Shown here in pieces: positions 1 to 64,000 of a stretch of DNA of 64,000 bases. The stretch is from positions 1,240,001 through 1,304,000 of the forward strand of contig NZ_CP042453.1 of NCBI RefSeq assembly GCF_007993735.1, in the 5' to 3' direction. How positions within the stretch are numbered: position 1 is the first letter of the stretch; every line of letters starts with the position of its first letter. Under the pieces are notes generated by a model. It did no database searches, was not told the DNA's origin, and saw only the letters and a program-made list of their open reading frames with translations. The position numbers and the translations under genes were made by a program. The stretch is from Arenimonas daejeonensis (lineage in GTDB: Bacteria; Pseudomonadota; Gammaproteobacteria; Xanthomonadales; Xanthomonadaceae).

Positions 1-416
1 GCCAGCGTGGTCTTGAGCGTCAGGCCCAGGAAACCGACCAGGGCCAGCACCTCGCGGGTCACGTCCTCGGCCGCGAAGCCCATGCGCGCCAGCATGTCGC
101 GGAAACCGTAATCCTTGCGGCGGATGCGCGGCCGGTTCTCGCAGATCGCCTGCACGGTCTTCGTCAGCGGTTCGTACTGCGGCTGCACCTCGACGGTGGC
201 CAGGCCCAGGCCGACCTTCACCGCGTAACGCGACAGCATCAGGGCACCGGCGGAGTCGAGCCGGGTGATGTCGCGGCCGTCGATGTCGGCGGCCGATTCC
301 GGCGCCCGCTCGACCAGGGCCAGCATCGTGTCGGCGTGGGCCAGGGTCCAGTCGCCGCGCGCCACCAGGATGCCCGGGTGGTTTTCGCTGTTTTCGATGC
401 TGGGCCGCTCGCTCAT
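1..416 (-). CDS. MlaE/YrbE-family ABC transporter permease with N-terminal STAS domain (partial, 3' end outside window)
   Basis: Only about the first 138 codons are present; the gene reads leftward from an ATG at 416 and runs off the window edge. The first ~95 residues look like a STAS domain, with the segment DITRLDSAGALMLSRYAV. They are followed by a charged linker (RRKDYGFRDMLARMGF) and the start of a hydrophobic segment (LALVGFLGLTLKTTL). This STAS-plus-permease layout is known for MlaE/YrbE-type inner-membrane permeases of lipid-transport ABC systems. The partner ATPase and MCE-domain genes would be expected outside the window. Assignment rests on the STAS-like part and the transition into membrane sequence, since the permease core is not visible. 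Confidence 0.7.
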   Translation of the reverse strand, partial: MSERPSIENSENHPGILVARGDWTLAHADTMLALVERAPESAADIDGRDITRLDSAGALMLSRYAVKVGLGLATVEVQPQYEPLTKTVQAICENRPRIRRKDYGFRDMLARMGFAAEDVTREVLALVGFLGLTLKTTL

Positions 417-431
417 CGTGCCGTTGCAGTC

Positions 432-1316
432 CTAGGGGATCATCATCGCCACCACGCCGGTGAGCGTCAGCGCCACGCCGGCCAGGCCGCGCCGGGTCAG
501 CGGCTCCTTCAGCCAGAACGCGGCCAGCAGGAGGATGAACACCGAGGCGGTTTCGTTGAGGATAGCCGCGACCGAGGCCTGGGTGTACTTGTAACCCGCC
601 AGCCACAGGATCATCGCCAGGAACTGGCCCACGAACGCCGCCAGAACAAGCCGGCGCCAGGGCATGGCCTCGGTGGGCGGGTGCAGCAGGGCCATCTGCC
701 GGGCCAGGGCCGCGACCAGCACCATGCCGCCCAGCGCGCCGACCATGCGCACGCCGGTGACCCAGAGCAGCGGTTGTGCTTCCAGTACGCGTTTCACCAT
801 CACGATGGCGATGGCCATCAGGCCGATCGACAGCAGGGCCAGGGCCAGTCCCTTGAACACATGCGGCGGCCGCCCGCCGGGTACGGATTTCGGCCAGGCC
901 GCCACGAACACTCCCAGGCTGACCAGCACGAAGCCGCACAACTGCATCGTGCTCAGCCGCTCGTCCAGGAACAGGTAACCCAGCACGATCACGAACGGGC
1001 TGTAGAAATTTCCCAGCACGCCCATGCGCCCGGCGCCCAGTTCATTGAGCGCGCGGAAATACAGGGTGTCGGCGATGCCGATGCCGATCGCGCCGCTGGC
1101 CAGCGCCAGCACGATCTGCGTGATGGTGAAGGAGGGCAGTGCCAAGCCGTGCAGCAGCGGGATGGCCGGCAGCAGCATCAGCAGCACCAGGCCGTTCTTC
1201 AGGAAATTGAGCTGCAGCGGCGGCAGTTTCGCGCCCAGCTGGCGATACAGGATGACGCCGACCGCCCAGGCCAGGGCGCTCAGCAGGGAAAACAGTTCGC
1301 CGAGGCCCAGGTTCAC
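432..1316 (-). CDS. EamA/DMT-superfamily permease
   Basis: A 294-residue inner-membrane protein with about ten hydrophobic helices in two similar halves, the classic EamA (drug/metabolite transporter) architecture. The N-terminus (LFSLLSALAWAVGVILYRQL) and second-half start (LALLSIGLMAIAIVMVKRVL) show the repeat. These proteins export small metabolites such as amino acids or nucleobases; the substrate cannot be read from the sequence. It lies just downstream of nothing on its own strand and 15 bases upstream of the ABC permease gene, so the two may be co-transcribed. It is divergent from the ThrE-type exporter across about 105 bases. The frame is intact. Confidence 0.85.
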   Translation of the reverse strand: MNLGLGELFSLLSALAWAVGVILYRQLGAKLPPLQLNFLKNGLVLLMLLPAIPLLHGLALPSFTITQIVLALASGAIGIGIADTLYFRALNELGAGRMGVLGNFYSPFVIVLGYLFLDERLSTMQLCGFVLVSLGVFVAAWPKSVPGGRPPHVFKGLALALLSIGLMAIAIVMVKRVLEAQPLLWVTGVRMVGALGGMVLVAALARQMALLHPPTEAMPWRRLVLAAFVGQFLAMILWLAGYKYTQASVAAILNETASVFILLLAAFWLKEPLTRRGLAGVALTLTGVVAMMIP

Positions 1317-1421
1317 GTAAAGAAGGTCCGAGGGGCAGAAGGGTCCGTCATCATACCGGCCCGCCAGTCCCCGCTTTTGCCAGGCACCGGCTCCCCCGCA
1401 CCCGGTTTATGCTTGCCTCCA

Positions 1422-2681
1422 ATGAACGCCCCCGAATCCGCCCCGCTGTCCGGTTACGAAGCCCAGGCCAACTTCGTCTGTGAACTGGCTTCGCGCCTGC
1501 ACGCCTACGGCACCACCGCACAGCGGCTTGAAGGCGCGGTCGAGGGCGTCGCGCACCGGCTCGGGCTGGACTGCGAGGTCTGGTCCAATCCCACCGGCAT
1601 CATCCTGAGCTTCGCCGACCCGGTGCGCGGGCAGCACAACGGCATCACCCGCGTGCTGCGGCTGGCGCCGGGCGAACAGAACCTGGGCCGGCTCGCGGCC
1701 ACCGACCACATCGCCGAGGAAGTGCTGGCCGGGCGCCAGGATCCCGCCGAGGGCCTGGTCGCGCTGAAGTCCCTGGACTTGCCCCCGAGCCGCCGCGAGA
1801 AGGCGAATACCGCGCTCAGCTTCGGTCTGTCGGGTGCCGCCGTGGCGGCCCTGCTCGGTGCCGGCTGGCCCGACATCGCGACGGCCGGCACGATCGGCAT
1901 CGTCATCGGCGTGATGTCGGTGCTGGCGGCGGACCGGCCGCGCCTGGGCGAAGCCCTGGAGGCGCTCGTCGCGCTCGTCGCGACCCTGGCCGCCGCCGCC
2001 GTGGCCAGCTTCATCGTGCCGCTGTCGTTGCAGACGGTGATCGTGGCCTCGCTGATCGTGCTGATGCCGGGCCTGATGCTGACCAATGCGATCAACGAAC
2101 TGGCGAGCCAGCAGCTGGTGTCGGGCACGGCACGCTTCGCCGGGGCGGTAGTGATCCTGATGAAGCTGACGTTCGGCACCGTGGCGGCGATGCAGATCGT
2201 CGCATTGCTGGGCTGGTCGCCGCAGGAAGCCAAGGTGCTGCCGCTGTCGCTGTATTCGGAACTGGCCGCGCTGGTGGTGGCGGCCTTCGCCTTCGCGATC
2301 CTGTTCCAGGCGGCGCGGCGCGACTACCTGCTGGTGATGGTCGCGGTCGTGTTCGGCTACGGCGTGACCCGCGGCATGGGCGCGCTGATCGAACTGAGCT
2401 CGGTGGGATTCGCCGGCGGCACCTTCTTCGGCGGCCTGGCCATCGCCGCGGCCAGCAATGCCTATGGTCGTTGGGCCAACCGGCCGGGCGCGCTGATCCG
2501 GGTGCCGGGCATCATCCTGCTGGTGCCCGGCAGCGTCGGTTTCCGCACCTTGAACTCGGTGATGGAAGGCGACATGAACCTGGGCCTGAACACGGCCCTG
2601 GTGCTGCTGTCGGCCCTGATCGCGCTGGTGGCCGGACTGCTGTTCGGCAACCTGCTGGTGCCGTCGCGCCGGAATATCTAG
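1422..2681 (+). CDS. ThrE-family threonine/serine exporter
   Basis: A 419-residue protein with the two-part ThrE layout. A soluble N-terminal DUF1212-type region (about residues 8-130, containing FVCELASRLHAYGTTAQRLE) is followed by about ten transmembrane helices, ending in a C-terminal ThrE_2-like half (LIRVPGIILLVPGSVGFRTL). Characterised members export threonine and serine across the inner membrane; specificity here is inferred. The ATG at 1422 is chosen because the domain begins directly after it. The same frame stays open far upstream, but that part is antisense to the EamA gene and has no coding character. The stop shares the tetramer CTAG (2678-2681) with the convergent small gene. 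Confidence 0.85.
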   Translation: MNAPESAPLSGYEAQANFVCELASRLHAYGTTAQRLEGAVEGVAHRLGLDCEVWSNPTGIILSFADPVRGQHNGITRVLRLAPGEQNLGRLAATDHIAEEVLAGRQDPAEGLVALKSLDLPPSRREKANTALSFGLSGAAVAALLGAGWPDIATAGTIGIVIGVMSVLAADRPRLGEALEALVALVATLAAAAVASFIVPLSLQTVIVASLIVLMPGLMLTNAINELASQQLVSGTARFAGAVVILMKLTFGTVAAMQIVALLGWSPQEAKVLPLSLYSELAALVVAAFAFAILFQAARRDYLLVMVAVVFGYGVTRGMGALIELSSVGFAGGTFFGGLAIAAASNAYGRWANRPGALIRVPGIILLVPGSVGFRTLNSVMEGDMNLGLNTALVLLSALIALVAGLLFGNLLVPSRRNI

Positions 2682-2914
2682 CCGCGGGCCCAGACGATGT
2701 CGACACCGTCGCTGCCGCCGATGGCCTTGCGCAGAAGCGCGGCCAGGGCTGGCGTGGCGCCGTTTTCCTCGAGCATCTGCACGGTCTGCTCGTCGATGTA
2801 GTAGTCGCGGTCGGTCGAGCTTTCTTCCTCGAACTGGTCCATCAGCAGCTTCAGTTCGGCTTCGGTAATGGTGCCGATGAGGCTGCCGCTGTCTTTCGAG
2901 CTGATCGTGATCAT
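2678..2914 (-). CDS. Small acidic conserved-type protein of unknown function
   Basis: A 78-residue acidic protein I do not recognise. It starts MITISSKDSGSLIGTITEAE, has an E/D-rich middle (DQFEEESSTDRDYYIDEQTV) and a short C-terminal helix-like stretch (TPALAALLRKAIGG). It has no signal peptide or membrane segment, so it is probably cytoplasmic. It lies 22 bases downstream of the H-NS-like gene on the same strand and may share its transcript. Its stop codon overlaps the ThrE-type gene's stop in a shared CTAG. Codon use is typical of the region, which supports a real gene. Confidence 0.6.
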   Translation of the reverse strand: MITISSKDSGSLIGTITEAELKLLMDQFEEESSTDRDYYIDEQTVQMLEENGATPALAALLRKAIGGSDGVDIVWARG

Positions 2915-2936
2915 GGGCCGGCTCCGGTGCGTGGGC

Positions 2937-3313
2937 TTACGGGCGGATCAGGAAATCCTCGAGCTTCTTTCCCCTGGCGAGTTCGGCCGACAGCCACTTG
3001 GGGGCATGCCGCGGCCGGCCCAGGTCTTGGACGCATCGCCCGGATGGCGGTATTTGGGCGCGACCTTGACACCCTTCTGCGAGGACTTCTTCGCCGGCGA
3101 CTTCTTCGCGGCCACGCCGGCCTTCTCGCGCACCATGCGGCCGGTGCCGAACAACTCGTCCACGCTGTAACCCTCGGCGCGCGCCAGCGACACCAGCTTC
3201 TTGCGCACGGCCGCGATCGGCTTGCGCTTGGACAGGGTCTTCCTGCGCTGGTTGGCCTTGGCGATCAGGGCCTGGAGTTCCTTGGCCGAAAGGCCGTCGA
3301 GATTGATCGTCAT
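2937..3313 (-). CDS. H-NS-family histone-like nucleoid protein (frame broken near the 3' end)
   Basis: About 125 residues after repair. The N-terminus (MTINLDGLSAKELQALIAKA) is an oligomerisation helix, followed by a basic region rich in K and A (AAKKSPAKKSSQKG). The C-terminal DNA-binding signature is KTWAGRGMPP followed by KWLSAELARGKKLEDF. H-NS proteins bind and silence AT-rich DNA, often horizontally acquired genes. The signature is split because one G is missing from the run at 3000-3004; adding it restores the conserved GRGxPPKWL core and a TAA at 2937-2939. The start is the ATG at 3313, preceded by GAGGACGA. The lysine-rich insert before the binding domain resembles beta- and gammaproteobacterial variants with histone-H1-like tails. 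Confidence 0.8.
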
Positions 3314-3389
3314 GGGGTCGTCCTCGGTTCCGGTGGGGATCGGCGACAGCCGGCTGCGGCCGATGTTAGCCGCATCGGCGGGCGCCGAC

Positions 3390-3420
3390 AAAACGAAGCC
3401 CGGCGTGGGCCGGGCTTCGT
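3390..3420 (-). terminator. Intrinsic terminator of proS
   Basis: A perfect 12-bp stem (3393-3404 pairing with 3409-3420) with a four-base loop. On the minus strand it is followed by a T4 stretch (AAAA at 3390-3393 on the plus strand). It lies about 30 bases past the proS stop codon, where a Rho-independent terminator is expected. Confidence 0.8.
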
Positions 3421-3447
3421 GGGGTCGGACGGTGGCGCCGGGGCGTG

Positions 3448-5147
3448 TCAGCCGATGCCCAGGCGGGCCATAAGCGTGGCCTTGTCCAGGTTCTCGCTGT
3501 CGGCGGCGCGGCGGGCGCGGTACTCGAAGGTGCCCGATTCCAGGCCGCGGCCCGAGACCACGACGCGGTGCGGGATGCCGATCAGTTCGATGTCGCCGAA
3601 CATCACGCCCGGGCGCAGACCGCGGTCGTCGATCACCACTTCCAGACCGGCCTGCTGCAGTTCGGCGTACAGCGCGTCGGCGGCTTCGACCACGGCCGGG
3701 TCGTTCTTCGGGTTGATGATGCACACGGCCACCTGCCACGGCGCCATCGGCGCCGGCCAGCAGATGCCGTTGGCGTCGAAGTTCTGTTCGATGGCGGCGG
3801 CGACGATGCGCGAGACGCCGATGCCGTAGCAGCCCATGTGCATCACCTGGGCCTTGCCCTCGGCGTCGAGCACGGTGGCCTTGAGCGCTTCGGCGTACTT
3901 CTGGCCCAGCTGGAACACGTGGCCCACTTCGATGCCGCGCGCGATCTTCAGCACGCCCTTGCCGTCGGGGGAAGGATCGCCCTCGACCGCATTGCGGATG
4001 TCGGCGACCAGCGCCGGCTCCGGCAGGTCGCGGCCCCAGTTCACGCCGGCCAGGTGGTAACCCTTGCGGTTGGCGCCAACCACGAAGTCGGCCATCGCGG
4101 CGACGCTGCGGTCGGCGATGACGGTGATGGCCCTGGCCGGTTTCACCGGGCCCAGGAAACCGGGCTCGCTGCCGAGGTGTTCGGCGATCTCGGCCTCGGT
4201 CGCCAGTCGGTAGTCGGCCAGGCCGGGCAGCTTGGCCAGCTTGATCTCGTTGACCATGTGGTCGCCACGCACAGGGCCAGCACGAAACCGGGTTCGGCCA
4301 TGATCGCCACCGACTTGACGGTGCGTTCGAGGCCGATGCCCATGAGCTTGGCGACTTCCTCGCAGGTGCGCTGCCAGGGCGTCTCGACGTCGCGCATCGG
4401 TTCCGCCGCGGCGGCGCGCGGGCCGGGCGACACGGCTTCGGCCATCTCGACGTTGGCCGCATAGTCGCTGCCGTCCGAGAAAGCGATCGCATCCTCGCCC
4501 GAATCGGCCAGCACGTGGAATTCGTGCGAGGCGCTGCCGCCGATGGCGCCGGTGTCGGCGTTCACCGCGCGGAACATCAGGCCCAGGCGGGTGAAGATGC
4601 GCGAATAGGCGTCGTACATCGCCCGGTAGGTCTCACCCAGGCTTTCGGCGCCCAGGTGGAACGAATACGCGTCCTTCATCAGGAACTCGCGCGCGCGCAT
4701 CACGCCGAAACGCGGGCGGATCTCGTCGCGGAACTTGGTCTGGATCTGATAGAAGTTCACCGGCAGCTGCTTGTAGCTGCGCAGTTCGTTGCGGGCGAAG
4801 TCGGTGACCACTTCCTCGTGGGTCGGGCCGTAGCAGAACTCGCCGTCCTTGCGGTCCTTGATCTTGAGCAGCTGGCCGCCGAACTTCTGCCAGCGGCCGG
4901 TTTCTTCCCACAACTCGCGCGGCTGGATCGAGGGCATCAGCATCTCGATGGCGCCGGCGCGGTTCATTTCCTCGCGCACGATGCCTTCCACCTTGCGCAG
5001 CACGCGCAGGCCCAGCGGGCTCCATGTGTACAGGCCGGCGGCCAGTTTGCGGATCATGCCGGCGCGCAGCATCAGCTGGTGGCTGACCACCTCGGCGTCG
5101 GCGGGGGTTTCCTTGCTGGTGTTGAGGTGGAACTGGGAAAGGCGCAT
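3448..5147 (-). CDS. proS: Prolyl-tRNA synthetase (one frameshift)
   Basis: Class II aminoacyl-tRNA synthetase that charges tRNA-Pro in the cytoplasm. It is about 566 residues after repair, the usual bacterial-type ProS length. The N-terminus ([20 protein letters not shown]) and the motif region with [17 protein letters not shown] and [20 protein letters not shown] are diagnostic. The central YbaK-like editing insert and the C-terminal anticodon-binding domain ([20 protein letters not shown]) follow. The frame breaks near 4264, inside the editing insert, where restoring one G gives the conserved RGDH sequence. The enzyme is essential, so this is treated as a sequence error. It ends at a strong terminator and is upstream of the H-NS-like gene. 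Confidence 0.95.
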
Positions 5148-5267
5148 CGAAGGGACCGGACCGCGGAAAATGGTCGGCCATTGTAGCGGCAGGTCCGCCT
5201 GGCCGTGGCCGGGCGGAGGGTGCGCATCCGGCCGGCGGCCTGGGCCCCGGCCGGAGGCAGCCCGGGA

Positions 5268-5656
5268 TCAGGCTTCCGGGACGGGCGTGCAGTAGGCGGT
5301 GACCTGGCGCTGGGCCAGGTCCTTCTCGCTGGTGATTTCCTCGGGCGTGAGGTCCTCGGGCGTGCCGTCGCCGTCCTTGTCGCGCTGCAGGGTCTTGCCG
5401 GAGTCGAGCAGGGTCAGGTTCACCTGGGCACGGTCGCAGGCGATCTCGGCTTCGGTTTTCGGCTTTTCGGTGGTCTCGACGGGCACGTCCGGGTCGGTGC
5501 CGTCGACGCGCTTGCTCTGGGCGCCGGAGGTTTCGATCTGCGAGTAGACGGTATTGCCTGGGCGTCCTTGGTCTTGTAGACGGTGGTTTCGTCGGCGAGC
5601 GCGAAGGCCGGGATCATCAGGGCGGACAGGGCGAGAAGCAGGGTCGGGCGGTTCAT
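5268..5656 (-). CDS. Secreted DUF4124-like protein (one frameshift)
   Basis: About 129 residues after repair. It has a Sec signal peptide ([21 protein letters not shown]) and then [20 protein letters not shown], the typical opening of small periplasmic DUF4124-like proteins, followed by an acidic C-terminal half. A G missing from the GGG near 5559 puts the second half in another frame. Function is unknown; family members are periplasmic and found widely in gammaproteobacteria. It sits between proS and the divergent pssA gene, with 120 bases to proS, and no obvious operon partner. Confidence 0.7.
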
Positions 5657-5756
5657 CGGGATGCTCCGGGCGATCGGTGCGCCCGTGATACCACCACCAT
5701 CCCCGGCCGCAAGGCGCGGGCTATGGGCGGCTCCGGGGACTCGCTACACTGCGCGC

Positions 5757-6515
5757 ATGGAACCCAACGACGATACCGGCCCGGCCCGCAGCCGCGGCAT
5801 CTACCTGCTGCCCAACCTGCTGACCACCGGGGGCTGTTCGCCGGGTTCTACGCGATCCTGGCCGCGGCCAGCGGCAACTTCGAGAACGCCTGCATCGCCG
5901 TGTTCGTCGCCGGCCTGTTCGACGGCGTGGACGGGCGGGTGGCGCGAATGACCGGCACCACCAGCGACTTCGGCGTGCAGTACGACTCGCTGGCCGACCT
6001 GGTCAGTTTCGGCATGGCGCCTTCGCTGGTGATGTACCACTGGGCCTGGTGGGCTTCCGCGCCGACGGCCCGGTGCTGGCCAAGGTGGGCTGGGCGGCGG
6101 CCTTCCTTTACGCCGCCTGCGCGGCCCTGCGGCTGGCACGTTTCAACACCCAGGCCGGCTCCACCGACAAGCGCTGGTTCATCGGTCTGGCCAGCCCGGC
6201 GGCGGCGGCCCTGGTGGTGTCTTTCGTGTGGGCCATGAACACCTTCGGTTACAGCGGCCAGGGCCTGCGCTGGCTGGCGCTGTGCGTGACGGTGGCGGCC
6301 GGCCTGCTGATGGTCAGCCGGATCAAGTACTTCAGCTTCAAGGGGTTTCCGAAGGGCGAGCGCGTGCCGTTTTCGTGCTGGCCCTGATCGTGATGGTGAT
6401 CGCGGCGCTGTTCATCGCCCAGGCCAAGGGCCTGCTGGCAATCGCGCTGATCTACGCACTGTCCGGGCCGGCGTACTGGGCCTGGACCAAGCTGCGCCGC
6501 AAGCCCGCCGCATGA
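5757..6515 (+). CDS. pssA: CDP-diacylglycerol--serine O-phosphatidyltransferase (three frameshifts)
   Basis: Makes phosphatidylserine, the precursor of phosphatidylethanolamine, in the inner membrane. About 253 residues with several hydrophobic helices. The CDP-alcohol phosphotransferase signature DG-x2-AR-x8-G-x3-D-x3-D is complete: DGRVAR, then MTGTTSDFG, then VQYDSLADL. The frame changes three times, near 5829-5833 (one G missing), 6045 (one C missing) and 6370-6373 (one T missing); the pieces join into an ordinary PssA. The ATG at 5757 gives [20 protein letters not shown], whose IYLLPNLLT stretch is typical of this family's N-terminus. Its stop overlaps the next gene's ATG (ATGA), suggesting translational coupling. 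Confidence 0.9.
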
Positions 6516-6802
6516 GCTGGAACCTGCAACAGCAGGGCATGCTCGCGGCGATGGGCTACACGCTTTATCGCCCGGCGGGTGCGACGCCCGCTGCGCCCGC
6601 GGCCAATCCGGGCGACGTGGCCGAAGCGGGCCCGGATCGAACCGACAAGGCGGTGGGTGACCGCCTGATGCAGGCCCTGCAGCGCGCCGCCGGCGGGCGC
6701 GACCTGTCGGGCCTGGCCTTGCCGCCGCTCGAAAGCCTGCGTTCGGATGCGGCCGCCAAGCGCCGGCTCTGGCCGGTGCTGCGGGCGCTTCGCCGCCGCT
6801 GA
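6512..6802 (+). CDS. Candidate minimal DNA polymerase III psi subunit (HolD-like)
   Basis: A 96-residue protein. Its N-terminus ([20 protein letters not shown], then GA) resembles the chi-binding N-terminus of E. coli HolD (LQQLGITQWSLRRPGA). Its C-terminus (LESLRSDAAAKRRLWPVLRA) resembles HolD's LTDLRANPTARAALWQ segment. The middle is much shorter and alanine/proline rich. It overlaps pssA by four bases and ends three bases before rimI; in E. coli holD is also followed by rimI. HolD links the clamp loader to chi and single-strand-binding protein at the replication fork. The assignment is inferred from terminal motifs plus synteny. It could alternatively be an unrelated small protein. Confidence 0.55.
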   Translation: MSWNLQQQGMLAAMGYTLYRPAGATPAAPAANPGDVAEAGPDRTDKAVGDRLMQALQRAAGGRDLSGLALPPLESLRSDAAAKRRLWPVLRALRRR

Positions 6803-6805
6803 GGC

Positions 6806-7310
6806 ATGAACGCCCGGCCTGCCGACGCCACGCAGTTGCGGCCGATGCGCCAGGCCGACGTCGAGGCTGTTTCGGAAATCGAAAAACGCGCCTATCCCTT
6901 CCCGTGGACACCGGGCATCTTCCGCGACTGCCTGCGCGCCGGGCACCAGTGTTGGGTGCTGGAGGGCGGGGTCAAACTGCTGGGCTACGGCGTGCTGAGC
7001 GCCGCCGCCGGCGAGGCGCACATCCTCAACATATGCATCGCGCCGGAATACTAAGGGGCGCGGCCACGGCCGCCGGCTGCTGCGGCGCATGCTGGACCTG
7101 GCGCGCTGGCACCAGGCGCTGCAGGTTTTCCTGGAAGTGCGGCCGTCGAATCCGCGTGCGATCCAGCTCTACCGCGAGGAAGGCTTCAACGAGATCGGCC
7201 ACCGGCCGAACTACTATCCCGCCGAGAAGGGGCGGGAGGATGCGATCGTGATGGCGATCGAGTTGTTGCCGCCCGAACGCGACGGCAACGGCTGGCCGCC
7301 GCCGCGCTGA
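6806..7310 (+). CDS. rimI: Ribosomal-protein-S18-alanine N-acetyltransferase (one frameshift)
   Basis: GNAT-fold acetyltransferase of about 167 residues. It shows the N-terminal LRPMRQADVEAVSEIEKRAY, the core AHILNICIAPEY, the acetyl-CoA-binding loop GRGHGRRLLRRML, and the C-terminal LEVRPSNPRAIQLYREEGF and RPNYYP segments of RimI. RimI acetylates the N-terminal alanine of ribosomal protein S18. A single extra base near 7052 creates a false stop just before the R/Q-x-x-G-x-G/A loop. It is last in the pssA-holD-like-rimI run and convergent with valS, whose stop lies five bases beyond its own. Confidence 0.85.
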
Positions 7311-7314
7311 GGTT

Positions 7315-10134
7315 TCAGGCGCCGAGTTTGTCCCGCTGCGCCTGCAGCGCCGCATGCTGCGCGGTCCAGTCCGCCAGCCGCGCCCGCTCCTGCTCCACCA
7401 CCGCGGCCGGCGCGTTCTGCACGAAGGTTTCGCTCGACAGCTTGCCCTGGCATTTGCCGATCTCGCCGGCAATGCGCTTGAGTTCCTTGTCCAGGCGCGA
7501 CTTCTCGGCGTCGAGGTCGATCAGGCCGGCCAGCGGAATCAGCAGCTTCAGGCTGCCGAGCACGGCGGCGGCCGAGGCCGGGGCTTCGCCCTCGAATCGC
7601 TCGATCGACTCCAGGCGCGCCAGGAACTTCAGCGCCGCGTCGTAACGCTGCAGGCGATCGCGGTCGCTGGCGTCGCCGCCCTGCAACAGCAGCGGCACGG
7701 CTTTGGCGGGCGAGATGCTCATCTGGCTGCGGATGGAGCGCAGCTGTGTGACTACGCCCTTCAGCCATTCGATGTCGGCGGCCGCCGCCGGATTCTCCAG
7801 CGTGGCGTCGGCTTCCGGATAAGGCTGGGTGCTGATGCTGTCGCCGGCGGTGCCGAGCTGCGGCGCCACCGCGTGCCAGATCTCCTCGGTGACGAAGGGG
7901 ATCAGCGGGTGCAGTGCGCGCAGCAGGTTCTCGAGCACGTAGAGCAGCGTGTGGCGGGTGCTGTCGGCCGTGGCCTTGTCATCACCCGTCAGCGCCGGCT
8001 TCGCCAGTTCCAGGAACCAGTCGCAGAACTCGTTCCAGGCGAACTCGTACAGCGCCTGCGAGGCCAGGTCGAAACGGTAGTCGGCGTAACCGGCTTCGAC
8101 TTCGCGCAGGGTGTGCTGCAGGCGGTCGAGGATCCAGCGTTCGGCGTCGGTCTTCGGCTGCGGCACGCCCGAGGCGGTGAAGCCCTCGCAGTTCATCAGC
8201 GCGAAGCGCGCAGCGTTCCACAGCTTGTTGCAGAAATTCTTGTAACCCTCGCAGCGCTGCAGGTCGAACTTGATGTCGCGGCCGTGGGTGGCCAGCGAGG
8301 CGAAGGTGAAGCGCAGCGCGTCGGCGCCAAAGGCGGAATGCCTTCGGGGAATTCCTTGCGCGTGGCCTTCTCGATCTTTGGCGCGTCGGTCGGCTTCATC
8401 AGGCCGGCGGTGCGCTTGGCGACCAGGGCGTCAGCGCTGATGCCGTCGATCAGGTCGATCGGATCGAGCACGTTGCCCTTGGACTTGGACATCTTCTGCC
8501 CGTCCTTGTCGCGCACCAGGCCGGTGATATGGACGTCCTTGAACGGCACTTTGCCGGTGAAGTGGTCGGTCATCATGATCATCCGGGCAACCCAGAAGAA
8601 GATGATGTCGAATCCGGTCACCAGCACCGAGGTCGGCAAGCGCTTGGCGAAGTCGTACTTCGCCATGTCGCCGGCGTCGGGCCAGCCGAGGGTGCTGTGG
8701 GACCAAAGAGCTGACGAGAACCACGTTTCAAGGACGTCACTGTCGCGCGTCAGGGAAGTCCCGGCATCAAGGCTGTTCGCCTTGCGCACTTCCTCTTCAC
8801 TGCGGCCCACATAGATCTTGCCGCTGGCGTCATACCAGGCGGGAATCCGGTGCCCCCACCACAGCTGCCGGCTGATGCACCAGTCCTGGATGTTCCCATC
8901 CAGTGCCGGTAGGTGTTGATCCAGTTCTCGGGCACGAAACGCACGGAACCGTTCTCGACCAGTTCCAGCCCGCGCGCCGCCAGTTTTTCCATGCGCACGA
9001 ACCACTGGTCGGTGAGGTAGGGCTCGATCACCTGGCCGGTGCGGTCGCCGCGTGGCACCTGCAGCTTGTGCTTCTTCTCCTCGACCAGCAGGCCGGCGGC
9101 CTCGAGGTCGGCCAGCACGACCTTGCGCGCCGCGTAACGGTCCAGGCCGCGGTACTTCTCCGGCGCATTGCCGTTGATCGCCGCGTCGGGCGTCAGGATG
9201 TTGATCATCGGCAGGCCGTGGCGCTGGCCGACCGCGTAGTCGTTGAAGTCGTGCGCCGGGGTCACCTTCACCACGCCGGTGCCGAAGGCGCGATCGACGT
9301 AGTCGTCGGCGATGATCGGAATTTCGCGCTCGGACAGCGGCAGGCGCACGGACTTGCCGATCAACGCCGCGTAGCGGGCGTCTTCCGGATGCACCATCGC
9401 GGCGGTGTCGCCCAGCATGGTTTCCGGGCGCGTGGTGGCGACGACGAGGTAGTCGCGGGTCTCGCGCAGGATTTCATTGCCGTCGGCGTCGTGTTCGACA
9501 TGTTCGTAGGTCGCGCCGTTGGCCAGCGGGTAGCGGATCGACCACAGCTTGCCGTCTTCCTCTTCGCTGACCACTTCCAGGTCGGAGATCGCGGTCTTCA
9601 GCACCGGGTCCCAGTTGACCAGGCGCTGGCCGCGGTAGATCAGGCCTTCTTCGTGCAGGCGCACGAAGGTTTCGACCACGGCCTGGCTCAGGCCGTCGTC
9701 CATGGTGAAGCGTTCGCGGCTCCAGTCACCCGAGGCGCCCATGCGGCGCATCTGGCGGGTGATGGTGTCGCCGGATTCCTGCTTCCAGGTCCAGACTTTT
9801 TCGATGAACCTTTCGCGGCCGAGCGAGTCGCGGGTCTCGCCCTGGCCGGCGATGGCGAGGTTGCGCGAGACGACCATCTCGGTGGCGATGCCGGCGTGGT
9901 CGGTGCCGACCTGCCAGAGGGTGTCGTAGCCCTTCATGCGGTGGTAGCGCACCAGGGCATCCATCAGGGTGTGCTGGAACGCATGGCCCATGTGCAGGGT
10001 GCGCCGGTGACGTTCGGCGGGGGCAGCATGATGGTGTAGGGCTGGCCCTTGCCCGAGGGCTTGAAGCAGCCGCTCGCCTCCCAATGGGCGTACCACTTGG
10101 TTTCGAAGGTCTGGGGTTCGAAGCTCTTTTCCAT
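7315..10134 (-). CDS. valS: Valyl-tRNA synthetase (three frameshifts)
   Basis: Class I synthetase charging tRNA-Val; about 940 residues after repair, normal for ValS. The HIGH-type motif appears as LHMGH at about residue 48. The editing domain, the [20 protein letters not shown] region and the KMSKSKGN catalytic loop (about residue 548) follow, then the anticodon-binding domain and a C-terminal coiled-coil arm. The frame changes near 10003, 8896 and 8331, each repairable by one base. The ATG at 10134 gives [20 protein letters not shown], the usual ValS start. The holC gene that commonly precedes valS in gammaproteobacteria is absent here; a repeat-rich non-coding stretch takes its place. Confidence 0.95.
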
Positions 10135-10270
10135 GGGGCTCAATGGGTTGCGCCCGACTGCGGGTCGGGCTGGCGGGGGGCTGGGAGGGCCGCAAATCCT
10201 ACCAAATCAGGTTTTTGCGTGCCTGCTGGGGTTCTTTAGCCGGGATCGTTCGTGGTGATAGGCCGCCGTA

Positions 10271-10361
10271 CGTGAGGTCGCTTTCCGGGGACGCCGTGAA
10301 CCCATCCATGGGGGCTCTTCGAAAACGTCCATGTTTTCGAAGCCCCGAAAGCGACCTCACG
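10271..10361. repeat. Nested inverted repeat (candidate dispersed palindromic element)
   Basis: Two palindromes are nested. The outer arms CGTGAGGTCGCTTTCCGGGG (10271-10290) and the complementary CCCCGAAAGCGACCTCACG (10343-10361) pair almost perfectly. The inner arms CTTCGAAAAC (10317-10326) and GTTTTCGAAG (10333-10342) pair perfectly around a six-base loop. Between them lies CCATCCATGG. The structure resembles intergenic palindromic elements that are scattered in Lysobacterales genomes; whether this copy is one of many cannot be judged from one window. Confidence 0.65.
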
Positions 10362-10421
10362 CACGACGACCTGCGGACCATCCGGGCCGGGTTGTCGAAT
10401 TCGGGAAAGCTCGCAGCCTGC

Positions 10422-10441
10422 GAGCTCCCGAGCTCCCGAGC
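10422..10441. repeat. Short tandem repeat of GAGCTCCC
   Basis: The octamer GAGCTCCC occurs twice head to tail (10422-10429, 10430-10437) and is followed by GAGC. It lies directly after the tight inverted repeat GCTCGCAG/CTGCGAGC in the same intergenic stretch. Confidence 0.6.
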
Positions 10442-10514
10442 TTTCGTGCCTTCTGGGGCACGCGCTTGTCCCAACGGCGCACGCCGGATCAACCGTCCAC
10501 GAGCAAGGGATCTT

Positions 10515-10534
10515 CTTGGCCCAAGCGGGCCAAG
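10515..10534 (-). terminator. Hairpin just after pepQ, possible terminator
   Basis: A perfect 8-bp stem, CTTGGCCC with GGGCCAAG, and a four-base loop lie a few bases beyond the pepQ stop on the minus strand. There is no T-tract, so termination is uncertain. Confidence 0.4.
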
Positions 10535-10540
10535 GAGAGG

Positions 10541-11860
10541 TCAGCTCAGCGCGGCGAAGGCGTCGCGGGTGAGGTTTTCGGGGGCGGCGTCGGTGCAGTG
10601 CACTTCGTCTTCGATTCGGACGCCGCCGTAGGGAAGCAGTTTCTCGACCTGCGCCCAGTTCACGGCCTTGGCCTGCGGCGTCGCCTTCAGCTTCGAAAGC
10701 AGGGTCGGGATGAAGTAGATGCCGGGTTCGATCGTCACCACCATGCCGGGCGCGAGCGTGCGGGTCATGCGCAAGTACGGATGGCCATTCGGACGCGGGA
10801 TCAGGTTGCCGTCCTCGTCGCTGAAACCGGCGACGTCGTGCACCTGCAGGCCGATCGGGTGGCCCAGGCCGTGCGGGAAGAAGGTCGAGGTGACGCCGGA
10901 GGACAGCATCTCGCCCGGTTCCATGTCGACGATGCCGAGCGTGCGCAGCACGTTGCCCAGGCGCAGGTGGCATTCCAGATGCAGGTCGCGGTAGTCGGTG
11001 CCGGCGCGGACCTTGTCGCACAGGGCCTGCTGTTCGTCGTCCACCGCGCTGACCAGGGTGGCAAAATCGCTGTCGCCGTTATCCCAGGTGCGCGTGATGT
11101 CGGAGGCGTAACCGTCCACTTCGGCGCCGGCGTCGATCAGCAGCGTGCGGTGCTGCGGCGGCGCGGCGACGTCCTTGTACTGGTAGTGCAGGACCGCGGC
11201 GTGCTGGTTCAGGCAGACGATGTTGGTGTAGGGCAGGTCGAAGTCGGTGTGGCCGGTGGCGGCGAGGTAGGCCGCGTGCACCTGCATTTCCGGGGCGCCG
11301 GCCTGGAAGGCGGCACGCGCGGCGAGGTGGCCGGGCACGGCGCGGCGCTGGGCGGCGCGCATGCGGTCGAGTTCGTAGGCGGTCTTGAAGGCGCGGTGGA
11401 AGTGCAGGTAATCCAGCACCACCTTCGGGTTGTTCGGCAGGAAGCCGGGCAGGGCGGCGTCGGTTTCGCCCAGGATGGCCGTTTTGCCGCCCGTGGGCAG
11501 GTGTTTCACTGCTTCCGCCGGATCGCTGATGACGCGGATGTCGAATTCGTCCACCCACACGCCCTCGGGCGCACTCGGCGGCACGTGCCAATAGTCGTCC
11601 GGCTGGTAATACACCAGCACGGGCTTGCGGCCGGGGTATAGGCTATCCAGCAATGGGGATGCCGGGTAAGCGGCAGCCAGGCCTTGAACTGGGCGTTGGG
11701 CTTGAAGGGGTAGGGGCGGTCGTCGAGGAATTCGAATTTCTCGATGCCCGAGGCCACTAAGGAGGTGATCGAAACCACCCTTTTCCAATGCCTGGTCGAT
11801 GCGCGCCTTGATTGTCGACAGGTGCGCACGATATAGAGTGACGTTATCTGAGGGGGTCAT
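10541..11860 (-). CDS. pepQ: Xaa-Pro dipeptidase (two compensating frameshifts)
   Basis: Metallopeptidase M24B of about 439 residues that hydrolyses dipeptides with C-terminal proline in the cytoplasm. The metal-ligand motifs are present in order: LLIDAGAEVDGYASDITRTW, FFPHGLGHPIGLQVHD, VVTIEPGIYF and GGVRIEDEV. The N-terminal domain matches E. coli PepQ (LDDRPYPFKPNAQFKAWLPL) only when the other frame is read between about 11632 and 11762. Two opposite single-base errors bracket that segment, so the total length is kept. The ATG at 11860 overlaps the divergent diguanylate cyclase start in one CATG. The N-terminus LYRAHLSTIKARIDQAL aligns with the family, supporting this start. Confidence 0.9.
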   Translation of the reverse strand: MTPSDNVTLYRAHLSTIKARIDQALEKGGFDHLLSGLGHREIRIPRRPPLPLQAQRPVQGLAAAYPASPLLDSLYPGRKPVLVYYQPDDYWHVPPSAPEGVWVDEFDIRVISDPAEAVKHLPTGGKTAILGETDAALPGFLPNNPKVVLDYLHFHRAFKTAYELDRMRAAQRRAVPGHLAARAAFQAGAPEMQVHAAYLAATGHTDFDLPYTNIVCLNQHAAVLHYQYKDVAAPPQHRTLLIDAGAEVDGYASDITRTWDNGDSDFATLVSAVDDEQQALCDKVRAGTDYRDLHLECHLRLGNVLRTLGIVDMEPGEMLSSGVTSTFFPHGLGHPIGLQVHDVAGFSDEDGNLIPRPNGHPYLRMTRTLAPGMVVTIEPGIYFIPTLLSKLKATPQAKAVNWAQVEKLLPYGGVRIEDEVHCTDAAPENLTRDAFAALS

Positions 11861-14606
11861 GGCGGGAGTCCGGAGGGCAAGTCCGGATTTTGCCGCAATC
11901 GGGCCCGGCACGCTGGAGCGGACACTGGAGACGCGGCGCAAAGACGGCGGTTTCCTGGGACAGCCGGTCTGGCTGTGGAGCGTGGCTGCCCTGGTGGTGG
12001 GCCTGGGCCTGAGCCTGCTGGCGGCGGCGCTGCATCGCCAGGCGCTGGAAAAGGCCGAAGACACCCGGCTCGAACGCCTGGCCGAACGCAGCTTCGACGC
12101 GGTGGAAGGTGAGCTGCAGACCTGCGGCCTGCTGGTGCGTTCGGTGCAGGCCCTGTTCCTGTCCTCGGACGAGGTCACGTCGGCCGAATTCGAATCCCTC
12201 TACGACAACCTGCGTCCGGGCGAGTTGTTCCCCAGCCTGCAGGCGATCGCCTATGCCCAGCGCACCGACCGGCCGGCGCTGGACGCCCAGCCCGACGGTC
12301 GCGAGCACTACCTTACCGTGCTGGTGGCGCCGGTTTCCGGAAACTCACGCCTGATCGGGCTCGACATCTCCACCCAGGCGCCGAACCTGGCGGCGGCACG
12401 GTTCTCGCGCGACTCGGACCGGCCGGTGATGTCGGCTCCTTTCCAGCTGGTGCAGAGCACCGGCATGCCGGGCCCCAACGACGGCATCACCATCCGCCTG
12501 CCGGTGTTCGCCAAGGGTCCGCAACCGCGCGACCTGGCCGAGCGGCGCGCGCGCGAGATCGGTTCGCTGGCGGCGTCGTTCCGGGTCAGCCGGCTGATCG
12601 AGGACGCGTTGCCGGTGGAGGCGCTGGACCGCTTCGAGGTGACCGTGCGTGACATCACCGATGGCGGGGACAAGGTGCTGTACGTCGAAGACGCTTCGGC
12701 ACCCGAGGCGGGCGGCCTGGTAAAGGACGCGAGGTCCTACGTGCGCGAGCTTTCCTATGGCGGCCGCACCTGGAGCCTGGAAGCACGCGCCGGCTCCCTC
12801 GAAGGCGAGGCGCTGTGGCTGCCGGCCCTGACCTTCGGCATCGGCGCCCTGGCCAGCCTGCTGTTGGCCACCCTGGCCTGGTCGGTCGCCGGCACCCGTG
12901 CGCGTGCCTTGTCGCTGGCCGGCAGCCTGGCCTCGCAATACCGCGAAAGCGAAGAGCGCTTCCGCGCATTGAACGAGCTTCTGCCGGCCCTGGTGCTGTT
13001 GGCGCGGGCCGGTGACGGCCAGCTGGTGTACGCCAACCAGGCCTGCCGCGACCGCTTCGGCATCGGCGATGACACCCGCGAGGTGCGACTGGCCGACCTG
13101 GTCGAGGACAGTGTCCTGCGCGAGCGCATCACCGGCATGGCCGAGCAGCCCGGCGCGATCTTCAATGAACCGGTGCGCCTGCACGCGCCGGGCCAGGCGT
13201 CCTTCTGGGCCACACTGGCGGTGTCGCACATCGTGCTGGGAGACGTCCCGCACCTGCTGGCCGTGGCCAACGACATCACCGAGCTGCGGGTGCTGAGCGA
13301 GGAGCTGAGCTACCAGGCCACGCACGATTCGCTCACCGGCCTCTACAACCGCCGCGAGTTCGAGCGCCGCCTGGATGCCGCCATCACCGCGCTCGATGCC
13401 GGCGGCCCGCCAGGTGCGCTGCTGTACATGGACCTGGACCAGTTCAAGCTGGTGAACGATACCTCTGGTCATTTCGCCGGCGACCAGCTGTTGGCGCAGC
13501 TGGCGGCACTGTTCCCGGGAATCCTGCCGCCGGATGCGGTGGTGGCGCGCCTGGGCGGCGACGAATTCGCGATCCTGGTCGAACATATGGAAGAGGCCAA
13601 GGCGACGGCGCTGGCCGAGCGCGTGCGCTTGGAAATCGACGGTTATGTGTTCGGCTGGGAACAGCGCAACTACACGGTGAGCACCAGCATCGGCGTGGTG
13701 GTGCTGCATGGCGCGGGCCTGAGCCAGCGCACACTGCTGGCGCATGCCGACACCGCCTGCTACATGGCCAAGGAACGCGGCCGCAACCGCGTGCACCTGT
13801 TCTCGGAGGACGATTCGGAAACCGCGCAGCGGCGTTCGGAGATGGAGTGGGCCGGGCGCATCCGCGAGGCGATCACCGAGGGCCGCTTCGTGCTGCATTA
13901 CCAGGAGCTGGCGCCGCTGTGGTACGGCGAGCAGGCCGAGGGCGTGCACATGGAGCTGCTGATCCGCCTGCGCGACGAAAACGGCGGCATGGTGCCACCA
14001 GGCGCCTTCATCCCGGCCGCCGAGCGGTTCGGCCTGATGCCCCAGCTCGACCGCTGGGTGGTGGATACCGCACTGGCGAACTTCACCAAACTGCACCCCT
14101 CGGGGAAGCCGGTGAAGCTGTGCGCGATCAACCTGTCGGGCCCGACCTTCGAGGACGACAGCTTCGCCGACTTCGTGCTGCAGCGGCTGGAGGACTACGG
14201 GGTGTCGCCGCAGCGCATCTGCTTCGAGATCACCGAGACGGCGGCGGTGAGCAGCATGGCGCGCGCGGTCGAGTTCATGCAGAAGCTGCGCAGTGCCGGC
14301 TGCAAGTTCTCGCTCGACGACTTCGGGTCGGGCATGGCCTCGTTCGGTTACCTGAAGAACCTGCCGGTGGACTTCATCAAGATCGACGGAAGCTTCATCC
14401 GCAACATCGAGACCGACCCGGTGAGTTATTCGATCGTGCGTGCGGTCACCGACATCGGCCACCAGCTGGGCCTGCAGGTGGTGGCGGAATGGGTGGCCGA
14501 CGACCGCGCCCGGGACCTGTTGCGCGGACTGAGCGTGGACTATGCGCAGGGTTTCGCGATCCACAAGCCGGAAGCGACGCTCTGCTTCCGGGAGCACAAA
14601 ACCTAG
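11859..14606 (+). CDS. CHASE-PAS-GGDEF-EAL cyclic-di-GMP signalling protein
   Basis: A membrane-anchored protein of about 915 residues. A transmembrane helix (LWSVAALVVGLGLSLLAAAL) is followed by a periplasmic CHASE-type sensor (about residues 60-280), a second helix (ALTFGIGALASLLLATLAW) and a PAS-like region. The GGDEF domain has an intact RLGGDEFAIL. In the EAL domain the signature reads MELLIRL instead of EALLRW, but ITETA, DDFGSGMASFGYL and IKIDGSF are kept. It may therefore both make and degrade c-di-GMP, or use one half as a sensor. The ATG at 11859 has GAGGGGG just upstream. The frame is intact, unlike many neighbours. Confidence 0.9.
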   Translation: MAGVRRASPDFAAIGPGTLERTLETRRKDGGFLGQPVWLWSVAALVVGLGLSLLAAALHRQALEKAEDTRLERLAERSFDAVEGELQTCGLLVRSVQALFLSSDEVTSAEFESLYDNLRPGELFPSLQAIAYAQRTDRPALDAQPDGREHYLTVLVAPVSGNSRLIGLDISTQAPNLAAARFSRDSDRPVMSAPFQLVQSTGMPGPNDGITIRLPVFAKGPQPRDLAERRAREIGSLAASFRVSRLIEDALPVEALDRFEVTVRDITDGGDKVLYVEDASAPEAGGLVKDARSYVRELSYGGRTWSLEARAGSLEGEALWLPALTFGIGALASLLLATLAWSVAGTRARALSLAGSLASQYRESEERFRALNELLPALVLLARAGDGQLVYANQACRDRFGIGDDTREVRLADLVEDSVLRERITGMAEQPGAIFNEPVRLHAPGQASFWATLAVSHIVLGDVPHLLAVANDITELRVLSEELSYQATHDSLTGLYNRREFERRLDAAITALDAGGPPGALLYMDLDQFKLVNDTSGHFAGDQLLAQLAALFPGILPPDAVVARLGGDEFAILVEHMEEAKATALAERVRLEIDGYVFGWEQRNYTVSTSIGVVVLHGAGLSQRTLLAHADTACYMAKERGRNRVHLFSEDDSETAQRRSEMEWAGRIREAITEGRFVLHYQELAPLWYGEQAEGVHMELLIRLRDENGGMVPPGAFIPAAERFGLMPQLDRWVVDTALANFTKLHPSGKPVKLCAINLSGPTFEDDSFADFVLQRLEDYGVSPQRICFEITETAAVSSMARAVEFMQKLRSAGCKFSLDDFGSGMASFGYLKNLPVDFIKIDGSFIRNIETDPVSYSIVRAVTDIGHQLGLQVVAEWVADDRARDLLRGLSVDYAQGFAIHKPEATLCFREHKT

Positions 14607-15697
14607 GGCCCGGCGCAGCCCGGCCCCAGGTCCAGCGGTTCGCCCAGCGGCACCGGATCGCGCAGCAGCTCCAGCCGCGCTTTCATCGCCACGGTCACCA
14701 GCATCTCGTTTTCATCGGTGACCATCAGCGCGCAGCCCAGGCCCATGCGCCTGGCGATGTGTTCAAAACCCGACGGGCCCGCCACGAACAGCGCGGTGGC
14801 GGCGGCATCGGCCCGCGCCGGGTCGGGATGCAGCACCACCACCGCCGCCGCGCCCCGCGCCGGATAGCCGGTGCGCGGGTCCAGGATGTGCGGATATCGC
14901 GCGCCCGACGCCGAGGCACGGAACTTGTTGTAGTTGCCGGTGCTGAACAGGGCTTCGCCATCACCCAGCGCCACGCCGCCCAGCACACCGCCGAAGGGAT
15001 CGCGGATGCCCACCTGCCAGGGCCGTCCACCGCCATCGCCCAGCGCCACCACGTCGCCACCCAGGCTGACCAGGGCCTGGGTCACGCCGTGCCGGCGCAG
15101 GGTGGCGAGCATCAGTTCGGCGGCCACGCCCTCGGCCAGGGCGCCGAAATCCAGCTGCACGTTCGGATTGCGGCTCGACAGGCGTCCATCGGCCACGCCG
15201 ACATCGCCGATGCGCGGACGATGCCTGCGCCACGCCGCCAGTTCTTCCGCACGCGGCTGCGGCGTCTGCACCGGGAACGTCGAGGTGTGGAATCCCCAGT
15301 GGTCGATCAGGCCGCCGATGGCCGGGTCGAACAGGCCGTCGCTGGCCTCCGACAGCGGTTTGGCGCGCTCGACCAGGTCGATCACCGAGGCGGGCGCCGG
15401 GGCGGATTCGCCCGCGGCGAAGGCGGCGTTGATGCGGGTCAGGTCCGACGGCTCCCAGGCATGCCATTCGTGATGGCGCTGGTTGAGCTGGGCCGAGATT
15501 TCCGCCAGTGCGGCCTGCGCCTGCGCGGGCTCGGCGCCGCGCAGTTCGATCTCGGTGGTGGTGCCGAACACGTGCAGGGTCTCGAAGCGCGATTCGGGGC
15601 CGCGCGTGCAGCCCGCGGCCAGCAGCATCGCGAGCAGTACCGGCAGCGATGGCGCGGCGCGGACGGGCCGCTCAGACGTACTGGCTGCCGGGGGCAT
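14603..15697 (-). CDS. apbE: FAD:protein FMN transferase, lipoprotein
   Basis: ApbE-family enzyme of 364 residues that covalently attaches FMN from FAD to threonine in target flavoproteins, acting outside the inner membrane. A lipoprotein signal ends in VLLAMLLAAGC. Family features include HEWHAWEPSDLTRINAAF, the LDFGALAEGVAAE segment, LVSLGGDVVALG, and HILDPRTGYPARG near the C-terminus. The ATG at 15697 is chosen because it gives the signal peptide; it overlaps the end of the PilZ gene by 26 bases, so the two are coupled. No Rnf or Nqr target gene is in the window, so its substrate is unknown. Its stop shares CTAG (14603-14606) with the convergent c-di-GMP gene. Confidence 0.9.
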   Translation of the reverse strand: MPPAASTSERPVRAAPSLPVLLAMLLAAGCTRGPESRFETLHVFGTTTEIELRGAEPAQAQAALAEISAQLNQRHHEWHAWEPSDLTRINAAFAAGESAPAPASVIDLVERAKPLSEASDGLFDPAIGGLIDHWGFHTSTFPVQTPQPRAEELAAWRRHRPRIGDVGVADGRLSSRNPNVQLDFGALAEGVAAELMLATLRRHGVTQALVSLGGDVVALGDGGGRPWQVGIRDPFGGVLGGVALGDGEALFSTGNYNKFRASASGARYPHILDPRTGYPARGAAAVVVLHPDPARADAAATALFVAGPSGFEHIARRMGLGCALMVTDENEMLVTVAMKARLELLRDPVPLGEPLDLGPGCAGP

Positions 15698-16019
15698 CCA
15701 CCCACTCTCGGATGAAGGCCACGTCCTGCGGCGCGACATCGATGAAACGGAAGCCGGTCCAGACCTGGCCCGGGGCCGCGGCGTCGTCCGACCACAGCTC
15801 GTGCGCGCCGACTTCGACCGTGCGCCCGTTGCCCGCTTCATCGGGAAGTGCGAAGCGCAGCTGGAAAAGGCTGTCGCTGATCAGCGGCTGGCCGAGTATC
15901 AGCAGCATGCCGGTTTCGGAGAGGTTGCTGAGCTTGCCGATGACCTGTCCGGTCATCGTGTCCACCACATCGATGTTGCCGACCTTGCGGCGTTTGGCGC
16001 GGCGGTAGTCGGTACTCAT
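15672..16019 (-). CDS. PilZ-domain c-di-GMP receptor
   Basis: A 115-residue single-domain PilZ protein. The c-di-GMP-binding arginine cluster (YRRAKRRK, about residues 5-12) and the second motif NLSETG (N-x-S-x-x-G, about residues 32-37) are both present, so it should bind the ligand. Its ATG overlaps the stop of the upstream DUF1631 gene (ATGA), and its 3' end overlaps the start of apbE. This three-gene run suggests that c-di-GMP binding is tied to the DUF1631 protein's job. Confidence 0.9.
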   Translation of the reverse strand: MSTDYRRAKRRKVGNIDVVDTMTGQVIGKLSNLSETGMLLILGQPLISDSLFQLRFALPDEAGNGRTVEVGAHELWSDDAAAPGQVWTGFRFIDVAPQDVAFIREWVDAPGSQYV

Positions 16020-18519
16020 CGGCTGGGCGCCTCGGCGGGGGCCTGGCCGGCGAAGGAACGCAGGGCGTTCATCACCGTGTTCCAGGCGCGGTCGATCAGG
16101 GTGCCTTTCTCCTCCTCGACCACGGTCACCTGGCCTGGACCATGGCCTTGGCCAGGCCTTCGAGCGTGTGTTCGCCGACCTTCTGGCCGCGGTGGTTCAC
16201 GAACAGCACGTGGCCGGTGACGGTGGAAACCAGGACAGGCGGCGGCGCACCTTCTCGCCCTGCTGGTTGAGCGCGAACTCGAACCAGGTGCCGAAGGGCA
16301 GGTGGCGGATCTGGTCCAGGCGCATCTGCTCCTCGGGCGTGAGTACGGCCTTTTTGGCCTTCTTGGTCTGCTGCAGTTCCTCGCCGAGGCGGGCGCGGGC
16401 CTTCAGGCGCATGGTCAGCTCGGTGCGGCTGGCGGACGAGTCGTCGTCGGCACCGGCCTGCGGATCGACCAGGCGTTGGGCGATCGCCGAGGCTTCCTCG
16501 GCGTGGTAGCCGACCTGGGTCAGCGAGCCCTGGATGTCCTGGCGCAGGCCATTGGCCTCTTCGGCACTGACCGGGAACTGCCTGGCGCGGCCTTGGCCAC
16601 GCTGATCAGGCGTTCGGCGATCTCCAGGTGCTGCTTCCAGGCATCCGAATCCTCGCCCTGGCGCAGCGAGGTGAGCGCCATCACGTCGGTCCAGGCCTGG
16701 CTCAGCAGGGTATGGGTGAAACGCGGCAGGTTCTGCTTCTTCAGCAGGCCCTCGACCACGGACGAGGCGCGTTCGCGCGCCAGCGCCAGTTTTCCTTGCC
16801 GCGGGCGGCTTCCACGTGGCGCTTCTCGGCCACCTCGGCCTTGCGGCTGACGGTCTGCAGGTGGCCGCTGAGGTCTTCCAGCAGGTTGTTGAACAGGCCG
16901 AGGTCGCCGTCGAAATCCTTGACCGTGCGATCCACCACCGACTGCATCTTGCCGACCAGCTGCTGGTCGGCGTCGTCTTCGCTCAGCCAGTAGGCGCCGG
17001 TTTCGGCGATGGTGTTGAGCATCTGCCGCGCCGGGTGCTGCTGGCGGGAGAAGAAGGACTTGTCCTGCAGCGCCACGCGCAGCAACGGGACCTGCAGTTT
17101 GGCCAGCAGCGTGGACGCGGGACTGTTGGGCCGCACGTCCTTCATGATGTGGTCGAACAGCATGCCGACCAGGTCGATGGCGTCGCCGTCCTCTTCTGCC
17201 AGCGCCGGTGTCTTGTTGTCGGGGGTGTTCTGGCGCAGTTGGGCCAGCAGGTCCTGCTTGAGGTGGGTGATGGTGCGTGGCGCCGGCTTGCCGTTCACCA
17301 TCACCGTGGTGCTGGCCTTCTGCTGGAGCGCGCCAAGCACGTTCTGGACCTGGTCGGTGCTGACCTGGTGGCCGGACTCGGCGCTGGCCTGCTTGCCGCC
17401 GACCAGTTTGCCCAGCAGCTGGCGCCGGCCGGCGAGCAGGTGCCGCATCTGCAGGAAGGCGTCCTCGGAGGCGGATTCCTGCTGCGCGGTCATGCCGGGT
17501 GCACCTCCCCGGGGCTGACGCTGTAACCGCCTGGCGTGCCGCTGCCAGCAGCACCGGCCGGACTGCCCGGGCTGCCGGAACGCGTGCCTCCGGCGGTCCT
17601 GCCGCCGGCCCCGTCGCCCGGCGACGTGCCGCCATCGGCGTAGCCGCCACCGCCGTAACCGCCACCGCCCGCTGATCCGCCATCCGTGCGCCGGCCGACG
17701 TTTTCGCCGGCCTGGCCACGGCCGCCGCCGTCGGATTGGGCGGGGTCACCACCCTCGGCGCCTGCGCCAGGCTTTGCCTTGCTGCGCTCGGCGACCGGCG
17801 CGCTGGCCGGCCGGGCACGCACCGGCACGTAGTGCAGGTTGGGCAGGACGCCATTGCGCGAAAGGTAGGTGTTCACCGATTCGATGAAGCCGCCGTAGAG
17901 CGGCATCAGGTGCCGTTCGAAGGTGCGGAACAGCAACTGGCGGTGTTCGCCGCCCAGTTCGAGGCATTCGGAGGCCTGGCGGATCATCCGGCACAGGGCC
18001 TGGGGGCCGATGGGCAGGTTTTCCGAGTCGAAGGCGGGCTTGCCGGCAAGCACGCCGAAACGCTGGCCCAGCAGGTACAGGGGCAGGCTGTTGCGGACTT
18101 CGGCGCGGCCGGCGATTTCGGCAAGCACGGTGGCTTCGTCGAGATCGAGGTTTTCGACCAGCTTCATTTCACCCAGCGATACGCGGGGCCCGCCGATCAC
18201 GACCCGGGCGCCGGGCGGGTCCTTGATGATGGCCAGCTCCGCCTCGAGCGCGATCAGGAAACGCGGCACCAGGTCGGGGCGGGTGCGTTTGACCAGGCGC
18301 TGCGCCTCCAGCCAGCGGGTCTGCACCAGATTGCTGCGCGCCTGCTCGGCGTACTTGAACAGCTGCTGTTCGTATTCGTTGAGCACCGCCACGAGCGTGC
18401 GTTCGATTTCATCGGACGCGTACTGAGTATGCCCCCAGCAGCGCGCGAACCCGTTCCGGCAATGGCCGCGACGCCAGCGTGGGCGCTGACGCATGCGGAG
18501 GTGTGGCCGATGCGGACAT
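16016..18519 (-). CDS. DUF1631-family protein (about six frameshifts)
   Basis: A large protein of about 830 residues after repair, matching the DUF1631 family. The N-terminal part includes SDEIERTLVAVLNEYEQQLF, GEMKLVENLDLDEATVLAEI and LPLYLLGQRFGVLAGKPAF. A glycine/serine-rich linker (about 17500-17760) follows. The C-terminal part has MRHLLAGRRQLLGKL, PEEQMRLDQIRHLPFGTWFE and a terminal STVTGHVLFVNHRGQKVGEH segment that looks like a degenerate PilZ-type fold. Frame changes fall near 18433, 17495, 16790, 16580, 16236 and 16135, nearly all in homopolymers. The ATG at 18519 is inferred from the frame before the first break. Function is unknown. Its tight coupling to a PilZ protein suggests a role in c-di-GMP-dependent behaviour. 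Confidence 0.75.
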
Positions 18520-18625
18520 GCGGCGGCTCCGTGTGATTCCCCAGCCCGATTCTAGGCACAGCACCGGCCCTCCGCATAGGGCCGGGAGCAGGCCAGGTCC
18601 GTCGGAGCGGACCTGGCCCGGGATA

Positions 18626-20441
18626 TCAGTCTTTGCCGTTCCAGACCAGACTGACCACACCGCTGCGCCCGGGGGTGTTGTAACCGTAGGCCAGCGCGTA
18701 GTCCCGGTCGGTCAGGTTCTCGACCCGGGCCTCGAGCCGCCAGGCCGGATTGAACTGCCAGGCCAGGCGCAGGTGGGCCAGGGCGTAGGCATCGAGGTCG
18801 GCGCCGAAATCGGCGCGCTCGGAGACGTAGTCGCCGTCCAGGCCCAGTTCCAGGCCGTTGCCGAACCGGTAGCCCAGGTCCACGTGCGCCTTGCGGTCGG
18901 CACGGCGCAGCAGGGGGCGTTGGTGGCGGCGTCCACGGCGTCCTGCCAGGTCAGGTTGCCGCCCAGGTTCCAGCCGCCCTGCGTATAGCGGTACTCGAGC
19001 TCGACACCTTCGAGTTCGGCGCGGTTGATGTTGATGGCGTTGTTGGTGAGCGGCGCGGCGAAGGCGATCAGGTCGCGCACCCGCGAGCGGTAGGCGGACA
19101 GGCCGACCTGGTGGCCCTGCGCCGGCCGATAGGCCAGGCCGGCTTCCCGGGTTTCGGAAGATTCCGGACGCAGGTCCGGGTTGCCGGCATAGCCGAAACC
19201 GCCGTCCGGGTAATAGAGCTCGTTGAAGTTCGGGGCGCGGAAACCTTCGCCCCAGGACAGCCGGACCTGCAGCGCCTCGCTCAGGTTCCAGCCCCAGGCG
19301 GCATTGCCGGTGGTGGCGCCGCCGTACTGGTTGCTGTCGTCGCGGCGCAGCGAGAAATCGAGCACATGCGCGCCGAAGCTGCCGCCGTAACCGGCGAACA
19401 CGGCCTGGCTGGTGCGGCTTTCGTCGAACAGCGGGCCGCTGAAGGCGGTGCTGGATTCGCCGTCCTCGTCCTGCCAGTTCACGCCCAGGTTCAGGCGCGC
19501 ATCGGCGCCGACCTTCAGGCTGTTGACCCAGTCCAGGCTCGTGCGGCGGCTCTGGAACGAATTGCTGAAGGCGCCGATGGTGTCCAGGTCTTCGCGGGCA
19601 TGGCCGACGGTGAGCTGGTGCGTCCAGCGTTCGGTCAGGTCGCCGCCGAGAGTGATGCCGCCCGAGGTGTTGCGTGCGTCGGTGACACCCTGGTCGAACT
19701 CGACATCGCCCGCAGGTGCCGATCGCGGTGAAGCCCAGCACCTGGCTGCCAAGGGTGGTGCGCCCGCGCAGGCTGAGGTTGCGGTTGTGGTAACCGTCGT
19801 CGTCCGGGTCGTGGGAGAACACGGCGTCGGGGTTGGTGGCCGAGAAGCCGCGCAGGCGCTCGTACCCGGCGGTGAAACCGAAACCGCGGGTGGCATCGCC
19901 GAAACCGGCGCCGGCACTGCCGCCGACCCGGCCGTAGCTGCCGCCGCTGAGGCGGGCCGAAGGTGCCGAAGGATCGCGGCTGAAGATGTGGATGACGCCG
20001 CCGATGGCGTCCGAACCCCACAGCGCCGCGCGCGGGCCGCGCACGATCTCGATGCGCTCGATCTGCTCCAGCGGCAGGTGGGCGAAGTCGAACACGCCCT
20101 GGCCGGTGGAGCCGACGCGGATGCCGTCCACCAGCACCAGCGCATGGTTGGCGTTGCCGCCGCGCAGGAACACGGTGCTGGCGCTGCCGGGACCACCGGT
20201 GCGGGCGATGTCGACGCCGGCCTGGCGGCCCAGCAGGTCGATCAGGTCCGGGGCCTGGCTGGCCTCGATGTCGGCGCGCGTGAGCACGGTGACCGAGGCC
20301 AGGGCCTCATCGAGCGGGCGCTCGATGCGGGTGGCGGTGACCTGGATGGTGTCCAGGTGGCGGCGTCCTGGGCGCGGGCGGCCGGGACGAGGGACAGCGA
20401 GATCGCCGCGCAGAGCGCGGTGGTGCGAAAAACGGGGTCAT
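18626..20441 (-). CDS. btuB: TonB-dependent vitamin B12 receptor (four frameshifts)
   Basis: Outer-membrane cobalamin receptor of about 605 residues. A signal peptide ends in VPAARAQ, and a TonB box-like DTIQVTATR follows. The plug domain shows LIDLLGRQAGVDIARTGG, FLRGGNANHALVLVDGIRVG and IERIEIVRGPRAALWGSDAI. The 22-strand barrel ends with NLTDRDYALAYGYNTPGRSG. The ATG at 20441 has a perfect AGGAGG six bases upstream. Frame changes near 20430, 20361, 19717 and 18910 are single-base errors. A cobalamin riboswitch lies upstream in the leader, which identifies the substrate more firmly than the receptor sequence alone. Confidence 0.9.
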
Positions 20442-20589
20442 GGAATCCTCCTGGAACGCTCACCCGCGGGTCGTGGAGCGCGCGGCGGAGGAATGCAGGG
20501 GAAACGGAATGGCGCGATGCCGGCCAATTCGCCGCCCCGCTGCCCTCCGCAACGTGCCGTGATGGCCGCACGGAATCACCGTGCAGCCA

Positions 20590-20746
20590 AAGCACCAGGC
20601 CGGTCTCCGGACTCGCCAGTGACGTGTGGAACACGTCGGCCTTCCGCCTTCCCATGCCTGGGGCACAGTGGCTTGCTGGAAGGATGTGCTGGCCTACCGT
20701 TGCGGGGGCAGCGCCGGAATTGGACCGGCTTCCCGAACACCTGGGG
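20590..20746 (-). promoter_or_regulatory. Cobalamin riboswitch in the btuB leader
   Basis: Read on the minus strand the leader has the cobalamin-riboswitch core. GGGAAGCCGG is followed by CAATTCCGGCGCTGCCCC and CGCAACGG near the 5' side, and the B12-box-like GAGTCCGGAGACCGGCC near the 3' side. Closing arms CCAGG (20740-20744) and CCTGG (20595-20599) pair around it. A further hairpin (GCACGG with CCGTGC, 20568-20584) sits between the aptamer and the btuB start about 150 bases on, and may be part of the expression platform. High cobalamin is expected to turn btuB expression down. Confidence 0.9.
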
Positions 20747-20772
20747 CGGGGCGATTCTAGATCAAGCCGGGC

Positions 20773-20958
20773 TCAGTCGTCGCGGTCGGCGTCCAGGCCC
20801 GGGGTTTCGCCGTCGAATCCGGCCTGCAGGCGCAGGCGGATCGGGCGGCAGCAGACCGGGCAGTCCTCGACGTAGTCGGCGTCGCCGGCCGAAGCGTCGG
20901 CCAGGGTTTCGAAACGTTCGCCGCAGTGCGGGCAGGTGAGGGTGATCGCATCGAGCAT
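20773..20958 (-). CDS. CPXCG-motif cysteine-rich zinc-ribbon protein
   Basis: A 61-residue protein with two CPxC knuckles, TCPHCGERFETL near the N-terminus and EDCPVCCRPIRL about 20 residues later, that should bind one zinc ion. The C-terminus is acidic. This matches the small CPXCG family of unknown function common in gammaproteobacteria. It lies between hemW and btuB on the same strand, 41 bases from hemW. The btuB riboswitch region begins just beyond its stop, so it is not part of the btuB transcript. Confidence 0.8.
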   Translation of the reverse strand: MLDAITLTCPHCGERFETLADASAGDADYVEDCPVCCRPIRLRLQAGFDGETPGLDADRDD

Positions 20959-20999
20959 GGCCGGAGTCTGCCGGGTGCCGGGTTCGGAATGCGTGACGC

Positions 21000-22150
21000 C
21001 TATTTCAGGAACAACCCGATCACGTCATTGGTGAAGCGCCGGCCCAGCTCGGTCGGCCGCACGTGGTCACCTGCGACCACAAGCCAGCCACGCCGCGTGG
21101 CCTCGGCGAGCTCGTCGGCGATCACTGCTTGGTCCAGCCCCGTTCGGGCCTCGAAGTCGGCCACGGAAAATCCCTCCACCAGCCGCAGGGTGTTGAGCAT
21201 GTAGTCGAAGGGGCGATTTTCCGGCGCGATGGCATCGTCGCCGCCAATGCCTGCCGGCGTGCCGGCCAAGGCGATGAAATCGCGCGGGTTCTTGGGTTTC
21301 CAGCGCCGGCGGATCTCGCCGGTGGCGCCGGAAGTGATCTTGCCGTGGGCGCCGGCGCCGATGCCCGGGTAATCGCCGAAGCGCCAGTAGTTGAGGTTGT
21401 GCGCGCACTGCCGGCCCGGGCGCGCGTAGGCCGAGACTTCGTACTGCGCGTAACCGGCTGCGGCCATCGCTTCGATGCAGTGTTATGGATGTCCCAGGCG
21501 GTGTCCTCGTCCGGCAGGCCCGCGGGCGGACGGGCGAAGAACTGCGTGTTCGGCTCCATCGTCAGCTGGTAGTGCGACAGGTGCGCGGGCTGCAGCGCGA
21601 TCGCACGCTCGACGTCGTGCAGCGCCATCGCGAGGCTCTGGCCGGGAAGGGCGTACATCAGATCAAGGTTGAGGTTGTCCAGGCCGGCGTCCTGCGCCAG
21701 CTTCACCGCGCGCTCGGCCTCGGCGTTGTCGTGGATGCGGCCCAGGCGCTGCAGGCAGCCGTCGTCGAAACTCTGGATGCCGAAGCTGACGCGGTTCACG
21801 CCGGCGGCTAGATAGCCTTCGAATCGGCCGTGTTCGGCGGTGCCGGGATTGCACTCCATCGTTATCTCGGCGCCGGGGTGGAACTGCAATCGGGCACTGC
21901 AGGCATCAAGAATGGCGCCGATGGCTTCGGGCGGAAACAGGCTGGGCGTGCCGCCACCGAAGAAGACGCTGTGCACGGGCCGGCCCCAGACCTGCGGCAG
22001 GTCCTGTTCCAGGTCGCGCACCAAGGCCGCCACGTAGTCGTCGATCGGCAGCGCACCGGTCTGCCCGTGCGAGTTGAAGTCGCAGTACGGGCACTTCTTC
22101 ACGCACCACGGGATGTGGATGTAGAGCGCGAGCGGCGGCGGGATCAGCAT
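21000..22150 (-). CDS. hemW: HemW-type radical SAM heme chaperone (one frameshift)
   Basis: About 383 residues. The radical-SAM cluster motif CVKKCPYC follows ALYIHIPW at the N-terminus, then FFGGGTPSLF, the NPGT and SFGIQSF segments, and a C-terminal HemW domain (AHNLNYWRFGDYPGIGAGAH). HemW proteins, formerly called coproporphyrinogen oxidase-like, bind heme and deliver it to membrane targets. One base is missing near 21482, splitting the HNxCIEAM region. The ATG at 22150 lies four bases after the rdgB stop, so the two genes form a unit with rph further upstream. Confidence 0.9.
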
Positions 22151-22154
22151 GGCC

Positions 22155-22748
22155 TCAGATCTCGGCCAGGCGTTCGCGCAGGCGGGCCAGGGCGATGCCG
22201 CGGTGGCTGATGCGGTTCTTGGTGGCCGGTTCGATTTCAGCGGCGCTGGTGCCGCGCTCCGGATCCAGGAACACCGGGTCGTATCCGAACCCGCCGTCAC
22301 CGCGCGGCGCGTCGAGCACGTGGCCGTGCCAGGCGCCTTCGACGATCAGCGGCTGCGGGTCGTCGGCGTGGCGCAGCAGCACCAGCACGCAGTAGAAATG
22401 CGCGCGCCGCTGTTCGCCGCCGAGGTCGCGCATCTCATGCAGCAGTTTGGCGATGTTTGCGTCGGCATTGCCGTGTTCGCCGGCATAACGCGCGCTGTAG
22501 AGGCCAGGCGCGCCGTCGAGTGCGTCCACCACCAGGCCCGAGTCATCGCCCAGTGCAGGCAGGCCGGTGGCGCGACAGGCATGGCGGGCCTTGATCAGGG
22601 CGTTCTCGACGAAGGTGAGGCCGTCCTCGACGGCATCCTCGACGCCCAGTTCGCCCTGGGTCACCAGTTCGAAACCGGCGTCGCCGAGCAGCGGCTGCAG
22701 TTCGGCCAGCTTGCCGCGGTTGGAGGTGGCCAGGACGAGCTTGCGCAT
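22155..22748 (-). CDS. rdgB: XTP/dITP pyrophosphatase
   Basis: A 197-residue Ham1/RdgB enzyme that hydrolyses non-canonical purine nucleoside triphosphates (XTP, dITP, ITP) to keep them out of DNA and RNA. The N-terminal LVLATSNRGKLAELQPLL, the central GDDSGLVVDALDGAPGLYSA and the C-terminal FGYDPVF and KNRISHRG segments are all present. It lies three bases after rph and immediately before hemW on the same strand, the common rph-rdgB-hemW order. The frame is intact. Confidence 0.95.
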   Translation of the reverse strand: MRKLVLATSNRGKLAELQPLLGDAGFELVTQGELGVEDAVEDGLTFVENALIKARHACRATGLPALGDDSGLVVDALDGAPGLYSARYAGEHGNADANIAKLLHEMRDLGGEQRRAHFYCVLVLLRHADDPQPLIVEGAWHGHVLDAPRGDGGFGYDPVFLDPERGTSAAEIEPATKNRISHRGIALARLRERLAEI

Positions 22749-22751
22749 CGC

Positions 22752-23479
22752 TTATTTCGCCAGCGCCTCGCGCTGGGCGGCGATCAGTTCGGCCACGCCC
22801 TTGCCGGCCAGGGCCAGCAGCGCGTCCAGTTCCTCGCGGCGGAAGGCGTGGCCTTCGGCCGTGCCCTGCAGTTCGATGAAACCGCCACCGTCGTTCATCA
22901 CCACGTTCATGTCGGTGTCGCAGTTGCTGTCCTCGGCGTAGTCGAGGTCGAGCACCGGCACGCCTGGTAGATGCCGGCCGAGACGGCGGCGACGGCGCCC
23001 AGGATCGGGTCGCGGGTGATGTCGCCACGGGCCTTGAGCCAGCTGACCGCGTCGCACAGGGCCACGTAGGCGCCGGTGATCGCCGCGGTGCGGGTGCCGC
23101 CGTCGGCCTGCAGCACGTCGCAGTCGAGCGTGATGGTGCGTTCGCCCAGGGCCTTGCGATCGATGCAGGCGCGCAGGCTGCGGCCGATCAGGCGCTGGAT
23201 CTCGAGCGTGCGGCCGCCCTGTTTGCCACGCGAGGCCTCGCGGTCGTTGCGGGTGTTGGTGGCGCGCGGCAGCATGCCGTACTCCGCCGTGACCCAGCCT
23301 TCGCCCTTGCCGCGCAGGAAACCGGGCGCCTTGTTGTCCACGCTGGCGGTGCACAGCACCTGGGTGTCGCCGAAGCTGATCAGCACCGAGCCCTCGGCGT
23401 GTTTGGTGTAGCGCCGCTCGATGCGGACGGCGCGCATCTGGTCGGGGGCGCGGCCGCTGGGGCGGGTGGGGCTGGTCAT
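22752..23479 (-). CDS. rph: Ribonuclease PH (one frameshift)
   Basis: A phosphate-dependent 3'-to-5' exoribonuclease that trims tRNA 3' ends; about 242 residues. Diagnostic segments are [39 protein letters not shown] with the phosphate-binding arginines, and the C-terminal [21 protein letters not shown] is missing near 22963, moving the last quarter into another frame. The ATG at 23479 faces the yicC start across 66 bases, the arrangement also found in E. coli, so the promoters of both units must lie in that gap. Confidence 0.93.
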
Positions 23480-23545
23480 GGGGGCGTTCCGGCAATCTCT
23501 GGCCGGCTAGATTACCATTCGCCCTCGTACACACCGGGCCCGCCC

Positions 23546-24409
23546 ATGATCCGAAGCATGACCGCCTTCGCCGCCTGCGAGCGCGCCGCCACTGGCGGCA
23601 GCCTGGCCTGCGAGCTGCGTGCGGTGAACCACCGCTTCCACGAACTGAGCGTGCGCGCCCCCGAGGAACTGCGCGCGATCGAGCCGGCCCTGCGCGAACG
23701 CGTGGCCCAGAAGGTCTCGCGCGGCAAGGTGGACCTGGTGCTGCGGTTCCGCCCCAACGCCGGCGGCCGCGCCGAGCTCAAGGTGAACGAGCCGCTGCTC
23801 GACCAGCTGTCTGACCTGGCCACCCGTGCCCACAGCCGCTTTCCGGGCCTGCGTACCGACTTCATCGAATTGATGCGTTTCCCGGGCGTGGTCGAGGAAG
23901 ACGCCCTGGACCAGGCCGGCCTGCAGGCCGAGGCCCTGGCCCTGCTGGACACCACCCTGGCCGAATTCGTCGCCTCGCGCGAACGCGAGGGCGCCAAGCT
24001 GGCCGCGGTGATGCGCGAGCGCATCGACGGCATCGAGCGCATCACCGCCCAGGTCAAGCAGTGGCTGCCGGAGATCCGTGTCGCCCTGCGCGCCAAGCTT
24101 GAAACGAAGCTGGCCGATCTCAAGCTGCCGCTGGAGCCGGGCCGGCTGGAGCAGGAGGTGGTGCTGAACCTGCAGAAGATCGATGTGGACGAAGAGCTGG
24201 ACCGGCTGGCCAGCCATGTCTCCGAAGCGCGGCGCGTGCTGGGCCTGCCCGAGGCGGTCGGCCGTCGGCTGGACTTCCTGATGCAGGAGTTCAACCGCGA
24301 GGCGAACACGTTGGGCTCGAAGTCCGTGGACAGCCGCACCACCCAGGCCGCGGTCGAGCTCAAGGTCCTGATCGAACAGCTGCGCGAACAGGTGCAGAAC
24401 CTAGAATGA
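23546..24409 (+). CDS. yicC: YicC/YloC-family endoribonuclease
   Basis: A 287-residue protein with the YicC N-terminal domain ([39 protein letters not shown]) and the C-terminal DUF1732 domain ([20 protein letters not shown]). Members have been shown to act as RNA endonucleases. The start at 23546 gives the standard MxxSMTxF opening; the frame is open further upstream but only as an antisense shadow of rph. Its stop TGA overlaps the gmk ATG (ATGA), so gmk is translationally coupled. Confidence 0.92.
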
Positions 24410-25026
24410 ACACGATCCGCGGCACCCTCTACATCGTCGCCGCGCCCTCGGGCGCCGGAAAGTCCAGCCTGGTCAACACGACCCTGGCCAAGGAGCCGGG
24501 CATCGCCCTGTCCATCTCCTTTACTTCGCGTGCGCCGCGGCCGGGAGAACGCCATGCCCAGCACTACCATTTCGTGTCGAAGCAGGAGTTCGAACGCATG
24601 ATCGCCGCCGGCGACTTCTTCGAACATGCCCTGGTGCACGGCGACTACAAGGGCACCGCCCGGCAGTCGGTGGAGCCGCAGCTGGCCGCCGGCAAGGACG
24701 TGCTGCTGGAGATCGACTGGCAGGGCGCGCGCCAGGTGCGCGAGAAGATGCCCGACTGCATCAGCGTGTTCATCCTGCCGCCGTCCAAGGACGCGCTGGA
24801 GACCCGGATGCGCAACCGCGGCCAGGACACCGAGGCGGTGATCGCCCAGCGGCTGGCAGCGGCCCGGGAGGAAATGAGCCACTACGACGAGTTCGACTAC
24901 GTCATCGTCAACGAACATTTCGACGCCGCCGCGGCCGAGCTGCGGGCCATTTTCGTGGCCCAGCGCCTGCGCCGGGCCGCCCAGGCCGAGCGCCATGCCG
25001 GCCTGATCCGCGACCTGCTGGCCTGA
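24406..25026 (+). CDS. gmk: Guanylate kinase
   Basis: A 206-residue nucleotide kinase making GDP from GMP. The P-loop APSGAGKSS is at about residues 14-22. It is followed by SFTSRAPRPGERHAQHYHFV, which binds GMP, and LLEIDWQGARQVR. The gmk-rpoZ-spoT order is conserved in gammaproteobacteria and links guanine nucleotide supply with ppGpp metabolism. The frame is intact. Confidence 0.96.
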   Translation: MNTIRGTLYIVAAPSGAGKSSLVNTTLAKEPGIALSISFTSRAPRPGERHAQHYHFVSKQEFERMIAAGDFFEHALVHGDYKGTARQSVEPQLAAGKDVLLEIDWQGARQVREKMPDCISVFILPPSKDALETRMRNRGQDTEAVIAQRLAAAREEMSHYDEFDYVIVNEHFDAAAAELRAIFVAQRLRRAAQAERHAGLIRDLLA

Positions 25027-25145
25027 ATCGGCCGGCCTGGCCGGGATTTGCGCCACCCCCGCCCCGGGCGTAGAATGCGCGGTTCGCGTAACCCCTTGAT
25101 TTTCCGTGGGTGCCCTGGCCGGGCGACCTGCGGTGAGGAGATCCA

Positions 25146-25448
25146 ATGGCCCGCATCACCGTGGAAGACTGCCTGTCCGTCGTCGACAACCGCTTCGAGC
25201 TGGTCCTGATGGCGTCCAAGCGCGCCCGTCAACTGGCCAAGGGCGTCGACCCGACCCTGGACAACAGCGAGCACCAGGACAAGCCGACCGTGCTGGCCCT
25301 GCGCGAGATCGCCGCCCGCAAGATCGACGCCAAGCTCATCGACGAAGTCGAGAAGTCCGAGCGCGAGCGCGCCGAGCGCGAAGCCCTGGAATGGGCCGCG
25401 GCCGAAGTGGTCGACGACGACCTGTCCAAGGGCGGCGACGACCTGTAA
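25146..25448 (+). CDS. rpoZ: RNA polymerase omega subunit
   Basis: A 100-residue omega subunit starting [20 protein letters not shown], with the conserved ASKRARQL motif at about residues 24-31. It stabilises the beta' subunit and forms part of a ppGpp-binding site on RNA polymerase. A strong ribosome-binding site (GAGGAG) lies seven bases upstream of the ATG. A 119-base gap separates it from gmk and may hold its own promoter. A strong hairpin follows the gene. Confidence 0.96.
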
Positions 25449-25493
25449 TCCCAGCGCCGGCCGGCTTCCGGCCGCGCCTGCACGATCCGCCAA

Positions 25494-25523
25494 GACGGCC
25501 GCCTCCGGGCGGCCGTCCTGTTT
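25494..25523 (+). terminator. Terminator after rpoZ
   Basis: A perfect 10-bp stem (25494-25503 with 25508-25517), a TCCG loop and then CTGTTT. It lies 45 bases past rpoZ and may reduce read-through into spoT. Confidence 0.65.
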
Positions 25524-25595
25524 CCGGTGAATGCCACCACCACACCGCAAACCCTTGGCATTGATGCCTTTTGCCCGGCCGCGTAGGCTGCGGCC

Positions 25596-27763
25596 ATGTC
25601 CTCTTTCACCAAGCCACAACTGGCCGATGTCGGCCCGGACCCGTGTCCGGAGGCCGTGACCGCGCTCGAGAAACGGTTGGCCGACTACCTGACGCCGGAC
25701 CAGGTGAAACAGGTACGCCTGGCCTACGAAATGGGCGCCCGTGCCCACGAGGGCCAGACCCGCAAGAGTGGCGAGGCCTATATCACCCACCCGGTGGCGG
25801 TGGCCGGCATCCTGGCCGAGCTGCGGCTGGATGCCGAGACCTTGTGCGCGGCGATCCTGCACGACGCGCTCGAGGACACGCCGCTGCCGCGCGCCGAGAT
25901 CGAGAAGCAGTTCAGCCCGGCGGTGGCCGAGCTCGTGGACGGCGTCACCAAACTCGACAAGCTGCAGTTCCGCGACCGCCAGGAAGCGGCGGCGGAAAGT
26001 TTCCGCAAGATGATGCTGGCGATGGCACGCGACCTGCGCGTGATCCTGATCAAGCTGGCCGACCGCCTGCACAACATGCGCACGCTCGACGCGATGGCCG
26101 CCGATTCGCGCCGGCGCATCGCCCGCGAGACGCTGGAGATCTACGCGCCCATCGCCCAGCGCCTGGGCATGAACAAGATCAAGGCCGAACTGCAGGACCT
26201 GGGTTTCCGCGCGCTGTATCCGCAGCGGCACGCGGTGTTGTCCAAGCGCATCGCCAGCCAGCCGGTGATGCGGCGCGAGGCACTGGCCACCATCGAGGCG
26301 CAGCTGGCGCAGCGCCTGGCCCAGGGAAGGCCTGCGCCACACCCTGGTCAGCCGGGTGAAGTCGCCCTGGAGCATCTACACCAAAATGCGGCAGGAGAAC
26401 AAAAGCCTGGAACAGGTGCTGGACGTGTTCGGCTTCCGCATCGTGGTGCCGACGGTGATGCAGTGCTATCACGCGCTCGGCGCGGTGCACTCGATCTACA
26501 AGCCGCTTGATGCGCGATTCAGGGATTTCATCGCCATCCCGAAGGCCAACGGCTATCAGAGCCTGCACACCGTGCTGTTCGGCCCCTACGGCGCGCCGGT
26601 GGAAGTGCAGATCCGCACCGAGGACATGGACCTGGTGGCCGAACGCGGCATCGCCGCGCACTGGGTCTACAAGAGTGCCGGCAGCGGCGGCAGTGCCGCG
26701 CAGGCGCGCGCGCAGGACTGGGTGCGCAACCTGATGGACGCCCAGCAGAGCGCCGGTTCGTCGCTGGAATTCCTGGAGAACGTCAAGGTCGACCTGTTCC
26801 CGGACGAGGTCTACCTGTTCACGCCCAAGGGCGACATCCTGGCGCTGCCGCGCAACGCCACCGCGCTGGATTTCGCCTACGCCGTGCATACCGACGTCGG
26901 CAACCACGCGGTCGCCGCGCGTGTGGACAAGAAGCTGGTGCCGTTGCGCACCAAGCTGGCCAGCGGCCAGAGCGTCGAGATCATCACCGCGCCTTCGGCC
27001 ACCGCCGGGGCCGCAGTGGCTGGAGTTCGTGGTCTCGAGCAAGGCGCGCACCGCCATCCGTCACTTCCTCAAGCGGCTCGAGCACGAGGACGCCGTGGAC
27101 CTGGGCCACCGCATGCTCGACCGTGCGCTGGAGGGCATGGACAGTTCGCTCGACCGCATTCCGGCCGACACCGTCGAACAACTGCTGGCCGACCTGCGCT
27201 ACCGCCGCCTGGAGGAGCTGCTGGCCGACATCGCCCTGGGCAACCGCATGCCGGCCCAGGTGGCGCGCCTGATGCTGCACGGCCAGGAAGAGATGCCGCT
27301 GGCGCCGCTGTCGGACGCGCCGTCCGAACGCATCATGATCACCGGCGCCGAACGCGGCGTGCTGAGCTTCGCGCACTGCTGCCACCCGATCCCCGGCGAC
27401 GAGATCATGGGTTACCTCAGCGCCGGCAAGGGCGTGGTGGTGCACCGGCTCGACTGCCCGAACGTGGCCGAATACCGCAAGTTCCCCGAGCGCTGCGTGC
27501 CCATGGCCTGGGACCGCAATGTCGAGGGCGACTACCGGGTGGCGCTGCGCATCGAGGTGGACAACAAGCCCGGTTCGCTGGCCCAGGTGGCGGCGGCGGT
27601 GGCCGAGAGCAATTCCAACATCGATGCGGTCGAATACACCGAACGCGACCTGGCGATGTCGGTGATGGAGTTCTCGATCGAGGTGCGCAACCGCAAGCAC
27701 CTGGCCGACGTCATCCGCCGCATCCGGCGCCTGGGCGTGGTGCACGGCGTGCTGCGGCTCTGA
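25596..27763 (+). CDS. spoT: Bifunctional (p)ppGpp synthase/hydrolase (two frameshifts)
   Basis: About 721 residues, normal for SpoT. The HD hydrolase domain has [19 protein letters not shown] and the HDALEDTP signature (about residues 89-96). The synthetase domain has [22 protein letters not shown] and [12 protein letters not shown] domain ([20 protein letters not shown]), the [15 protein letters not shown] motif and a C-terminal ACT domain ([19 protein letters not shown]) follow. Two frame changes, near 26326 and 27008, each behave as one extra base. As the stringent-response alarmone regulator it belongs with gmk and rpoZ upstream. Confidence 0.95.
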
Positions 27764-27828
27764 CGGCGCTGGCCGGCGGGTACGCCCGGCTCCTACAATC
27801 GGCTCCCGTCCCGCCGCCGAGGCCCGCC

Positions 27829-28209
27829 ATGTCCCGCCAACCGATCAGCACCGACCGCGCCCCCGCCGCCATCGGCCCGTATTCGCAGGCCGTGCGCGCG
27901 GGCGACACCGTCTACCTCTCGGGCCAGATCCCGCTGGACCCGGCTACCGGCGAGCTGGTGCAGGGTGACATCGCCCTGCAGACGCGGCGTGTTTTCGACA
28001 ATCTCAAGGCGGTCTGCGAGACCGCCGGCGGGTCGCTGGACCAGGTGGTGCGGGTAGGCATCTACGTGATGGACCTGGCCGACTTCGCCCAGGTGAACGC
28101 GGTGATGGCGGAATACTTCCAGGCGCCGTATCCGGCGCGTTCGACTATCCAGGTGGCTGGCCTGCCGCGTGGCGCACGGGTAGAAGTCGACGCTGTCATG
28201 GAGCTCTAA
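27829..28209 (+). CDS. ridA: RidA-family enamine/imine deaminase
   Basis: A 126-residue YjgF/YER057c/UK114-family protein. It carries [20 protein letters not shown] and the catalytic-pocket segment near the C-terminus ([20 protein letters not shown]), with the arginine needed for activity. It hydrolyses reactive 2-aminoacrylate-type enamines. It follows spoT by 65 bases, an order seen in related genomes where recG comes next. Here the accessory beta-helix/cytochrome block lies between ridA and recG. Confidence 0.93.
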
Positions 28210-28223
28210 CGAATTCGACGGGT

Positions 28224-29274
28224 TCAGCGCCGTTCGCGGACTTCGGAAGGGGCTTTGCCGGTCCAGCGCTTGAAGGCGCGGCGGAATTCACGCGCGTCCT
28301 GGAAGCCGATCGCCACGCCGACTTCGGAGACGCGGGCGCCGGGCTTTCCGAGCATCGTTTCGGCGACGTCGCGGCGGACGCGGTCGTGCAGTTCCTGCCA
28401 GCTGGTGCCGGCGCCCTGCAGGTGGCGGCGCAGCGTGCGTTCGGCCAGGTGCAGTTCGGCGGCGATGTCCACCAGGCGCGGCGAATCGGCCAACTGCAGC
28501 CGCAGCAGGTTGCCGACCACCGCGACGATCTCGCTGGTGGAGCGTTCGGCCGGCATCTGTTCGCGGCACAGGGCCAGCACGTGCCGGGCACTGACCGGGT
28601 TGTGCGCGCTCATGGGGGTGTCCAGCCAGTGCCGCGCGATCAGCACGCGGTTGGCCGGCGCGTCGAAGCGCACCTCGCAGCCCAGCACCCTGGCGTAGTC
28701 ATCGGCATTGGGTGGCGGTGGGTAGGCGAGTTCGGTGCGCAGCGGGCTGAAACCGGGGCCGAGCAGGCCGCGGCAAAGCTTCAGGCAGCTCGAGAACAGT
28801 TCCTCGCACAGGAAGGGTTCGATGTCGGGCTCGCGATTGCGCATCCACGCGGTCAACGCGATCTCGTCCGGGCCGTCCTCCGGCAGATTGCCCAACTGCA
28901 GTTCCAGCATCGCCCCGGTGATGGGCGCGTAGTGCACGCCCAGCCGGATCGCTTCGCCGAAATCACTGGCCGTCATCATGGCCAGGCCGAGCAGTCCGAA
29001 ATTGCCGACGTCCTGGCGCTCGCCGATCACCAGCCCGTGGCCGTCGCCGGGCAGGCTGTCCAGGGGCGCGATGGATGATTCCGCAGGCCTGGCGGTAGGA
29101 CACGTAGGCCGGGGCATCGGCCTGGAAGCGGCTGCGGTCCAGGCGGGTGCCGGCGAACCAGCCGTCCGTGGCCACGCCCAGTTCGTCCGCCCGGGTGAGC
29201 AGGCCGACGACGATGCCGTTCTTGATGTTCAGGGCATTGCCGGCGAGTGCGTCGGCGGGGGCGGGCGAGGACAT
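28224..29274 (-). CDS. AraC-family transcriptional regulator (one frameshift)
   Basis: About 349 residues. The N-terminal two thirds match the arabinose-binding-like domain of OruR-type AraC regulators (FGLLGLAMMTASDFGEAIRL, EPFLCEELFSSCLKLCRGLL). The C-terminal DNA-binding domain has LVDIAAELHLAERTLRRHLQ and VGVAIGFQDAREFRRAFKRW. One extra base near 29076 splits the N-terminal part. The start is taken as ATG 29274; an in-frame ATG at 29307 is possible. It is divergent from the beta-helix lipoprotein gene across about 120 bases and convergent with ridA, so it is the likely local regulator of the beta-helix/cytochrome/receptor genes. Its inducer is unknown. Confidence 0.85.
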
Positions 29275-29397
29275 CGGGCGGGGGTCGGGTGGCCGTTTAC
29301 CCCCCATTCTATGCCCGCCTTGGCCCTCGCGAACGGAACCGGGTCACGCCGAGACTATCGCCATGCCCGGCCGTCGTCGGGACGGGGAGGGTTTGGA

Positions 29398-30657
29398 ATG
29401 GCGAAGCGGGTATTCGGGACGGGCAATCGTCCGGTCGGGCTGTTGGGCGCACTGCTGCCGCTGGCGCTGGTGGCCTGCGGTGGGGAAGTCGACCCGGCGG
29501 CTGGACGGAAGGCGGTTGGCGAATCGCCGGAAGCGGCCCTGCTGCGGCAGCAGTTGCTCGACGCCAAGCCCGGCGACGTCATCGAAATCCCTGCCGGCCG
29601 CCACGCCTTCGAACGTGGCCTGAGCCTGCGCGTCGACGGCGTGACCCTGCGCGGCGCCGGCAAGGACAGCACCATCCTCGACTTCAAGGGCCAGATGGCC
29701 GGCGCCGAGGGCCTGCTGGTGAACGCCAGCCAGTTCACCATCGAGAACCTGGCGATCGAGGACGCGAAGGGCGACGGCCTGAAGATCGTCGAAGCCCAGG
29801 ACATCACCATCCGCGGCGTCCGGGTCGAATGGACCAACGGTCCCGACACCGGCAACGGTGCCTACGGCCTGTACCCGGTCAAGACCCGCAACGTGCTGAT
29901 CGAGGATACGGTCGCGATCGGCGCCTCGGACGCCGGCATCTACGTCGGCCAGTCGAAGGACGTGATCGTGCGCAACAGCCGCGCCGAGTACAACGTCGCC
30001 GGCATCGAGATCGAGAACACGGTCAACGCCGACGTGTACGGCAACATCGCCACCAACAACACCGGCGGCATCCTGGTGTTCAACATGCCGGCGCTGGAGC
30101 AGGCGGGCGGCAACGTGCGCGTGTTCGGCAACCAGGTGTACGCCAACAACACCACCAACTTCGGCGCCAAGGGCACGCCGGTATCCAGCGTGCCGGCGGG
30201 CAGCGGCGTGGTGATCAATTCCAATGACGACGTCGAGATCTTCGACAACGACATCCGCGACAACAAGACCGCCAACATCATCATTTCCAGCGTCTATTCG
30301 ACCGGCTACAAGGACGACAGCCGTTCGGAATCCTTCGACCCGTACCCGGAACGCATCTCGGTGCATGGCAACCGCCTCTCGGGCGGCGGCGACGCGCCCG
30401 ACGGCTTCGACCTGAAGGCGCTGAAGGTGGCCACGGTCGGCCTCGGCGGCAGCCTGCCCGACGTGCTGTGGGACGGTTACCTCAATACCGGACTCGCCGG
30501 CGGCCCGCAGATCTGCCTGAGCGGTGTGTCCGGCGTGGTCAACGCCGACGGCCCCAACGGTTACGCCAATGCGCGACTGGATGCCGGTCCGCACGACTGC
30601 ACCCTGCCGCCGCTGCCGGTGGTGGACCTCAAGCGCATGGAAGCCGCCGGTGGTTGA
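29398..30657 (+). CDS. Parallel beta-helix lipoprotein (partner of diheme cytochrome)
   Basis: A 419-residue protein with a lipoprotein signal ending in LLPLALVACGG (Cys27), followed by many right-handed beta-helix turns rich in N, D and G (FTIENLAIEDAKGDGLKIVE, ITIRGVRVEW, VNADVYGNIATNNTGGILVF). It matches the beta-helix family TIGR03805, whose members occur as pairs with the diheme cytochrome family TIGR03806 encoded next; the function of the pair is unknown. The start is the ATG at 29398, after GGGAGGGTTT. The next gene's GTG start overlaps its stop, showing tight coupling. The protein likely sits in the periplasm or on the outer membrane. The frame is intact. Confidence 0.85.
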   Translation: MAKRVFGTGNRPVGLLGALLPLALVACGGEVDPAAGRKAVGESPEAALLRQQLLDAKPGDVIEIPAGRHAFERGLSLRVDGVTLRGAGKDSTILDFKGQMAGAEGLLVNASQFTIENLAIEDAKGDGLKIVEAQDITIRGVRVEWTNGPDTGNGAYGLYPVKTRNVLIEDTVAIGASDAGIYVGQSKDVIVRNSRAEYNVAGIEIENTVNADVYGNIATNNTGGILVFNMPALEQAGGNVRVFGNQVYANNTTNFGAKGTPVSSVPAGSGVVINSNDDVEIFDNDIRDNKTANIIISSVYSTGYKDDSRSESFDPYPERISVHGNRLSGGGDAPDGFDLKALKVATVGLGGSLPDVLWDGYLNTGLAGGPQICLSGVSGVVNADGPNGYANARLDAGPHDCTLPPLPVVDLKRMEAAGG

Positions 30658-31881
30658 GATCGCGACGCCGGTCCGTCGTGTGCGGACCGTTTCCCTGTTC
30701 TGTGTGGCGCTGGCGTTGCTGGCGCTGTTGGCCGGCTGCGGTCGCGAGCCCGCGCCGGTCGTTTTTCATTCCGAAGGCCTGCCCGACACGTTGTCGGCCT
30801 GGCAGCTGTTCGAGGTTGATGACAACCAGCTGGTGCCCAATGCCGGCGTCGTGCGCTACGAGCTCAACACGCCGCTGTTCACCGACTACGCGCACAAGCT
30901 GCGCACGGTCTGGATGCCGGCGGGGAGTTCCACCCCGTACAACGGCGAATCGAGTTTCGACTTCCCGGTCGGCACCATCCTGAGCAAGACCTTCTACTAC
31001 CCGCGCCTGCCGGGCGAGCCGGCAGGCAGCGACCGTGTCGTACGCAGCGAGGATACGGCCGGCGTGCTGCCCGGCGGACGCCTGGCACTGGACCAGGTGC
31101 GCCTGATCGAGACACGGTTGCTGGTACGACGCGAGGACGGCTGGCTCGCCTTGCCCTATGTCTGGAACGACGAACAGTCCGAAGCACGGCTGATGCGTGG
31201 CGGTTCGCTGGTCCGCCTGTCGCTGGTGGATGCCGCCGGCGAAAGCGAGCCGGTCGCTTACGCCGTGCCCGACCAGAACCAGTGCGCCGGTTGCCACGTC
31301 AGCAATGTGCGCGAGAAGCGGATGCTCCCGATCGGCCCGACCGCGCGCAACCTCAACCGCGACCTCGCCTACCTGGCCGAAGACGGCAGCGAATCGATCG
31401 AAAACCAGCTGCAGCACTGGCAGCGCACGGGGATGCTGACGGGCGTGCCGGAAGCCGCGCAGGTTCCGCGCATGGCCAACTGGCGCGACGAGGCAGGGGC
31501 TTCGCTCGACGGCCGTGCCCGCGCCTACCTGGACGCCAACTGCGCCCACTGCCACAGCCCGCGGGGCCCGGGGAACACTTCCGGCATGTGGCTGGGCAGC
31601 GACGTCACCGATCTGCTGCGGCTGGGCCGCTGCAAGCTGCCGATCGCCGCGGGGCAGGGCACCGGCAACAAACGCTACGGCTACGTGCCGGGCGATCCGG
31701 ACGGCTCGATCCTGACCTACCGCATCGAAAGCAACGACCCGGGCGTGATGATGCCGGAGCTGGGTCGCAGCATCGTGCACCGCGAAGGTGCGGCGCTGAT
31801 CCGGGCCTGGATCGCCGCCCAGGACGGCGCCTGCGGCATCGACAACGCTCCACCGGGGTCCGACCCCGCCAACAACAATAA
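30650..31881 (+). CDS. SO2930-family diheme c-type cytochrome lipoprotein (stop codon uncertain)
   Basis: About 410 residues. A lipoprotein signal ends in LALLALLAGC, and two heme-binding motifs, CAGCH (about residues 212-216) and CAHCH (about 298-302), mark a diheme cytochrome. The N-terminal region (LVPNAGVVRYELNTPLFTDY and the TFYYPR segment) and GRLSIVHREGAALIRAW-like C-terminus fit TIGR03806. The GTG at 30650 overlaps the beta-helix stop; a GTG at 30680 is an alternative. As given, the frame has no stop and runs on into the receptor gene. One missing base near the 3' end, the commonest error here, would end it at the TAA at 31879-31881. It presumably passes electrons in the periplasm. 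Confidence 0.8.
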
Positions 31882-31903
31882 CGACTCAACCGGGGATGAA
31901 TCC

Positions 31904-34332
31904 ATGAGGCTTCGCAAGAATCGACTGAGCATGCGGGTGCGCCAGGCGCTGGTGGGTGGCCTTGCGGCGAGCGCGGCGACCTTCGCCATCGCCGCCCAGG
32001 ACGCCGTGCCGGCGACCACCGACCCCGCCACGCTGGACACGATCACCGTGACCGCGCAGAGCCGCGAACAGGACGTCCAGGACGTGCCGATCGCGATGCA
32101 GGTGGTGGACGGCCGCATGATCAACGACCTGGCGGCGGAAGACCTGGGCGACATCGATTCCTACATCCCCGGCCTGGTCGTTGACAGCCAGCAGCCGACC
32201 CAGCCGCGGATCGAACTGCGTGGCATCAGTACCTCCGACTTCGGCATCGGCACCGATCCGGCGGTAGGCATCTACGTGGACGGCGTTTATGCCGGACGTG
32301 GCGGCGGCGTGCTGCTGCCCTTCGTGGACGTCGAACGCATCGAGGTGCTGAAAGGCCCGCAGGGCACCCTGTTCGGCCGCAACACCGCGGCCGGCGCGGT
32401 CGCCATCGTCACCAACCGGCCCGACCTGGAGTTCGACGCCAACGCGACGGCCCGTTTCGGCGAGGACGGCAAGCAGTACTTAAGGGCATGCTCAACCTTC
32501 CGGTGGGCGAGGATTCGGCCTTCCGCTTCGTCGGCCTGTCCGACCAGGCCGACGGCTGGCTGCAGGACGCCAACACCGGCCAGGACCTGGCGCCGGAAGA
32601 CACCTGGGCCACGCGCGCCGCCTTCAGCACGCGTTTCGGCGAAAACACCACGGCCTGGATTTATGGGACCACGAAGAGCTCGACCAGCTCGGCCAGGCCA
32701 CCATCGGCGTGGTCGCACTGCCGCCGGCGCCGGGACGCATCCCGTTGCCGCTGGACGAGACCTCGTACCTGGACCCGTTCAACACGCCGGCCACGGTGGA
32801 CGCCGAAGGCAACGAGGAATCGCGGCGTTTCGACGGTGTCACGCTGGTGGTGGACCACGCCTTCACCTGGGGGCGCGCTGACCTCGACCACGGCCTGGAA
32901 GGACTACGACTCGCTCAATCGCGTCGAGGAGGACGGCACCGACCGCCTCTACCTCTACGTGGATTCGACCAACACCGAATCGAACTCGACCTTCTACCAG
33001 GAGTTCAAGTTCAGCGGCGGCAACGACCGCCTGGACTGGGTGATGGGCGCCAGCTACTTCAGCGAGTCGGCCGACCAGACCAGCGAGGTCAACGCGTTCA
33101 CCGACTCGGTGGACAGCATCCTGGCCAACCTGGGCATGGCGCCGACCCCGGACGGCACCCTGTTCGGCTTCACCACGGCGGTGATGCAGGCCAACGGCAT
33201 CCCGCTGTCGCTGCTGGGCCACCGCTGGAACGAGAAGTTCGTCAACGGCGTCGACACCACCGCCTACGCGCTGTACGGCGACGTGATCTGGCACACCACC
33301 GACCGCCTGAACCTGACCTTCGGCCTGCGTTACACCTACGACGAGAAGGACTTCACCTGGTTCAACGACATGCGCAGCGCGCCGACGCTCGATGCCACCC
33401 TGGACCAGATGGAAGCGCTGGGCATCTTCGGCCTGCTGGGCATCCCGAGGGAGATGTACGAGTTCGACATCGCCTTCATCGACCCGCCGGCGATGGCCAA
33501 CAAGGGCATCCTGAACGGCGCCTCGCAGTCCTGGGACGACTTCAGCCCGCGCTTCGTCGCCGACTACCACTTCACCGACGACCTGATGGGCTTCGCCTCG
33601 CTGGCCAAGGGCTACAAGGCCGGTGGCTTCAACTCGCTGCAGATCGGCAGCGAGTTCGCCAACGAGGAAGTCTGGAACTTCGAGCTCGGCGTCAAACATT
33701 CGCTGCGCGACTACCGCCTGCGCTACAACGCCTCGGTCTACCACTACCAGTACGACGACCGCCAGGCGATCCGCCTGGACACCACCACCGCCATCCCGCG
33801 CTACGTCGTCGACACCTCCGACCTCGAGGCCTGGGGCATGGACTTCGACATGCACTGGCAGGCCACCGACGGGCTGACCCTGGATTTCGTCGCGGCCTAC
33901 ATCGACTCGACCTACAAGGACTACATGACGCCCGAGGGCGATGACCTGGCCGGCCAGCCGACCGGCACGCCGGAGTGGTCGATCGCCGGCGGCTTCACCT
34001 ACCTGTGGATGCTCGGCGACGCCGGCGACCTGCGTCTGGCCCTGCGCCACGCCTACCGCGGCGAGACCCGCTGCAGCGACGAGTCCGAAGCGCAGGGCAC
34101 CTGCGGTGTCAGCCCGGTGCTGAGGCTGGGCGAGTCGCAGGAGCGTACCGACGTCCGCCTGGGCTGGGCTTCGGCCGACGGAAAATTCGGTGTCGCCGTG
34201 TACGGCAACAACGTCTTCGACAACCAGTACGTCACCGCGCTCGGCACCTACGGCAAGACCGTGCTGGGCACCGTCGGCGCGCGGGTGAGCGAGCCGCGCA
34301 CCTGGGGCGTGGAGATGAGTGTCGATTTCTGA
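31904..34332 (+). CDS. TonB-dependent receptor (three frameshifts)
   Basis: An outer-membrane receptor of about 809 residues. A signal region (VGGLAASAATFAIAAQ) precedes the TonB box-like TLDTITVTAQ. The plug domain shows VPIAMQVVDGRMINDLAAED, PRIELRGISTSDFGIGTD, GIYVDGVYAGR and VERIEVLKGPQGTLFGRNTA. The barrel ends in the aromatic VSEPRTWGVEMSVDF. It is of the siderophore/complex-substrate type common in Caulobacter- and Xanthomonas-like bacteria; the ligand is unknown. The frame changes near 32480 and 32665 (one base missing each) and 32878 (one base extra). It is the last gene of the block and ends at a strong terminator, so it probably imports or exports the substrate handled by the two lipoproteins upstream. 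Confidence 0.88.
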
Positions 34333-34391
34333 TCGGCGTGTTGTCGCGGACCCTCCCCGGGCCGCGGCATGGAGCGAACGGTCTTTCCCCA

Positions 34392-34420
34392 CCCCGGCAC
34401 CTCGTGTGCCGGGGTTTTTT
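34392..34420 (+). terminator. Strong intrinsic terminator after the TonB-dependent receptor
   Basis: A perfect 9-bp stem (CCCCGGCAC, 34392-34400, with GTGCCGGGG, 34406-34414), a five-base loop and a T6 run at 34415-34420. It closes the accessory block just before recG. Confidence 0.9.
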
Positions 34421-34449
34421 ATTGTGGGCATTGCCGGCATCCTTGCGCG

Positions 34450-36555
34450 ATGCCCAAGCGCAGCAACGCCCCCACGGTGGATCCACTCTCGCAAGCCGTG
34501 ACGGCGTTGCCAGGCGTGGGGCCCGTGGTCGCCGGGAAGCTGGCGGCGAGAGGCCTGCTGAGCGTGCAGGACCTTTGGCTGCACTTGCCGCTGCGCTACG
34601 AAGACCGCACGCGCGTCACGCCGATCGCGAACCTGGTGCCGTCACAGCCGGCGCAGGTCGAGGCGCGGGTGGAGGCGGTCGAGCGCAGCTTCCGGTACCG
34701 GCCCTTGCTGCGCGTGGTGGTTTCGGATGACTCGCGCGGGACTCTGGTGTTGCGCTTTTTCCATTTCGGCAAGGCGCAGCTGGCGCAGTTCGTGCCCGGC
34801 CGCCGGATCCTGTGTTACGGCGAGGCGCGGCCGGGGCAGCACGGGCTGGAGATGGTGCATCCGAGTTACCGGCTGCTGGCCGACGACGCCGACGCGGTGA
34901 TCCGCGACCGGCTCGACCCGGTCTATCCGGCGGTCGAGGGCCTGGGGCCGCAGTCGCTGTCGCGGCTGATCGGCGAGGCGCTGCGGCTCCTGCCGCCTGC
35001 CGAGGCGCTGGAACTGCTGCCGGCCGACCTGCGTGCGCGCCTGCAGCTGCCGACGCTGCGCGATGCGCTGCTGACCGCGCATCGCCCGCCGCCCGACGCG
35101 GACCTGGCGCAGTTCGCCCTGGGCGTGCACCCGGCGCAGCGGCGGCTGGCGCTGGAGGAACTGCTGGCGCACCACCTGAGCCTGCGCCGCCAGCGCATCG
35201 CACTGCGTGCGCATGGGGCGATGCCGGTGCGACCTCCAGGCAAGCTGGCGGCCGCGCTGGGCAAGCGCCTGAAGTTCAAGCTCACCGGCGCCCAACAGCG
35301 CGTGCTGGAAGAGGTGGCGCGCGACATGTCACGGCCCGAGCCGATGCTGCGGCTGGTGCAGGGCGACGTCGGCAGCGGCAAGACCGTGGTCGCTGCCCTG
35401 GCGGCGGCCAATGCCGTCGAGGCCGGCCGCCAGGTCGCGCTGATGGCGCCGACCGAGCTGCTGGCCGAACAGCATCTGGCCAACTTCCGTGCCTGGCTCG
35501 AGCCGCTGGGTGTGCAGGTGGCCTGGCTGGCCGGCAAGGTCACCGGCAAGGCACGCACCGCGGCATTGGCCGAGATCGCCTCGGGGCGCGCCCAGGTCGT
35601 GGTCGGCACGCATGCGCTGATGCAGGACAAGGTGGTGTTCTCCAGCCTGGCACTGGCCATCGTCGACGAACAGCACCGCTTCGGCGTGCACCAGCGCCTG
35701 GCCCTGCGCGACAAGGGCCTGGACGGCAGCCAGGTGCCGCACCAGCTGGTGATGACCGCCACGCCGATCCCGCGCACGCTGGCGATGTCGGCCTACGCCG
35801 ACCTGGACGTGTCGGTGATCGACGAGATGCCGCCGGGCCGCACCCCGGTGACCACGGTCGCGGTCAGCGGCGAACGCCGCGGCGAGGTGGTCGAACGCAT
35901 TCGCGCCGCCTGCGCCGAAGGGCGGCAGGCCTATTGGGTCTGCACGCTGATCGAAGAAAGCGAGGAAGTGGAAGGCCAGGCCGCGCAGTCCACCTTCGAA
36001 CAACTCGGCCAGCTGCTGCCGGAACTGCGCCTGGGCCTGCTGCACGGGCGAATGAAGCCTGCCGAGAAGCAGGCGGTGATGGCACGTTTCAAGGCTGGCG
36101 AACTGCAGTTGCTGGTCGCCACCACCGTGATCGAGGTCGGCGTGGATGTGCCCAATGCCAGCCTGATGATCATCGAGAACGCCGAACGCCTCGGCCTGGC
36201 CCAGCTGCACCAGCTGCGTGGCCGGGTCGGGCGCGGCGCGGCGGCGTCGAGCTGCGTGCTGATGTACAAGCCGCCGCTGTCGGCGATGGCGCGCGAGCGG
36301 CTGGAGGTGATGCGCGCCAGCACCGACGGTTTCCTGATCGCGGAAAAAGACCTCGAGCTGCGCGGCCCCGGCGAGTTGCTGGGCACGCGCCAGACCGGAC
36401 TGGCCAGTTTCCGTGTCGCCGACCTGGTGCGGGATGCCGGGTTGTTGCCGACCGTGCACGAAGTGGCGGAAACCCTGCTGGCCGAGCAGCCCGCGCTGGC
36501 CGACCGGCTGGTGCGGCGCTGGGTGGGCGGCGCGGCCCGGTTCGCCGGCGCCTGA
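34450..36555 (+). CDS. recG: ATP-dependent DNA helicase RecG
   Basis: A 701-residue superfamily 2 helicase that reverses stalled forks and migrates branched DNA. The N-terminal wedge domain starts TALPGVGPVVAGKLAARGLL. Helicase motifs follow: LVQGDVGSGKTVVAALAA (Walker A), IVDEQHRFGVHQR (DEQH), MTATPIPRTLAM, and the C-terminal TTVIEVGVDVPNASLMIIEN and QLRGRVGRG (motif VI). The start is ATG 34450, which lies 30 bases beyond the terminator of the accessory block. In E. coli recG belongs with spoT; here it is separated from spoT-ridA by the block. The frame is intact. Confidence 0.96.
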   Translation: MPKRSNAPTVDPLSQAVTALPGVGPVVAGKLAARGLLSVQDLWLHLPLRYEDRTRVTPIANLVPSQPAQVEARVEAVERSFRYRPLLRVVVSDDSRGTLVLRFFHFGKAQLAQFVPGRRILCYGEARPGQHGLEMVHPSYRLLADDADAVIRDRLDPVYPAVEGLGPQSLSRLIGEALRLLPPAEALELLPADLRARLQLPTLRDALLTAHRPPPDADLAQFALGVHPAQRRLALEELLAHHLSLRRQRIALRAHGAMPVRPPGKLAAALGKRLKFKLTGAQQRVLEEVARDMSRPEPMLRLVQGDVGSGKTVVAALAAANAVEAGRQVALMAPTELLAEQHLANFRAWLEPLGVQVAWLAGKVTGKARTAALAEIASGRAQVVVGTHALMQDKVVFSSLALAIVDEQHRFGVHQRLALRDKGLDGSQVPHQLVMTATPIPRTLAMSAYADLDVSVIDEMPPGRTPVTTVAVSGERRGEVVERIRAACAEGRQAYWVCTLIEESEEVEGQAAQSTFEQLGQLLPELRLGLLHGRMKPAEKQAVMARFKAGELQLLVATTVIEVGVDVPNASLMIIENAERLGLAQLHQLRGRVGRGAAASSCVLMYKPPLSAMARERLEVMRASTDGFLIAEKDLELRGPGELLGTRQTGLASFRVADLVRDAGLLPTVHEVAETLLAEQPALADRLVRRWVGGAARFAGA

Positions 36556-36576
36556 AGTTGCCCATTGGGGCAACTT
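36555..36576 (+). terminator. Hairpin at the recG stop, weak terminator candidate
   Basis: A 9-bp perfect stem (AAGTTGCCC with GGGCAACTT) and ATTG loop overlapping the recG stop codon. No T-tract follows, so it could act in mRNA stability rather than termination. Confidence 0.4.
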
Positions 36577-36681
36577 CCCGGGGTGTCGGGGCAGGCGTAG
36601 AGTCAGCCGTGGCCCACTCTGGGTGGGTCGATCCCGGCCGGACCCCACTTCACCCCGGCCGGGCCTACCGAGGAGGACGTC

Positions 36682-37251
36682 ATGAAAATCCGTCCGATGT
36701 TGTTCGCCCTCGTCGCCGCATCCACGGCGACCCTGGTCGGTGCAAGCGCTTCCTTCGCGTCGACCAGCTGGAAAGATCCGGGCCAGTCGCGGCAGGCCAC
36801 GCGCGACATGGTCGAGCAGACCATCGATCGCCTCTACAGCCTGGAACCCAGCGCCCGCCGCGCCATCCGGCAGTCGGGGTACTACGCCGTCTTCGATATC
36901 GCCGCCGACGGCAGCGGCCGGGGCATGGTGGTCGAGGAGTCGATCCGCGAGGAAACACTGATGGGTGTCAGCGGCTCGCAGCCGGCGACTCCGGGAGGTT
37001 ACCGCCAGGTCTGGGTGTTCAAGACGCCCGAGGCCTATCGCGAGTTCATCGCGCATGGCCACGCGTTTGCCGACGGAACCCGCCTGGAGCCGAATCTGGC
37101 CCTCGGCGCGCCGTGGCCGCCGGGCGCGCTGAGAGTCGCCGATGACGTCACGCTCTACCACATCACCAACGAAGGCCTGGTAATGGACCTGACGATGCCG
37201 GCGAGTGCGTACCGGCGCAACATCGCCTTCGATCGCACAGGGCGCCTCTGA
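36682..37251 (+). CDS. Secreted protein, possibly divergent SYLF/Ysc84-like
   Basis: A 189-residue protein with a Sec signal peptide (FALVAASTATLVGASASFAS). The rest resembles the SYLF (Ysc84) lipid-binding fold in order: a helical lead with LYSLEPSARRAIRQSGYYAV, a glycine-rich turn (DGSGRGMVVEE), a VFKTPEAYREFIAHG segment like the family's VFK-x-x-x-A-L-x-x-F, and a closing VTLYHITNEGLVMDLTM. The match is remote and the function is unknown. It is preceded by GAGGAGGAC and stands alone between recG and the nucleoside hydrolase, with no operon partner. Confidence 0.5.
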   Translation: MKIRPMLFALVAASTATLVGASASFASTSWKDPGQSRQATRDMVEQTIDRLYSLEPSARRAIRQSGYYAVFDIAADGSGRGMVVEESIREETLMGVSGSQPATPGGYRQVWVFKTPEAYREFIAHGHAFADGTRLEPNLALGAPWPPGALRVADDVTLYHITNEGLVMDLTMPASAYRRNIAFDRTGRL

Positions 37252-37296
37252 CGCGGCACTGCGGGATGCGGGCGTCCGATCTGCGACAATCCGCGG

Positions 37297-38227
37297 ATGG
37301 ACGAACGCATCCCGCTGTTGATCGACACCGACCCGGGCGTGGACGACGCCCTGGCCTTGCTGATGGCCTTTGGCGACCCACGCCACGAACTGCTCGGCCT
37401 GACTATCGCGGCGGGCAATGTCGGCCTGCGCCACACCGTCGCCAACGCGCTCAAGCTCTGTGAAGTCGCCGGTGTGCAGGTGCCGGTGTACCCCGGCTGC
37501 CCGGTGCCGCTGGTGCATGCGGCCGAGGATGCGGCCTACGTACACGGCGAGGACGGTTTCGGTGGCACCGGCCATGTCCCGGCGGCACGGCAGGCCGAGT
37601 CCGAACACGCCGCGCTGGCGATCATCCGGCTGGCGCGCGAACACGAGGGCCGGCTGCTGCTGGTCACCCTGGGGCCGCTGACCAACCTGGCGCTGGCGGT
37701 ACGGCTGGACCCGGACCTGCCTTCGCGCATCGGCCGCCTGGTGGTGATGGGCGGCGCGGTGACCGGGCTGGGCAATACCTCGGTCCCGGCCGAATTCAAC
37801 ATCGCCTTCGACCCGGAGGCGGCCGAGGTGGTGTTCCGGGCCTTCCCCGGTTCGAGCTGGTGGACTGGGAGGCGGTGCTGCGGCACGGTTTCCTGCACCG
37901 GGATTTCGAGGCCTGGCTGGCCGCCGGGGACGCCCGGGCCCGGTTCTACGACGGCATCTCCCGCTTCACCCGGCAGTGGTCCGAGGAGCGGCGGGGCACC
38001 CACTGGCACAGTGCCGACGCCCTGGCCATGGCTGCGGCCCTGCAGCCGGATGGGGTGCTCCGGGCCGAACACCGGTACCTGGCCGTCGAGCTGGAAGGCC
38101 GGCTCAGCCGGGGGCGACCCTGGTGGACTGGCAGCAAAGAACCGGGCGGGCGGCGAATGCCCGGATCGTGATGGATTACGACCCGGCCCGGTTCCAGGCC
38201 CAGCTGCGGGCGGCCCTGGGGGCCTGA
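37297..38227 (+). CDS. Inosine/uridine-preferring nucleoside hydrolase (two frameshifts)
   Basis: About 310 residues of the IUNH fold, which cleaves ribonucleosides to base plus ribose for salvage. The calcium-binding signature [12 protein letters not shown] is at about residues 9-20. [36 protein letters not shown] (substrate loop) and the C-terminal [13 protein letters not shown], which carries the catalytic-site HSAD, follow. One base is missing near 37850 and one near 38115. It lies 45 bases after the SYLF-like gene and ends 83 bases before rpmE2, which has its own promoter. Confidence 0.9.
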
Positions 38228-38241
38228 AGGCAGGGGCGGGC

Positions 38242-38271
38242 TTGCGGCGGCCCGTGCGGCCGGCCTATAAT
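38242..38271 (+). promoter_or_regulatory. Promoter of rpmE2
   Basis: A -35-like TTGCGG (38242-38247), an 18-base spacer and a consensus -10 TATAAT (38266-38271) lie 40 bases before the rpmE2 start, consistent with a strong housekeeping promoter. Confidence 0.7.
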
Positions 38272-38310
38272 CCCCGTCTTTCCCCACGCAAACCCGGCGG
38301 AGCTTTAGCC

Positions 38311-38553
38311 ATGAAGGCCGACATCCATCCGAACTACAAAGAAGTCGTCTTCCAGGACCTGTCCTCCGACTTCGCGTTCCTGACCCGTTCGACCCTCTCC
38401 AGCAAGGAGAAGGTGAAGTGGGAAGACGGCAATGAATATCCCCTGATCAAGGTCGACATCACCTCGGCTTCGCACCCGTTCTACACGGGCAAGCAGAAGG
38501 TGCTGGACACCGGCGGCCGCGTCGACCGCTTCCGCAAGCGCTACGCCAAGTAA
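38311..38553 (+). CDS. rpmE2: 50S ribosomal protein L31 type B
   Basis: An 80-residue L31 of the C-minus (zinc-free) type. It starts [20 protein letters not shown], and [20 protein letters not shown] is typical; no CxxC pair is present. C-minus L31 often replaces the zinc form under zinc limitation. Here no Zur-like site is evident and the strong -10 suggests constitutive use. It is flanked by its own promoter and a strong terminator, and is followed by gltA. Confidence 0.95.
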
Positions 38554-38585
38554 GCGCCGTCCCGGGCGACCGGGACGCGGACCAC

Positions 38586-38619
38586 GAAAGGCCACCCCGA
38601 CGGGTGGCCTTTCGCGTTT
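38586..38619 (+). terminator. Terminator after rpmE2
   Basis: A perfect 12-bp stem (38586-38597 with 38602-38613), a CGAC loop, and then GCGTTT. It separates rpmE2 from gltA. Confidence 0.8.
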
Positions 38620-38790
38620 CCGTGACCCCGTACCAAGGTTCATGCCCCCGTAACTGACTTGCCCGCAGGGCCTGTGAGATACTTCGGCGCATGGTGGTCG
38701 CCCCGGGCGGCGCCTTCACTTTATGTTGCGATCGCCGCGCCTGAGCCTTCGTGGATGCGGATCGCGCCATCCCCTGCAAGGAGTCAGCCC

Positions 38791-40080
38791 GTGTCCGACA
38801 ACAAGAGCGTCGTGCTCAACGCCGCCGGCAAAAACGTCGAGCTTCCCGTCCATACTGGCACCCTCGGCGCACCCTGCGTCGACATCACCCGACTGCCGAA
38901 AGAGACGGGCCTGTTCACCTACGACCCGGGTTTCGTCGCCACCGCCAGCTGCCGCAGCGCGGTGACCTACATCGACGGCGACGAGGGCGTGCTGCTGTAC
39001 CGCGGCTACCCGATCGAGCAGCTGGCCAAGCATTCCAACTTCCTCGAGGTCAGCTACCTGCTGATGAACGGCGAACTGCCGAACAAGCAGGAGTTCGACA
39101 AGTTCGAGCACGAAGTCACCCACCACACGATGATGCACGAGGCCTTCAAGGGCTTCCTGGGCGGTTTCCGCCACGACGCGCATCCGATGGCGATGCTGTG
39201 CGGCATGATCGGCTCGCTGGCCGCGTTCTACCACAGCGACCTGGACCTGGATGATCCCGAGCAGCGCCGCCTGGCGGCGATCCGCCTGCTGGCCAAGGTG
39301 CCGACGATCGCCGCCGCCTGCTACCGCTATTCGATCGGCTGGCCGGTGCGCTACCCGCGCAACAACCTCGAGTACGTCGAGCGTTTCCTGCACATGATGT
39401 TCGAAGTGCCGAGCGAGCCGCTGATGATGAAGCCGGTCGCCGCCCGCGCGCTGGACCTGCTGTTCATCCTGCACGCCGACCACGAGCAGAACGCCTCCAC
39501 CTCCACGGTCCGCCTGGTGGGTTCCACCGGCGCCAATCCCTACGCCTGCGTCGCCGCCGGCGTGGCCGCGCTGTGGGGCCCGGCGCACGGCGGCGCCAAC
39601 GAGGCGGTGCTGAAGATGCTGGCCGAGATCGGCAGCGCGAGCAACGTGCAGGGCGCGATCGACAAGGCCAAGGACAAGAACTCGGGCTTCCGCCTGATGG
39701 GCTTCGGCCACCGCGTGTACAAGAACTTCGACCCGCGCGCGACCATCATCCGCGAGATGTGCCACCAGGTGCTCAACGAGCTCGGTGTCAACGACCCGAT
39801 GCTGGAAGTGGCGATGAAGCTGGAAGAGGCGGCGCTGAAGGACGAGTACTTCGTGCAGCGCAAGCTCTACCCGAACGTCGACTTCTACTCGGGCATCATC
39901 TACAAGGCGCTGGGCATCCCGACCGAGATGTTCACGGTGATGTTCGCCATCGCCCGCACCGCCGGCTGGGTCAGCCACTGGCTCGAGCAGCAGACCGACC
40001 CGGAAGCCAAGATCGGCCGCCCGCGCCAGATCTACACCGGCGCCGCCAGCCGCGACTACGTGCCTGCCGACAAGCGCTGA
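38791..40080 (+). CDS. gltA: Citrate synthase
   Basis: Type II citrate synthase of 429 residues, first step of the TCA cycle. The GTG start at 38791 is supported by AAGGAG ten bases upstream and by the N-terminus [20 protein letters not shown]. The catalytic His regions [14 protein letters not shown] and [15 protein letters not shown] and the [14 protein letters not shown] segment carrying the catalytic Asp are present. The frame is intact. It is preceded by a 177-base leader after the rpmE2 terminator and ends in its own terminator, so it is monocistronic. Confidence 0.97.
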
Positions 40081-40103
40081 ACCGCACTCCGGCGCAAACC
40101 CGG

Positions 40104-40133
40104 AACGCCCCGCACTGCGGGGCGTTTTGTTTT
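40104..40133 (+). terminator. Terminator after gltA
   Basis: A 10-bp perfect stem (AACGCCCCGC, 40104-40113, with GCGGGGCGTT, 40117-40126), a three-base loop, then TTGTTTT. Confidence 0.88.
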
Positions 40134-40138
40134 CCAGG

Positions 40139-40759
40139 TCAGTCCGGCGGATCGTCCATCAGGCGCTTGAGCGCGGCAGCCGAGGCGCGCGCCATCGGAC
40201 GGTCGTCGATTGCGTCCAGGGGCGGCTGCCTGAGGGCACTGGCCGGCAACAGCAGCAGTTCGAAGGCTATGCCGTCGGCTTCGAACTGCCAGGAGGGGAC
40301 GTCGGCCGTGCGGTCGCGCTGCAGCCGCAGGCGGCGGCTGCGCTGGCGGGCCGGGATGCGCTGGTCGTGCAGCAGGCGGGCCAGGGCGTCCGGATCATCG
40401 GCGTGCAGGTGCAGGACGACGGTGGCGTCCGGCCCCACGCCGCCTTCGAGCACGGGGCCGGCCAGGCGCGGATCGAAGGCGGCGAAGAAGCCCATGGCCT
40501 CCAGCGCCGCCGACCTCAGGCGGCCCAGGTCGGGTCCCGGCGCAGCCTGGAACAGCCGCTGGCGGCTTCCCAGGGCCTGTCGGACCTCCTCGCCCGTGGG
40601 CCACAGAGTTTCGTCGCGCAGGCCCAGGCGGGCCGCAGCCTTGCGCCTGGCGGCCTCCGGGCTGTCCGCGCCACCTTCCATCAGCAGCCGGGCGGCCGCC
40701 TCGGCCACCTGCAGGCGCTGTTGCCGGCTCCTGGTGTCGTCGTGTCGGCGCGGGCTCAT
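40139..40759 (-). CDS. Conserved-type protein of unknown function downstream of PBP1A
   Basis: A 206-residue protein I cannot assign to a function. The first ~55 residues are a helical, alanine- and arginine-rich segment (RQQRLQVAEAAARLLMEGGA, ARRKAAARLGL). This resembles the start of a gammaproteobacterial hypothetical family whose members often begin with an AAR(L/F)-x-E-GxxD-x-x-A-K-KAA-x-RLG pattern. The rest is a mixed region with VVLHLHADDPDALARLL and a C-terminal ALKRLMDD. No signal peptide or membrane segment is seen. It starts 16 bases after the PBP1A stop on the same strand and is probably in that operon. The gltA terminator is convergent with its end. Confidence 0.55.
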   Translation of the reverse strand: MSPRRHDDTRSRQQRLQVAEAAARLLMEGGADSPEAARRKAAARLGLRDETLWPTGEEVRQALGSRQRLFQAAPGPDLGRLRSAALEAMGFFAAFDPRLAGPVLEGGVGPDATVVLHLHADDPDALARLLHDQRIPARQRSRRLRLQRDRTADVPSWQFEADGIAFELLLLPASALRQPPLDAIDDRPMARASAAALKRLMDDPPD

Positions 40760-40775
40760 GTCGTGCTCCCGGGAC

Positions 40776-43222
40776 TCAGAAGATGTCGAAGGCCTCTTCG
40801 TTGCTCAGGGGCGGGTCCAGGTCGAAGCCGCTGGTGGCGATGCGCTCGTAGTCCTCGCGCTTGAAGTATTCGGTCATCGCCCCCGGCGTGCCTTCGGGCA
40901 GCAGGCGGCCGGTGGCCGGGCTGATCGAGGCGGTGACGATCCCCGGCGGCGGCACCAGTTCGACCACCGGCACGTCCTTGAGCGCGACGCGCATGTAGCC
41001 GATCCAGATCGGCAGCGCGGCCTTGCCGCCATATTCGCCGCGGCCCAGGTGGAGAAGTCGTCCTTGCCGACCCAGACCGTGGTGACCAGGTCGCCGCCGA
41101 AACCCGAGAACCAGGCGTCGCGGTGCTCGTTGGTGGAACCGGTCTTGCCGCCCAGGTCATCACGCTCGAGTACTTTGGCGGCGGTCGCGGTGCCGCGCTT
41201 GACCACGTCCTTCATCAGCGAACTGACCAGGAACGCGGTGCGTTCGTCGATCGCGCGCGGCGCCAGTTTCACCGGGCCGTCTGCTGGCTCGGGTCCGGCC
41301 GGGACAGCCACGGTTTCGGCCGGCGGCGGGCGGTGCCCTCGGGGCTGAAGTCGAAGCCGTCCACCACCGACGTGGCGCGCTGCTCGCCGGCCGCACGGCC
41401 GGGGCAGCCACGGCAGGCGCGGACCGGATCGGCTTCCGACAGCACCACGCCGTTGCGGTCGAGCACCTTGTCGATGAACCGGGGATCCACGCGGTAGCCG
41501 CCGTTGGCGAACACGGCGTAACCCCGGGCAATGGACAGTGGCGTCAGCGACGAGGTGCCCAGCGACATGGACAGGTTCGGCGGCAGGCTTTCCTGGCTGA
41601 AACCGAACTGGGTGATGTAGCGGCTGGCGAAGTCCACGCCGATGGCATCGAGCAGGCGCACCGAGACCAGGTTGCGCGACTGCACCATGGCCTCGCGCAG
41701 GCGCATCGGGCCGGCGAAGTTGCCGGCGTCGTTCTGCGGCCGCCAGACGTTGCCGGCCCGGTCGCGGAACACCACCGGCGCGTCCAGCACGATGCTGGCC
41801 GGCGAGAAGCCGCGTTCGAAGGCCGCGGCGTACACGAACGGCTTGAAGCTCGAGCCGGGCAGGCGCTGGGCCTGGGTAGCGCGGTTGAACTTGTTCAGGC
41901 CGAAACTGAAGCCACCCACCAGGGCGCGGATGGCACCGTCCTCGGGTTGCAGCGACACCAGGGTCGCCTGTGCCAGCGGGATCTGGGCCAGCTGCAGCTT
42001 GCCGGTTTCAGGGTCCAGGTTGAGCCGGACCACGTCGCCGCGCTTGAGCAGTTGCTGCGGGTTCTTGCCGGTCCATTTGCTGGTTTCCGCGTCCAGTTGC
42101 AGTGCGGTGCCGGCGCTGGTCAGTACGTCGGCCTTGCCGCCGGCAGTCCCGGTGACCAGGACCGCCGCAAGGCCGCCCACGGTCGGGTAGGGCCGCAGGC
42201 GCTTGCGCAGGGCCTCGGGTGTTTCGCCTGCCGGCAGGTCGAGCTGGGCCTCGGCACCGCGCCAGCCGCGCCGGCGGTCGTATTCCATCAGGCCCGAGCG
42301 GACGGCCAGCGCCGCCGCCTGCTGGTGGGTGCTGTCCAGCGTGGTGTAGACCTTCAGCCCGCTGGTGGTGGCCTCGGCGCCGTAGCGCTGCTCCATTTCC
42401 GCGCGGACCATCTCGGCCACGTAAGGGGCTTCCACCTCGATCTTGGGCTCGTGCGGGCTGGCGTTCACGCGTTCGGCTTGCGCGGCCTGTTCCTGCGCCG
42501 GCGTGATCAGGTTTTCCTCGCGCATCCGCTGCAGCACGTAGTTGCGGCGCACCAGCGCGCGTTCGGGGTTGATGATCGGGTTGCCGCTGGACGGGAATTT
42601 CGGGATCGAGGCCAGCATGGCGGCTTCGGCCAAGGTCAGCTGGTCGAGCGACTTGCCGTAGTAGAACTCGGCGGCGGCCGCGACGCCGTAAGCCCGGTTG
42701 CCGAAGAAGCTTTTGTTGAGATAGAGCTCGAAAATCTCGTCCTTGCTGAGTTCCCGCTCCATCTTCAGCGCCAGGAATATCTCGGTGAGCTTGCGCGTGT
42801 ACGAGTATTCCGAGCTCAGGAAGAACATCTTGGCGACCTGCTGGGTGATGGTGCTGCCACCCGGGACGCGACGGTCGTCCGTGGTCGCCAGCAGCCACAC
42901 GGCACGGCTGATGCCGCGCCAGTCCACGCCCGGGTGCTCGTAGAAGCGGGCGTCCTCGATGGCGATGAAGGCATGTTTGACGTGCGGGGGCACGTCCTCG
43001 ATCTCGACCGGGTAGCGTCGAGTCTCACCGATCAGTGCGACCAGCTTGGCGTCCCGGGTGTAGATGCTGAGCGGGACCTGGAGCTCGACGTTGCGCAGTT
43101 ATGGACGTCGGGAAGGCGGGGGCGATGAGCCAGTACAGGACACCAAGGGCGATCAGGCCCAGCAGGGCCAGACCGGCGAACATAATCAGTGCCCGGCGCA
43201 GCAGGCGTACAAATCGGGCCAT
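40776..43222 (-). CDS. mrcA: Penicillin-binding protein 1A (three frameshifts)
   Basis: Class A bifunctional peptidoglycan synthase of about 815 residues. One N-terminal transmembrane helix ([20 protein letters not shown]) anchors it. The glycosyltransferase domain contains the catalytic [32 protein letters not shown] and [11 protein letters not shown]. The transpeptidase domain has [13 protein letters not shown] (SxxK serine), QSRNLVS (SxN) and [14 protein letters not shown] (KTG). The frame changes near 43097, 41320 and 41050. The ATG at 43222 is chosen because it opens the membrane helix. It is divergent from pilM across 244 bases, an arrangement common in pseudomonads and xanthomonads (ponA next to pilMNOPQ). 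Confidence 0.93.
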
Positions 43223-43387
43223 CCAGGGCCTCTCCCGAGGTTTACATCGACATGGGGCAGGGAGTATAGAACGTGCCATGGCCCGGAACTGCCGTGGGGG
43301 CGGCCGGATTCCGGGGTCATTTGCGTCTAAATGGGGAGCGCGAAGGGGTAGGCCGGCCGGTGGCGGTGCGTCCCAATGAAGGGGGCA

Positions 43388-43417
43388 TTGCCATTTGGGA
43401 ATTTTTCGTTATTTAAT
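43388..43417 (+). promoter_or_regulatory. Candidate promoter of the pilMNOPQ operon
   Basis: TTGCCA (43388-43393), an 18-base spacer and TTTAAT (43412-43417) occur in an unusually AT-rich patch about 50 bases before the pilM start. The boxes are only moderately close to consensus. Confidence 0.45.
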
Positions 43418-43442
43418 GTAACGGCGCACCAATCGCTTGTAA

Positions 43443-44524
<1,082 letters not shown>

Positions 44525-44525
<1 letters not shown>

Positions 44526-45136
44526 TGGCCAGAATCAATCTACTTCCCTGGCGCGCCGAACGGCGCAAGCTGCGCCAGAAGGAATTCATGAGCATGCTCG
44601 GGCTGGCGGGCGCGGCCGCCTTGCTGCTGAGCTTCCTGATCGTCATGTACTACAACGGCCAGATCGAAGGCCAGCAGAACCGCAACCAGTACCTGCGCGA
44701 CCAGATCGTCCTCGTTGACCAGCAGATCAAGGAAATCGAGGAACTGGACAAGAAGAAGGCCAACCTGCTCGCACGCAAGCAGGTGATCGAGGAACTGCAG
44801 GCCAGCCGTTCGCAGATGGTGCATCTGTTCGATGAGCTGGTGCGCACGATCCCGGAGGGTGTGCGCCTCAATTCGATCAAGCAGAACGGCCAGACCCTGA
44901 CGCTGGAAGGCCTGGCGCAGTCCAATGCCCGGGTCAGCTCCTACATGCGCAACCTGGAGGAGTCGGGCTGGATGGCGAGCCCCGACCTGTCGATCATCGA
45001 GGCCAAGGGCACCGACAAGGGCCTGCCCAATGTGTTCTCGCTCAAGGTGCGGCTGAAGAGCCCGAGCAGTGAAGAGGCTGCAGCGGATCCGTCCGCGACC
45101 GCCCCGGCTGCCGTCGTTGCCGGAGGTGCGAAATGA
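44525..45136 (+). CDS. pilN: Type IV pilus assembly protein PilN
   Basis: A 203-residue bitopic inner-membrane protein. The PilM-docking peptide ARINLLPWRAERR opens the protein, a single membrane helix follows (LGLAGAAALLLSFLIVMYYN), then a coiled coil (QYLRDQIVLVDQQIKEIEEL) and a small ferredoxin-like domain. It pairs with PilO in the periplasm. The ATG at 44525 overlaps the pilM stop, and its own stop overlaps the pilO ATG (ATGA), so translation is coupled along the operon. Confidence 0.95.
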
Positions 45137-45771
45137 GCAGCAAGAAGATCGACCTCCGTAATCTCGATTTCAACAACACCGGGTCCTGGCCGTTCCAGGT
45201 CAAGATCGGCGCGTGCATCCTGCTTGGCGTGGTGATTGTCGGCCTGGCCTGGTACTTCTTCGTCAGCGACCAGCGCCTGGTGCTGGCCAGCGAAGAACAG
45301 ACCGAAGTCACCTTGCGCGAAGAGTTGGGGCAAGCAGGGACGTGCCGCCAATCTCGAGCCGCTCAAGCAGCAGCTCGCGCAGATGGAAGTGATGCTGCAG
45401 CAGATGCTGCGCCAGCTCCCCAGCAAGAACGAGATGCCCGACCTGATCGTCGATGTTTCGCAGACGGCACTGGCCAGCGGCATCAACAACGAGCTGTTCC
45501 AGCCTGGTGCGGAGACCATGCTCGAGTTCTACGCCGAGAAGCCGATCGCGCTGCGCATGGTGGGCACCTACCACCAGTTCGGTGCCTTCGTCAGCGGCGT
45601 GGCCTCGCTGCCGCGCGTGGTGATCATGACCATGCATGACATCTCACTGAAGCCGCGCGGGCCCAACGACAGCACCCTTGTGCTGGAGGGGACCGTGAAG
45701 ACCTACCGCTACCTTGACGAAGAAGAGGTCGCGGGCGCCGGTTCGACGGCCAGCAACGGGGTGCCAAGTGA
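45133..45771 (+). CDS. pilO: Type IV pilus assembly protein PilO (two frameshifts)
   Basis: About 212 residues. It starts MSSKKIDLRNLDFNNTGSWP with a membrane helix (GACILLGVVIVGLAWYFFV), then a coiled coil, then the PilO domain with ALASGINNELFQPGAET and YHQFGAFVSGVASLPRVV. It dimerises with PilN. One extra G near 45336 and one missing G in the GGGG near 45760 shift the frame out and back, so the real end is GGAK followed by TGA at 45769-45771. That stop overlaps the pilP start (TGATG). The C-terminus GGAK matches that of PilN. Confidence 0.92.
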
Positions 45772-46295
45772 TGGCCTCGTCCACCAACAGCAAAGCGCTT
45801 CCGGGCCTGCTCATCGCCGCCATGGTGGTCCTGTTGCCGGCGTGCACGCGCGGTAGCGGCGATCTTGAGGCCTGGGTGGCGGAAGTGAAGGCCCGGCCGG
45901 CGCCACCGCTCGACCCGCTGCCGGTCATGAAGCAGTTTGAAACCTTCGAGTACGCTGCGCAGAACCTGCGCGACCCGTTCAGCCAGCCGGCGCCGGACAG
46001 CAATTCGAGCAATGCCCTGAGGCCTGACCCGAATCGCCGCAAGGAGGTTCTCGAAGCCTTCCCGCTCGACAGTCTCGACATGGTCGGCACCATTGGCGCC
46101 AGCGGCAACATCGTCGGCTTGGTGATGGGACCGGACCGGGTGACCTACCGGGTCCGTCCTGGCAACTACATGGGTCTCAGCGACGGTCGCATCACCGCGG
46201 TCTTCGAGGACCGTATCGAAATGGTCGAACTCGTACCTGATGGGGCGGGTGGCTGGCTTGAGCGTCAAGCCAAGATCGCCCTTGAAGACAATTGA
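45771..46295 (+). CDS. pilP: Type IV pilus assembly lipoprotein PilP
   Basis: A 174-residue inner-membrane lipoprotein. The signal GLLIAAMVVLLPAC ends at the lipidated cysteine. A proline-rich linker with YAAQNLRDPF follows, then the C-terminal beta-sandwich domain (LDMVGTIGASGNIVGLVMGP, VRPGNYMGLSDGRI) that binds the N0 region of PilQ. The ATG at 45771 overlaps the pilO stop. It joins the inner-membrane PilMNO complex to the secretin. The frame is intact. Confidence 0.95.
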   Translation: MASSTNSKALPGLLIAAMVVLLPACTRGSGDLEAWVAEVKARPAPPLDPLPVMKQFETFEYAAQNLRDPFSQPAPDSNSSNALRPDPNRRKEVLEAFPLDSLDMVGTIGASGNIVGLVMGPDRVTYRVRPGNYMGLSDGRITAVFEDRIEMVELVPDGAGGWLERQAKIALEDN

Positions 46296-46310
46296 TTGGG
46301 GGAATGCACG

Positions 46311-48480
46311 ATGACCGCGAATAAAACGATCGGCCAGGGGATGGGCACCAAGCGCACTTGGTTGCTGGCCATGGGAGCGCTCGCCGTCGGACTGACGACG
46401 TCGCTGTCCGCCATGGCCGCGAACGTCCTCCAGGACGTGCGTTACGCCTCGGCCCCCGGAGGCAAGGTGGACATCACCCTGCAGTTCGCCGAGCCGGTGG
46501 GTGACGTCCAGGCCTTCACGACGGATACGCCGCCGCGCATCGCGGTGGACATCCCCGACACCACCAATGGCCTCAGCCAGCGACGGGTTGTGATCGGCAG
46601 CGGTGCTACCTCCGCGGTTTCCGCGGTCGAAGCCGGCGGCCGCACCCGGGTGGTGGTCGACCTGTTCCGGCCGGCCAGCTACACGACCCGCAGCGCAGGC
46701 AACCTGCTGGTGCTGACGGTGGATGCCGGTGCGGTCCAGAGCAATGCGGCCAACGCGATGGCGAGCTCGTCCGATCCGACCAAGAAGGTCGCATCGGACA
46801 TCCAGGTCGCCAACATCGACTTCCGTCGTGGCGAGAACGGCGCCGGTCGCGTCATCCTCCGCTTCAGTGGAGATGGCGCGGCGGCCGATATGCGCAACGA
46901 AGGCTCGAAGGTGGTGGTGGACGTCGCCAATGCCAGCATCCCCGAGAACCTGCGTCGCCGCCTCGACGTCACCGACTTCGCCACCCCGGTCCAGAGCCTG
47001 GAACCGAATGCGAACGCCGGCAGCACCCGTCTGGTGATCAACACCAATGGCGCCTATGACTCGATGGCCTACCAGACCGGCAACGAATACGTGATCGAGA
47101 TCGCGCCCAAGCGCGGCGCCGTGATCGCCGCTGCCAAGACCGGGCGGGCTGCTGGTGCAGTCGCCGAAGGTTCCGAGACGCAGCGTTATGTCGGCCGCGC
47201 GGTCACCTTCAACTTCCAGGACGTGCCGGTACGCACGGTCCTGCAGCTGATCGCTGAGGAATCCAACCTCAACGTGGTGGCTTCGGATACTGTCCAGGGC
47301 AACGTCACCCTGCGCCTGATCAACGTGCCCTGGGACCAGGCGATGGAAATCGTGCTGCGTGCCAAGCAGCTCGACAAGCGCCGCGACGGCAACGTCATCT
47401 GGATCGCACCGCAGAAGGAAATCGCCGATTTCGAGAAGGCCAAGGCCGATGCACGCATCGCGCTCGAGGACCGCGAAGAGACGGTTACCGAATACATCCC
47501 GATCAACTATGGCAACGCCGAGGACATCGCCAAGCTGCTGACGGAAGACAGCAAGCAGGCGCAGGGTGGTGGGTCAGGTGGTGGGTCAACTGGCGGCAGC
47601 CGGGGCTTCCTGTCGCCCCGCGGCAGCGTCAGTTTTGATAGCCGCACCAACACGCTGCTCGTTGTCGATATCCCCAAGAAGGTAGATGAAATCCGGACGT
47701 TGCTTGCCACGCTTGACCGCCCGGTCGACCAGGTCCTCATCGAAGCCCGCATCGTCGTTGCTTCCGAGACCTTCGCCCGCGAACTCGGCGTGATCTTCGG
47801 TGTCCAGGACCGCGTCGGCACGCTGCCGGGTGCCGCCGAAGCCGGCGAATCGACCTCCGACTCCGGCTTCCCGTGGTGGGCCTGCCGGCCTCCACGCCTG
47901 CCGGCATCCTCAACCTCAGCATCCTGCGCAGCGACATCTCGCTGGATCTTGAATTGTCCGCGCTCGAGGAAGAGGGCCGTGGCGAGGTGGTTTCCAACCC
48001 CGCGTCATCACCGCGAACCAGCGCGAAGGCATCATCCGCCAGGGCGACGAAGTGGGTTACCTGACGATCCAGCCGGCCACCACGCCGGGTGCGGTTGCGC
48101 AGGCTACCGTCGAGTTCAAGGAAGTGCTGCTTGAGCTGAAGGTCACGCCGACCATCACCCAGGACGGCCGCGTCTACCTGAACCTGATGGTGAAGAAGGA
48201 CGAAGTCAGCGAGCTGATCGCGAACCCGGCGGGTGGTTTCGTGCCCCAGATCGCCCGTCGCGAGGTCAGCACCGCGGTGCTGATCGACAACGGCCAGACG
48301 GTCGTGGTCGGCGGCGTGTACGAGTTCAGCAATCGCGAAGACCTGCGCAAGGTGCCGTTCCTGGGCGACGTGCCGGTGCTCGGCAACCTGTTCAAGAACA
48401 AGAACAAGCAGGTCGAGAAGGCCGAACTCCTGATCTTCGTGACGCCGCGCGTCCTCCAGGTCGCTGGCGACCGCGGCTGA
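46311..48480 (+). CDS. pilQ: Type IV pilus secretin PilQ (two frameshifts)
   Basis: The outer-membrane secretin through which the pilus passes; about 723 residues. A signal peptide (TTSLSAMAANVLQDV) precedes two AMIN domains that bind peptidoglycan, an N0/STN domain (RAVTFNFQDVPVRTVLQLIA) and an N1 domain. A Gly/Ser-rich linker (QGGGSGGGSTGGSRG) is followed by the secretin gate with VITANQREGIIRQGDEVGYL, VVVGGVYEF and the terminal VPFLGDVPVLGNLFKNK. One C is missing near 47873 and one near 48001. The ATG at 46311 is favoured over an upstream TTG. A strong hairpin follows the gene and ends the operon. Confidence 0.95.
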
Positions 48481-48504
48481 TCCGCGCAACAACCGCTCGA
48501 CCGC

Positions 48505-48530
48505 CACAGGGCCGCGAAAGCGGCCCTGTG
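48505..48530 (+). terminator. Hairpin terminator after pilQ
   Basis: A perfect 11-bp stem (48505-48515 with 48520-48530) closed by a GAAA tetraloop, 24 bases past the pilQ stop. No T-run follows it, so it is probably a weak or Rho-assisted end. Confidence 0.55.
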
Positions 48531-48576
48531 CCGTTATGCGTACTGGAAAGGTGTGCACGCATGACGAGGAGGCCGG

Positions 48577-49730
48577 ATGAGGTCGTTGCGGATCCAGCTT
48601 GAGGCCGGCGAGCGGCTGTTCCAGGAAGGTGATGATCCCGGGTCCGCCTTCCTGATCGAGTCCGGCGCGATCGAGGTGAAGACCCGCCATCGCGGCCACG
48701 AGGTGATCCTCAGCCTGCTCGGGCCGGGGGACCTGGTGGGCGAGATGGCAGTGATAGACGACGCGCCGAGGACCGCGACCGCGACCGCCATCAGCGCCTG
48801 CGTCCTGTTTCCGATCGATCGCCAGCAGTTCGCGGATCGGCTGGCCGTAACCGACCCGATCGTGCGCTCGTTGCTTGAGGGTCAGTTGAAGCGATACCGC
48901 GGAGCATTGGCGGCCCTGCAGGGGAAACAGCAGGCCCCGGACACCGCATCGCCATCGGAGCAGCTCGGCATCAGCAAGATGCGGCTGGAGGCGCAACTGC
49001 GCGAGGCCCTGGCCGGGCACCAGCTCGAGCTCAGCTATCAGCCCCTGATGGATGTGGCGCGCACCGAGGTTGCAGGCTTCGAGGCCCCTGGTGCGTTGGA
49101 ATCATCCGGAACGGGCTGGATCTCGCCGGTCGAATTCGTCGCCCTGGCAGAAGAAACCTCATTGATCGTCCCGGTTGGCGAATATGTGATCGACACGGCC
49201 TGTTGTGCCATTGCGAGCCTGCTCGCGTCCGGGGCCTACCGCGCGCCGTTCGTAGCGGTGAACGTATCCTCGCGGCAACTGGCGCATCCGGGGCTGGTCG
49301 AACGCATCGTCGCACGGGTGGATGCGGCGGATCTGCCACGCGGCAGCCTGAAGCTGGAGATCACGGAGAGCCAGGTACTCGACCATGACCTGGTGGCGGG
49401 CTTGATCGAGCTCTGCCACCAGCACGGAATCAAGGTGGCGCTGGACGATTTCGGCACCGGGTATTCGCATCTCGACACCCTGCACCGGCTGCCCTTCGAT
49501 ACGATCAAGGTCGACCAGGCGTTCTCCGCAACATGCTGCTCGAACCACGTGCCATGGCCATCGTAGAGACCATCGTGCAGCTGGGGCGCGCGTTGTCGGC
49601 GGATATCGTGGTCGAAGGCATCGAGACCGGGGAGCAGCTGCAGGCCCTGCGCCGCCTGGGCTGCCAGTATGCCCAGGGCTACCTGATCGGCCGACCGCAG
49701 TCGTTGACGCAAATCCTGGCAAGTACATGA
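48577..49730 (+). CDS. Cyclic-nucleotide-binding EAL-domain protein (one frameshift)
   Basis: About 384 residues joining two domains. The N-terminal cyclic-nucleotide-binding (CNB) domain has LFQEGDDPGSAFLIESGAIE and GDLVGEMAVIDDAPRTATAT, the latter being the phosphate-binding cassette, with R in the usual place. The C-terminal EAL domain reads GFEAPGAL where GFEALVRW is typical; NVSSRQL, EITES, VALDDFGTGYSHLDTL, KVDQAF and VEGIET are kept. It may be a c-di-GMP phosphodiesterase gated by cAMP or a similar ligand. The frame breaks near 49528 where one base is missing. The ATG at 48577 has GAGGAGG upstream. It stands right after the pilus operon. Confidence 0.85.
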
Positions 49731-49787
49731 GCGCGCGAGGTCCATGGCGCTGGTAAGCTTCGGGGGCTCTCAGACACCCGGGACTCC

Positions 49788-51320
49788 GTGTTGATCCAGA
49801 CCCTGTCGCGTCTAGTCGGTGCAGCCATCGCCGCCGCCCCGGATGCCCGGGCCGGCGCGGGCATCGACGACCTCATCCAGTCGATCTTCGGCCCGGTTGC
49901 CGACGTGCTCTCGGCCGTCGTCTTCGTCGAAGTGCCACTTCCGGGCGGCTTGAGCGCACCGGTGATCGTGATCTGGCTCGTGATCGCCGCCTGCGTATTC
50001 ACCACCTACTTCCGCCTGATCAACCTGCGCGGATTCCTGCATGGCTACCGCGTCATCCGTGGCGACTACGCAGAGCCGAACGGGCCGGGCGAGGTCAGCC
50101 ACTTCCAGGCGCTGACATCGGCCGTCTCCGGCACGGTCGGACTGGGCAATATCGCCGGTGTCGCGGTCGCGATCACCGTTGGCGGCCCCGGCGCCACCTT
50201 CTGGATGATCGTCGCCGGCCTGCTCGGCATGTCCACGAAATTCGTCGAATGCACGCTGGGTGTGATGTACCGGCGCCAGAACGCCGACGGCAGCGTTTCC
50301 GGCGGACCGATGTACTACCTGCAGCAGGGCATCGCCGCGAACCACCCGAAGCTCGCCGGGCTGGGCAAGAGCCTGGCGGTGTTCTACGCGGCCTGCATCG
50401 TCGGCGGTGCCGCGGGTTCAGGTGCCCTGTTCCAGGCCAACCAGACCTACGCGCAGGTGTTCGCCGTCACCGGCGGCGCGGAAGGGCCGATGGCGGGCAA
50501 GGGCTGGTTGTTCGGCATCGGCCTGGCCATCCTCACCGGCATCGTCGTGGTAGGCGGCATCTCGCGCATCGGTCGCGTCACCGCACGGCTGGTCCCGGCC
50601 ATGGCCGCGATCTACCTGCTGGCCGGTGTGGCCGTGCTGCTGGTGAACGCCGAGCGGATCCCGGCGGCGATCGGCGCCATCCTGCACGGCGCCTTCAGCG
50701 GCGAAGCGGCCTATGGCGGCATGCTGGGCGCGCTGATCGTCGGTTTCCGCCGGGCGGCCTTCTCGAACGAGGCGGGACTGGGCTCTTCCGCCATCGCGCA
50801 CTCCACGGTGCGCACCCGCGAGCCGCTGACCGAAGGGTTCGTGGCGCTCTGGGAACCGTTCATCGACACCGTCGTGATCTGCACCCTGACCGCGTTGATC
50901 ATCATCGTCTCCGGCCAGTACCTGCACTCGGGCCTGGATGGCGTGGCGCTGACCTCGGGGGCCTTCGCCTCGGTGTTCCCGTGGTTCCCCTACGTGCTCA
51001 CCGGCGTCGTGTTCCTGTTCGCCTACTCGACCATGATCACCTGGGGTTATTACGGCACCAAGGCCGTGGGTTTCCTCACGGGCGAATCTGTGCTGGCCAT
51101 GAACCTGTTCAAGGTGCTGTTCCTGGCCATGACCGTGGTCGGCTGCTCGATGCAGCTGGGCAGCATCGTCGGCATCGCCGACGCCATGCTGCTGCTGATG
51201 TCCATTCCCAACCTGATCGGCGTCTACCTGTTGATGCCGGTCGTCAAGCGCGAGCTCGACAGCTATCTTGCCCGGCTCCGGTCCGGCGAGATCCGCCCGG
51301 TCGGCCGAAACACGGAGTAA
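49788..51320 (+). CDS. AGCS-family alanine/glycine:cation symporter
   Basis: A 510-residue inner-membrane protein with about eleven hydrophobic helices. Family motifs include LTSAVSGTVGLGNIAGVAVA, GGPGATFWMIVAGLLGMSTK, GGPMYYLQQGI, and FSNEAGLGSSAIAHSTVRT. It takes up alanine or glycine with sodium. The start used is the GTG at 49788, giving VLIQTLSRLVGAAIAAAPDA; other starts a few codons later are possible. It ends five bases before the next symporter gene, so the two are likely co-transcribed. The frame is intact. Confidence 0.93.
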   Translation: MLIQTLSRLVGAAIAAAPDARAGAGIDDLIQSIFGPVADVLSAVVFVEVPLPGGLSAPVIVIWLVIAACVFTTYFRLINLRGFLHGYRVIRGDYAEPNGPGEVSHFQALTSAVSGTVGLGNIAGVAVAITVGGPGATFWMIVAGLLGMSTKFVECTLGVMYRRQNADGSVSGGPMYYLQQGIAANHPKLAGLGKSLAVFYAACIVGGAAGSGALFQANQTYAQVFAVTGGAEGPMAGKGWLFGIGLAILTGIVVVGGISRIGRVTARLVPAMAAIYLLAGVAVLLVNAERIPAAIGAILHGAFSGEAAYGGMLGALIVGFRRAAFSNEAGLGSSAIAHSTVRTREPLTEGFVALWEPFIDTVVICTLTALIIIVSGQYLHSGLDGVALTSGAFASVFPWFPYVLTGVVFLFAYSTMITWGYYGTKAVGFLTGESVLAMNLFKVLFLAMTVVGCSMQLGSIVGIADAMLLLMSIPNLIGVYLLMPVVKRELDSYLARLRSGEIRPVGRNTE

Positions 51321-51325
51321 AGCGC

Positions 51326-52622
51326 ATGTCCACCCTGTCCCTGCACACCAAGATGCTGATCGGCTTCGTGGTCGGCGTCTGCCTGGGCCTGGCCGCCAAC
51401 CTGCTGGCGGCCGATGCCGGCTGGCTGGCCACCCCTGGTGCGCTATGTCGCCGACCCGATCGGCCAGCTGTTCCTGCGCCTGTTGTTCATGCTGGTGATC
51501 CCGCTGGTGTTTTCCGCCCTGGTGCTGGGCGTGGTGGAGATCGGCGATCCGCGCTCACTCGGACGCATCGGCGCCAAGACCCTGGTCTGGATCCTGGTGG
51601 TCACCTCGCTGGCGGTCACCATCGGCCTGGTGGCGGTGAACCTGGTGAAGCCCGGGCAGGGCATCGCGCCGGAACTGGGCCAGCAGATCATGGCGCAGAC
51701 CGGCGAGCGTGCCGCCCAGATCGCCGCCGGTCGCGAGGCGGTGTCGGGCATCGACATCCTGCTCAACATCGTGCCGCGCAACCCGGTGCAGGCGGCGGCC
51801 AACGGCGACCTGATCGCGGTGATGTTCTTCGCCCTGATGTTCGGCGTCGCCGCGACCGTGATCCGAAGCGACGGCACTCGCAGCTTCGTGGCGACCATCC
51901 AGGGCGTCTACGACATCTGCCTGAAGCTGATCGACTGGGTGATCCGGCTGGCGCCCTATGCCGTGGCCGCCCTGCTGTTCTCGATCACGGCCAAGCTGGG
52001 TTTCGACGTGCTGGTCCAGCTGGCCCGTTTCGTCGCGACGGTGCTGGCGGCGCTGGCGATCCACTTTTTCGTGGTCTTCCCGATCCTGCTGCGCACCTTC
52101 GGCGGCATGTCGCCGCTGGGCTTCTTCCGCGGCGCGCAGCCGGCGTTGCTGACGGCCTTTTCCACCTCGTCCTCCAGCGCCACCCTGCCCACCACCCTGA
52201 AGGTGACGGAAGAAGCCCTGGGCGTACCGCGGCGTGTCGCGCGTTTCGTCTGCACCCTGGGCGCCACCGCCAACATGAACGGCACGGCCCTGTTCGAAGG
52301 CGTGACCGTGCTGTTCCTGGCCCAGTTCTTCGGGGTCGAACTGAGCCTGGTGCAGCAGGTCATGATCCTGGTGCTGTGCATCCTGGGCGGCATCGGCGCG
52401 GCCGGCGTGCCGGGTGGCTCGTTGCCGGTGATCGCGATGATCCTGGCGATGTTCGGCATCCCGCCGGAGGGCATCGGCCTGATCCTGGGCGTGGACCGGC
52501 TGCTGGACATGTGCCGCACCGTGGTCAACGTCGGCGGCGACATGGTCGGATCGGTGGTGATCGGCCGCAGCGAGCGCGGCCATGACGCCGAGGCCCCGGC
52601 CACCGCCGCCACGCCCGGGTAA
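51326..52622 (+). CDS. Dicarboxylate/amino acid:cation symporter (one frameshift)
   Basis: About 431 residues of the DAACS (GltP/DctA/SdaC-like) family. It shows FLRLLFMLVIPLVFSALVLG, the serine-rich loop AFSTSSSSATLPTTLKVTEE, and GATANMNGTALFEGVTVLFL with the NMNGT cation site, plus the LGVDRLLDMCRTVVNVGGDM closing segment. It imports C4-dicarboxylates or acidic/neutral amino acids with sodium or protons. One extra C near 51436 splits the first transmembrane segment from the rest. It follows the AGCS symporter directly. Confidence 0.92.
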
Positions 52623-52724
52623 CACCCCGGCGGGGCCGGCGCAAGCGCGACAGCGCGCGCCGGGTCGGCGACAATAGCGCCCCGTCGGCCCGGCCCCGGG
52701 CCCCGATCTGGACGCTCCGCTCCC

Positions 52725-54725
52725 ATGACGCCTTCCCGCCGCGATCTCGCCAACGCCATCCGCTTCCTGGCCATGGACGCCGTCGAGGCGGCCAAGTCCG
52801 GCCACCCCGGCATGCCCATGGGCATGGCCGACATCGCCGAGGTGCTCTGGAACGACTTCCTGAGCCACAGCCCGCAGAACCCGAAGTGGTTCAACCGCGA
52901 CCGCTTCGTGCTGTCCAACGGCCATGGCTCGATGCTGGTCTACGCCCTGTTGCACCTGAGCGGCTACGACCTGCCGATCGAGCAGCTCAAGCGCTTCCGC
53001 CAGCTGCACAGCAAGACCGCCGGCCACCCCGAGTTCGGCCACACCCCGGGCGTCGAGACCACCACCGGCCCGCTGGGCCAGGGCCTGGCCAATGCCGTCG
53101 GCATGGCACTGGCCGAGCGCCTGCTGGCGCAGCGCTACAACCGCCCCGAATTCGAGATCGTGGACCACCACACCTGGGTCTTCATGGGCGACGGCTGCCT
53201 GATGGAGGGCATCTCGCACGAAGCCGCCTCACTGGCCGGCACCTGGGGCCTGGGCAAGCTGATCGCGTTCTGGGACGACAACAAGATCTCGATCGACGGC
53301 AACACCGACGGCTGGTTCACCGATGACACCGCGGCGCGCTTCGAGGCCTACGGCTGGCAGGTGATCCGCCATGTCGACGGCCATGATCCGCAGGAGATCA
53401 CCCAGGCCATCAAGACCGCGCAGGCCGAAACCGGCAAGCCGACCCTGATCTGCTGTCGCACCACGATCGGATTCGGCGCCCCCACCAAGGCGGGCAAGGA
53501 GTCCAGCCACGGTGCGCCGCTGGGCAAGGACGAGATCACCGCCACGCGCGCGGCGCTGAACTGGCCGCACGCCCCGTTCGAGATCCCGCAGGCGATCTCC
53601 GACGGCTGGCGCGCCGGCAATGCCGGCCTGGTGCGCGAGGAGCAGTGGAACCGCCTGTTCGACGCCTACGCCAAGGCCTTCCCGGAGCTGGCTGCCGAAC
53701 TGGCACGTCGCTCGCACGGCGAACTGCCGGAAGGTTTCGCCGATGCCGCCCGCGCCTACGCCGCAAAACTGCAGCAGGACGGCCCGGTGGTCGCCTCGCG
53801 CAAGGCCTCGCAGATGGCGCTGGACGCTTTCGGCCCGCTGCTGCCGGAACTGATCGGCGGCTCCGCCGACCTGGCGCATTCCAACCTCACCCTGTGGAAG
53901 GGCAGCAAGTCGGTCACCACGAACGATGCCAACGCCAACTACGTGCACTACGGCGTGCGCGAGTTCGGCATGAGTGCGATCAGCAACGGCATCGCGCTGC
54001 ACGGTGGTTTCATCCCGTACGACGCGACCTTCCTGGTGTTCTCCGACTACTCGCGCAACGCGTTGCGCATGTCGGCCCTGATCCCGACCCGTGCCATCCA
54101 TGTGTTCACCCACGACTCGATCGGCCTCGGCGAGGACGGTCCGACCCACCAGCCGGTCGAACACCTGGCCGCACTGCGCTACATCCCGAACAACGACGTC
54201 TGGCGTCCCTGCGACGCGGTCGAGTCGGCCGTGTGCTGGCAGGCGGCGATCGAACGCACCGACGGCCCGAGCTGCCTGGTCTTCAGCCGCCAGAACCTGG
54301 CGCACCAGCCGCGCGATGCGCAGCAGGTCGCCGATATCGCCCGCGGTGGTTACGTGTTGTCCGACCCGGGCGAGGCGAAATTCGACCTGATCCTGATCGC
54401 CACCGGTTCCGAAGTGGAGCTGGCGATGGAAGCCATGCGCCAGCTGGCGGGCGAGGGCATCAAGGCCCGCGTGGTCTCGATGCCGAGCACCGACGTGTTC
54501 GACCGCCAGCCGGTCGAATGGCGCGAGGCAGTGCTGCCGTCCTGGTGCCGCAAGCGTGTCGCGGTGGAAGCCGGCGTCACCGACTTCTGGCGCAAGTACG
54601 TGGGCCTGGACGGCGCCGTGGTCGGCATCGACAGCTTCGGCGCCTCGGCGCCGGCCGACCAGCTCTACAAGCACTTCGGCATCACCACCGAAGCGGTGGT
54701 GGCGGCGGCGAAAGCGCTGCGCTGA
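52725..54725 (+). CDS. tkt: Transketolase
   Basis: A 666-residue thiamine-diphosphate enzyme of the pentose phosphate pathway, moving two-carbon units between sugar phosphates. The N-terminus ([20 protein letters not shown]), [20 protein letters not shown], the ThDP/Mg motif [20 protein letters not shown] and [19 protein letters not shown] are diagnostic. The pyrimidine-binding domain has [18 protein letters not shown] and [20 protein letters not shown]. The frame is intact. It is convergent with the SqrR/BigR-like gene, with only 18 bases between stops. Confidence 0.97.
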
Positions 54726-54743
54726 TCCTGCCGGGCCGGCCGC

Positions 54744-55085
54744 TCAGGGCCGGCCGTCGTTGGCGCAGAACGCGCCGTGCAGCGTCTCGATGATGTCGTG
54801 CACCAGGCCGTCGCTGACCGAGTAATACACGGTCTGCGCTTCGCGGCGCGTATTCATAAGGTTCTTCTCGCGCAGCACCGCCAGGTGCTGTGACAGCGCC
54901 GACTGGCTCAGGTCCACCAGGGCGTTGATTTCGCCCACCGACATCTCCTTTTCGATCAGCAGGCACAGCACCCGCAGGCGCTGCGGGTTGGCCATGGCCT
55001 TGAGCAGGTCCGCTTCCTCGGCCCGTGCCTGCATCTGCAGCGCCGGCGAATGGTCGCTCGGGCGTGGGCGGCTGGTTTGACTCAT
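54744..55085 (-). CDS. ArsR-family persulfide-sensing repressor (SqrR/BigR-like)
   Basis: A 113-residue winged-helix repressor. The ArsR core is LLKAMANPQRLRVLCLLIEK followed by VDLSQSALSQHLAVLREKNL (recognition helix) and a wing. Two cysteines, Cys41 in VLCLL and Cys107 in GAFC, fall at exactly the positions of the two redox cysteines of Rhodobacter SqrR, which form a sulfur-bridged switch. No ArsR metal-site motif (ELCVCDL) is present. It is divergent from a sulfide:quinone oxidoreductase gene, with an AT-rich palindrome between them, as in bigR systems. I infer that it releases the operator when persulfides build up. Confidence 0.85.
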   Translation of the reverse strand: MSQTSRPRPSDHSPALQMQARAEEADLLKAMANPQRLRVLCLLIEKEMSVGEINALVDLSQSALSQHLAVLREKNLMNTRREAQTVYYSVSDGLVHDIIETLHGAFCANDGRP

Positions 55086-55111
55086 GTCAGGGCTCTCTGG
55101 GGTGGCTGGGC

Positions 55112-55149
55112 ATATTATGCTTGAAATCTAAATAAGCAATCACTAATAT
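55112..55149. promoter_or_regulatory. Divergent promoter and likely repressor operator
   Basis: An AT-rich island in a GC-rich genome. On the plus strand TTGAAA (55121-55126), a 17-base spacer and TAATAT (55144-55149) form a near-consensus promoter for the SQR gene. An interrupted palindrome overlaps it: TGCTT (55118-55122) with AAGCA (55134-55138), flanked by ATATTA (55112-55117) and TAATAT (55144-55149). On the minus strand TTGCTT and TAATAT form a mirrored promoter for the repressor gene. A dimer bound here would block both promoters. Confidence 0.65.
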
Positions 55150-55187
55150 AACGACCGGGCAGGGCTCTGCCGGCAAGGAATCGAGAC

Positions 55188-56456
55188 ATGGCGGATATCG
55201 TGGTTCTGGGGGCAGGCATCGGCGGCATGAGCGTCGCCTACGAGCTGCGCGCGCTGCTGGGCCGCGAACACCGCGTCCATGTCGTGGGTGATGGCGAAAA
55301 CTTCAGCTTCACGCCCTCCAACCCCTGGGTGGCGGTGGGCTGGCGCCAGCCGGCCCAGATCCAGATCGCCGTCGCCCAGCCCCTGGCGCGACAGGGCATC
55401 GGTTTCGATCCGGTGGGGGCGGCCCGGGTCGTGCCCGAGGCCAACCACCTGGTCCTGCGCGATGGCCGCCGGGTCGGATACGACTATCTGGTGATCGCCA
55501 CCGGGCCGCGCCTGGCCTTCGACGAAGTGCCCGGGCTGGGGCCGGAGGCATTCACCCACTCGATCTGCACCACCCCGCACGCGCTGTCGGCCTGGCAGGC
55601 CTACGAGTCCTTCCTGGCGGATCCGGGCCCGGTCGTGGTCGGTGCCGCTGCCGGCGCCAGCTGTTTCGGCCCGGCCTACGAGTTCGCGATGATCCTCGAC
55701 GCCGACCTGCGCAAGCGCAAGCTGCGCGACCGCGTGCCGATCACCTATGTCAGCAGCGAACCCTATGTCGGCCACATGGGCCTGGGCGGGGTCGGCGATT
55801 CCAAGGGCCTGCTCGAATCCGAATTCCGCCAGCGCCACATCAAGTGGATCGTCAACGCGCGTATCCAACGTGTGGACGAGGGCCTGATGACGGTCGAGGA
55901 GTTCGACGCCCACGCCAAGTCGCTCGGCATGCACGAGCTGCCATTCAAGTACGCGATGGTGCTGCCGGCCTTCACCGGCGTGGACGCCGTGCGCAGCGCC
56001 GCCGACCTGTGCAACCCGCGCGGCTTCGTGCAGATCGACGCCCACCAGCGCAACCCGAAGTACCGCAATGTGTTCTCGGCTGGCGTCTGCGTCGCGATAC
56101 CGCCGGTGGAAGCGACGCCAGTGCCGACCGGTGCGCCCAAGACCGGCTTCATGATCGAGTCCATGGTCACGGCCATCGCCCGCAACATCGCCGCGGACAT
56201 CGCCGGCGAACCCGCCGACGCCGTCGCCACCTGGAATGCCATCTGCCTGGCCGACATGGGCGACACCGGTGCCGCGTTCGTGGCATTGCCACAGTTCCCG
56301 CCCCGCAACGTGACCTGGGCCAGGGTGGGGAAGTGGGTGCACCTGGCCAAGGTGGCCTTCGAAAAATACTTCCTGGCCAAGATGAAGTCCGGCAACACCG
56401 AGCCGGTGTACGAGAAATACGTGCTCAAGGCACTGGGCATCCTGCGCCTGAAATGA
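55188..56456 (+). CDS. Sulfide:quinone oxidoreductase-type flavoprotein
   Basis: A 422-residue FAD-dependent oxidoreductase. The FAD-binding GAGIGGMSVAYEL at the N-terminus is followed by Cys127 (SICTTPHAL), Cys159 (AGASCFGPAYEFA) and Cys301 (AGVCVAIPPVEATPVPTGAP). These fall where SQR enzymes keep their conserved and redox-active cysteines. SQR oxidises sulfide and passes electrons to quinone at the membrane, producing persulfide or polysulfide. A C-terminal amphipathic segment (WVHLAKVAFEKYFLAKMKSG) fits monotopic membrane attachment. AAGGAA precedes the ATG. It opens the reactive-sulfur operon downstream of a strong promoter. The frame is intact. Confidence 0.9.
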   Translation: MADIVVLGAGIGGMSVAYELRALLGREHRVHVVGDGENFSFTPSNPWVAVGWRQPAQIQIAVAQPLARQGIGFDPVGAARVVPEANHLVLRDGRRVGYDYLVIATGPRLAFDEVPGLGPEAFTHSICTTPHALSAWQAYESFLADPGPVVVGAAAGASCFGPAYEFAMILDADLRKRKLRDRVPITYVSSEPYVGHMGLGGVGDSKGLLESEFRQRHIKWIVNARIQRVDEGLMTVEEFDAHAKSLGMHELPFKYAMVLPAFTGVDAVRSAADLCNPRGFVQIDAHQRNPKYRNVFSAGVCVAIPPVEATPVPTGAPKTGFMIESMVTAIARNIAADIAGEPADAVATWNAICLADMGDTGAAFVALPQFPPRNVTWARVGKWVHLAKVAFEKYFLAKMKSGNTEPVYEKYVLKALGILRLK

Positions 56457-56478
56457 TCCCAACCCAAAGGAGAACCCC

Positions 56479-56682
56479 ATGAACATCGACCGTGCCGTGA
56501 TGGCCTTCGCCGGCCTGATGGTCCTCGCCAGCGTCGCACTCACCTATTTCATCTCGCCCTGGTGGCTGCTGCTCACCGTCTTCGTCGGCCTGAACCTGGT
56601 GCAGGCGTCCTTCACGGGCTTCTGCCCGGCGGCCATGCTGTTCGCCAGGCTCGGCTTCAAGTCCGGCTGCGCCTTCAAGTGA
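56479..56682 (+). CDS. YgaP-like small membrane protein (DUF2892)
   Basis: A 67-residue protein with two transmembrane helices (AVMAFAGLMVLASVALTYFI and WWLLLTVFVGLNLVQASF). They are followed by the conserved GFCPAAMLFARLGFKSGC with two cysteines. This corresponds to the membrane part of E. coli YgaP and the DUF2892 proteins of bigR operons, linked to export of sulfite or thiocyanate-like sulfur species in earlier work. AAAGGAGAA gives a strong ribosome site. It sits between the SQR and the RND adaptor gene, 10 bases before the latter. Confidence 0.9.
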   Translation: MNIDRAVMAFAGLMVLASVALTYFISPWWLLLTVFVGLNLVQASFTGFCPAAMLFARLGFKSGCAFK

Positions 56683-56692
56683 GGTGACGAAG

Positions 56693-57758
56693 ATGAAGCG
56701 CGCCACGCCCGCCATCGCCCTTGCGACGCTGCTGATCGGCGCCTGCGCCGCCGAAGCGCCGGCGCCCGCTACGGCGCCTCCGGTTGCGTTCGAGACCCTC
56801 GTGGTCGAAGCGCGCGACCATGCCCGCGAGCGCAGCTGGGACGGCGTCGTCGAAGCCGTGAACCAGGCGACGCTGTCGGCGCAGACGCGTGGTCGCGTGC
56901 TGGAACTGCCCTTCGACGTGAACGACTACGTCGAGGCCGGGCAGGTGGTGGTGCGTTTCACCGATGTCGAACAGGTCTCGGCCCAGCGCCGGGCCTCGGC
57001 CGCGCTCAACGCGGCGCAGGCCGACTACATCGAGGCGGAATCGTCGTACCGTCGCACCGAAGAGCTGGTGAAACAGCAGCTGCTGTCGCGTGCGTCGCTG
57101 GACCAGGCGCGCGCCCGCCGCGACGCCGCCCGCGCGGCCCTGGACTCGGCCCGCGCCGGCGTCAGCGAAGCCGGCGAACAGGTGGACTACACCGTCATCC
57201 GCGCGCCGTATTCCGGCATCCTGACCCAGCGCCATGTCGAGGTCGGCGAATCGGTGCAGCCGGGGCAGCCGTTGGTATCCGGATTGTCGCTGCAGCAGTT
57301 GCGGGTGAACGTCGAAGTTCCGCAGAGCGATGTGGCGACCATCCGTGAGCACGGCCAGGCCACCGTGGTCCTGCCCGGCGGCGGACGGGTCGAGGCGGCC
57401 CAGGTCATCGTGTTCCCGTACGCCGACCCGGCCACGCACAGTTTCAAGGTCCGGGTCGAGCTTCCCGAAGCGGAGACCGGGCTGCAGCCCGGCGCCACGG
57501 TGAAGGGCGTTCAAGACCGGCGATTCGCGCAATCTCTGGCTGCCGGCCACGGCACTGGTGACACGCGGCGAAGTGACGGCGGTCTATGTGGTGGATCCGG
57601 CCAACCGCGTGATGTTGCGCCAGGTGCGCCTGGGCCACCGCCGCGAGTCCGAAGTCGAAGTGCTGGCGGGCCTGGCGGAAGGCGAACGTGTCGCCACCGA
57701 TCCGCTGGCGGCGCTCGCGCACCTGGCGTCGGCGGGCCGGGAGCCGGACGATGGCTGA
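56693..57758 (+). CDS. RND efflux periplasmic adaptor lipoprotein (one frameshift)
   Basis: A membrane-fusion protein of about 354 residues. The lipoprotein signal ends in LATLLIGAC. A lipoyl-like first half (LSAQTRGRVLELPFDVNDYV), a coiled-coil hairpin (SYRRTEELVKQQLLSRASLD) and a second half (YTVIRAPYSGILTQRHVEVG) give the usual order. A beta-barrel region follows. One extra G near 57509 breaks the frame. The ATG at 56693 has GAGG eight bases before it; an in-frame GTG at 56684 is possible. It overlaps the start of the transporter by eight bases. The two form an RND pair inside a sulfur-response operon, so the exported compound may be a sulfur-related toxin. Confidence 0.88.
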
Positions 57759-60700
57759 GCCACGCTTCGGCCTGTCCGGGCGCCTCGCGCGTGCCTTCCA
57801 GGCGAACCCGCTGACGCCGGTGCTGGCGGTGGCGGGCCTGCTGCTGGGCCTGTTCGCGACCCTGGTCACGCCGCGCGAGGAAGAGCCGCAGATCGACGTC
57901 ACCATGGCCAACATCACCGTGCCTTTTCCGGGTGCGCCGGCGGTAGATGTCGAAAGCCTGGTCAGCGTGCCGCTGGAACAGGTGCTTTCGGAGATCGAGG
58001 GCGTCAAGCACGTGTACTCATCGAGCCGCGCCGGATCGGCCCTGCTCACGGTCGAGTTCGCCGTCGGCGTGCCGCGCCAGGAGGCGCTGGTCCGCCTGTA
58101 CAACCAGGTCTATTCCAACGCCGACTGGGCGCCGCCCGGACTCGGCGTGGGGCAGGCGCTGGTCCGGCCGATGGGCATCGACGACGTGCCGGTGATGGCG
58201 GTGACCCTGTGGACCGACGACCCGGCCCGCGGCGCCACCGACCTGGCCGAAGTCGCGCACACGCTGGAAACCGAACTCAAGCGCGTGCCCGGCACGCGCG
58301 ACATCTACACCTGGGCGCGCCGCAGCGTGCGGTGGTGGTCGAACTCGACGCCACCCGGCTCGCGTCCTACGGCATGACCGCCGACGACCTGGCCGGCGCG
58401 CTCGCCGCCGCCAACGCCGTCACCCAGGCGGGCGAGCGCGTGACGGCCGGCGGCGTGCTGCCGATGACCGCCGGTCGTTACCTGGCGGATGCCCAGCAGG
58501 TCTCCGAACTGGTGATCGGTCTTTCCGGTGGTCGCCCGCTGTACCTGGCCGATGTCGCCGAGATCCGCCGCGGCGCCGACCTGCCGACGCAGTACGCCTG
58601 GTACACCGCGCCGCCGGGCCAGTTGCAGCCAGAGGGCATCGTCGCGCCGGCGGTGACGCTCGCCATCGCGAAGAAGCCGGGTGCCAATGCCGTCGACATC
58701 ACCACCGCCATCGCGGAACGGCTCGAGGACCTGAAGGCGACCGTGATCCCCGAGGGCGTGAACGCGACGGTGACGCGCGACTACGGCTACACCGCGAACG
58801 ACAAGGCGATCAAGCTGATCCAGAAGCTGGTGTTCGCCACGCTGTCGGTGGTGCTGCTGGTGCTGTTCGCGCTGGGCTGGCGCGAGGCCATCGTGGTCGG
58901 CAGCGCCGTGGTGTTGACGCTGGCGATCACCCTGTTCGCCTCGTGGGCGATGGGCTTCACCATCAACCGCGTGTCGCTGTTCGCACTGATCTTCTCGATC
59001 GGCATCCTGGTGGACGATGCCATCGTCATCGTCGAGAACATCCACCGGCACATGCGCCTGGGCGGCAAGACCCTGCGCGAGGCGATCCCGCCGGCGGTGG
59101 ACGAAGTCGGCAGCCCGACCATCCTGGCCACCTTCACCGTCATCGCGGCCCTGCTGCCGATGGCCTTCGTGTCCGGGCTGATGGGCCCCTACATGCGCCC
59201 GATCCCGATCAATGCCTCGGTCGGCATGCTGCTGTCGCTGCTGATCGCGCTGACGGTGACGCCCTGGTTGTCGCTGAAGCTGCTGTCGCGGCACGCGCCG
59301 GCCGGTCCAGCGCCGGCCGGGCACGGCGACGGGCTGTCGGTGCGTCTGCGCGGACTGTTCGAGCGCCTGCTGCGTCCATTATGGAACCAGGCAAGGGGGC
59401 ATCGCGCCGGCGCCTGCTGTTCCTGGGCATCGGCGCCGCCGTGCTCGCCGCCGCCGGCCTGGCCGCGGTGCAGCTGGTCGTGCTGAAAATGCTGCCCTTC
59501 GACAACAAGTCCGAGTTCCAGGTGGTGGTGGACCTGCCCGAAGGCACGCCGCTGGAGCGCACCAACGCCCTGTTGCTGGACCTGGCCCAGGTGCTGTCCG
59601 AGGTGCCCGAGGTGAGCGACATCCAGGGTTACGCCGGCACGTCGGCGCCGGTGAACTTCAACGGCCTGGTGCGCCAGTACTACCTGCGCCAGGGCGCCAA
59701 CGTCGGCGACCTGCAGGTCAACCTGGTGGACAAGCACGCGCGTCACCGCCAGAGCCACGACATCGCGCTGGCGGTGCGGCCGCTGCTGGCGAAGGTCGGC
59801 GCCACGTACGGTGCTTCGGTAAAGGTCGTGGAAGTCCCGCCGGGGCCGCCGGTGATGGCGCCGCTCGTGGCCGAGATCTACGGACCGGATGCCGCGCGCG
59901 CCCGTTCGATCGCCCGCGACCTGCAGGCGCGTTTCAGCGCCACGCCGGGCGTGGTGGACGTGGACAGCACGGTCGAAGCCGATGCCGAGCGCGAACTGGT
60001 GCTGATCGACCGCGACCGCGCCGCGCGCCTGGGCGTGAGCCAGGCCACGATCGCGCAGGCGCTGCAGCTGGGCGTGGGCGGACGCGATGCCACCTACCTG
60101 CGCGACGGCGCGTCCAAGTATCCGGTGCCCGTGCGCTTGCGCCTGCCGGCGGGCGACCAGGCCAGCCTGGAACAGCTGCTGACCCTGCGCGTGCGCGCCG
60201 GTGACGACCGCCTGGTGCCGCTGTCCGAGCTGGTGACGGTGCAGCGCCTGCCCCAGGAGCCCGTGATCCACCACAAGGACCTGCTGCCGGTGGTGTACGT
60301 CACCGGCGACGAGGCCAGCGACATCGACAGCCCGCTGTACGGCATGTTCGACCTGGTGGGGCAGGTGGGTGACAAGCCGCTGGCCGGCACGCCGGTGCAG
60401 CAGCACTTCCTGTCGGCGCCGGAAACCGCCTCGGGTTTCGCCATCAAGTGGGACGGCGAGTGGCAGATCACCTACGAGACCTTCCGCGACATGGGCCTGG
60501 CCTATTCGGTCGGCCTGCTGCTGATCTACCTGCTGGTGGTGGCGCAGTTCCGCGACTACGTGGTGCCGCTGGTGATCATGGCGCCGATCCCGCTCACCGT
60601 GATCGGCGTGATGCCGGGCCACGCGCTGCTGGGCGCGCAGTTCACCGCCACCAGCATGATCGGAATGATCGCGCTGGCCGGCATCATCGTGCGCAACTCG

Positions 60701-60981
60701 ATCCTGCTGGTGGATTTCATCAACCAGTCCATCGCCGAGGGCCACGCGCTGGGGATGCGGTGATCGAAGCCTGCGCCGTGCGCGCGCAGCCGATCCTGCT
60801 GACCGGCCTGGCGGCGATGGCCGGCGCCTTCTTCATCCTCGACGACCCGATCTTCAACGGCCTGGCGATCGCGCTGATCTTCGGCATCCTGGTATCCACC
60901 CTGCTGACGCTGATCGTGATCCCACTGCTCTACTTCATCCTGCTCGAGCATCGTGGGCGACGCCGGGAGGCCAGCGCATGA
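57751..60981 (+). CDS. RND efflux permease (AcrB-type, three frameshifts)
   Basis: An inner-membrane proton-driven pump of about 1,076 residues with twelve transmembrane helices and two large periplasmic loops. The N-terminus (VLAVAGLLLGLFATLVTPRE), the first porter segment (YSSSRAGSALLTVEFAVGVP) and the helix-4 proton-relay region (ILVDDAIVIVENIHRHMRLG, with two adjacent Asp) are typical. The second half repeats them (SMIGMIALAGIIVRNSILLV). Frame changes fall near 58313, 59395 and 60756. It overlaps the adaptor stop at its start and the trxC ATG at its stop. No outer-membrane channel gene is in the operon, so a TolC-type protein elsewhere is needed. Confidence 0.9.
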
Positions 60982-61419
60982 GCGAGCCCCTGGTCCTGGC
61001 CTGCCCGCATTGCCATGGCATGAACCGCGTGCCGGCGCAGAAACTCGGCGCACAGCCCAACTGCGGCCATTGCCACCGGCCATTGTTCACCGGCGCGCCG
61101 CTGGCGCTGGGCGTGGACCATTTCAGCGCCCACGCCGACCGCAGCAGCCTGCCCTTGCTGGTGGACTTCTGGGCGCCCTGGTGCGGGGCCCTGCCAGATG
61201 ATGGCGCCGCATTTCGAACGCGCCGCCGGCCAGCTCGAGCCCTCCGTGCGCCTGGCCAAGGTGGACACCCAGGCCGAGCCGACGCTGGGCCAGCGCCACG
61301 GCATCCGCAGCATCCCGACCCTGGTGCTGTTCCGTCAGGGCGTCGAGATCGCCCGCCAGTCCGGCGCCATGGACGCCGGCGGCATCGTGCGCTGGACCCA
61401 GCAGCAGCTGCGCGCCTGA
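60978..61419 (+). CDS. trxC: Thioredoxin 2 with N-terminal zinc ribbon (one frameshift)
   Basis: About 146 residues. The N-terminal zinc ribbon uses CPHC (residues 9-12) and CGHC (29-32), as in E. coli TrxC. The thioredoxin active site is FWAPWCGPC at about residues 64-72, followed by SIPTLVLFRQG with the cis-proline. One extra G in GGGG near 61186 disrupts the CGPC reading, so this site appears only after repair. TrxC is induced by oxidative stress; here it is in the sulfur operon, where it could reduce protein persulfides. The ATG overlaps the RND stop. Confidence 0.9.
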
Positions 61420-61448
61420 ACCTTCCGCAGGAAACCAAGGAAACCGAC

Positions 61449-61811
61449 ATGAGCCAGTCCTATCCCGAAATGGTCGACGATCTCAACAAGGCCATCGCCG
61501 CCCTGCGCGGCGGCGCGCCGGGCCCGATGAAGGCCTTTGGCGGCCTGGCGCGCGAGGCGCTCGCTCCCGGCCAGCTGGACGTGAAGACCAAGGAACTGAT
61601 CGCCATCGCGATCGCCATCGCCACGCGTTGCGATGGCTGCGTCGGTTTCCACGTGAAGGCGGCGATCCGCGCCGGCGCCAGCCGCGAAGAGGTGCTCGAG
61701 ACCGTGTCGATGGCGATCTACATGGGCGCCGGCCCGTCGATGATCTATGCCGCGGAAACGCTGCGCGCCTTCGACGAATTCGCGGCTACAGCAAGTCCAC
61801 CGGCAGCTTGA
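61449..61811 (+). CDS. Carboxymuconolactone decarboxylase-family protein (AhpD-like)
   Basis: A 120-residue single-domain AhpD-like protein. The catalytic CxxC with its nearby His is present (ATRCDGCVGFHVKAAIRAGA), along with GASREEVLETVSMAIYMGAG. Such proteins act as peroxide- or thiol-dependent reductases and are common in redox operons. It starts 30 bases after trxC with AGGAAA upstream. Its 3' end overlaps by 26 bases with the convergent metallo-hydrolase gene. The frame is intact; a short disordered C-terminal tail (ATASPPAA) lies in the overlap. Confidence 0.85.
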   Translation: MSQSYPEMVDDLNKAIAALRGGAPGPMKAFGGLAREALAPGQLDVKTKELIAIAIAIATRCDGCVGFHVKAAIRAGASREEVLETVSMAIYMGAGPSMIYAAETLRAFDEFAATASPPAA

Positions 61812-62648
61812 GATAACGGGTGCCGTTGGCCTCGGGTTCGGGCAGGGCGCCGGCACGGATGTTGACCTGCACCGAGGGCAGGATCAGCGTCGGCATCGCC
61901 AGCGTGGCGTCGCGCTCGGTGCGCATCCTGACGAACTGCGCCTCGTCCACGCCGTTCCGGATGTGGATGTTGCCGGCCTTCTGTTCGTCGATGCTGGTCT
62001 GGCACCGCGGTTCGCGCCCACCCGGGCCGTAGTCGTGGCAGACGAACACGCGGGTGTCGCCGGGCAGGGCATACAGGCGCTGGATCGAGCGGTACAGGGT
62101 CGCCGCGTCGCCGCCCGGGAAGTCGCAGCGGGCAGTGCCGCCATCGGGCATGAACAGCGAATCGCCGGTGAACAGCGCATCGCCGATGAGGTAGGCCACG
62201 CTGTCGCTGGTGTGGCCGGGCACCGGAATCACCCGCGCCGGCACCTCGCCGACCTGGAAGCCTTCGTCGTCGTCGAACAGATGATCGAACTGCGAGCCGT
62301 CGACGGGGAAGTGATCCCCAGGTTGAAGATCGGCCGGAAGGTCTTCTGCACGGTGCGGATGCCCTGGCCGATCGCCAGCCGGGCGTCGGGAAGCCGCTGC
62401 TTCAGCCAGTGGCCGGCGCTGAGATGGTCGGCGTGCGCGTGCGTTTCCAGGATCCAGCGCACCGACAGGCCCTTGGCGGCCACGTGGTCGAGCAGGGCCT
62501 GTGCGGAAGGCGTGGAGGTGCGGCCGGACCGGGCGTCGAAGTCGAGCACCGGGTCGATGATCGCCGCTTCGCCGCCGGGTGCACGCACCACGTAACTCCA
62601 GGTGCCGGTTTCGGCGTGGTGGAAAGGCTGGACTTCGAGGGCGGCCAT
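61786..62648 (-). CDS. MBL-fold hydrolase, persulfide dioxygenase-like (one frameshift)
   Basis: About 287 residues of the metallo-beta-lactamase fold. The metal motif THAHADHLSAGHWL has H70-x-H72-x-D74-H75, followed by VIPVPGHTSDSVAYLIG and the TGDSLFMPDGGTARCDFPGG segment of ETHE1/Blh-type enzymes. Blh in bigR operons of Xylella and Agrobacterium is a persulfide dioxygenase that oxidises glutathione persulfide to sulfite. A G is missing near 62318. The start is ATG 62648 (MAALEVQPFHHAETGTW). It converges with the sulfur operon rather than belonging to its transcript, and lies 63 bases after the acetyl-CoA hydrolase gene. Confidence 0.82.
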
Positions 62649-62711
62649 GGTGGGTTCCGGAGACGGCTTGGTGACGGAAAGGGTATGCCGCGGGTGGCGG
62701 CCACGCATCGG

Positions 62712-64000
62712 CTAGGGTTTGCCGGCCTGCGCGAGTGCGAAGGCCAGCAGCCTGGCTTCGATCCTCGCCGTCAGCCCGGTGGGTGAGGCCAGGTCCATGC
62801 GCTGCATCGCGTCCGGGTCCTGCGGGGGCCGGGCCATCAGTGCCCGGACGACCAGGCCGATGCGGTCGCGCGGCCGGGCGCTGCGCGCCTTCAGCCAGCC
62901 CAGCGCCTGGGCCAGCCGTTCTTCCACCGGCGTGAAGTCGCTGCCCATCGGGTAGTCGGGCAGCACGCCAGTGCGGCGCAACGCGTGCATGGCGCGGGAC
63001 AGGGATTCGCGCCGGTTGTCCGCCCAGCCCAAAGGCAACGTGAAGTCCTTCGGCAGCTTCCCGCCGGCCCGTGCCGCCAGCACCAGTCCCGGCTGGTGCG
63101 CCACATCGGTGATCGCCAGCATCGCGCGCACGCAGTCCTGGTCGCTGCGGCCGCGCAGGTCGGCGATGCCGTATTCGGTGATGGCGATGTCGCGCAGGTG
63201 CCGCGGGATGGTGGTGTGGCCGTAGTTCCACAGGATGTTCGCGGCCGGCGGCGCGCCGCGCGTGGCGCGCAGCATCAGCACCGATCGTGCGTCGTGCAGG
63301 GCATGCGCCATCGCCACGAAGTTGTACTGGCCGCCGACGCCGGACACCACGCGCCCGTCCTCGAGCGCGTCCGACACCGCCGCGCCAAGCGCCGTCATCA
63401 TCATGCAGGTGTTGAAGAAACGTGCGTCGCGGCGCTGTTCGCGTTCCAGGGCTTCGTTGTTGCCGTACAGCTCGTTGATGTGCGAGACGCGGGTCATGCC
63501 GATGCCGCGCGCCTGCGTTGGCGGCAGCTGGCGCAGCCAGCGGTACAGGTCCTTCGAGCCGAGATAGAAGGCGCCGTCCAGCCAGCGGCCTTCGCGTGCC
63601 AGCAGCGCACGGTCCGCGTCCGTTGCCTGATCCCGGTTGATGCGCGCCATCGCCGCGGCGTCGTCCACCACGCGCCGCGTCAGCACACCGGCTTCGGCCA
63701 GGCGGCGGAAGCCGTCGTTCACCATCTCGCTGGCGCCGTACAGACCCTGGCGGAAGGGTCCGGTGCCGCCGGTGTCGCGCACCAGCGCCGAGTCCGCCAG
63801 CCCCGGCGACAGCGCTTCCAGCGCGGCCAGGTAGTCGTCATTGCGCGTATGCCGCAGCACCAGCGCATGGCACAGCGCGTCCGACAGCGAGCCGATGCCG
63901 ATCTGCAACGTGCCGCCGTCGCGCACGAGCGTGCTGGCATACAGGCCGATGGCATGGTCCACGTCGCCCACCGGTTCGCGCGGCAGGGCGAAGAGTTCCG
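62712..64000 (-). CDS. Acetyl-CoA hydrolase/transferase-family protein (5' end outside window)
   Basis: About 430 C-terminal residues of a family I CoA-transferase-type enzyme are visible; the frame continues beyond the right edge. Recognisable parts are LQIGIGSLSDALCHALVLRH, FRQGLYGASEMVNDGFRRLA with the likely catalytic Glu in the YGASEM segment, VSGVGGQYNFVAMAHAL and ITEYGIADLRGRSDQDCVRA. The family moves or hydrolyses CoA from acetyl- and related thioesters. The full protein is expected to be over 600 residues. The substrate cannot be told. It may share a transcript with the persulfide dioxygenase-like gene. Confidence 0.85.
   Translation of the reverse strand, partial: ELFALPREPVGDVDHAIGLYASTLVRDGGTLQIGIGSLSDALCHALVLRHTRNDDYLAALEALSPGLADSALVRDTGGTGPFRQGLYGASEMVNDGFRRLAEAGVLTRRVVDDAAAMARINRDQATDADRALLAREGRWLDGAFYLGSKDLYRWLRQLPPTQARGIGMTRVSHINELYGNNEALEREQRRDARFFNTCMMMTALGAAVSDALEDGRVVSGVGGQYNFVAMAHALHDARSVLMLRATRGAPPAANILWNYGHTTIPRHLRDIAITEYGIADLRGRSDQDCVRAMLAITDVAHQPGLVLAARAGGKLPKDFTLPLGWADNRRESLSRAMHALRRTGVLPDYPMGSDFTPVEERLAQALGWLKARSARPRDRIGLVVRALMARPPQDPDAMQRMDLASPTGLTARIEARLLAFALAQAGKP

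Follow-up and report, generated by a model that had tools for sequence, protein, structure and literature searches.

Between ridA and recG of Arenimonas daejeonensis, in the 64,000-nucleotide stretch of contig NZ_CP042453.1 analyzed here (hereafter the window), lie four genes: an araC-type regulator gene, a TIGR03805 beta-helix gene, a TIGR03806/SO2930 diheme cytochrome gene and a TonB receptor gene. The constant core of this block is the beta-helix/cytochrome pair, and the four-gene form is found mainly in Lysobacterales. The block is an old insertion in Lysobacteraceae, which has been kept, lost and sometimes moved. The first heme domain of the cytochrome shows a remote resemblance to cytochromes P460, and we tentatively propose that the receptor takes up a compound that the beta-helix protein binds and heme catalysis oxidizes, under an AraC switch with one target.

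Organization of the locus

The araC-type gene lies on the minus strand (28224-29307) and encodes an Arabinose_bd and an HTH_18 domain (PF12625, 115.1 bits; HTH_18 DNA-binding domain, 64.7 bits against a cut-off of 33.6). It is composed of the open frame 28224-29117 and an N-terminal part at 28963-29307 in another frame, with a frame break near 29.02-29.06 kb in the window assembly. On the plus strand follow the gene of a parallel beta-helix protein, a predicted lipoprotein with lipobox LVAC (29398-30657), and that of the SO2930-family diheme c-type cytochrome with lipobox LAGC (30650 to about 31903), whose GTG start overlaps the stop of the beta-helix gene. The TonB-dependent receptor gene (31904-34332, plus strand) is likewise divided between frames, the plug at about 31904-32480 and the barrel at 32488-34332 with a break near 32.48 kb, and both domains are present (plug PF07715, 67.5 bits; beta-barrel PF00593, 87.5 bits). 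In the window assembly, the receptor plug and the cytochrome form a single stop-free open frame of 786 aa. In comparison with Arenimonas terrae (L020), frame changes are evident in araC, the receptor gene, spoT, a nucleoside hydrolase gene and others, and the stated completeness of the window genome is 86%. Because neighbors such as spoT also change frame, the breaks are likely to be assembly indels rather than many pseudogenes.

The block is flanked by ridA (a Rid family match) and recG (34450-36555, 1081.4 bits). An earlier note on this DNA had described the four genes between them as one unit, containing a TIGR03805/TIGR03806 lipoprotein pair and closed by a strong terminator. Both proteins indeed exceed the curated cut-offs of these families (433.5 bits against 141.5 for TIGR03805; 383.8 bits, or 385.8 in the genome search, against 313.3 for TIGR03806) and bear lipoboxes, and the unit is borne out by the identical order of araC, beta-helix, cytochrome and receptor genes in all six carriers of the order besides the window. 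The terminator stands in part: a hairpin with a 10-pair stem, followed by a T run (34391-34415, plus strand), closes the unit and exceeds in length the two other terminator-like sites, but such sites are no commoner here (three) than in shuffled sequences (mean 3.5).

Distribution of the pair and of the four-gene form

In a survey of the order, the cytochrome exceeds its cut-off in 7 of 61 genomes, the window included, and the same seven have a beta-helix protein of more than 420 bits. A pattern scan of 84,980 species genomes yielded 464 related stretches, the best 80 of which were kept as named loci. Among these best 80 of 464, the beta-helix gene adjoins the cytochrome gene in 78; 73 loci have a receptor gene within 6 kb of the pair and 66 have an AraC-type gene there, the latter count including one weak match of 50 bits (L054). 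The two loci without an adjoining beta-helix gene (L080 and L098) start within 150 bases of the cytochrome gene. The receptor is missed in five Microbulbifer loci, in L098 and in L085, which lies at a contig end.

To cover the phylum we used an even draw of 398 genomes. The cytochrome exceeds its cut-off in 37 of them, and in all 37 an adjoining beta-helix protein likewise exceeds its own cut-off, scoring 289 bits or more, in agreement with the earlier statement that TIGR03805 and TIGR03806 are known to occur together. Six further genomes have a weaker beta-helix match (178-187 bits) and no cytochrome match. In the 39 phylum loci, 36 of them with the beta-helix gene, a receptor gene was found near the pair in 7 (two of these matches being weak ones on the opposite strand) and an araC gene in 5, in a scan whose HMMs were built partly from these loci and in which some loci end early. 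Because the pairs in the wider phylum mostly lack a receptor or araC gene, the pair and the four-gene system should be kept apart; the expectation that receptor and regulator are conserved beside the pair thus holds for Lysobacterales (73/80 and 66/80 of the best 80 of 464 loci) and fails for the wider phylum (7/39 and 5/39). Pairwise distances of the cytochrome correlate with those of the beta-helix protein at 0.90 (95 loci), of the receptor at 0.75 (76 loci) and of the AraC-type protein at 0.66 (71 loci), values calculated without a control and accounted for in part by shared ancestry.

History of the ridA-recG site

The cassette has ridA on one side and recG on the other in 38 of the 80 named loci (best 80 of 464), and three more loci have one of these two genes at a contig end. 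When 20 recG starts were examined in relatives, 19 were also accompanied by ridA and one was at a contig end. At 18 of the 19 cassette-free ridA-recG sites, 13-88 nt separate the aligned edges, the exception being G034 with 1793 nt. In three genomes (G004, G007 and G036) the cassette lies at another place, and the ridA-recG site is empty. These short intervals uphold the earlier view that the block is inserted, the state without it being ridA-recG adjacency. On a FastTree phylogeny of 82 pairs, with two genomes represented twice, location changed 5 times, in comparison with a mean of 27.7 after shuffling. Because the ridA-recG site is common to many loci and location changes on the tree are few, the insertion must be old, and the idea of a recently acquired accessory block is ruled out.

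A predicted operator upstream of the beta-helix gene

The interval between araC and the beta-helix gene contains a predicted AraC-type operator of two direct-repeat half-sites about 22 bp apart (29290-29328), with the pattern TTGTCCG[CT]TTTGCCCCCC, 3-4 bases, TATGCCG, about five bases, GCCCT. A loose form of it occurs in 46 of 84 upstream regions, the window included, a count taken without a shuffle control, with two genomes counted twice and with a pattern derived from the same 84 regions. Among these regions the operator was not found in Dyella, Rhodanobacter, betaproteobacterial or Microbulbifer loci, nor in some Lysobacteraceae loci (L026, L028, L029, L031, L037, L044, L057, L070 and L072).

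The pattern is also rare. In 32 whole genomes, all carriers and mostly picked for having shown the site, the scan returned a match in 31 (none in G149) and 34 matches in total, including three additional, more divergent ones (G003, G034 and G594), and the reversed control pattern returned none. The genome-wide matched sequences are the same as those upstream of the beta-helix genes, compared as sequences rather than place by place, and the core pattern occurs once in the window's own genome. Because the predicted operator is nearly unique per genome, the AraC-type regulator appears to have a single target. This conserved, putative double-site operator is new, and it makes the inducer findable.

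The beta-helix protein

Eleven residues of the beta-helix protein (Y156, Y159, D178, Y182, Q185, N199, E204, E206, N207, N221 and F228) are identical in all 119 sequences with letters at these positions (n=120), and W145 is invariant in 120 of 120. Together they make up an active-site-like polar strip, which is described here for the first time. The search against PDB sequences found no relative at E up to 0.1. The catalytic motif of the epimerases of this fold is D-P-H; the corresponding YG.D.H occurs in none of the 120 beta-helix sequences, and YG.YPV in 119, so that an epimerase was rejected.

Anchoring signals are common to both members of the pair. Among the best 80 of 464 loci, a lipobox is present in 73 of 78 beta-helix genes and 77 of 80 cytochrome genes, against 16 of 36 and 14 of 39, respectively, for the phylum set. 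The phylum misses are mostly outside the class, and those of the cytochrome include fused or larger proteins.

The diheme cytochrome and its first heme domain

The cytochrome has two CXXCH motifs, CAGCH at aa 212-216 (heme 1) and CAHCH at aa 298-302 (heme 2). The heme Cys and His are conserved in all 111 sequences with letters, 14 of the 125 alignment rows being gapped at the scored positions, apparently because a single matched stretch had been excised for alignment. M368 is conserved as well, and heme 2 is likely of class I type with M368 as ligand. In the first domain (aa ~41-222; 30770-31315, plus strand), R85 is conserved in 110 of the 111 sequences with letters, and K113 and E154 in all of them. 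An AlphaFold2 model of the cytochrome is of good quality (mean pLDDT 91.2, pTM 0.87); Foldseek with the whole model found no match at E of 0.001 or less, and seven short cytochrome matches were found among PDB sequences at E up to 1.

To what extent the first domain is related to cytochrome P460 depends on a mixed set of comparisons. By structure, the P460 entry 6hiu was ranked sixth by Foldseek (E 0.2, TM under 0.5) and has the highest target-normalised TM-score (0.36) among the 50 matches listed. By sequence, the window protein scores 12.4 bits against PF16694, over the CXXCH stretch only, and the best of ten scanned relatives 20.5 bits, both below the gathering score of 27 bits. At E up to 10 the Pfam P460 model finds 31 of 55 members, with 6.1e-4 as the best value. 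Six plain heme families, however, find between 33 and 54 of the same members, and therefore this tally alone proves nothing. Of the ten scanned proteins, eight were taken from the top twelve of our own P460 HMM list and the other two are distant; seven are matched, six of the matches extend beyond CXXCH, and five are in register and sub-threshold beyond it (E 6.5e-4 to 0.016). No Pfam P460 match was obtained for the other three of the ten (L067, L018 and L019).

With CXXCH removed, the N-domains still score against P460 with a median of 4.3 bits and a best of 10.6 in 57 rows, which are not independent because the members are related; shuffles give a median of -3.0 and a best of 5.2 (958 rows reported), and reversed copies a best of 1.4. 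Profile-profile comparison by hhalign, which gives 14% at most for P460, scores it at 25.3 without CXXCH, first in a comparison with 38 unrelated families but near the best of these, at 22.4. A narrower P460 set gives 16.7, within background, and with CXXCH kept other heme comparisons are equally high, so this line of evidence was set aside as too weak to decide.

In HMM and hhalign alignments, which are remote (-0.6 bits for the window and 6 to 8 for relatives in the HMM alignments), R85 and K113 fall on the P460 Arg and Lys columns, R85 as a candidate capping residue and K113 at the column of the Lys that is cross-linked to heme. E154 was paired by eye, from strand order, with the P460 distal carboxylate, and by eye the Glu is absent from one distant relative (L142). 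The mostly consistent evidence suggests a remote, sub-threshold relation to P460 rather than membership, some tests speaking against it. A P460-resembling first heme domain with near-invariant Arg, Lys and Glu is a new, if remote, likeness.

Fused pairs and exchange of the partner domain

The beta-helix and cytochrome are encoded in one open frame in four genomes (G273, G347, G387 and G300); the same holds for G137 and G251, whose cytochrome part stays under the cut-off. In three loci (L136, L137 and L142) a distant cytochrome module, with TIGR03806 scores of 149-239 bits, which is under the cut-off, is C-terminal to a glucose/sorbosone dehydrogenase domain (PF07995). This fusion of distant relatives to sugar dehydrogenase domains is a new observation, and the dehydrogenase domain occupies the same slot as the beta-helix in the fused pairs. 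Because the distant modules follow dehydrogenase domains, the cytochrome module seems to be the part of an oxidation enzyme that accepts the electrons, and the beta-helix would replace a substrate-handling or catalytic module.

A model of a fused pair (mean pLDDT 78.8, pTM 0.56) is good per domain, but no pair interface was read from it because the linker is disordered. Its closest solved folds are AlgE4, a mannuronan epimerase (E 1.4e-9), and RbmB, a polysaccharide lyase from Vibrio. By fold, this match must fall in the helix part.

Neighboring genes

An aldehyde dehydrogenase gene follows the receptor gene in six of nine clustered Rhodanobacteraceae loci, two of the six having been scanned. 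In L128 and L129, genes of an aldehyde dehydrogenase, a thiolase and a short-chain dehydrogenase lie within about 8 kb of the pair, one of the two loci also having a P450 gene near it, and in L103 a VolA/Pla-1 phospholipase gene is near the pair. These neighbors hint at aldehyde or lipid metabolism, without agreement on one substrate.

Proposed function

Uptake coupled to periplasmic oxidation, as the earlier note suggested, is a hypothesis that is now better supported, and we put forward tentatively how it could work. The AraC-type regulator would sense a compound and activate the three-gene operon through the double-half-site operator, and the TonB receptor would bring the compound, free or as part of a larger carrier, across the outer membrane. 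There the membrane-anchored beta-helix protein, placed perhaps in the outer membrane, may hold it in the conserved polar strip against the partner cytochrome. Oxidation, rather than reduction, would then take place at heme 1, in a P460-like domain whose putatively open distal side is lined by R85, K113 and E154, and heme 2 would hand the electrons over to the cytochrome c pool of the periplasm and to a terminal oxidase.

A pure electron conduit, that is, an outer-membrane module for extracellular electron transfer in which the beta-helix serves as scaffold or docking surface and nothing is catalyzed, would agree with the lipoboxes in most of the best 80 of 464 loci and with data from Shewanella oneidensis: the localization table in PMC4837345 gives SO_2930 and SO_2931 in its outer-membrane/extracellular column, and an excerpt of PMC5829830 gives SO2931 among the genes deleted in the omc-all strain. 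We nevertheless consider this unlikely, because the cytochrome has two hemes only, members outside the class mostly lack a lipobox, and the invariant polar strip and the dehydrogenase fusions of the distant modules point to a substrate.

It is somewhat less probable that the system is an oxidative polysaccharide system, with a beta-helix that binds or cleaves a uronate-type polymer and a cytochrome that oxidizes the polymer. AlgE4 and RbmB as the best solved-structure matches of the fused model favor such a role, as does the presence of starch-binding CBM26 domains in the L142 protein that has a distant cytochrome module; however, the epimerase D-P-H motif is absent, and no glycan-degradation gene was recognized by eye among the 45 most frequent neighbor clusters of 68 loci.

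Metal chelates are the typical cargo of TonB receptors, and the receptor could import a chelate whose metal the cytochrome reduces, or a NosD-like beta-helix could load a metal center. The beta-helix matches PF05048 NosD at 41.4 bits and the NosD model TIGR04247 weakly at 30.8 bits, and the plug half has weak matches to siderophore receptor models. This is quite unlikely in our view: the TIGR04247 score is far under the cut-off of 300, the receptor is far under the siderophore cut-offs (scanned as two halves, which lowers scores), and the pair often occurs without a receptor. Finally, a chance neighborhood of four genes, which would fit the wider-phylum loci that mostly lack the receptor and araC beside the pair, is highly improbable and is refuted for Lysobacterales by the common order in 7 carriers among 61 genomes, the shared ridA-recG site and the shared operator.

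Returning to heme-catalyzed oxidation of a bound substrate, a bolder and rather doubtful extension is that the SO2930 family represents a large unrecognized branch of P460-type heme enzymes, possibly with lysine-linked heme, which bring their own electron-transfer cytochrome and an exchangeable substrate module (beta-helix or sugar dehydrogenase propeller) and in Lysobacteraceae are connected with a TonB receptor of their own and an AraC switch with one target; this would be a new class of surface-linked heme oxidase. P460 heme chemistry is known from hydroxylamine-oxidizing and gas-binding proteins, and if the P460 reading is true it is far commoner than the P460 family model shows. In any case, a family pair named without reference to a function and found in 37 of 398 phylum genomes gains a biochemical hypothesis, candidate residues and, in the domain swap, a clue to its role.

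Comparison with known systems

The regulator has QhpR, an AraC-like regulator, as its nearest NCBIfam model, as does that of L103. Both are under the QhpR cut-off of 250 (149.5 bits in the window, scored on the longer part of the broken gene; 111 bits in L103). The beta-helix protein shares the right-handed beta-helix fold of the AlgE/AlgG epimerases and PL6-type lyases and differs from them in having Y-P-V where they have D-P-H. In the PF07995 proteins with a C-terminal SO2930-like module, a related cytochrome module stands behind another catalytic domain, a dehydrogenase, whose position the beta-helix occupies here.

Cytochromes P460 and c'-beta share with the first heme domain the motif order, the Arg and Lys in register, the GW motif, a carboxylate on the next strand (by eye) and CXXCH near the domain end. 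In contrast to them, the SO2930 cytochrome does not reach the family gathering score, has a long and variable stretch between the Lys and the Glu, and continues with a second cytochrome c domain. The R85-K113 spacing of 28 equals that of Arg50-Lys78 in McP460, as given in an excerpt of PMC11928373, and is not general to P460s, the corresponding Phe76-Lys106 of NsP460 being 30 apart (PMC11928373, same excerpt).

A further close known system is the TIGR03805/TIGR03806 pair itself, SO_2930/SO_2931 of Shewanella oneidensis. The excerpts of PMC4837345 and PMC5829830 give no single-gene phenotype for it, and among the open-access literature matches listed no paper was recognizable as giving the pair a function or a link to P460. 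Both window proteins exceed the curated cut-offs of the two models and adjoin each other as the Shewanella pair does; the names of the models state no function, whereas here the pair stands within a four-gene unit with its own receptor, regulator and predicted operator.

Reading frames in the window

Between 21.0 and 42.5 kb of the window, many genes show frame shifts relative to Arenimonas terrae. Frame changes against this reference lie near 22.96 kb in one gene, near 26.32 and 27.0 kb in spoT, near 37.85 kb in the nucleoside hydrolase gene and near 41.05-41.4 kb in a stretch on the minus strand. So many frame changes suggest that indel errors occur throughout the assembly. After recG, a 189-aa ORF (36682-37251) has no Pfam or NCBIfam match at E values up to 0.001.

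Cassette and cytochrome relatives in other genomes

Two genomes of the window's genus (G004 and G007) bear a cassette of a different lineage (loci L012 and L013) away from ridA-recG, and the ridA-recG site is empty in both. In a Novosphingobium plasmid (L100), receptor genes, one of which is split around an IS5 transposase, adjoin the beta-helix/cytochrome pair; this stretch also holds aldehyde dehydrogenase, PQQ alcohol dehydrogenase and methylamine dehydrogenase genes.

SO2930-like cytochrome modules are also contained in very large proteins at L136, L137, L142, L138 and L101. A domain scan of the first three found sugar dehydrogenase domains and, in part, additional CBM26, F5/8, ThuA or PSCyt/PSD domains; a DUF1552 gene adjoins the module at L101. 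At L103, L104 and L105, the beta-helix and cytochrome are fused and an AraC-type gene is close by. The cytochrome is present in a second copy at L103 and L104, and L103 also contains a gene for a VolA/Pla-1 phospholipase. By their gene content, we take these three fused loci to be Shewanella-like.
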